DNA from: a virus | Length of the DNA stretch: 26,604 bases | Virus record (IMG/VR): IMGVR_UViG_3300043568_000455 | Location: 1 to 26,604 of that record | Reading direction: 5' to 3' (one strand) | Shown: piece by piece, positions 1 through 26,604 of the stretch | Numbering within the stretch: position 1 is the stretch's first letter | Layout: the number at the start of each line of letters is the position of its first letter | The notes under the pieces: model-generated | What the model saw: only the letters and a program-made list of their open reading frames with translations | What the model was told of the DNA's origin: nothing | Databases searched by the model: none | Made by a program: the position numbers and the translations under genes

Positions 1-1
1 T

Positions 2-913
2 AAGAAGATGTCGTATGCTTCTCAAGCATTGAACGAATCAGATGCAAGTCCCATAGGTACAAGGTTTGGCACTCCAATATACCCTTATACTAAAACTGGA
101 ATATACTACAACTTTAAAAAGAATAACCCATTTTCAATATATGATTCATCCTCTCCATATCTATATTTAACAAAGACAAGCGGAATACAATTAAAGGGCA
201 AGTACGATCCTTTGGTTAATAGAGGCCTTATGATTCCAGTTAATCAAAGTCGTGCAAGTGGATTTAAGGTTATTGCAATGCAACTTGCGGTTAGGTTTGA
301 TGGGGACTACTTCCCATATGCTCCAACAGAAATTTTTGAAATAGAAAGTCGTGGATCTTATATAAAGTTCTATCTAGTTGCTTGTGACCCAAGCGGAAGA
401 AGAGCAAAAATATATGCTATTGATTCTAAGACTGGCCTCATTCAAAATGGTATAGGGTTTTACTGGAATGGAAAGGTTGTTAAAGAGCCAGTAATAACAT
501 TACAAGACTGGGGATTCCTAGGTATTAATTTTGCAAGCAGTCTAGATTTCTCATATTTTGAGGGAGCAATAAGATTAACTGGCCCATTACTATTTAATAA
601 CATATCTTTCTATCAGTCAACAAACCTGCAAGAGGTCCAAAACGTAGCAGAAAGACCTTGGTTCAGAGTAAAGGTTTTAAACTCAAGAGAGTTAGACTGG
701 AAATTCTGGAATATTGGATCATATAACTGGAACAAAGTGCTGGTTTTGTCAGAAACAAGTTATTATGGCGTAAACCCAGAAGAGGTTTATAAGAGTTACA
801 CGGGAACAAATAAGATAGTAATAGATGATAGCAGGGTATTAAGGTTTGGTGGTTACAAATACACTGCATATTCTGATGTTAATTGGAACCAAATAGTGGT
901 CGATCCAGTTTAA
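2..913 (+). CDS. C-terminal part of a large tail protein with lectin-like (LamG/concanavalin-like) fold, 5' end probably outside the window
   Basis: The frame is open to the left edge. The first ATG in view is at 8, but lysine codons precede it in frame without a stop and there is no ribosome site, so this is probably the C-terminal piece of a longer gene (about 301 residues from that ATG). The protein is rich in aromatic residues and beta strand. Near residues 165-200 it reads as 'WGFLGINFASSLDFSYFEG' followed by 'LTGPLLFNNISFYQ', which I associate with concanavalin/LamG-like jelly rolls in siphovirus tail-tip and receptor-binding proteins. The C-terminus (YTGTNKIVIDDSRVLRFGGY) is another tail-protein-like beta segment. 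By inference it acts at the tail tip in host recognition. It lies just upstream of the portal group and is separated from it by a probable promoter. The exact role is not known from sequence. Confidence 0.6.
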   Translation, partial: KKMSYASQALNESDASPIGTRFGTPIYPYTKTGIYYNFKKNNPFSIYDSSSPYLYLTKTSGIQLKGKYDPLVNRGLMIPVNQSRASGFKVIAMQLAVRFDGDYFPYAPTEIFEIESRGSYIKFYLVACDPSGRRAKIYAIDSKTGLIQNGIGFYWNGKVVKEPVITLQDWGFLGINFASSLDFSYFEGAIRLTGPLLFNNISFYQSTNLQEVQNVAERPWFRVKVLNSRELDWKFWNIGSYNWNKVLVLSETSYYGVNPEEVYKSYTGTNKIVIDDSRVLRFGGYKYTAYSDVNWNQIVVDPV

Positions 914-915
914 TA

Positions 916-924
916 TGGTATACT
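916..924 (+). promoter_or_regulatory. Extended -10 promoter (TGG-TATACT), probably giving a leaderless mRNA
   Basis: TGGTATACT lies 3 bases after the stop of the previous gene. No TTGACA-like -35 is visible, so it would work as an extended -10. The hexamer ends at 924, so the expected start of transcription (about 7 bases on) falls at 931-932, on the ATG at 932. The same 12 bases, TGGTATACTTAT, recur at 9365-9376 in front of another gene. Confidence 0.5.
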
Positions 925-931
925 TATGGTT

Positions 932-1336
932 ATGAATATGGAAAACCCTAAGAAAAAGCGTAAAGAATTGCCCAAGATGAAGGGCCAGATTGGCGAGTCT
1001 CGTGCAAAGATTATTGAAAAGCACTACGACTGGGGCCTTTATGTGTACAAAAAGGCTAACGGAAGATGGTTTACTGATGGTACAGGATCTGTGCTAAACA
1101 TTGAATCAATGAAGGGCGACATTTCCCAGATTGCAAAACTACGTGAAGCAGCAATATATTACGGTGATCCAGGAGATGGCAACTGTGTTTTTGTTCCAGG
1201 CCTAACTAGAATTTCAGAAGAAGAATACTCAGAACAAAAGCAAAGACTTGCAGAAGGTTTAATTCCTTCTATGAATGACCTTGGTGCAGTACAAGCAGCC
1301 AAGGACACTATTGCAAAGTATGGAAGTGATGACTAA
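932..1336 (+). CDS. Conserved-looking hypothetical protein upstream of the portal
   Basis: A 134-residue hydrophilic protein with a basic N-terminus (NPKKKRKELPKMKG) followed by a compact alpha/beta region containing 'HYDWGLYVYKKANGRWFTDGTGSVLNIES' and 'AAIYYGDPGDGNCVFVPGLTRISEEEY'. I do not recognise the family. Three in-frame ATGs are possible (926, 932, 938) and none has a Shine-Dalgarno site. I chose 932 because it coincides with the predicted transcription start of the TATACT promoter, making it a leaderless start. The stop overlaps the portal start by one base (TAATG), so the two are probably translated together. Its place directly before the portal suggests a packaging or head role, but nothing in the sequence proves that. 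Confidence 0.75.
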   Translation: MNMENPKKKRKELPKMKGQIGESRAKIIEKHYDWGLYVYKKANGRWFTDGTGSVLNIESMKGDISQIAKLREAAIYYGDPGDGNCVFVPGLTRISEEEYSEQKQRLAEGLIPSMNDLGAVQAAKDTIAKYGSDD

Positions 1337-2949
1337 TGAGTGAAGATATGGACTATAGAATTGGTGCTCGTATTGATGAGTTGCCAAAGTCTGATGAGAC
1401 ATTCTCAAAGCAAGATCCGTTCAATAAAGACTGGGACGACTTAAAGACTCTTAGTGGTCTAGATAATAATTTTAAACGCCGTGCACAACGAATGTCAAAG
1501 GCAGATGCGTCTCCAGCCTATATGGATAGTGCAATGGCAGTTAACACAGGTATCAATGGAGCAGCATCAAAAGAAATTAACCCAGGCCTTATTTATAGAA
1601 ATGGATATGGACTATTTGATGTTATTACTCCACCATGGAACCTTTATGAACTAGCAAACTACTACGATACATCTTTTGCAAACCATGCAGCGATTGATGC
1701 TAAAGTAGAAAATATTGTTGGACTAGGTTATGACTTTGAAGTTTCTGCAAGAACAATGCTAAAACTAGAATCATCTACAGACACAGGTGCAACAGATCGT
1801 GCAAGAAAAAGAATTGAAAGAGCAAAGATTGAAATGCGTGATTGGCTAGAAAGCCTAAACAACGATGATTCTTTTACGTCTTCAATGGAAAAGGTTTATA
1901 CAGATCTTCAGGCAACTGGAAATGCATATCTAGAAGTTGGAAGAACCGTAAAAGGGGACATAGGTTATGTTGGACACATTCCAGCAACAACAGTTCGTGT
2001 TCGTAGATTGCGTGATGGGTTCGTTCAGGTAATTGGAAACAAAGTTGTTTACTTCCGCAACTTCGGTGCAACTAATGCCAACCCCCTAGGCACAGACCCA
2101 AGACCAAACGAGATTATTCACTTTAAGCAGTACTCTCCTTTAAATACATTCTATGGCGTTCCTGATATTATCTCAGCAATTAACTCTTTGTATGGAGACT
2201 CTCTTGCTTCTCAGTACAACATTGATTTCTTTAGCAACAAGGCTGTTCCTAGATATGTTGTAACTCTTAAGGGTGCAAAACTATCTGCAGATGCTGAAGA
2301 CAAGATGTTTAGATTTTTACAGACGGGACTTAAAGGACAAAACCATAGAACGCTATACATTCCCCTTCCTCCTGATTCTGATACAAATAAAGTTGAGTTT
2401 AAAATGGAGCCAATTGAAAACGGTATACAAGAGGGTTCTTTTAAGGAATATCGTAAGCAAAACCGTGACGACATTCTGGTAGCACACCAAGTTCCTTTGT
2501 CTAAGTTAGGCGGAGGCGACTCTGGATCAATATCTTCTGCTCTAGCACAGGATAGAACATTTAAAGAGCAGGTAGCAAGACCATCACAAAGACAATTAGA
2601 AAAGCACATAAACAAGATTATTCGTGAAAAAACAGATATTCTTGAGTTTAAGTTTAATGAACTTACACTTACAGATGAAATTACTCAGTCTCAAATTCTT
2701 GAAAGATACGTTAAGAATCAGATCATGGTTCCTAACGAAGCAAGAGAACAACTTGGAATGCCACAACGTCCAGGTGGAGACGAACCACTTCAACTTAAGC
2801 CAGAACAGGCAGCAGACGCTACCGCCAACAGAGCAAGGGATGCAGAAAGAGTTAACAATAACTCAGACAGCCCATCCACAGTATCTGGAAGAAACCCAAA
2901 GGGTGAAGGTAGAAAGTTTGATGAAGAGTCTGATTTGTCCATATTGTGA
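1336..2949 (+). CDS. Phage portal protein (PBSX/XkdE-like)
   Basis: 537 residues, normal for a portal. Portals form the dodecameric ring at one capsid vertex through which DNA is packaged and to which the neck attaches. The middle of the protein reads 'YYDTSFANHAAIDAKVENIVGLGYDF' in separated blocks, then 'TYTDLQATGNAYLEVGR'-type and 'IIHFKQYSPLNTFYGVPDI' segments, and later 'DILVAHQVPLSKLGGGDSGS' with 'RPSQRQLEKHINKII'. These are the conserved stretches of the PBSX-type portal family. The C-terminal 60 residues are polar and probably disordered (many N, D, R, P). The start at 1336 overlaps the previous stop (TAATG) with GGAAGTGA upstream. The stop codon TGA (2947-2949) is itself part of the extended -10 promoter of the next unit. 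Confidence 0.93.
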   Translation: MSEDMDYRIGARIDELPKSDETFSKQDPFNKDWDDLKTLSGLDNNFKRRAQRMSKADASPAYMDSAMAVNTGINGAASKEINPGLIYRNGYGLFDVITPPWNLYELANYYDTSFANHAAIDAKVENIVGLGYDFEVSARTMLKLESSTDTGATDRARKRIERAKIEMRDWLESLNNDDSFTSSMEKVYTDLQATGNAYLEVGRTVKGDIGYVGHIPATTVRVRRLRDGFVQVIGNKVVYFRNFGATNANPLGTDPRPNEIIHFKQYSPLNTFYGVPDIISAINSLYGDSLASQYNIDFFSNKAVPRYVVTLKGAKLSADAEDKMFRFLQTGLKGQNHRTLYIPLPPDSDTNKVEFKMEPIENGIQEGSFKEYRKQNRDDILVAHQVPLSKLGGGDSGSISSALAQDRTFKEQVARPSQRQLEKHINKIIREKTDILEFKFNELTLTDEITQSQILERYVKNQIMVPNEAREQLGMPQRPGGDEPLQLKPEQAADATANRARDAERVNNNSDSPSTVSGRNPKGEGRKFDEESDLSIL

Positions 2950-2955
2950 TATAAT
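2947..2955 (+). promoter_or_regulatory. Extended -10 promoter (TGA-TATAAT) before the protease-capsid unit
   Basis: TGATATAAT, with its TG supplied by the portal stop codon. The predicted transcription start is near 2962, leaving a leader of about 17 bases with AAAGGGG before the ATG at 2979. The flanking TATAATTG is shared with the copies at 8600 and 10083. A second TATAAT occurs at 2970-2975 but is too close to the ATG to leave a ribosome site. Confidence 0.5.
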
Positions 2956-2978
2956 TGTAAAAAGGGGTTTATAATATA

Positions 2979-4337
2979 ATGGTGAGCAATATATCTAAAG
3001 CCCATTGGAATTCTGATGGGGATAATCTTCGCCTCTCTATGCCACTTACCAAGGTGGACAAGGAACGACGTATCGTTTCTGGGTTTGCATCTTTAGACAA
3101 CATAGACAAGCAAGACGATATCGTAACAGCAGAAGCATCAATGGATGCTTTCGCAAAGTTTCGTGGAAACATAAGAGAGATGCACCAACCTCTTGCAGTA
3201 GGCAAGATGGTTTCTTTTAAAGCAGACAAGTATTTTGATCCAGAAACAAAGAAATTTTATAATGGAGTTTTTGTTTCAGCATACGTTTCAAAGGGTGCCC
3301 AGGATACTTGGGAAAAAGTTCTAGACGGAACACTTACTGGTTTTTCTATCGGCGGTAGAATGAACAAGTGGGATGATGGATATGACGAGAAGTCAGATAA
3401 AGCAATTAGAATTATTAAGCAGTATGACCTAGTAGAGTTGAGTCTTGTAGACTCACCAGCAAATCAGTTTGCAAACATTGTATCTGTTGAAAAGGTTGAT
3501 GGCGTTAATGTTATCAAAGCAGATGAAACAGTTTTAGAAAATGTTTTTTATGACAAGGAATCAGGAATTGTAATGGTTTCAGAAAATGAATCAGAGTTAA
3601 GTCCAACCACTGGTGAACAAATGGAAAACATTGGTTTTGTTGAAAAAGCAGATAATGAAAAAACAGAAATGATAAAATTCTTAGTTGATAGTGCTAAAGG
3701 CATTAATACTTCTAAGATGAACAAGGAGGAAAACCTTATGGCAAAAGCAACAAAAAAGGCAGCAGATGATACTGTAACAGAATCAGATGTTGTAAAAAAC
3801 ATAGAGGTCGCTCCAGAGGCAGATGCCGTAGTTGAGGCTCCTGTTGCAGAAGTTACCGAAAAGTCTGAAGAGACTGTAGTAGCAGAAGAAACTGTTGAAA
3901 AGTCTGAAGAGACACCAGCAGAAGAAGTTACAAAGGCTGAGGAATCAGTTGAAGTAGCAGCACCAGAAGTTGAGACAGAAGTATCTAAATCAGATGAAGT
4001 AGTTGCAGAAGCAACTGCAGAAATCAATGATGGTCTTAATAAAGCCTTTAGCGATCTAGTAGAAGTAGTCAAGTCATTACAAGCAGAAGTAGAACTTTTA
4101 AAGTCTACTAAGGTTGATGTTGACGTGGCAAAGAGTTCATTTGAAGCAGTTGCAAAAGATATTGCAGTAGCAACAAATGTATTTAATGAATTTGGTAAGC
4201 GTGTAGAACTTGTAGAGCAAGATACCGCTTTCCGAAAGTCTGGCGATCTCGGCGAGATAGTACAGAATCAACCTGAAACGGTTGAAAAATCCCTATGGGG
4301 CGGTAGTTTCCTCAAAACAGCCGATCTATTCAGTTAG
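2979..4337 (+). CDS. Prohead maturation protease (XkdF-like/HK97-type) fused to a scaffold domain
   Basis: 452 residues in two parts. Residues 1 to about 175 are a prohead protease domain with 'REMHQPLAVGKM' (His69), 'LTGFSIGGRM' (Ser123) and 'DLVELSLVDSPAN' (Asp158). A His and a Ser in this order are the catalytic pair of XkdF/U35-type phage serine proteases; the role of Asp158 is less certain. Residues about 200-452 are very acidic and low-complexity (V, E, T, A, S, K), then a predicted coiled coil (LNKAFSDLVEVVKSLQAEVE...) and a C-terminal tail 'SLWGGSFLKTADLFS' that may bind capsid protein. The enzyme cuts scaffold and itself during head maturation. The start at 2979 has AAAGGGG about 11 bases upstream; a GTG at 2982 is possible. 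The major capsid gene follows 23 bases later in the same unit. Confidence 0.9.
   Translation: MVSNISKAHWNSDGDNLRLSMPLTKVDKERRIVSGFASLDNIDKQDDIVTAEASMDAFAKFRGNIREMHQPLAVGKMVSFKADKYFDPETKKFYNGVFVSAYVSKGAQDTWEKVLDGTLTGFSIGGRMNKWDDGYDEKSDKAIRIIKQYDLVELSLVDSPANQFANIVSVEKVDGVNVIKADETVLENVFYDKESGIVMVSENESELSPTTGEQMENIGFVEKADNEKTEMIKFLVDSAKGINTSKMNKEENLMAKATKKAADDTVTESDVVKNIEVAPEADAVVEAPVAEVTEKSEETVVAEETVEKSEETPAEEVTKAEESVEVAAPEVETEVSKSDEVVAEATAEINDGLNKAFSDLVEVVKSLQAEVELLKSTKVDVDVAKSSFEAVAKDIAVATNVFNEFGKRVELVEQDTAFRKSGDLGEIVQNQPETVEKSLWGGSFLKTADLFS
3723..3730 (+). promoter_or_regulatory. Internal ribosome binding site for the nested scaffold
   Basis: AAGGAGGA, 7 bases before the in-frame ATG at 3738, within the protease coding sequence. 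It encodes Lys-Glu-Glu in the fusion protein. A perfect purine-rich match at ideal spacing to an in-frame ATG, at the domain border, is unlikely to be accidental. Confidence 0.6.
3738..4337 (+). CDS. Probable scaffold protein translated from an in-frame start inside the protease gene
   Basis: Inside the protease frame, AAGGAGGA (3723-3730) lies 7 bases before an in-frame ATG at codon 254, giving a 199-residue product that starts MAKATKKAADD and ends with the shared C-terminus. This site is as good as any ribosome site in the window and falls exactly at the border between the protease domain and the acidic/coiled-coil part. Known precedent: phage lambda C/Nu3 and similar protease-scaffold nests, where a surplus of scaffold is made from an internal start. 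The product contains an acidic repeat region (residues about 20-110), a coiled coil near 115-140 and the 'SLWGGSFL' tail. Seen: the site and frame. Inferred: that it is used and works as scaffold. Confidence 0.65.
   Translation: MAKATKKAADDTVTESDVVKNIEVAPEADAVVEAPVAEVTEKSEETVVAEETVEKSEETPAEEVTKAEESVEVAAPEVETEVSKSDEVVAEATAEINDGLNKAFSDLVEVVKSLQAEVELLKSTKVDVDVAKSSFEAVAKDIAVATNVFNEFGKRVELVEQDTAFRKSGDLGEIVQNQPETVEKSLWGGSFLKTADLFS
3858..3913 (+). repeat. Direct repeat in the acidic part of the scaffold
   Basis: The 17 bases GAAAAGTCTGAAGAGAC occur at 3858-3874 and again at 3897-3913, a 39-base (13-residue) period that encodes EKSEET twice. It lies in a low-complexity acidic region and probably arose by slippage duplication. 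Confidence 0.7.
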
Positions 4338-4360
4338 AAAAAATCACAGGAGGTGACAAT

Positions 4361-5509
4361 ATGTCGGAACAAAATATAGAAAAGAACCAGCCAGGTACTT
4401 CAGGTAACCTTGGCGGAACAGCACCAGGACTCTACCAGGGTCAGGGCGCATTTGCATCAGGTTCAGATGCAGGAGTTAACGTACCAGGTAATTACACTGA
4501 CGGTGGTGTATTGGGTAATATCCCAACATCACTTAACGGAATTACAACAGGTCCAAACGCAGTAAACCCTTCAGGTGAGGCTGGATCAGGTATCCTACGC
4601 CCAGAGCAAGCACGTCGTTTTATTGACTACGTGTGGGATGCAACCATTCTCGCCCAAGATGGCCGTCGTGTTACTATGAGAGCCAATACAATGGAACTCG
4701 AAAAGGTAAACGTCGGAGAGCGTGTAATTCGTGCAGCAGCGCAAGCAGTTGGCGACTACACAAACGCAGGAGCAACATTCTCAAAGGTTGAATTGACTAC
4801 AAAGAAGATTCGTCTTGACTGGGAAGTTTCTGCAGAAGCACTAGAAGATAACATCGAAGGTGCAGCACTTGAAGATCACATCGTTCGTCTTATGACAAAC
4901 GCTTTCGGTAATGACATTGAAGACCTAGCCATTAATGGTTTGGGTTCAGGAAATGACGCATTCCTTGGAATCATGGAAGGTTTCGTAACCCGTGTTAAGA
5001 CTGACGGAGATGCACATGAAGCAGTAGTTACAGTTGCAAATGACAACTGGACAACTGATGCAATGCAGAAGATCATTCTAGCAATGCCACGTAAGTATCG
5101 TGCTATCAAGTCTAACTTGAAGTTCTATGCTGGTACAGACGCATTCCAGGGTATCGTTAAGAATAACGGTACACTAGCAGACGCAGTTGCTGAAGCATTT
5201 GCTTCACAGGCTGGCGGAACTCCAACTAATCGTCAGGCATACCTTGACGGTGGAGCGCAGACATTTGGTGGAGCACGTACAACACGTGTTCTCGGTGTCG
5301 ATGTTCAGGAAGTTCCATACTACCCTGCAGGATATGTCGACTTGACATTCCCACAGAACCGTGTATGGGGATTCCAGCGTGACATCACAGTAAACCGTGA
5401 ATACAAGCCAAAGAAGGACACTGTAGAATATACAGTCTTCGTTCGCTTCGGTATTCAATGGGAAGAGCAGGATGCAATTGCATTCGCTGACGCTGCTGCA
5501 GAAGAATAA
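4361..5509 (+). CDS. Major capsid protein (HK97 fold)
   Basis: 382 residues. The first 75 or so are Gly/Ser/Asn/Pro-rich and flexible, then 'LRPEQARRFIDYVWDATIL' begins the folded part. 'KVELTTKKIRLDWEVSAEALEDNIEG' with 'LEDHIVRLMTNAFGNDIEDLAINGLG' matches the E-loop and spine-helix arrangement of HK97-fold capsid proteins, and the C-terminal 'FQRDITVNREYKPKKDTVEYTVFVRFGIQWEEQDAIAFA' is a typical end. It builds the icosahedral head with portal, scaffold and protease. The start is decided by AGGAGGTGA (4348-4356), the strongest ribosome site in the window. Arginine codons are nearly all CGT/CGC (19 of 20 by my count), unlike the AGA-rich tail-tip genes, as expected for the most highly expressed protein. 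A hairpin follows the stop. Confidence 0.93.
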   Translation: MSEQNIEKNQPGTSGNLGGTAPGLYQGQGAFASGSDAGVNVPGNYTDGGVLGNIPTSLNGITTGPNAVNPSGEAGSGILRPEQARRFIDYVWDATILAQDGRRVTMRANTMELEKVNVGERVIRAAAQAVGDYTNAGATFSKVELTTKKIRLDWEVSAEALEDNIEGAALEDHIVRLMTNAFGNDIEDLAINGLGSGNDAFLGIMEGFVTRVKTDGDAHEAVVTVANDNWTTDAMQKIILAMPRKYRAIKSNLKFYAGTDAFQGIVKNNGTLADAVAEAFASQAGGTPTNRQAYLDGGAQTFGGARTTRVLGVDVQEVPYYPAGYVDLTFPQNRVWGFQRDITVNREYKPKKDTVEYTVFVRFGIQWEEQDAIAFADAAAEE

Positions 5510-5529
5510 TCTGTAAACAGTAAAATTTA

Positions 5530-5566
5530 GGGGGAGTAGGAGTTAACGCTCCTGCTCCCCTTATAA
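5530..5566 (+). terminator. Hairpin terminator after the capsid gene
   Basis: The left arm 5531-5542 (GGGGAGTAGGAG) pairs with the right arm 5549-5560 (CTCCTGCTCCCC), 12 pairs with one G-T wobble, around the loop TTAACG. The following TTATAACTT is a weak T-tract, so termination may be partial or the hairpin may protect the 3' end of capsid mRNA. It sits 21 bases after the capsid stop. Confidence 0.7.
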
Positions 5567-5573
5567 CTTATAA

Positions 5574-5582
5574 TGATATAAT
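5574..5582 (+). promoter_or_regulatory. Extended -10 promoter (TGA-TATAAT) before the neck unit
   Basis: TGATATAAT directly after the capsid hairpin. The predicted transcription start is near 5589, very close to the ribosome site AGGAGGAA at 5590-5597. There is no -35 consensus, and the terminator arm occupies that position. It is the same 9-mer as at 2947. Confidence 0.5.
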
Positions 5583-5600
5583 ACTATTTAGGAGGAAATA

Positions 5601-6041
5601 ATGGAAAATACAAATGAAAATCCAGTTGTAGAAGAAGCGGTAGTTGAGACTCCAGCAGTTGAAGAGACACCAGTTGTCGAAGCACCAGCGGTAGAAGAAA
5701 CAAAAGCAGAGCCTACACCAGAAGAACCAAAGCAGCAGAGTGTAAACGCTCCAGCATACCAGGCTAAGGTTGAAGAAGTTCCAGCACTTGGCGCAGTAAG
5801 CAATGGAGTTATGGGAACCACATCAGTGGCACGACCAGAACCACGCTTACCTGAAAACGTAAAGTTGGAAAATTCAGAAGACAAGGTGGCAATTCACTCA
5901 ACAAAGAATGTCGCATGGCAGGGCGTTGGCAAGGTTTCTAGAGGATACAACATTGTTGCAAAAAGCATTGCAGATCAGTGGTTGACAAGACCGCATGTCC
6001 GCCTTGCAACACCAGAAGAAATAAAAAAGGCTTTTGGGTAA
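5601..6041 (+). CDS. Capsid-adjacent acidic protein with a conserved-looking C-terminal domain
   Basis: 146 residues. Residues 1-45 are a low-complexity repeat of Val/Glu/Pro/Ala/Thr blocks (for example VEETPVVEAPAVEET), very acidic. Residues about 92-146 form a small compact domain with 'KVAIHSTKNVAWQGVGKVSRGYN' and 'ADQWLTRPHVRLATPEEIKKAFG'. I recognise that C-terminal pattern as one found next to capsid genes in actinobacterial phages, but no function is established to my knowledge. The start has AGGAGGAA 3 bases upstream (core spacing about 6). The position between capsid and neck genes fits a head decoration, head completion or minor head protein. Its acidic tail resembles that of the nested scaffold in composition, which may only be convergence. 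Confidence 0.8.
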   Translation: MENTNENPVVEEAVVETPAVEETPVVEAPAVEETKAEPTPEEPKQQSVNAPAYQAKVEEVPALGAVSNGVMGTTSVARPEPRLPENVKLENSEDKVAIHSTKNVAWQGVGKVSRGYNIVAKSIADQWLTRPHVRLATPEEIKKAFG

Positions 6042-6047
6042 CAATCA

Positions 6048-6956
6048 ATGGAGGTCATGAGAGTTCCACCTTATCCTATTACAACAACTTGGACATTACC
6101 TATACCTAACTATACGTATATCCAGTATGTTGAGGATTTGGTGGATCACTCAGTAACCGAAATAGAGGTTACATCCGATGCCAATGGCATTGTAGAATAT
6201 GTGCTTCCTTTAGAAAAAGTACTATATGACAGAAAATTTTATATTAAGTTTTATGATGCAGAACACGAACACACTCTTTATGAAGACAACTTAGATATAA
6301 TCAGACCATACGTCAATGCTAACAAGTTAGCAACTACATCTTCTGATATTAAAGAGTATAGAATGCTTGAATTAGTATCAAGATCAATTATTGACACAAT
6401 TATTTCAAATGGTTTTTATAATACTAAGAGAGTTGTTCAGGCGGTAGGTCAAGGAACAGATTACTTCCCACTATGGAATGATACAAATAAAGTTTTAAAG
6501 GTATATGAAAACAATGTCTTGGTCTATGATGTAGACACTCCAGAATTAAATGAGTATGAATATATAATTACTTTAGACAACTCTGCTGTACAAAGAGTTA
6601 TATCTGAGAGATACAACAGATTAGAGCAAGCCCCGCCAAACCTTCTAAGTGCAAGAGGAGATCTTGGATACTATGGTTTTGAGTCAGTCGGGTTTCCAGC
6701 GGGATACGATTACACATTTATTTTGGACATAGGGTATAAGACAATCCCGTCAGATGTTGAATATGCTACAGAACTTTTGATGGAAGATATTAAGTGTGGT
6801 AAGTTAGATTACTACAAGAGATATGTTACAGCATACAATACAGATCAATTTAGAATTCAGTTTGATAAGGCTTTGTTTAATGGAACTGGAAATCTTTTAG
6901 TAGATAAGATATTGGATAAGTATACAAATAATATTCTTAAACCAGGGATAATTTAA
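6048..6956 (+). CDS. Probable head-tail connector / adaptor protein (gp15/gp6-like)
   Basis: 302 residues. Residues 1 to about 90 are beta-rich, 'TWTLPIPNYTYIQYVEDLVDHSVTEIEV', possibly an Ig-like extension. Residues about 100-302 show the adaptor pattern: helices with 'YRMLELVSRSIIDTIISNGF', a central beta region beginning 'YNTKRVVQAVGQGTDYFPLW', then C-terminal helices 'VEYATELLMEDIKCGKLDYYK' and 'FDKALFNGTGNLLVDKILDKY'. Adaptors of this class sit under the portal. Family assignment is by pattern and gene order (first neck gene after the capsid), not by a diagnostic motif. The start is uncertain: ATG at 6048 has no clear ribosome site, while GGAGG (6050-6054) is too close to the next in-frame ATG at 6057. 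The stop overlaps the next start by one base (TAATG). Confidence 0.72.
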   Translation: MEVMRVPPYPITTTWTLPIPNYTYIQYVEDLVDHSVTEIEVTSDANGIVEYVLPLEKVLYDRKFYIKFYDAEHEHTLYEDNLDIIRPYVNANKLATTSSDIKEYRMLELVSRSIIDTIISNGFYNTKRVVQAVGQGTDYFPLWNDTNKVLKVYENNVLVYDVDTPELNEYEYIITLDNSAVQRVISERYNRLEQAPPNLLSARGDLGYYGFESVGFPAGYDYTFILDIGYKTIPSDVEYATELLMEDIKCGKLDYYKRYVTAYNTDQFRIQFDKALFNGTGNLLVDKILDKYTNNILKPGII

Positions 6957-7402
6957 TGATTTGCGAAAGTCCCGACTACATGTTCCCCATGCAGGGATCA
7001 GTGTATTATCCGATAGTAGAGCAAGGCGACTTTGGTGCCATCAAGAAACAATGGGTCCTAGACAAGATTGTTGCATGCACATTCACATCTGGGGGATCAG
7101 CATTTAAAGAAGAAGTAAAGCCTAACGTAAATATTACACAAAACTCTATCCTAGTTGGAAGAGTGAAGTCAGACATAAGAATTTCATCTCTTGATAATAA
7201 GAACGCCCTAACAAACATTTTACTAACAGATATTAAAGATCAAGATGGAAATCTTATCTACATAGAAACATCTGGTCCAAGATCAGGTAAGGGAACTCTT
7301 TTTGAAATTGCCACATACGAACCCTTTATGGGACCATTCGGCAAGGTTGATTTTTACAGAGTCATAATTAGAAGATCTGAGAATCAAGCAGGTGACCTAT
7401 GA
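6956..7402 (+). CDS. Probable head closure / stopper protein
   Basis: 148 residues, beta-rich, with 'FPMQGSVYYPIVEQGDFGAIKKQW', 'NALTNILLTDIKDQDGNLIYIE' and 'FEIATYEPFMGPFGKVDFYRVIIRRSE'. Size, strand-rich composition and position (between the adaptor and the gp10-like neck protein) fit the stopper that closes the portal channel until the tail docks. Cys3 and Cys41 are present without any clear metal motif. It begins in a one-base TAATG overlap with AGGGAT about 8 bases upstream and ends in an ATGA overlap with the next gene, so translation is coupled. The assignment rests mainly on context. Confidence 0.68.
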   Translation: MICESPDYMFPMQGSVYYPIVEQGDFGAIKKQWVLDKIVACTFTSGGSAFKEEVKPNVNITQNSILVGRVKSDIRISSLDNKNALTNILLTDIKDQDGNLIYIETSGPRSGKGTLFEIATYEPFMGPFGKVDFYRVIIRRSENQAGDL

Positions 7403-8073
7403 GAGCGGTTTTTACTTCTAATCAGTTTAAGAAAGAGATGAACAATATCATCGACTACTCTATTGGATTCTTGGATGGAGTTCAAAGAGGCAAGACAGAG
7501 TTCTTAAAAATGCTTGGTCTAGAAACAGTAGAACTTATGAAAGAGTTTATAGACTCAAATGCCAGGGTAAATCCAGAGATGCTTCATCACGTATATGAAT
7601 GGTATCAAACTGGAAGCCCAAGTGCAAGACTATATGATATATCATACACAACAAGCAACCTTGGACTCTCGTTTAGATCATCATTTAGCCAATCCATATC
7701 AGTTAAAAATGGATCCCGTATTCCTTTTTATAATAAGGCAAGAATAATGGAAGAGGGAATCCCTGTTACAATTAGACCCAAGGTTGCACAGGTATTAGCC
7801 TTCACCGATAACGGAGAAGAAGTTTTTACAAGAGGGCCAGTACAGGTTTTAAATCCTGGAGGAAATGAAGTAGAGGGTGGTTTTGAAAAAGTGTTTGATA
7901 TGTTCTTTAATAGATATTTTTCTCAAGCATTTCTAAGGGTGAGTGGTGTTGCAAAATATCTTGAAAACCCAGAAGTTTATAGAAAAAATATGAAAGCAGG
8001 AAAAAGTATGGGAAGATCTAAAGGAATATCTACAGGCTATCGTTGGATTGCTAATGCAGGGATGGGTGCATAA
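7399..8073 (+). CDS. HK97 gp10-like neck / tail-completion protein
   Basis: 224 residues. N-terminal helices (FKKEMNNIIDYSIGFLDGVQ, then 'ELMKEFIDSNARVNPEMLHHVYEWY') are followed by a beta core with 'SRIPFYNKARIMEEGIPVTIRPK' and 'VLAFTDNGEEVFTRGPVQVLNPGG', which is a common layout for the HK97 gp10-like family. A C-terminal helix and a basic tail (YRKNMKAGKSMGRSKG) close the protein. Such proteins form the ring that joins the head completion complex to the tail. The start is set by AGGTGA just upstream and the ATGA overlap with the previous stop. It ends in TAATG with the next gene. Confidence 0.78.
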   Translation: MRAVFTSNQFKKEMNNIIDYSIGFLDGVQRGKTEFLKMLGLETVELMKEFIDSNARVNPEMLHHVYEWYQTGSPSARLYDISYTTSNLGLSFRSSFSQSISVKNGSRIPFYNKARIMEEGIPVTIRPKVAQVLAFTDNGEEVFTRGPVQVLNPGGNEVEGGFEKVFDMFFNRYFSQAFLRVSGVAKYLENPEVYRKNMKAGKSMGRSKGISTGYRWIANAGMGA

Positions 8074-8588
8074 TGGCTGCAGTAATTCATCACCCACCTA
8101 CAATAATCAATAAGTATCTTGCAGCAAACCTAGACCTAGAGTCCTTTGGACCAGGAACAACATACTTTTTCCCAACACTGCCAACAGACATTGAAAACCT
8201 CACTACGACATTTCCACAAAGCAACGAGGTTTTTGCGGTATACGATAGAATGTTCAAGATGAGAAGAACACCATTTCCATATATTAAGTGTGAGCAATTA
8301 CTATATTATTTCTATGCAGTAGGAACAGACGCAAGTTCTAAGATGGTAATTACACAGCAGCAGATAAGCGACCTTTTAGATCATGGAGATGACTCAGCAA
8401 AAGACCTAAATGATTGGGCATCAGCAAATGAGTCCCTATGGTCTAATGAATCTAAACCTATGTTTTTCCATAATTTCAAAATTTATCAACTAGAAGAAAC
8501 CAGAGATATCGTAGACTTTGGTACAGCCCGTACTTATGCGGGTAACAAGATAATCATAGACTACGACTGGCACCCAGTAAACCCTTAA
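8073..8588 (+). CDS. Probable tail terminator protein
   Basis: 171 residues with 'LDLESFGPGTTYFFPTLPTDIENL', 'NEVFAVYDRMFKMRRTPFPYIKCEQLLYYFYA' and 'FKIYQLEETRDIVDFGTARTYAGNKIIIDYDWH'. Alternating strands and helices and a C-terminal beta hairpin fit the small proteins that cap the tail tube at its head-proximal end. Position, last neck gene and directly before the tail tube gene, is the classical one for the terminator. No diagnostic residue is known to me, so function is from layout and size. One-base TAATG overlap with the gene before. The next transcription unit begins in the 65-base gap that follows. Confidence 0.7.
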   Translation: MAAVIHHPPTIINKYLAANLDLESFGPGTTYFFPTLPTDIENLTTTFPQSNEVFAVYDRMFKMRRTPFPYIKCEQLLYYFYAVGTDASSKMVITQQQISDLLDHGDDSAKDLNDWASANESLWSNESKPMFFHNFKIYQLEETRDIVDFGTARTYAGNKIIIDYDWHPVNP

Positions 8589-8597
8589 TAAAAAGCC

Positions 8598-8605
8598 TGT
8601 ATAAT
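8598..8605 (+). promoter_or_regulatory. Extended -10-like promoter (TG-TATAAT) before the tail tube gene
   Basis: TGTATAAT followed by TGAGG, with the TG directly touching the hexamer rather than one base apart. The context AAAAGCCTG...TATAATTGA resembles the gap before the short chaperone (AATAAGCCTG...TATAATTGA at 10066-10091). The predicted transcription start is near 8612, giving a leader of about 42 bases. Confidence 0.45.
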
Positions 8606-8653
8606 TGAGGTGAGGAAACAAGCCCTTTTAATAAAATGAAAGAGGTGAAATAT

Positions 8654-9313
8654 ATGGCATACAGCCGTGGTTCAAGTAGTAACATCATCGTGGGTGCAGC
8701 AGCACTTTTTACACATGATGCAGGTCCAATCGGATACGAAGCACTAACTGGTAAGATCACTGATACCCAAGCAGGTACAGACCTTCCAGCGTTCACAGCA
8801 TCCGCAACATCTTACAAGGATACTTTGTCAGACGACGAAGCGTTCACAAACGTAGGATACACATCAAATGGTTTGGAACTTGCATTCCAGCCAGATTTCG
8901 GTGAAGTAGCAGTAGATCAACTTCTCGACGTTGCTCGTCTTTTCAAGCAAGGTATGACAGTTAATCTAAATACTGCATTTGCAGAAGCAACACTAGAAAA
9001 CCTTCTAGTAGCAATCGCAGGAGATGACACAGATAAGACATCTCCATCAGCAGGCGTTGACGTTTTGAAGATGTCTGCAGGAGATATTGGCGACGTTCCA
9101 CTAGAGCGTGGACTCGTAGCAGTAGGACCAGGATCTGGTTCTTCTCTAGAGCCAAAGGAAAGAATTTATGTTGCATACCGTGCACTCTCAATTGAGAATG
9201 TTACAGTATCAGCAAAGCGTGATGAGGCTTCAATGTTTGAAGTTTCATTCCGTCTTCTTCCAAACGACAATGCATCATACGGAAAGATCGTAGATCGTTC
9301 CCTAGAAGCATAA
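8654..9313 (+). CDS. Major tail (tube) protein
   Basis: 219 residues. The beta-rich sequence has 'SNIIVGAAALFTHDAG', a mid region 'FTNVGYTSNGLELAFQPDFGEVAVDQLLD' and a C-terminal 'ERIYVAYRALSIENVTVSAKRDEASMFEVSFRLLPND', as in siphovirus tube proteins that stack as hexameric rings. The start at 8654 is preferred over ATG 8636 because AGAGGTG (8641-8647) lies 6 bases before it. The gene has its own promoter and a strong terminator, and its arginine codons are almost all CGT (7 of 8 by my count), all signs of very high expression. It precedes the tail assembly chaperones and tape measure gene in the usual order. Confidence 0.87.
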   Translation: MAYSRGSSSNIIVGAAALFTHDAGPIGYEALTGKITDTQAGTDLPAFTASATSYKDTLSDDEAFTNVGYTSNGLELAFQPDFGEVAVDQLLDVARLFKQGMTVNLNTAFAEATLENLLVAIAGDDTDKTSPSAGVDVLKMSAGDIGDVPLERGLVAVGPGSGSSLEPKERIYVAYRALSIENVTVSAKRDEASMFEVSFRLLPNDNASYGKIVDRSLEA

Positions 9314-9332
9314 TACAACTTAATATATGAGA

Positions 9333-9361
9333 GGCTCAACCCTTCGGGGTTGGGCCTTTCT
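9333..9361 (+). terminator. Strong rho-independent terminator with C(UUCG)G loop
   Basis: GGCTCAACCC (9333-9342), loop TTCG, GGGTTGGGCC (9347-9356), 10 pairs with one wobble, then TTTCTGTTT. The C(UUCG)G tetraloop is the especially stable form. It lies 19 bases after the tail tube stop and should confine tube mRNA, keeping it from the chaperone and tape measure genes. Confidence 0.92.
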
Positions 9362-9364
9362 GTT

Positions 9365-9373
9365 TGGTATACT
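9365..9373 (+). promoter_or_regulatory. Extended -10 promoter (TGG-TATACT), leaderless type
   Basis: TGGTATACT directly downstream of the terminator stem. The hexamer ends at 9373 and the A of the ATG is at 9380, exactly the +1 distance, so the mRNA should begin with AUG. Twelve bases (TGGTATACTTAT) are identical to the promoter at 916. Confidence 0.55.
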
Positions 9374-9379
9374 TATATA

Positions 9380-10057
9380 ATGGCAACAAAAATATATCAA
9401 AGCAAAAAGGTATCATTAATAGATGATAGAGTTATTACTATATCACCGTTAAAGATAAAATATCTTAGAGAGTTTCTAGAAATTTTTGAAACTATCAAAG
9501 AAGCAAAAACAGATGATGAGTCAATTGCTGTTTTGGCTTTATGCGCTCTTGTTGCAATGCAGCAATACTGCCCATCTATAAAAACAATAGATGACCTAGA
9601 AGATAGTATTGACTTGCCAACAATATATGAAGTAATTGATATTGCAGCGGGAATTAAAATTAATGAAAAGTCAGAAGATACAGTTAAGAATCAGGCAGTA
9701 GAAAGCGGATCAACCTGGGATACACTAGACTTGGCAAAACTTGAGTCTGAAGTGTTTTTACTGGGCATATGGAAAGACTATGACGAACTAGAATCCTCAC
9801 TGTCAATGCAGGAACTTACAGCAACACTTACAATAAAAAGAGAGTTAGATTATTCTGATAAGAAATTTTCTGCTGCTATGCAAGGAGTAGATTTAGACAA
9901 AAACTCTGGCAAGGGCAATGAGTGGGAAGACATGAAAGCAAGAGTGTTTAGCAAGGGTGCTGCAAAAGATGGAAATGACATACTTGCTTTACAGGGAGCC
10001 AATGCCGAAAGGGCTGGTTTTGGTATAGGCATGGGCCTTGACTACGAAAGTTATTAA
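9380..10057 (+). CDS. Tail assembly chaperone, long form (G-T-like)
   Basis: 225 residues in two parts. Residues 1-95 (VSLIDDRVITISPLKIKYLREF... to 'DLPTIYEVIDIAAGIKI') are paralogous to the whole of the next short gene. Residues about 110-225 are an extension with 'WDTLDLAKLESEVFLLGIWKDYDELESSLSMQELTATL' and a 'DYSDKKFSAAMQGVD' segment, the layout of the T part of the G-T chaperones that load the tube protein on the tape measure. In most siphoviruses the long form arises from a -1 frameshift in the short gene; here it is one continuous frame. There is no ribosome site; ATG 9380 is chosen because the promoter places the transcript 5' end on it (leaderless). An ATG at 9350 lies inside the terminator and is rejected. 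Confidence 0.85.
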   Translation: MATKIYQSKKVSLIDDRVITISPLKIKYLREFLEIFETIKEAKTDDESIAVLALCALVAMQQYCPSIKTIDDLEDSIDLPTIYEVIDIAAGIKINEKSEDTVKNQAVESGSTWDTLDLAKLESEVFLLGIWKDYDELESSLSMQELTATLTIKRELDYSDKKFSAAMQGVDLDKNSGKGNEWEDMKARVFSKGAAKDGNDILALQGANAERAGFGIGMGLDYESY

Positions 10058-10079
10058 TAATAAAAATAAGCCTGCCCTA

Positions 10080-10088
10080 TGGTATAAT
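10080..10088 (+). promoter_or_regulatory. Extended -10 promoter (TGG-TATAAT) before the short chaperone and tape measure unit
   Basis: TGGTATAAT, with no -35 consensus. The predicted transcription start is near 10095, leaving a leader of about 20 bases that carries AAGGAGGA (10103-10110) 4 bases before the ATG at 10115. It would drive the short chaperone, tape measure and the tail-tip genes. Confidence 0.55.
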
Positions 10089-10114
10089 TGATTAAACCTT
10101 ATAAGGAGGAACAA

Positions 10115-10438
10115 ATGGCAACTGCCACTGAAGAAAAAACAGTAACACTAATTGACGGAACAAAAGTCAAAGTGCGTCCACTCAAGATCTCACTACTTCG
10201 TCCATTTATGAAGAAGTTTGAAGATATTGCTAAGGTCGCAGAGGACAACGAAAAGTCTATGGATCTTCTCATGGACTGTGTACAAATAGCAATGCAACAA
10301 TACAAGCCAGAATTGGCAGAAGACAAGGAAGCCCTAGAAGAAAATCTAGACCTTCCAACAGTATACAAGATTGTCGAAGAGGCATCAGGAATTAAACTTT
10401 CTGACGCATCACTTCTCGGCAGCCTTGCAAATAACTAA
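10115..10438 (+). CDS. Tail assembly chaperone, short form (G-like), paralogue of the gene before it
   Basis: 107 residues. It aligns end to end with residues 1-95 of the long chaperone: 'VTLIDGTKVKVRPLKI' against 'VSLIDDRVITISPLKI', 'IAMQQYKPEL' against 'VAMQQYCPSI', and 'NLDLPTVYKIVEEASGIKL' against 'SIDLPTIYEVIDIAAGIKI'. It stops right after the shared domain, as the G product does in lambda. AAGGAGGA with good spacing decides the start and predicts strong translation; the TTG at 10088 is inside the promoter and is rejected. I find no X-XXY-YYZ slippery heptamer in frame near its end, and the downstream frames carry no T-like extension. It directly precedes the tape measure gene. Confidence 0.85.
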   Translation: MATATEEKTVTLIDGTKVKVRPLKISLLRPFMKKFEDIAKVAEDNEKSMDLLMDCVQIAMQQYKPELAEDKEALEENLDLPTVYKIVEEASGIKLSDASLLGSLANN

Positions 10439-10456
10439 ATAAAGAGGTGTTAATGG

Positions 10457-13400
10457 ATGGCTGATGTTCAATCCAATATTCATGTAAATATTGATACGTC
10501 TGATGCTTTAGCAAGTCTAAAACTTCTGCAACGTCAAATATCAGCCTTCCATACACAAATGGCAAAGTCTGGTACCGCAGCAGCAGCGGTATCGGCAAAT
10601 CAAGCACAAAACTTGATGAACGCAATAAATGCTACTGGACAATTCCAAGCATCTATGCGACAGGTAACAACTAGTACAGAGCACTTTACCGAATCCTTAG
10701 AGCGTAATAAGTTAACATCTAGAGAATATTTTAGATATACTGGCGCAGCAACAAAAACTTTTGGTAGATTGTTTAAGTCTGAATTTGAAACATTAAACAA
10801 AGTTGCACGAGAGCGTGTAAAAGATATACAGACTCAGTACATTAAAATGGGCCGTGGAGCCAATGGGGCTCTACAGTCAATTGCTGTAAGGCCTTTAACT
10901 TTAGATATGAAGAACCTGGGCACACAAACTGCTATAGCAGCCCAGAGACAACAACTTTTAAATCAACTATTAAAGCAGGGATCAACAAACCTCCTAAACT
11001 TTGGTAAGAATACTCAGTGGGCTGGTCGTCAGTTGATGGTTGGTTTTACAGTTCCTCTAGCAATGCTTGGAACAACCGCTTCAAAAACCTTCATGAAACT
11101 TGAAGAGCAGGCAATTAGATTTAAGCGTGTGTATGGAGAACTCTTTACAACACAAGAAGAAACTGAGCAAATGGTTAAGCAGATTCAACTGCTTGCAAAA
11201 GAATATACTAAGTATGGCGTAGCCGTAGAAGATACGATGAAGATGGCTGCAGATGCAGCAGCAATGGGTAAGATGGGTGCAGACTTAACTGCACAGGTTG
11301 CACAAGCAACTCGTCTTGCAGTTCTTGGTGGTGTAGAGCAAACACAAGCACTTGAAACAACAATCTCAGTAACAAATGCATTCGGTGTAGCCACAGAAGA
11401 TCTAGCAAAGAAGATTGACTTTCTTAACGCAGTTGAAAACCAAACCGTTGTATCAATTGAAGATTTAACAATAGCAATGCCAAAGGCTGGACCAGTTGTT
11501 CAGCAGTTGGGCGGAGATGTTGAAGACCTAGCATTCTTCCTAACAGCAATGAAGGAAGGTGGAATTAACGCATCAGAAGGCGCTAACGCACTCAAGTCTG
11601 GTCTTGCATCTTTAATTAATCCATCTGAAAAAGCATCAAAGATGCTTATGGGTCTTGGCGTAAATATAAAAGGTATTGTAGAGGCAAACAAAGGAGATGT
11701 TAAGTCAACAGTAATAGACTTTGCAGCAGCACTAGATACTTTAGATCCACTTAACCGTGCTCGTGCAATTGAACAACTATTTGGTAAATTCCAGTTCTCA
11801 AGACTTTCAACTTTATTTCAAAACGTAATAGGTGAGGGAACACAGGCAGCGAGAGTTCTAAAACTTACAAATGCTACAACAGAAGAGTTAGCAATTTTAT
11901 CTGAACGAGAATTAAGCAGAATCCAAAACACAACAACTTACAAATTTAAAAAATCAATGGAGGACTTAAAGGTTGCAATCGCTCCTGTTGGAGAGCAATT
12001 CCTTAAGGCTTTAACTCCAATCGTTGAGTTTGTTGGAAAAATACTTGATAAGTTTAACAACCTAGGGGATGGTAGCAAAAAGTTTTTAACTATCCTTACT
12101 GTTGCAGTTGCAGGTATAGGACCAATTCTTCTTATGACATTTGGTTTGCTTGCAAACGCTGTTGCCAATATAATTAAACTATTTGCAGGAATGAAGTCTA
12201 TGTATAACAGAACTGGCAGCGCCAGCAAGGTTCTTGGAGATCAGACAAACTATTTAACTAAGGAACAGATAGAAGCATCTGCAGTTGCAGCATCACTAGA
12301 TCAGGTTCATCAAAAACTTAAACAAACATTTACATCTGAAGCGTCAGCAGTAAATATGTTAGCAAATGCATATAGAAGAGCAATTGCAGCACAAGCAGGA
12401 TTTACTGGGCCAGTTAGGGGCGGAGGAAAAGCACCTGGACTAAAAAGATATTCAACAGGAACTAGAAAAGTTCCAGGATCAGGAAATCAAGATACAGTTC
12501 CAGCAATGCTTACACCTGGTGAAGCGGTTATTCCAGCACAGGCTGCACAGGACCCAGCAAACAGACCAGTAATTGCAAGAATGATTGCAGGACAAACTGT
12601 TCAAGGATTTAACGAGGGAACTACTGGTGTAAAATATCAAAAGACACACGTAGGTGGAAAGAGTGATCAAAAAAATATATCAGACATTATTAAGCATAGT
12701 CCATTTATGTCTGATGATCAAAAGTCTAAACTAAGAGCACTCGAAGCAATTCTAGTATCACAAGGATTGCCTCCAACAACCGCAACCTTGCACAAACTAA
12801 TGTTTAACTTCCCAGAACACTTAAACATGTCAATGAAATCGGCAGCAGGAGTTTCTCCTCAAAGTTTTATAGATGCTTGGGAAAAGATGGGTCCAGGAAA
12901 ATGGTCAGCCTCAAACCTTAGTGCAACCATGGCCGATCCGCTTGATCGAGCAATATTGGAAATAATCAAGCAAGATCTTAAAGATGGAAAAATAAAGGGT
13001 ATAAGCGACGACTATATAAGTAAAGTTTTTACAGAAAGAATACCAGCAGAGCGCCCAGAGGTTGCTAAAACAGCAGGGTATAGAGAAGCGCAAAAACTAT
13101 ATCAGGCATCAACACAGTTCCTTTTAGGAAAAGGACTAGGAAATACTCCTGCAGAAAGCGAAAGAATTCTAAAAGAGGCAGTAGAAAAGGGCTTTATAAA
13201 AGACTTTAGCATTGAAACAAGAGAGGGAACTGGTAAAACTAATAAGGGCAAGGTAGTAACTGGCTCAGCCACAGTAACATTAAATGACGGAACTGTTGTA
13301 AACATGAACAGACTTGGCAGTGGACATAGAGTTAATATAAGCCAAGATGAAGAAAGCAAGGCAAAGAGCAATGCTGCAGTTGAAAGAGCAAGAGCAAAGT

Positions 13401-16400
13401 CAATAGCACAAAAGGCTGCAGATGTACCAAGCCAGGCAAAGATACAGGTTTTAAAAGATGTCTCAGATGCTGCAGCAAAAACTGCATCTGGAAAGTTGGA
13501 TCCTACAGATTTTGGAAAGCAGATTTCTCCATCTTCTGGATATAGTTTTAAAGAAGCATCCTTTATGGGTGGACTGTACAAGAAGCCAGATGGCAGTAGA
13601 GTTTTTGTAAAGCCAATGATGGATGAAAGAGCAGCCCTAGCAGAAATGAGAGCAACACAAATTGCTCGTGATGTTCATGGACTTAATGCACCAGACCAAA
13701 GAATAGCAACAATGCTAGACCCAACGGACCCAAGCAAGCAAAGAAAGTTAATTGTGCTAGAGTCTCCATACAACGCTGCTTTCGATCCTTCTAAAATTAG
13801 TAAAAGTTTTACGCCAGAGGAATACTTCAGGCAGTTAGTAGCAGCAAACCTTAGAGTAGACAAAGATCTTAAGCCAGGAAACCTTGGAGGCAATGTACTT
13901 ACAGATGTTGGTGCAGCAGGTGTATTTGATAGTGCATCTGGAAAGAGAGACTTTGTAAAGAATCTTCCTTCAATGGAAGAAATGGCAAAGGTAAACCTAA
14001 GCGGAGTTCCAGGAAAGCAAGCAGGCAATTCACCACGATGGTTTAGCAATGCAACTGCAGATATTGCACGAAGCATGACTTCTCAACAATATCATAATGC
14101 AATGATTGCTGAAATTGACAGAGTTCTTCCTAGACTAGAAAAGACTCTTGCAACCATGGATCTTACTCCTGAAGAAAAACCATACTATCAAGCAATGGTT
14201 GACAGACTTAGAGAAGGAAAAAAGGTTGATTGGAAAAAACTACACAAACTTCATACATCTATTTTAGTTAAGCCAGACGAAGTTGTTGAAGATCCAAAAA
14301 CTAAAAAAACAAAAAAGCCAAAGACAACCAGCAAGCCTGCTGGAGTTAAGTCATCTACTGGTAGTCCAAAAGATACGAGACTTGCACCAGCCTCTTTAGC
14401 ACCAAGTATTCGTCAAAAGCCTACAGTGTTACGTGGAAAGTCTGACGCACCACAAATTGATATTTCAGAACAAGAACTTGCTCGTACGGCACCAAGGGGA
14501 ATAAAAAGGCTTTCAGATCCAGCAGAAGCAATTGTAAGTGGAGCAAAGTCTACCGTTGCAGAAGCAAAAGCAGTTGGATCACAAATTGGAACAAACATAA
14601 CTCAGTCGGTAGCAGCAGCATCAAGAACAATGCTTTACGGTACTGGACCTATAGATGCAAATGCAAAATCAGTGCGTCGCAGATTACAAAAAGAAGCAAC
14701 TCCTAAATTTCAAAGAGAGAAAGCGCTAAAAGAGTCACAAGCAAAAGCAGCAGCATCAAGAACTGCTCTCTATGGAACTGGGCCAATAGATGCAGACGCT
14801 AAATCTTTACGTAGACAGATGGAAAAAAGAAGTAGGATAGCGGAAAAAATAGCATATCAAGAAAGAATCATTAGTCAAAAAGCCGCAGCAGCAGCAATGG
14901 CACAAGCCCCTATGCTTGGACCACGCAAGCCAACCATGTATGATAAAACAGTAGGAACCGCTGCTGCAAAAGTTAGAACTAGTAAGGTTGCTGAAAACTT
15001 TAGAGGACTTAAGGCTTCAGAAAGTAAGATAGGATACTTGCGTCAAAAGTCAGCAGATAGATCAGCAGCAGGTAAGGGACCAGGAATGGGAATGGCTGGA
15101 GCCATGGGTGTTGCTTCTGGCGTAGCAATGATTGGCTCAATGGCCCCAGGCAAGGTTGGAGAAATTTCACAGAAGATAATGATGCCACTCATGGGTATGG
15201 CAATGATTATGCCAATGCTTCAAAATAAGTTTTCAGCACTTGCAGTAGGTGTTGGTCTTGTTGTAGCAGCATATGCATATCAAAGAATGGTATTTGATAA
15301 AGCACAAGATGCAGCCCTAGAACTTACAGATGCCATGGGATCTGGAACAAGAGCAATAAAAGCACTTTCTGAGTTTTCAACAAAAGTTGGCGCTGGAGAG
15401 ATTATGGACAGAAGAAGAAAAGATTCATTCTCTCCTTTCCAAACTAAAACAGGAAAAACCACATTTGGTGAGGCTTACATGGCGGGAGAAGGCGGAAAAG
15501 CCATGGCAAAAAATGTTACACAAACTATTAAAATGGGCGGTGAAAACGGAAAGTCTATGGCATCAGGTCAGGTTGCTGATCAACTTATGACAGCAGTTGT
15601 ATCGGGAGTTCTAGACCCAGCCCAAGCAAGATCAATTGCAGCAAACCTTGGAGAGCAACTTGGAGATCAGTCTTTTGGAATTGAAATAAATTCAAAACTT
15701 ATTTCAATGCTTGGTCCAAACGGAGAAAATATTCTTAAAGATGGGGTAGAACTTGAAGTAAAACTTCTACAAGACACAAGAACTAGAATGAATCTTGCTT
15801 CTACAGCAGCAAGAGACGCTGGAGGATGGACTGGAAAAGATGTTGGAAAGACTGCTGGATATAGCATTGGAGCGGGACTTGCAGGAGCAGGAGCGGGAGC
15901 AATTGCAGGAGGACTACTAGCAGGAGGTGCTGCTGCAGGAGCAACAGGTCTAGCCACTGCAGCAGGAGCAACCGCTTTGGGAGCAGCAGCAACAGGTGCA
16001 GCAGTAGGTTCTGCCGTTCCAGTTGTAGGAACAATAATTGGCGCAGCACTAGGGATTGGTGTTGGAGCATTCTTAGCAAGAAAAGACAGAAACAAGAGAA
16101 TTGGTGAAGCATCTGGTGCATCTATTGCTATGCAGAAAATCGCTCTGCAGCAACAAAAAGAATTAAATGATTCTGTAGAATTAAGATATCAGAAAGAACT
16201 TGAAATAGCAAAAGCAAAAGGCGACCAGGTTGAAATGCAGAGATTGTCAGATCAGTATGATGAAGATAAGATTGCATTGCTCACTGAAAATGCAGCACTC
16301 GTTGCTGACATTCAAAAAAGTTATGCCGATGCCGAAGGGGCAACACAGAACGCATTAATGACAGGAGCAGATAAAGCAATCACAAAACAATATGCGGGAA

Positions 16401-19400
16401 CTCCTCTAGAAGATGTGGCTGTATTAGCAAAATCAAATATTGATAGTTCTGCTGTTTCAAAAGAAATGCAGTATACACTAAAAATGCAAATGGCAAGTGG
16501 ACAGATAGACCCAATGCAAATGCTTCAAATATTTGAAACCTTCGGCGATAACGCTGGAGCGATGACGCAAGTTGTTTCTATTATTGGTAAGTTTGGTGGA
16601 GACTTTGCTAACCAGATGATGGTAGTTGCTGGTATGTTTGAAGATAAAGAACAGGCAGCAACCTTTATTGCTAACATAGAAGCAAAAGGTCCAAAAGAAG
16701 CACAGGAGCAACTTGAACTATTTCAAAGAATTTCTCAATCTGCATTAGTTGTAAATAAAGATGTTCTACTAAATTATTACAATTCAAATCCAGATGCAGC
16801 CAAAGAAATTCAAGACTCTTTAGCAGCAATTGATGCTATTAAGGGAAAGGCTACTATTGATATTGTAGCAAAAACAGAAGTTTTTGGTGCTGAAGAAATG
16901 GCATTGCTAAAAGCAGATCAGGAATACTTTGACAGTTTACCAGCAGAACAGCAAAAGGTTTATCTGCAAAACATGAAGGTAATGATGACAATGGAGGGCG
17001 ACCCAGCAATGCAACTAGCCTATAAAAATTGGCTAGAAGAAAAGGGTGGTGCAAATGCTGGAAAGAGTTTCCAAGATTATGTTATTGCTAAGACTCAGCA
17101 AAAAACAGAGGCTTCTGGGGCTGAGCCTGCAGCACCAGTAGGTGGCGGTGTACAAGGCGGGGGAAATAAAGTACAATCTTCACCACTAGACGATCTAGTA
17201 AAGAAACTAAGAGATGTACGAAAGAACCAGATAAAGGTCACAGAAGGCTGGAGTGCCTCTCGTAAGGCTCTTGAAGGCCTATTTGGCGGTAGCAAGACCA
17301 TAGATGTATTCAGCGGTATAGAAAACGATCTAAGAGGGCTAGGAGGCTCTCAAGACTTTATTGAGATGATTGTTGGTATGGATCCAAAGGAATACGAAAA
17401 GAGAAAGAAATCTCTATTTGAGTTTGACAATAAAGGAAATATTATTGCACTAAAGAGAGATGCTAAAAATATTCAAGAAGCATTAAACTCAATAACCATG
17501 GGAGATTGGAACTCAAGCATGGAGGCAGAGTTAAAGGATATTTCTAATCAAACAGTTGCCTTTGAAAAATTATCTAAACTTGGTGTACCAGTTGCTAACG
17601 CCTATGACATTATCACTGACAAAACTATTGCAGCAGCAATTGCTAATGGAGCAAATGAAAAAACATTAAAGACTTTGATTGCTAGATATAAAGGTTTGAC
17701 TGCAGCACAAGAAAAGGCTAAAGCCATTTCAGGAGTTAAAACAGATATTGATCAGTTTAAAAAAGACAGAGTACAAGAAGATAGAATAAGAAATAAGTAT
17801 AGTTCATCAACTGCTTTTGCAATTGGGTCTGACGAAAACCTTAAGGCAATGGAAGCCGTTATCGCTGCTCAAGAAGCAAGAGTACAAAGTTTAATTGCAA
17901 AGGGTGCAGATAGAGCACAGATTATGGCTGCACAAGCCGAACTCAATAAGTTGGTAACTGATTTTAATGATAGACTAAATCAACTAAAGAACACTATTGG
18001 TTTTATGCAGGACATGTTTAATGATGGATTTAGTAATGCTATGGAGGCCTTTGATGTTCAAGAAACAGCACTTCAGATAAAGTTTAATCTAGATACAAAA
18101 GCAAGTCAAACAATTATAAAAGAAGCACAAGATGTTATTGCTGGAATTCAATACCAGATTGATGATAAAGAAGCAGCACTGAGGGCAATTGAAGATCAAG
18201 AGTCAAAGATTAATGATAAGTACGATGAAAGAATAGAGGCTTTAGACTCAATCGAAAAAGCAAACGCCTCAATCTCTCAGCAACAAAGAGGACAGTTAAC
18301 TCTTGCAGAAGCATTAACCTCTGGAGATATTGCTGCAGCAGCAAGGGCTGCTCAAGATATGAGAGCACAGCAGGCTGCAGATGCTGTAACAAAACAAAAA
18401 GAAGCAGTTGAAAATTCTAGACAGTTTGAACTTTCTAATGTTAGGGCATATGATCCAGTAACTAAAACATACAGGACTAGGAAAGAACTTGAAGAAGATA
18501 TTAAAAAACTACAGAATGAGATCTTTGATATAGAAGAAAAAAAGATTGAGCCAGCGCAAGAGTTTATTCGTTTAAGACAGATACAGTTAGACAAAGATAT
18601 TGAAGGCCTAACCGTACTTGGAAAAACAAGAAGTGCTTGGGAAGCCATTAAAAATGAAATAGATCTTGCCATGATAAATAGCAAAAAGTTTATAGAGTCA
18701 ATGCAACTTGCTCTTAACACTAAAAATGATTTGATCAATGCTTACAAAAATCAACAAGCAAGTGGCAACGATCCAATCGTAAATGCTGCATACACCCCTG
18801 GACCCCCAGTTCCTGGAGAAACTCCAGAACAGAAAGCAGCAAGAGAAGCAGCAGAAAAAGCAGCAGCCGAAGCAGCAGCAAAGGCTGCAGCAGAAGCAGC
18901 AGCAAAAGCAGCAGCAGATGCAGCAAAAAATGCAGCATCAAAGTCTGCATTAGGTGCCTATGCAGCAGCAGTTGCAAAGGGTGATATGAATGCAGCAGCA
19001 ATCGCTGCAGCAGGAGTAAACCCAAGTGCTCTTGCAGCACAAGAAAGCGGAGCGATTGGAGCAGCATCCATTGCAGCACAATTAAAGGCAGCAGTAGTTG
19101 CATCAGAGGCTGCAGCAGCCATAGCAAAAAATGCTAACACACTTGCTAACTTTAAAGCAAAAGAAAATGCAGAAAATGCAGCAGCGATGGCATCAGCAAA
19201 TGCTAAGGGTCATGTAGGAAGAGCAAAGGGCGGAATAATCCCTAAGATGTTTTCACTTGGTGGTTTTGCAAAGGGCACAGATACAGTGCCAGCCATGCTA
19301 ACTCCAGGAGAATTTATTATGAGTAAGTATGCTGTAGATTCTTACGGGGTAGACAGCATGAGAAAGATTAATAATGGCGAGGCATTTGGTGGAGCAGTGT

Positions 19401-19534
19401 ATAATAATACATATGCACTAACAGTTAATGCCAAGACAGATGCTAATCCAAATGAAATAGCAAGAGCAGTCATGGATACAATTAAGAGAGTCGACGATAG
19501 AAGAGTCAGGGGGGTGAATGTAAATGGTAGATGA
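10457..19534 (+). CDS. Tail tape measure protein with embedded accessory domains (3025 residues)
   Basis: Tape measure proteins set tail length and travel into the cell at injection; at about 0.15 nm per residue this one predicts a tail of roughly 450 nm. Residues about 185-515 are the conserved tail tape measure core (TVPLAMLGTTASKTFMKLEE..., 'LGGDVEDLAFFLTAMKEGGINASEGANALKSGL', 'ERELSRIQNTTTYKFKKSMEDL'), then a membrane-like stretch at 546-580. A 'DTVPAMLTPGE' motif at 679 is repeated at 2942. Between them: an unfamiliar region (about 735-1020), a kinase-like domain (about 1025-1275), a Lys-rich linker, two 45-residue repeats (1386-1475), hydrophobic stretches at about 1540-1610 and a Gly/Ala-rich one at about 1795-1875, coiled coils at about 2510-2770, and an Ala-rich segment near 2790-2830. 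RBS AGAGGTG decides the start. The end overlaps the next gene by 11 bases. Confidence 0.95.
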   Translation: MADVQSNIHVNIDTSDALASLKLLQRQISAFHTQMAKSGTAAAAVSANQAQNLMNAINATGQFQASMRQVTTSTEHFTESLERNKLTSREYFRYTGAATKTFGRLFKSEFETLNKVARERVKDIQTQYIKMGRGANGALQSIAVRPLTLDMKNLGTQTAIAAQRQQLLNQLLKQGSTNLLNFGKNTQWAGRQLMVGFTVPLAMLGTTASKTFMKLEEQAIRFKRVYGELFTTQEETEQMVKQIQLLAKEYTKYGVAVEDTMKMAADAAAMGKMGADLTAQVAQATRLAVLGGVEQTQALETTISVTNAFGVATEDLAKKIDFLNAVENQTVVSIEDLTIAMPKAGPVVQQLGGDVEDLAFFLTAMKEGGINASEGANALKSGLASLINPSEKASKMLMGLGVNIKGIVEANKGDVKSTVIDFAAALDTLDPLNRARAIEQLFGKFQFSRLSTLFQNVIGEGTQAARVLKLTNATTEELAILSERELSRIQNTTTYKFKKSMEDLKVAIAPVGEQFLKALTPIVEFVGKILDKFNNLGDGSKKFLTILTVAVAGIGPILLMTFGLLANAVANIIKLFAGMKSMYNRTGSASKVLGDQTNYLTKEQIEASAVAASLDQVHQKLKQTFTSEASAVNMLANAYRRAIAAQAGFTGPVRGGGKAPGLKRYSTGTRKVPGSGNQDTVPAMLTPGEAVIPAQAAQDPANRPVIARMIAGQTVQGFNEGTTGVKYQKTHVGGKSDQKNISDIIKHSPFMSDDQKSKLRALEAILVSQGLPPTTATLHKLMFNFPEHLNMSMKSAAGVSPQSFIDAWEKMGPGKWSASNLSATMADPLDRAILEIIKQDLKDGKIKGISDDYISKVFTERIPAERPEVAKTAGYREAQKLYQASTQFLLGKGLGNTPAESERILKEAVEKGFIKDFSIETREGTGKTNKGKVVTGSATVTLNDGTVVNMNRLGSGHRVNISQDEESKAKSNAAVERARAKSIAQKAADVPSQAKIQVLKDVSDAAAKTASGKLDPTDFGKQISPSSGYSFKEASFMGGLYKKPDGSRVFVKPMMDERAALAEMRATQIARDVHGLNAPDQRIATMLDPTDPSKQRKLIVLESPYNAAFDPSKISKSFTPEEYFRQLVAANLRVDKDLKPGNLGGNVLTDVGAAGVFDSASGKRDFVKNLPSMEEMAKVNLSGVPGKQAGNSPRWFSNATADIARSMTSQQYHNAMIAEIDRVLPRLEKTLATMDLTPEEKPYYQAMVDRLREGKKVDWKKLHKLHTSILVKPDEVVEDPKTKKTKKPKTTSKPAGVKSSTGSPKDTRLAPASLAPSIRQKPTVLRGKSDAPQIDISEQELARTAPRGIKRLSDPAEAIVSGAKSTVAEAKAVGSQIGTNITQSVAAASRTMLYGTGPIDANAKSVRRRLQKEATPKFQREKALKESQAKAAASRTALYGTGPIDADAKSLRRQMEKRSRIAEKIAYQERIISQKAAAAAMAQAPMLGPRKPTMYDKTVGTAAAKVRTSKVAENFRGLKASESKIGYLRQKSADRSAAGKGPGMGMAGAMGVASGVAMIGSMAPGKVGEISQKIMMPLMGMAMIMPMLQNKFSALAVGVGLVVAAYAYQRMVFDKAQDAALELTDAMGSGTRAIKALSEFSTKVGAGEIMDRRRKDSFSPFQTKTGKTTFGEAYMAGEGGKAMAKNVTQTIKMGGENGKSMASGQVADQLMTAVVSGVLDPAQARSIAANLGEQLGDQSFGIEINSKLISMLGPNGENILKDGVELEVKLLQDTRTRMNLASTAARDAGGWTGKDVGKTAGYSIGAGLAGAGAGAIAGGLLAGGAAAGATGLATAAGATALGAAATGAAVGSAVPVVGTIIGAALGIGVGAFLARKDRNKRIGEASGASIAMQKIALQQQKELNDSVELRYQKELEIAKAKGDQVEMQRLSDQYDEDKIALLTENAALVADIQKSYADAEGATQNALMTGADKAITKQYAGTPLEDVAVLAKSNIDSSAVSKEMQYTLKMQMASGQIDPMQMLQIFETFGDNAGAMTQVVSIIGKFGGDFANQMMVVAGMFEDKEQAATFIANIEAKGPKEAQEQLELFQRISQSALVVNKDVLLNYYNSNPDAAKEIQDSLAAIDAIKGKATIDIVAKTEVFGAEEMALLKADQEYFDSLPAEQQKVYLQNMKVMMTMEGDPAMQLAYKNWLEEKGGANAGKSFQDYVIAKTQQKTEASGAEPAAPVGGGVQGGGNKVQSSPLDDLVKKLRDVRKNQIKVTEGWSASRKALEGLFGGSKTIDVFSGIENDLRGLGGSQDFIEMIVGMDPKEYEKRKKSLFEFDNKGNIIALKRDAKNIQEALNSITMGDWNSSMEAELKDISNQTVAFEKLSKLGVPVANAYDIITDKTIAAAIANGANEKTLKTLIARYKGLTAAQEKAKAISGVKTDIDQFKKDRVQEDRIRNKYSSSTAFAIGSDENLKAMEAVIAAQEARVQSLIAKGADRAQIMAAQAELNKLVTDFNDRLNQLKNTIGFMQDMFNDGFSNAMEAFDVQETALQIKFNLDTKASQTIIKEAQDVIAGIQYQIDDKEAALRAIEDQESKINDKYDERIEALDSIEKANASISQQQRGQLTLAEALTSGDIAAAARAAQDMRAQQAADAVTKQKEAVENSRQFELSNVRAYDPVTKTYRTRKELEEDIKKLQNEIFDIEEKKIEPAQEFIRLRQIQLDKDIEGLTVLGKTRSAWEAIKNEIDLAMINSKKFIESMQLALNTKNDLINAYKNQQASGNDPIVNAAYTPGPPVPGETPEQKAAREAAEKAAAEAAAKAAAEAAAKAAADAAKNAASKSALGAYAAAVAKGDMNAAAIAAAGVNPSALAAQESGAIGAASIAAQLKAAVVASEAAAAIAKNANTLANFKAKENAENAAAMASANAKGHVGRAKGGIIPKMFSLGGFAKGTDTVPAMLTPGEFIMSKYAVDSYGVDSMRKINNGEAFGGAVYNNTYALTVNAKTDANPNEIARAVMDTIKRVDDRRVRGVNVNGR
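12491..12535 (+). repeat. First 'DTVPAMLTPGE' motif of the tape measure protein
   Basis: Encodes DTVPAMLTPGEAVIP at residues 679-693, followed by 'NRPVIARMIAGQTVQGF'. The same 11-residue core recurs at 19280-19324 near the C-terminus. The motif is common in phage tape measure proteins and its role is unknown to me. Here the two copies bracket the inserted accessory domains. Confidence 0.8.
14612..14881 (+). repeat. Tandem 45-residue repeat in the tape measure protein
   Basis: Units at 14612-14746 and 14747-14881 begin AAASRTMLYGTGPIDANAKS and AAASRTALYGTGPIDADAKS. The first 25 residues are nearly identical; the rest are charged helix that has diverged. A degenerate third start (AAAAAMAQAPMLGP) follows. 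They sit in the linker between the kinase-like domain and the first glycine-rich hydrophobic region. Confidence 0.8.
18828..18945 (+). repeat. GCA-rich low-complexity run encoding an alanine-rich helix
   Basis: Imperfect repeats of GCAGCAGAA and GCAGCAAAA encode runs such as AAEAAAKAAAEAAAKAAADAA near residues 2790-2830. This is a single alpha-helix or coiled-coil type spacer after the coiled-coil part of the tape measure protein, and a likely site of length change by slippage. Confidence 0.75.
19280..19324 (+). repeat. Second 'DTVPAMLTPGE' motif of the tape measure protein
   Basis: Encodes DTVPAMLTPGEFIMS at residues 2942-2956 in the usual C-terminal context (GGFAKGT before, 'KYAVDSYGVDSMRKINNG' after). 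It matches the copy at 12491 in 11 consecutive residues but with different codons, so the two are old or separately acquired. Confidence 0.8.
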
Positions 19535-20192
19535 GGTTGATCCAAGATATACCTATATGCAAAGCCGTAAGAAATATAACAGGCCTAGCGGTATGCTTTG
19601 GTCTGAAAATTCAGGAACCCTTGTAGAAGATCCAACAAGCACCGAAGTGCCAAAGAGAAAAATATATATCCCCTATGGACTAGAGGTGGGTGCCCTTGCC
19701 CTTGAAGATACTGCTCCAGAACTTATAGATCAATTTTTAATGTTAACAGATGACAATAGGTCCCCTTTAGATTTTTCTCAAGAGCGTATAGAAAAAAGAG
19801 AAAGAATGATTAATGGAAGAATGAGGTCATACCATATATCTGACAAGATGAGACTAAGAACTGACTGGAACATGATTCCGTCCAGGTCTCATTCTGATGT
19901 TCCTAGTTTTGATACAGCAACTGGACTTTCACCACACAAATCTTACACAACAGACGGCGGTGCAGGTGGTGCGGATATGCTTGAATGGTATGATTCACAT
20001 AAGGGTTCGTTTTGGGTATTTCTTGCATATGATAGAAAAGGAATTTTTAAGGGAACTGCTGAACCATACGACCATCTGAAACAATACAATCAGTTAATAG
20101 AAATGTTTATTTCTGATTTCTCGTATTCTGTGGAAAAAAGAGGAACTAGTTTTGACTACTGGAATGTTTCTGTAACTCTGGAAGAAGTATAA
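19524..20192 (+). CDS. Distal tail-like minor tail protein
   Basis: 222 residues, directly after the tape measure gene where the distal tail (Dit) or first tip protein is normally found. Motifs include 'MRSYHISDKMRLRTDWNMIPSRSH', a Gly-rich turn 'TTDGGAGGADMLEWYDSHKGSFWVFLAYD' and a C-terminal 'IEMFISDFSYSVEKRGTSFDYWNVSVTLEEV' that looks like the edge strands of a tube-like fold. I associate this pattern with minor tail proteins of actinobacterial siphoviruses; the molecular role is inferred from position. ATG 19524 has AGGGGGG (19508-19514) upstream and lies inside the last codons of the tape measure gene (11-base overlap). It ends in TAATG with the hub gene. Arginine codons are mostly AGA/AGG (12 of 14 by my count). 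Confidence 0.72.
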   Translation: MVDEVDPRYTYMQSRKKYNRPSGMLWSENSGTLVEDPTSTEVPKRKIYIPYGLEVGALALEDTAPELIDQFLMLTDDNRSPLDFSQERIEKRERMINGRMRSYHISDKMRLRTDWNMIPSRSHSDVPSFDTATGLSPHKSYTTDGGAGGADMLEWYDSHKGSFWVFLAYDRKGIFKGTAEPYDHLKQYNQLIEMFISDFSYSVEKRGTSFDYWNVSVTLEEV

Positions 20193-23100
20193 TGTTTGAA
20201 GATAAAGACTTACAGAATTTCTTAGAGACATCGCCAACAATAAGAAATAAGTCGTTAATCATTGCAGAGTGGAATATGAATATTCCTACCAATATAAAAC
20301 ATATTGGAAACTACAGATACAGACCAACACAGTCTGGATCAAATTATGCATCACTTCCAACAGGGTTTGATATAAATGACGCTGGATATTTTTATACTAA
20401 CGCAACAGATGCAGACACAATTGTAGATGGTCTATTCGATAATGATGATCTTCCCACCACACTTTTAACAAAAAAAGAAAAGTTAAAAACATTGTATTCT
20501 TTGGAAGACTGCTTTGGTCAGTTTAGACCTAGGTCTGGAATTAACAAGGCTGCATTTTTTGAAAATGGAAAACTACACCATCCAAACCTAGTAATGGCAG
20601 ATCGACCAAGATACTATATGCCAGATAAAAATGATAAGTTTAAGTATTGGACTTCATATAGAACTGAAGGAACATATAAGTATGTTTATAATGATTCCTC
20701 CATAGAGTACGGAGTGAAAGAAACATTTATTGACAAAGATGGTACAGAAAAGTTTGGCATTGTAGATAGTGTATCTGAGTATGGCATAGCATCTAAGGTT
20801 CGTGGTTCGCAATACTCAATAGAAGATGCAGTTCCTTTTGTAGTCTATAAAGAAAAAATTCCTACAAATAGGGTTGTTGTTAAGATGCAAACACATACTG
20901 GAACAGAAAATCTAGGCCCATTCTCTTCACCATCTGGATCTTTTGCTGACCCATTCTTTGGAGATATAAACAAAAAAACTCCTAGCAAATGGAAGATTCA
21001 ATTCCTTAAAGATGGTAATTGGGAAAATGTTATTTCTTTTGATCCAGCAGTAACAAGAAGAGATGGCTCCCAGGTAATAAAAAGTGATGGATATTTAGAG
21101 ATTGCCTATGGACTTATTATCCCAGATGAATGGCGAGATACTTTTGTTTTTGCAGAGACATACATTAGCGCAGACTTGCTTCCAGTAGAATCGGTTGTTG
21201 GTTACGCATATCTTATCAAGCAAGACTATAACGATGTTGGAGAGTACCATATTTGGGATGGTTTAGATTACGTAGTTATAAAACCAAAGTATGGCTGGTA
21301 CATACAAGATGAAACTGTTGATAGACTAACCAACTTTGTTACAGACTTAACATCTCCAGACTACTTTATAAGATCTCTTGACAACAAAGTTCAATATAGA
21401 GAGTTAGAATATATTTCTGGAATAAGAGTTGTTGTTGATACGATGAACACCAAGGACTCAACCTTTGACATGATAGAGATATCACCAAGACTTACTGTAG
21501 ATATTTCTGATAAGACACTGGACTATTCTATAAACAAGAGCGCTTCAGATCTAGGCCTTTCTGGTTTGCCAGTGGGGCAATTGATTGCATCTAACGGAAG
21601 CCTTTCTATTTTTGATCATGACCAAGCGTTTAACCCAAACAATAAAGATAGTATTATATCTAAATATATTGCAAGACACATACAATTTAAATTTTATGAA
21701 GTAATCAGAGATGTTGCTGGATGGGATTATTTTATTCCTATAAAAACTTTATACTCTGACCCTTTCCCAAAGTCAGACTTGATGTCAAAGCAAGTTAGTT
21801 TATCTTTAAGAGATATGTACTGGTACCTTGAATCAATAATGGCACCAGAAATGCTAATGACAGAGGTATCTGTTAGTTCTGCAGTTTCATTACTTCTTGA
21901 CCATATAGGTTTTTCTAACTACACATTTAAGAGAGTGTCAAACGAAAAAGAAATTATAATACCGTATTTCTTTGTATCTCCAGAAACTAGTGTTGCTCAA
22001 GTTCTTGAAGACATTGCTGTATCAACTCAGACCGCAATGTTTTTTGATGAATACAATAACTTTGTCATGATGAGCAAAGATTACATAATGCCAACAGTAA
22101 CTCAAAGACCAACCACGTTTTCATTAATTGGAACAAAAGATTTTGTTGAGGATAAAGAAATAAAAAATAAAACAAACAAGCCAAAGTTGGCAAACGTAAT
22201 ATCTGTTTCAACACAAGAAAATTCTGTGTATAATGATGGAGCCATTAATTATTCTGCAAGGTATATTCAAAGATCTGTTGGATCTTTAAGGCAAGCAAAC
22301 CTTGTTGACAATGAAAGATACTACACATACAAGCCAGCACTTTTGTGGGAAGTGTCTGGAAGTCAAAACACAAAGTCTATAAATAATGAAGTAGGAAATC
22401 AGTCTGCATATGTCCTTAGCGCAATACCACTAAACTCTAATCTTACAGCAGATGTGCCAGTAGTTAAAAATAACATCGTAATAAACAACACGCTTAGTCT
22501 TGGAGAAGCGGTATACTGGATTACTAGATACAACGGATACTTTTATTCTCAAGGAGAAATAATTAAATATGATGCCGTTCAATATAATATTTCTGGATTT
22601 GGAAATGTATGGATAACCTCTACAGAAGATTATCAAAACTATTTTGCAAAACTTCCTTTTAATGGAAAGATATATCCAACAGGATTGGTTAGAATATACT
22701 CTGAGCCTAAATACTTTGAGCAAGGGGGAGTTGTAAAACTTCAGAATGGTCCTGTTGAAAAGCATGGTCGTGGTCAATTTGGAACAAAGATCGTAGCGCA
22801 CAATGCTGGGATTGCTGATTACTGGAAGTCAGATAATAATATTAAAGGATGTTACATGCTTTCTCAATATCTTTTTGAAAAAGATTTAACACTGCCTGCA
22901 ACAACTGTTGCTTCTGCTGGTAAACTTACTGCTGCTGGTGCTTCCTCTGATGCTACATCTAGATCTTCATCAAGAAATGGAATTATTAAAAACTTTATGT
23001 CTACATCTTTTGTTGGCGAGATAAGCACAGCAACACAGGTTCAAAGTGGAACACTTCAATCTTCTGCTTTATGTTTAACTGGACCAAACTTTACAACCAA

Positions 23101-24580
23101 AGAAAAGCCAAGAGACTTTGTATCATATGTCTATAAATCATTAGAAGATAATAAATATAAACACTTTGGAACAAGAATGAGAATTGTTGGCAAAATTGAA
23201 AGCAATGAAGACAGAGGGCAAACATCAAATGGGTCAGACACATACTACATAGTTAATGGAAGCACTCCAGATAAAAACATAAATATTTCTGGAGGTTCTG
23301 GCGGTCTTGCCTTTATGATAAACCCAACAACAAATGTTGGATATTATTTTGAAATTGCTGCTTTGGGCGTTGGCAATTTGTCTAAAGAAGAAAGAGAAAG
23401 CGTAAGCAATGTTTTCTTTTACAAAGTAAAATCTAGCGGGGGATCTGCGGTTCCAGTAAAACTTTGGGAAGGCCTTGGAGAAATTACCGTAGACGATGGA
23501 AGATTTACTGGTCAGTCAAGAATTATTGCTGAGGAAAATCCAACAGTATATGACCTAGCAGTAGAGTACCAAGACATAGGAAAAACTAGAAGATTCTATC
23601 TTTATATAAACGGCAAACTAATTAAAACTGTAGACGATACAGATCCACTTCCAACATACTCTGGGGTTGCTTTATTTACTAGAGGTTCTTCTAGAATTAT
23701 GTTTGAAAATGTTTATGCTCTATGCAATAACTATTCTCAAAACACAACATTTTCTTTAGGAGCACCAGTAAACTCAGTTTTTGGGGATTCAGATATTGAT
23801 GCAAATGAGTCATTTAGAAAGTACGCATTGAGTGGATTAATACAAGACACCTATCTTTCTGGAATAGGAACATCTGAAGCACCAAAATATAACATTTTCT
23901 TTGAAGAGTTTGGAAGCATTATGAGAGAGGCAGCAACATTTAATTTTAAATATGATAAAGCCTTTCCAGCACTGACTGCAAAAATATCTCCAACATTTAA
24001 TAAACTAAAGGGTTATGTTGTTTCAGGATTTAGAGCGGGGTCTTATGGTGCAGAGTTTATTATATTTAATGCAACAGATACAGCGATCAGTCTTGATGAA
24101 ACAACTGGAAACTACTTAAGAGTACAAGGAATAACATTTACCCAGCAATCAGACAATAGGTTAAGCGTAGATGATTACTTTGACAGAAATACATCTTTAT
24201 CTAATCCAACATTCATTACTGAAACATCGGTTTCAAATCCATTTAAATTTAAACAAGACTATCAAGACATTAAACTAAGCAGAATGACACACGGAAGAAA
24301 AGATTTTTCTTTAACAACTCCGTACATTCAGTCATACGATGAAGCAAATAGTTTAATGAAATGGTTGATTGAAAAAATATCAAAGCCTCGAAAGTCTGTA
24401 GGCGTTAAGATTTTCCCAATTCCAACTCTACAATTGGGAGACATTGTAACTTTAGATTACGAAGAGAATGGTGTCAATATGGCATCATCTACTTCAAGTC
24501 GTTTTGTTATCTACAATATAGATTACTCTAAGAGTTCTGATGGTGCAGAAATGACAGTATTCTTAAGTGAGGTGCTATAG
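20192..24580 (+). CDS. Large tail hub / tail-associated protein with an inserted lectin-like domain
   Basis: 1462 residues. The start is in a TAATG overlap with GGAAG upstream. N-terminal residues 1-60 include 'NKSLIIAEWNMNIPTNIKHIGNYRYRP'. Residues about 430-650 (TVDISDKTLDYSINKSASDL..., 'GSLSIFDHDQAFNPNN', 'VSSAVSLLLDHIGFSNY', 'AQVLEDIAVSTQTAMFFDEYNNF') resemble tail hub proteins of the gp27/XkdQ type. Residues about 990-1185 read as a concanavalin/LamG-like jelly roll ('YDLAVEYQDIGKTRRFYLYINGKLIKTVDD', then 'GVALFTRGSSRIMFENVYAL'). The C-terminal 'SLMKWLIEKISKPRKSVGVKIFPIPTLQLGDIVTLDYEENG' closes a hub domain. It would plug the tube, contact the tape measure C-terminus and perhaps bind cell-surface glycans. 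No peptidase motif seen. The stop shares a base with the next GTG (TAGTG). Confidence 0.8.
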   Translation: MFEDKDLQNFLETSPTIRNKSLIIAEWNMNIPTNIKHIGNYRYRPTQSGSNYASLPTGFDINDAGYFYTNATDADTIVDGLFDNDDLPTTLLTKKEKLKTLYSLEDCFGQFRPRSGINKAAFFENGKLHHPNLVMADRPRYYMPDKNDKFKYWTSYRTEGTYKYVYNDSSIEYGVKETFIDKDGTEKFGIVDSVSEYGIASKVRGSQYSIEDAVPFVVYKEKIPTNRVVVKMQTHTGTENLGPFSSPSGSFADPFFGDINKKTPSKWKIQFLKDGNWENVISFDPAVTRRDGSQVIKSDGYLEIAYGLIIPDEWRDTFVFAETYISADLLPVESVVGYAYLIKQDYNDVGEYHIWDGLDYVVIKPKYGWYIQDETVDRLTNFVTDLTSPDYFIRSLDNKVQYRELEYISGIRVVVDTMNTKDSTFDMIEISPRLTVDISDKTLDYSINKSASDLGLSGLPVGQLIASNGSLSIFDHDQAFNPNNKDSIISKYIARHIQFKFYEVIRDVAGWDYFIPIKTLYSDPFPKSDLMSKQVSLSLRDMYWYLESIMAPEMLMTEVSVSSAVSLLLDHIGFSNYTFKRVSNEKEIIIPYFFVSPETSVAQVLEDIAVSTQTAMFFDEYNNFVMMSKDYIMPTVTQRPTTFSLIGTKDFVEDKEIKNKTNKPKLANVISVSTQENSVYNDGAINYSARYIQRSVGSLRQANLVDNERYYTYKPALLWEVSGSQNTKSINNEVGNQSAYVLSAIPLNSNLTADVPVVKNNIVINNTLSLGEAVYWITRYNGYFYSQGEIIKYDAVQYNISGFGNVWITSTEDYQNYFAKLPFNGKIYPTGLVRIYSEPKYFEQGGVVKLQNGPVEKHGRGQFGTKIVAHNAGIADYWKSDNNIKGCYMLSQYLFEKDLTLPATTVASAGKLTAAGASSDATSRSSSRNGIIKNFMSTSFVGEISTATQVQSGTLQSSALCLTGPNFTTKEKPRDFVSYVYKSLEDNKYKHFGTRMRIVGKIESNEDRGQTSNGSDTYYIVNGSTPDKNINISGGSGGLAFMINPTTNVGYYFEIAALGVGNLSKEERESVSNVFFYKVKSSGGSAVPVKLWEGLGEITVDDGRFTGQSRIIAEENPTVYDLAVEYQDIGKTRRFYLYINGKLIKTVDDTDPLPTYSGVALFTRGSSRIMFENVYALCNNYSQNTTFSLGAPVNSVFGDSDIDANESFRKYALSGLIQDTYLSGIGTSEAPKYNIFFEEFGSIMREAATFNFKYDKAFPALTAKISPTFNKLKGYVVSGFRAGSYGAEFIIFNATDTAISLDETTGNYLRVQGITFTQQSDNRLSVDDYFDRNTSLSNPTFITETSVSNPFKFKQDYQDIKLSRMTHGRKDFSLTTPYIQSYDEANSLMKWLIEKISKPRKSVGVKIFPIPTLQLGDIVTLDYEENGVNMASSTSSRFVIYNIDYSKSSDGAEMTVFLSEVL

Positions 24581-25137
24581 TGTCAGTAAATCCAACGGCA
24601 GATCTGCCAAGTCCAAATCCATCAACAGATTCAAACTCTGTAAAGATCGCAACCCCAGACTTAATAATAAAAGATGACGAAGTTATGTCTATTGACATAA
24701 TGACAGATTTAATATTTGAAGATATCGGTGGACAAGAACTTGCAACAATTTCTAGACATGATCTTGTAAATGGTCAAAAGATATTGTATACACCTATTAA
24801 AAATTTAACAGACCTATATCTTCAATACAATCCAAACAATGTTTTAAGATTGCAGTCTTCGGATTCATATTTTAAGTCCTTATCTATTTCTGTTTTAGAT
24901 AAGTTACCAGTCTGCGGAAATGGATATGACATAGTTCCACCAGCAAGCAACCCAAATGAAACAGATAAGACAAAGTGGACAAAGGTTCCAAACTGCAAGT
25001 CTGTATACATCGACCCAATAACTGGGGATCTAGTTATTAACCTTATAAATGTTAAAGATGGAGAGCAAGCAGAGGTTCAAATATTGACAAGTGGGGAAGT
25101 GTTTAATGATACAATATATACTGGAGGAAATGAATGA
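24580..25137 (+). CDS. Tail tip protein of unknown role
   Basis: 185 residues. The start is GTG at 24580, in a TAGTG overlap with GAGGTG (24569-24574) at correct spacing. The N-terminus is Pro/Ser/Asn-rich (NPTADLPSPNPSTDSNS), followed by 'IDIMTDLIFEDIGGQELATISRHDLVNGQKILYTPIKNLTDLYLQYNPNNVLRLQ' in adjacent blocks and a C-terminal beta region with 'GDLVINLINVKDGEQAEVQIL'. I recognise the 'FEDIGGQEL...NGQ...Y.PI.NL' pattern from minor tail genes of actinobacterial siphoviruses, where its function is not known to me. Two cysteines (CGNG and NCKS) might pair. It overlaps the next gene by four bases (ATGA), so it is probably translated together with its neighbours and is part of the tail tip. Confidence 0.75.
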   Translation: MSVNPTADLPSPNPSTDSNSVKIATPDLIIKDDEVMSIDIMTDLIFEDIGGQELATISRHDLVNGQKILYTPIKNLTDLYLQYNPNNVLRLQSSDSYFKSLSISVLDKLPVCGNGYDIVPPASNPNETDKTKWTKVPNCKSVYIDPITGDLVINLINVKDGEQAEVQILTSGEVFNDTIYTGGNE

Positions 25138-26486
25138 TAACTAATACAGGTAAAAATATTTTAGCCAAGTATCTTGTTGGGCAAACACCATCTTACGCAT
25201 CCCATATTGCTGTTGGCTGCGGTCCAACCCCTATCGTATCAGATGGAGCACTGGGAGACTATTCAAGTAAAAAGTCTCTCGACTTTGAGATGTTTCGTGT
25301 CCCAATCATATCTCGTGGGTTTGTTGATGAGGGCGGAGTTTCAAAAATAGTTCTTACAGCAGAACTGCCAAGTCAGGAAAGATATGAGATTACAGAGGTT
25401 GGATTATTCTCTGCAGCCTCAAACCCTGCCGCTGGAGCCTTTGATAGTAAAAATATATTTTCATTTTCTGATTCAGAGTCCTGGAAGTATTCTTCGCAGG
25501 GCATAGAAATACCATCAATCTATGAGCCACTAGATGATAGAGTAGTCAAAATAACTAATGCAACTGCATCTGGAACAACATTAACATATACAACAGATAT
25601 CAGTCACGGTCTTTCGGTTGGAGATACAGTTTCCGTATCCGCAGTTGTTCCATCAGTATTTAACTTGTCAGCAAAAAACATTGCTACGGTTCCAACTCCA
25701 ACAACCTTTACACTTGTTGCTCCTTCTGCTGTTACAGGAACATTTGTTTCTGCTGGATACTTAATAAATGATGTTGAAACAAATATTATAAGTCAGGCAT
25801 ATCCAGTATTTCAAACAAATGCTGACAATAAAATTTTCACAAATGCAGACAGAGTTGCAAGATACGAAAGGTGTAGATTTTTAAATAACATATTTGCAAT
25901 ATCTGGAAATAACTCAAACATATCTATCGGCTCTGGTGGATTGCTAAGCGTTGCAGATGGATCAAACTTTATTCAGTTGACAGATACAACAGTAAACCTT
26001 AGCAAGAATGCCCCAACAGATGAACTAAGACTTGCATTCTCTGTAGTAAACAGAGTTGGTAGCGCAGTAACACTACCCTCTTCTGTTAGAATTATCGTTG
26101 AGTTTTCTTCCACAGGCACGTTCAAGACTGGTAAGTGGGCAACATTTGAAGCAGTTATTGATAGCACAAACAATGATTTTGCAGAAAATAGATACTTTGT
26201 TGTATCAAAACAACTTCAAGAATTAAAAAAGAGTGCAGACTTTTCTTGGGCTGAAATAAATCAAGCAAGAATATATGCTTGTGTATTTAAGGATGACTCT
26301 ACTACTCCAACATCAGACTTCTATGTTTGTTTAGATGGACTTAGACTTGAAAATGTAACATCTACAAACTCTGTGTATGGATTAACTGGGTACTCAGTTA
26401 TCAGAACTCCTCAAGCAAAAACAATAATTAAGTCAGCAAATACAACAAACTATATAGAGTTTAGATTCTCATTGGATGTGGTATAG
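25134..26486 (+). CDS. Baseplate / receptor-binding-type tail protein
   Basis: 450 residues. GGAGGAA (25123-25129) precedes the ATG, which overlaps the previous stop. The N-terminal 130 residues (MITNTGKNILAKYLVGQTPSYASHIAVGCGP, 'VPIISRGFVDEGGVSKIVLTAELPSQERYEITEVGLFSA') resemble tail proteins that anchor fibres to the tip. Residues about 139-214 form an inserted beta module with 'HGLSVGDTVSVSAV' and 'TTFTLVAPSAVTG', a small module seen in other phage structural proteins. Residues about 240-450 form a jelly-roll-like region ('DELRLAFSVVNRVGSAVTLPSSVRIIVEF', 'DFYVCLDGLRLENV'), possibly glycan-binding. Function is inferred from architecture; receptor specificity cannot be read. The stop overlaps the next GTG (TAGTG). 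Confidence 0.72.
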   Translation: MITNTGKNILAKYLVGQTPSYASHIAVGCGPTPIVSDGALGDYSSKKSLDFEMFRVPIISRGFVDEGGVSKIVLTAELPSQERYEITEVGLFSAASNPAAGAFDSKNIFSFSDSESWKYSSQGIEIPSIYEPLDDRVVKITNATASGTTLTYTTDISHGLSVGDTVSVSAVVPSVFNLSAKNIATVPTPTTFTLVAPSAVTGTFVSAGYLINDVETNIISQAYPVFQTNADNKIFTNADRVARYERCRFLNNIFAISGNNSNISIGSGGLLSVADGSNFIQLTDTTVNLSKNAPTDELRLAFSVVNRVGSAVTLPSSVRIIVEFSSTGTFKTGKWATFEAVIDSTNNDFAENRYFVVSKQLQELKKSADFSWAEINQARIYACVFKDDSTTPTSDFYVCLDGLRLENVTSTNSVYGLTGYSVIRTPQAKTIIKSANTTNYIEFRFSLDVV

Positions 26487-26604
26487 TGGCAGACGCAGGA
26501 ATAAAGAATGTTATTATAAAGAAAAACCTTTTAGGAAAAGTAACATCTGAGAATGGAAGAGTTGCTAGATTTAGAATTATTGCAGAAGATAAAAACAGAA
26601 AATC
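26486..26604 (+). CDS. N-terminal fragment of a further tail protein, cut by the window edge
   Basis: GTG at 26486 shares its G with the previous TAG stop. 39 complete codons are visible, beginning VADAGIKNVIIKKNLLGKV, with 'RFRIIAEDKNR' near residues 28-38. That motif is what I know from N-termini of minor tail proteins with repeated beta domains in actinobacterial phages. No ribosome site better than GGATGTGG is present, so translation is probably coupled to the upstream gene. Too short for a firm assignment. Confidence 0.6.
   Translation, partial: MADAGIKNVIIKKNLLGKVTSENGRVARFRIIAEDKNRK

Follow-up and report, generated by a model that had tools for sequence, protein, structure and literature searches.

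Duplicated tail assembly chaperone genes probably take the place of a −1 frameshift in a lineage of viruses related to Streptomyces phages

The window analyzed here is the whole of virus record IMGVR_UViG_3300043568_000455 (26,604 bases, G+C 38.6%), whose genes run head-to-tail from a portal (PF04860) and a protease (PF04586) into the tail genes. Two open reading frames, confirmed at the coordinates originally predicted for them, lie between the genes for the major tail protein and the tape measure protein (Pfam/PHROG), as they do in annotated relatives. The first encodes a predicted long tail assembly chaperone of 225 amino acids, in which a G domain and a T domain are fused in one reading frame, and the second a predicted short chaperone of 107 amino acids that consists of the G domain alone. 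The features of the region are as follows.

8636–9313, plus strand: major tail (tube) protein gene, the upstream neighbor (phrog_2175/phrog_885; sub-threshold match to PF25681, Phage_TTP_17)
9329–9360, plus strand: intrinsic terminator between the major tail and long chaperone genes (14-pair stem with 8 G-C pairs, T-rich tail)
9365–9373, plus strand: extended −10 box TGGTATACT of the long gene, 6 nt before the ATG (sequence match)
9380–10057, plus strand: long tail assembly chaperone gene (predicted), G and T fused in one frame, 225 amino acids
9380–9670, plus strand: G domain of the long protein (HMM match; BLASTP to the short protein)
9686–10048, plus strand: T domain of the long protein (HMM match, 2e-44; tblastn to phages Circinus, Blueeyedbeauty and others)
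10080–10088, plus strand: extended −10 box TGGTATAAT of the short gene (consensus match)
10104–10109, plus strand: Shine-Dalgarno sequence AGGAGG of the short gene (from sequence)
10115–10438, plus strand: short tail assembly chaperone gene (predicted), G domain alone, 107 amino acids
10457–19534, plus strand: tape measure protein gene, 3025 amino acids, the downstream neighbor (PF10145, PhageMin_Tail, 3e-23)

Within the tape measure protein, a stretch spanning residues 1020–1248 (window positions 13514–14200) has the look of a kinase-type fold by eye (GGLYKKPDGSRVFVKP...; NLRVDKDLKPGNLGG), which is unusual for a tape measure. This stretch has no sequence match in PHROG, NCBIfam or the PDB.

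The long and short proteins share a common N-terminal domain, as had been proposed. The two align over ~100 residues with 41% identity and 67% positives (BLASTP, E = 2e-21), both match phrog_10504 (1e-19 and 6e-21), and core positions of the G motif are retained in both copies. The C-terminus of the long protein (residues 130–218) matches phrog_10474, the T-domain HMM matches there too, and the T-like extension is in frame with the long copy. By tblastn, the T domain is homologous to the ORF that Streptomyces phages carry in the −1 frame, and a separate PHROG for the T part is what would be expected if relatives encode T in another frame. Ten contigs of 77–119 kb with the same tandem arrangement each contain exactly two G copies, with no third chaperone copy found elsewhere in these ten, and alignment of the long protein against host genome contigs gave no match.

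The shape of the pair fits the G/GT type, with an N-terminal domain present in both forms and T added in the long one. By tblastn, the genes are homologous to Streptomyces and Rhodococcus phage genes that their depositors labelled as tail assembly chaperones; a sequence search for solved relatives returned nothing usable. A structural model of the short protein (pLDDT 74) matched a ‘tail assembly chaperone’ entry in BFVD with a probability of 1.0 (E = 3.9e-6), and its top match in the PDB was the HK97 chaperone 2ob9, at a level that is not significant (E = 1.4, TM 0.43). The model of the long protein was set aside (pLDDT 48.5). Genomic position, the annotation of relatives and these weak structure matches point to a chaperone function, and by analogy the proteins would bind the tape measure and the tail tube.

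We scanned IMG/VR with the long protein of the window, a Streptomyces G protein, an alignment and two intermediate proteins. This survey, seeded with G and T sequences and thus covering viruses that have a G or a T domain, yielded 313 loci with complete information, of which 194 are tandem and 119 of the frameshift type, and it returned no other arrangement; five more loci, cut off by contig ends, were set aside. A search of relatives for the arrangement had been suggested as a check, and the 194 tandem loci (138 distinct) always carry the fused G-T gene first and the G gene second. An assembly artefact or a sequencing frameshift is ruled out by 138 distinct sequences from many metagenomes. 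In the 119 frameshift loci, which include cultured Streptomyces phages of the Stanwilliamsviridae, the nearest named relatives of the window, there is a single G gene and T is encoded in the −1 frame.

The two types also differ where G ends. In each of the 73 distinct frameshift loci, T lies in the −1 frame, and the sequence found there is CCCAAAN in 54, GGGAAAC in 7 and CCCGGAA in 12. Among five Stanwilliamsviridae Streptomyces phages examined, three have C CCA AAT at an NDPN motif and two have CCCGGAA. Twelve distinct loci of the Samistivirus/Karimacvirus type (L085, L087, L104–L110, L112, L116, L117 and L127) place T in the −1 frame without an XXXYYYZ heptamer; CCCGGAA stands at the end of G in these twelve, at the position of the slip site, and may be an atypical one.

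In the window, the short gene has no X XXY YYZ heptamer in its last 60 nt, and neither has that of an identical relative (L001), in line with the original prediction. In L001, the −1 frame stops inside these last 60 nt, so that it could not lead to a T domain. The window lacks the configuration that marks programmed −1 frameshifting, in which G ends in a slippery heptamer and T follows in the −1 frame. Across the distinct tandem short genes, CCCAAAN occurs in 0 of 138 and GGGAAAC in one (L306), with no T behind it, and where CCCAAAN occurs in a few tandem long genes it lies away from the G/T junction. TTTAAAT/C is present in frame in the last 60 nt of 24 of the 138 short genes (for instance, L062, L185, L192 and L200), probably through coding chance, and we do not regard it as a new slip site, there being no T frame behind it. 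A T domain hidden behind the short gene was likewise ruled out by inspecting the −1 frame of the tandem short genes, which closes a median of 9 codons beyond the stop (29 at most) without any T in it.

The two genes of the pair also have unlike start regions. The long gene of the window has an extended −10 box close to its ATG and no Shine-Dalgarno sequence before it; the short gene has both a −10 box and a complete AGGAGG. Specifically, with kin sequences counted as separate, so that the figures express conservation rather than independent events, TGnTAnnnT stands 4–12 nt before the ATG of the long gene in 73 of 74 distinct relatives (at an observed distance of 5–9 nt; mean of 1.2 in block shuffles) and a Shine-Dalgarno in 0 of 74, while a TGn-TATAAT-type box precedes the short gene in 77 of 77 (18–35 nt before the ATG in 73; shuffles mean 1.5), as do at least four letters of AGGAGG (77 of 77, with all six in 66). 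Counted in the same way, the G gene of frameshift relatives has a −10 box at 22–34 nt in 66 of 70 and a Shine-Dalgarno in 67 of 70. This start resembles that of the short gene, which suggests that the short gene kept the ancestral start and that the long gene has a leaderless one.

Each gene had been predicted to have its own promoter and start. The recurrence of both consensus boxes far above shuffled sequence sustains this prediction in part; a generic −35/−10 scan called neither promoter, as no −35 element is present for it to find. Judged from these signals, the long gene probably has a leaderless start and the short gene a promoter with a leader, the transcription start sites themselves being predicted positions. 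A hairpin comparable to the terminator at 9329–9360 lies upstream of the first chaperone gene in those relatives whose upstream sequences were inspected. A scan found no terminator between the long, short and tape measure genes, so transcripts from the promoter of the long gene may run into the other two.

Phylogenies were built for the domains, as proposed at the outset to date the duplication, and for the neighboring tape measure protein. The tape measure trees place the tandem clade inside the frameshifting viruses, which makes the tandem arrangement the derived one. To root the tape measure tree, we used NiceHouse and Dorin, two Rhodococcus phages annotated with a joined (frameshifted) chaperone; the tandem viruses then fall within successive layers of freshwater and Streptomyces viruses that frameshift. 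In the T-domain tree, all tandem T domains fall beside seven freshwater frameshift viruses with a support of 100/98. In the G trees, the long copies form one clade and the short copies another, and the short clade groups with the same seven freshwater viruses. A topology in which long and short G domains are sisters has a log-likelihood 5.2 higher and so is not worse (AU p = 0.61), and these sequence trees leave it uncertain where exactly the long G domain, which evolves fast, belongs. Most simply, one duplication would have occurred in a frameshifting ancestor; there may also have been a second origin, or one reversal at the frameshift group of L133, since the branch that parts the tandem viruses from this group is poorly supported.

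All parts of the pair are under purifying selection, with dN/dS values of 0.077 for the long G part, 0.061 for the long T part and 0.035 for the short gene. Codon adaptation was calculated with the capsid and tail-tube genes as reference. The short gene scores 0.649, the top value in the window barring these two genes themselves, and the long gene 0.427, which is among the lowest. When each locus is scored against its own tail-tube gene, adaptation is higher in the short gene than in the long G domain at 115 of 128 distinct loci. The median dS of the short gene (0.53) is under half that of the neighboring long gene (1.3), which is consistent with codon constraint or with exchange of the short gene. 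The conserved anatomy of the start sites and the codon bias together lend support to the earlier proposal of unequal expression, with a leaderless start for the long form and a strong ribosome site for the short one, and the codon bias suggests, indirectly, that more of the short form is produced.

The tandem viruses, a clade from freshwater, probably infect actinobacteria, as WhiB, a marker of actinobacterial hosts (PMC10202952), is present in 8 of the 11 large contigs tested. Leaderless mRNA is common in actinobacteria (PMC3898074), and the presence of WhiB in the large contigs makes leaderless translation in the host plausible. In M. tuberculosis, about a quarter of the genes with a mapped start have leaderless mRNAs, and the median protein level of these genes is below that of genes with a Shine-Dalgarno, yet the two classes did not differ in their mRNA:protein ratio (PMC3898074). 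A leaderless start is thus not certain to be a weak one.

We conclude, with a probability of about 0.85, that this tail chaperone pair arose by duplication of G and stands in place of −1 frameshifting, with the ratio of the two forms set by two starts. The replacement of the frameshift by duplication, as originally proposed, is supported by 138 invariant loci, the absence of the slippery site of relatives and the nested trees. The direction of the change, the frameshifting of the closest relatives and a parallel in some T4-like phages go beyond that proposal. The two genes would be the tail assembly chaperones of a long-tailed phage, equivalents of gpG (short) and gpGT (long) of lambda. The ancestor would have had a single gene and obtained both forms through −1 ribosomal frameshifting. 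Later, on the way to the window, the G domain would have been duplicated: the first copy would have joined T in frame and acquired a leaderless start, and the second would have retained its G domain together with the ancestral −10 box and Shine-Dalgarno leader, stopping before any T. No slippery signal would be left in the tandem lineage. The ratio of minor to major form would now come from the two start regions, weak or leaderless for the long gene and a promoter with a strong Shine-Dalgarno for the short one, and transcripts from the first promoter could also read on into the short gene. By analogy, the short protein would be the major G form and the long protein the minor GT form, with G binding the tape measure and T the tail tube subunit. 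It is also reasonably probable that the frameshift was replaced once, in actinobacterial viruses, by this two-start device of leaderless and Shine-Dalgarno starts, and that the minor G domain was thereby freed to evolve apart.

The separate evolution of the two G domains could be given a different weight. Evolution has been faster in the long G domain than in its short counterpart (dN of 0.112 versus 0.022, with longer branches in the trees), a disparity ruled out when both forms share one reading frame, and the paralogs might have diverged in function, the long G being specialised (for example, for the start of assembly or for recruitment of the tail tube) and the arrangement kept mainly for this rather than for the ratio. 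However, the core positions of the G motif retained in both copies speak against such divergence, and the strongly unlike codon bias and start signals indicate a difference in expression too. We consider it unlikely that specialisation is the main reason, and it can hold alongside a ratio set by two starts.

Two further readings keep the frameshift in play or reverse the order of events. One would have an extra chaperone form still made by frameshifting in one of the two genes, for which the TTTAAAT/C sites in 24 short genes and the GGGAAAC of L306 could serve; these sites are missing from the window and most relatives, and the −1 frame of the short genes closes early without T, which makes residual frameshifting very improbable. 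The other takes the tandem pair as ancestral and derives the frameshift gene from it by fusion and loss. The unsure placement of the long G domain leaves some room for this, as do trees that permit either a single origin or a reversal at the L133 group. It is scarcely credible nevertheless, because phages of Streptomyces and Rhodococcus and several freshwater groups, all placed outside the tandem clade, have the frameshift type, and the rooted tape measure tree contradicts it.

Few features of long-tailed phages are conserved as widely as the G/GT frameshift. In this case, a single virus family shows its loss; sister viruses in the family still frameshift, the direction of the change is known, and the start signals that took over are conserved. 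One can therefore ask directly what selection maintains, the frameshift as such or just the ratio. Tandem chaperone loci will be misread by annotation pipelines built around a frameshift.

Of the known systems, gpG and gpGT of lambda are likewise two forms with a common N-terminal G domain, with G as the part that binds the tape measure and T as the part that binds the tail tube subunit; unlike the pair in the window, they come from one gene by a −1 frameshift that sets their ratio at about 30:1 (review PMC5009743). The HK97 chaperone (PDB 2ob9) is similar in size to the short protein and is the top PDB match of its predicted fold, at the non-significant level given above and with no sequence match. 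Another parallel lies in Stanwilliamsviridae phages (Circinus, Blueeyedbeauty, EGole, Moab and Karimac), which share the gene neighborhood, the G domain (phrog_10504) and the T domain, and whose G gene has a promoter and Shine-Dalgarno leader of the same type as the short gene of the window; in contrast to the window, they carry a single G copy, and their T is read in the −1 frame after CCCAAAT (or CCCGGAA). Some T4-like phages are described as having a short gene and a fused longer gene without frameshifting (PMC10274946, citing Vladimirov, Gautam and Davidson 2022, Virology 566:9). This pair resembles the one in the window in its separate short and fused long genes, a likeness of arrangement, and the part of that account available to us describes neither paired leaderless and Shine-Dalgarno starts nor nesting among frameshifting relatives. 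No report of chaperone tandems in actinophages, or of paired leaderless and Shine-Dalgarno starts, was found in open-access text. Given the T4-like precedent, as far as that account goes, the arrangement is not new in kind; what is new here is the clear direction of change within one family and the conserved replacement of start signals.

Follow-up and report, generated by a model that had tools for sequence, protein, structure and literature searches.

The virus record studied here, hereafter the window (the whole stretch of 26,604 bases that was analysed), carries head and tail genes on its plus strand, and the tail length tape measure protein (TMP) encoded there contains, in the middle of its chain, a domain with a predicted two-lobed kinase fold. 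Judged by the model, the presence of a kinase fold within the TMP is close to certain, and the earlier note on this DNA, which had read a kinase-like domain from the letters, is supported in substance. Because the domain is under selection, looks catalytic, is optional, is exchanged and lies within a TMP, cargo acting on the host is its most likely role. Our best explanation, to which we give a probability of about 0.5, is an atypical kinase, capable of catalysis and broadly of the CotH, HipA or PI3/4-kinase type, which forms an exchangeable module of the TMP and would be delivered with the DNA and phosphorylate a host target.

The tape measure gene and its phages

The long gene is assigned to the TMPs by its profile matches (Table 1) and its tail gene context. 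Upstream of it lie a portal gene, a prohead protease gene and a sub-threshold match to a tail tube protein, and the gene order is the same as in Streptomyces phage Coruscant and other Streptomyces phages of the Stanwilliamsviridae. Two genes ahead of the TMP gene (9350-10057 and 10088-10438) resemble each other on visual comparison, each having an LP-T-Y-E-like stretch, sit at the tail assembly chaperone position of the Coruscant-type order, and are possibly a duplicated tail assembly chaperone. The kinase domain has hydrophobic stretches of the TMP on both its sides, at residues 541-577 and at 1595-1613 and 1804-1875.

Table 1. Features of the tape measure gene in the window
Feature	TMP residues	Nucleotides	Strand	Basis
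Tail length tape measure protein		10457..19534	+	3025 aa; PF10145 E 3.2e-23, phrog_10030 E 1.5e-99
Hydrophobic stretch	541-577	12077..12187	+	Hydropathy
Separate upstream domain	about 730-970	12644..13366	+	Modelled, 10-residue pLDDT means 69-94
Variable slot (approximate)	740-1350	12674..14506	+	Shorter sequence there in close relatives
Kinase-fold domain as modelled	1004-1290	13466..14326	+	pLDDT 92.5, pTM 0.88; Z 11.9 to CotH
Presumed phosphate-loop region	Gly1028 and Ser1030	13538..13546	+	119/119 each; putative role
Presumed ATP-anchoring Lys	Lys1052	13610..13612	+	119/119; modelled strand 1048-1054
Presumed partner of Lys1052	Glu1063	13643..13645	+	119/119; modelled helix 1057-1074
Hinge-like position	Glu1102	13760..13762	+	118/119; modelled strand 1097-1104
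Catalytic-loop-like stretch	Asp1135, Asp1137, Asn1142	13859..13882	+	119/119 each
Presumed metal site (DFG-like)	Asp1150-Val-Gly1152	13904..13912	+	Asp1150 119/119, Gly1152 82/82
Hydrophobic stretch	1595-1613	15239..15295	+	Hydropathy
Hydrophobic stretches	1804-1822 and 1843-1875	15866..16081	+	Hydropathy

The closest isolated relatives of this TMP are those of the same Stanwilliamsviridae phages, with N-termini 28-32% identical to the window's (best 40 of 603 records), and their portal is about 46% identical (best 10 of 341 records). Three of their TMPs were examined, however, and these are 2099-2133 amino acids (aa) long, against 3025 aa here, and have no kinase domain. WhiB, which is not known outside actinobacteria and the phages that infect them, is encoded in 10 of 24 large domain-carrying records chosen from the loci described below and, among 14 control genomes, in that of Corynebacterium glutamicum only. 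WhiB and the kinship with Streptomyces phages point to actinobacterial hosts for the group, so the kinase-bearing TMPs come from uncultured, probably actinobacterial, phages, and an actinobacterial host may be presumed for the window itself.

Predicted fold and active site

The kinase-like region had been placed at nucleotides 13520-14290, which correspond to TMP residues 1022-1278, and the peptides quoted from it (six pieces checked) and all eight numbered residues lie exactly at the TMP positions given for them. A model made by AlphaFold2 with an 82-row alignment predicts the two-lobed fold with high confidence at residues about 1010-1270 (pLDDT 92.5, pTM 0.88). The same fold came out at about 1010-1261 in another, longer model, which spans residues 701-1292 (22 rows, pLDDT 79.9, pTM 0.50) and has a Z of 12.1 to CotH. 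When the Foldseek top 1000 were aligned to the first model by VIA-align 2, the best match was CotH of Bacillus cereus (PDB 5jda, 5jd9; Z 11.9, rmsd 4.2, 220 residues, 8-10% identity), and further matches were CtkA (11.0), MavQ (10.2), PI4KIIalpha (10.1), LepB (9.5), HipA (9.5), Vps34 (9.2) and Fam20C (9.2); all 50 matches listed, at Z 8.1-11.9, belong by title or known function to the kinases or kinase-like proteins. The tool's own guide gives a best Z of 7-8 as typical for models without a clear match, and the Z near 12 of this model is meaningful, yet not overwhelming. Foldseek against the PDB gave no match at E <= 0.001 (best CtkA, E 2.2e-3, TM-score 0.37; TM-scores below 0.4), and all 50 matches listed were kinases by title. 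The fold search had been named beforehand as a test on which the claim might fail, and the confident fold that it found is kinase-like.

In a viral fold library four proteins of 955-1340 aa passed E 0.001 (E 1.5e-5 to 3.0e-4, 15-18% identity), of which two are annotated as ADP-ribosyltransferases, one as a portal and one is uncharacterised, and their models may reflect a distant kinship with kinase-like domains of other large phage proteins. These best viral fold matches, giant phage fusion proteins such as the ADP-ribosyltransferase of Mycobacterium phage Onyinye, are not annotated as TMPs.

Conservation and modelled order together give what is expected of a kinase active site, that is, a lysine on the N-lobe sheet with a helix glutamate, and a D-x4-N pattern with a second metal aspartate. 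Lys1052 and Glu1063, both marked by the earlier note, are invariant in the 119 distinct domains described below, and the hinge-like Glu1102 is present in 118 of them. The claimed catalytic loop holds for Asp1135, Asp1137 and Asn1142 (119/119 each) and fails for Asn1146, which varies (77/119). The proposed metal-site residue, Asp1158, has to be given up, being Asp in 36/119 only, whereas the previously unmarked Asp1150 is invariant. In the model, Asn1142 and Asp1150 are separated by two short paired strands (1143-44, 1147-48); the corresponding strand pair between the loop asparagine and the metal aspartate is longer in typical kinases. Because of this modelled order and the conservation, D1137-x4-N1142 is read as the catalytic loop and D1150-x-G as the metal site, and most likely the metal-site aspartate is Asp1150, not Asp1158, and the loop asparagine Asn1142, not Asn1146. 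After the catalytic loop the model has the helical C-lobe that had been proposed (helices 1173-1180, 1187-1191, 1195-1205, 1209-1233, 1241-1254 and 1259-1267). In addition, residues 1004-1290 include 78 D/E/K/N positions, of which ten show conservation in 97% or more of the 82 representatives. The agreement of the motifs exceeds chance, since six of these ten are among the eight residues singled out beforehand (hypergeometric P = 2e-5).

The earlier alternatives of a kinase-fold enzyme or a dead relative can thus be narrowed: the predicted kinase fold stands, and the dead relative is disfavoured by the residue invariance. From the residue pattern and the model, the domain is likely an active enzyme. 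Its Lys, catalytic Asp and metal residues are presumably as in the HipA/CtkA class of toxin-type kinases, to which its fold is alike, although here the domain is part of a TMP and has no HipA match in Pfam. In HipA, Ser150 is an autophosphorylation switch, and a similar switch at Ser1030, near the presumed phosphate loop, is a speculation from this analogy.

Of the searches that had been proposed, the fold comparison thus gave kinases, whereas the sequence and profile searches of Pfam and the PDB named none. For the window's domain, Pfam gave no family up to E 10, and so no HipA, PF00454 or CotH match, NCBIfam and PADLOC gave no match, and PHROGs and PDB sequences gave matches at chance level only (phrog_9389, E 0.35; two PDB chains, E 1.3 and 1.9). 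A PDB search with the 82-row alignment had a lectin as its best match (E 0.018) and also aligned 80 residues with a 'Protein kinase C' chain at E 0.54; neither match was given weight. For the 82 members, Pfam gave 44 families, each in at most 5/82, with PF00454 absent among the 25 families listed, and PHROGs gave a best E of 0.002, to a function-unknown family in 5/82 members. By tblastn against 50,697 phage records, the window's domain had a single match at E 5 and member L124 had none; a match of member L092 at E 1, to a tape measure gene in Thermobifida phage P318, was taken as chance. A plasmid search found no relative of the domain, and motif scans of 84,980 species genomes gave 381 pattern matches and no domain relative; such scans overlook remote relatives, so that these results do not establish that cells and isolated phages lack the domain.

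The TMP N-terminus has one relative in the species genomes, without kinase and at 36% identity, on a 110-kb contig (L361) that is binned as a cyanobacterium and is possibly a phage contig within that bin. Gene 16 of the haloarchaeal virus HSTV-2 (L362, 10647-12119), which has head genes on one side and tail genes on the other, codes for a protein of 490 aa with a sub-threshold PF00454 match, perhaps another virion-linked kinase-type protein; profile comparison of the kinase domain with it gave a probability of 0.4%, which is not significant. The alignment from this comparison pairs Asn1146-Val-Leu-Thr-Asp1150 with NILMD, which by itself would favour Asn1146 as the loop asparagine, and was rejected because Asn1146 varies.

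Conservation and mosaic tape measure proteins

Relatives were fetched from IMG/VR by motif-guided scans (up to 344 relative-encoding stretches in one scan, at most 80 retained per scan). The resulting set has 218 sequences, namely the window and 217 loci, some of them on the same contig, all with the domain, and all 162 complete open reading frames among them also match the TMP N-terminal region. There are 119 distinct domains, with 82 representatives below 90% identity. Invariant in all 119 are Gly1028, Ser1030, Gly1039, Lys1052, Glu1063, Gln1126, Arg1133, Asp1135, Asp1137, Asn1142 and Asp1150, and Gly1152 is present in 82/82 representatives; the fetch motifs contain Lys1052, Glu1063, Asp1150 and Gly1152, so that the conservation of these four is inflated.

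Because of this inflation, a control sample was drawn by motifs of the TMP N-terminus alone. It consists of 137 rows, partly from the same contigs as the first set, of which 35 carry the kinase as recognised by profile at E <= 1e-3. Lys1052 and Glu1063 are present in all of its 31 distinct domains, and Asp1135, Asp1137, Asn1142 and Asp1150 in 30/30 with letters there (the copy of L286 is cut short), while Glu1102 is found in 28/30 with letters, Asn1146 in 22 and Asp1158 in 12 of the 30-31 distinct domains. The catalytic set is unchanged even in domains about 40% identical to the window's. The other outcome named beforehand as telling against a kinase, homologues that vary freely at these Lys, Glu, Asp and Asn residues, is not what the survey shows. 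The dN/dS ratio has a median of 0.14 and a maximum of 0.54 in 1164 locus pairs of 70-98.5% identity, which are not independent of one another. The domain is held by purifying selection, and its residue set looks catalytic. Two loci, L235 and L286, have a TMP frame that ends within the kinase domain, and L108 has its TMP N-terminus and its kinase in separate frames; these breaks are either sequencing errors or real.

The domain lies in a variable slot of the TMP. The kinase-less L237 and L239 are 85% identical to the window's TMP over the first 650 residues; the BLAST match with them stops at residues 736 and 695 and resumes at 1354 and 1353, respectively, and between these flanks they have about 320 and 295 residues against about 620 in the window; at E <= 1e-4, BLAST matches no part of their slot contents to those of the window. 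In L241 and L243 the match continues to residue 840, and therefore the left edge of the slot differs among TMPs. The TMP has two copies of a VPAMLTPGE motif, at residues about 677-695, just before the slot, and about 2937-2955, near the C-terminus; its copy at the left edge of the slot is common to kinase-less TMPs too. The control sample, drawn by N-terminal motif, includes 103 distinct complete TMPs, and the kinase is found in 28 of these. By N-terminal identity to the window, whose own row is excluded, it is present in 1/2 at 50-60%, 14/77 at 60-70%, 0/9 at 70-80%, 9/11 at 80-90% and 4/4 at 90-100%. Among 36 rows including the window, 14 have the start of the kinase near residue 738-783, 20 have it near 984-1053 and 2 near 1934.

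Furthermore, the identities of kinase and N-terminus are decoupled. L067 is 96% identical to the window over the N-terminus, 42% over the upstream domain, 56% over the kinase, and 77% and 87% over the flanks 1354-1480 and 1600-1780. When all pairs of 123 distinct TMPs are compared, N-terminal identity is 90% or more in 413 pairs, and 219 of these pairs have a kinase identity below 65%; in some other pairs an N-terminal identity of about 36% goes with a kinase identity of about 66%. The best account of these sequence patterns would be recombinational exchange. Of 15 kinase-bearing TMPs compared with the window, 12 have an identity of only 36-41% over the segment 1600-1780. The whole TMP is therefore subject to recombination or rapid change, and the mosaicism is not special to the kinase.

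As to other contents of the slot, Pfam on 54 of 61 non-redundant slot regions of kinase-less TMPs gave two glycine-zipper families, SHOCT and DUF3482, and no enzyme; the seven regions left out, mostly contig-cut or short, are those of L255, L259, L268, L272, L317, L329 and L340. The upstream domain is predicted to be alpha/beta, has conserved HVG and W-x-x-x-G-x-x-KW patterns, and is common to part of the kinase-bearing TMPs and some kinase-less ones; in the fold search with the longer model the matches were taken up by the kinase part, not by this domain.

Possible functions and relation to known systems

In the proposed mechanism ATP would be bound between the lobes, held by Lys1052-Glu1063 and by the loop with Gly1028, Ser1030 and Gly1039, and the metal would be held by Asn1142 and Asp1150, with Asp1137 (or Asp1135) as the catalytic aspartate. 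At DNA ejection the domain would exit the tail along with the TMP, fold or refold at or inside the cell and, early in infection, phosphorylate a host target. Action as a host effector is the leading function, at roughly even odds.

That the motifs resemble a kinase by chance, without any kinase fold, is very improbable: the sequence libraries name no kinase and the Foldseek E-values against the PDB are weak, but the model is of high confidence, its Z is near 12 against the typical 7-8, and the motif residues are the conserved ones. Somewhat less improbable, though still doubtful, is a pseudokinase or structural filler that binds a partner or takes up tape-measure length. Kinase activity is predicted only, and the slots of other TMPs hold no recognisable enzyme; a non-catalytic scaffold, however, would not need a catalytic set that is invariant down to about 40% identity.

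The two remaining alternatives are unlikely but weigh more. An active kinase may work within the producing cell, phosphorylating the TMP, chaperones, tail tube or baseplate proteins and so timing assembly, with no host effector. In favour of this, the domain lies within a structural protein, and its closest fold, CotH, is a kinase of structural proteins, being a separate spore coat enzyme which phosphorylates spore coat proteins; CotH is, however, a stand-alone enzyme and the present domain, which has no CotH match in Pfam, is a module of a tail protein. Moreover, the domain is optional among otherwise similar TMPs (28/103; L237 and L239), which a required assembly step would preclude unless the domain were replaced. 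The fold could also serve another chemistry, as in SelO, which transfers AMP, and SidJ, which glutamylates, or act on small molecules or lipids. Neither the substrate nor the chemistry can be read from the fold by itself, and beside protein kinases the closest folds include the lipid kinases PI4KII, Vps34 and Legionella MavQ, with which the domain shares the fold without a PF00454 match; against this stands the invariant D-x4-N and D-x-G pattern of ordinary phosphotransfer.

The preferred reading, a kinase carried to the host by the TMP, has partial precedents. Passages of Iyer et al. 2017 (PMC5512222) describe polyvalent proteins, large multi-domain proteins with kinase-type domains that are proposed to be packaged and injected by phages, mainly those of Verrucomicrobia-Chlamydia and Bacteroidetes, and cite the T7 kinase as a precedent for kinases in injected phage proteins; 'tape measure' is absent from the main text of that paper. 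The kinases of polyvalent proteins are said there to lack the whole C-terminal subdomain, whereas the TMP kinase model has a helical C-lobe. According to PMC13277306, TMPs are ejected and inserted into the membrane, TMPs with wall-cutting motifs are known (from a reference within it), and actinobacterial contractile injection systems pack and eject TMP-related effectors with diverse functional domains. Such Sle1-type effectors are like the TMP kinase in being TMP-related, in having an exchangeable functional domain and in belonging to a tail-like particle; they differ in that they are not phage TMPs and their functional domain is C-terminal, and 'kinase' is absent from the text of PMC13277306.

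The earlier note knew of no TMP of this type, and the open-access literature, mostly titles and abstracts, plus passages of PMC8876498 and PMC7824862, gave no kinase within a TMP either; in PMC8876498 the TMP gene is distinct from the ORF that is named as a kinase. Literature on CotH and PI3/4 kinases in phages gave nothing of use. Injected enzymes in phage heads and in polyvalent proteins are already known or proposed, and injected phage enzymes and modular TMPs are both known ideas; for their combination as seen here no description was found.

More generally, and more tentatively, the TMPs of a sizeable group of uncultured actinophages may have a cargo slot between two conserved flanks that takes exchangeable modules, one of which would be an active first-contact kinase acting on a host protein or lipid. 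If this is true, the tail ruler itself would be an injected signalling enzyme, which might for example stall growth or blunt defence. If the kinase is active, the TMP would be an exchangeable delivery arm, and phosphorylation would be among the first acts of the phage on its host, ahead of any phage gene being read.
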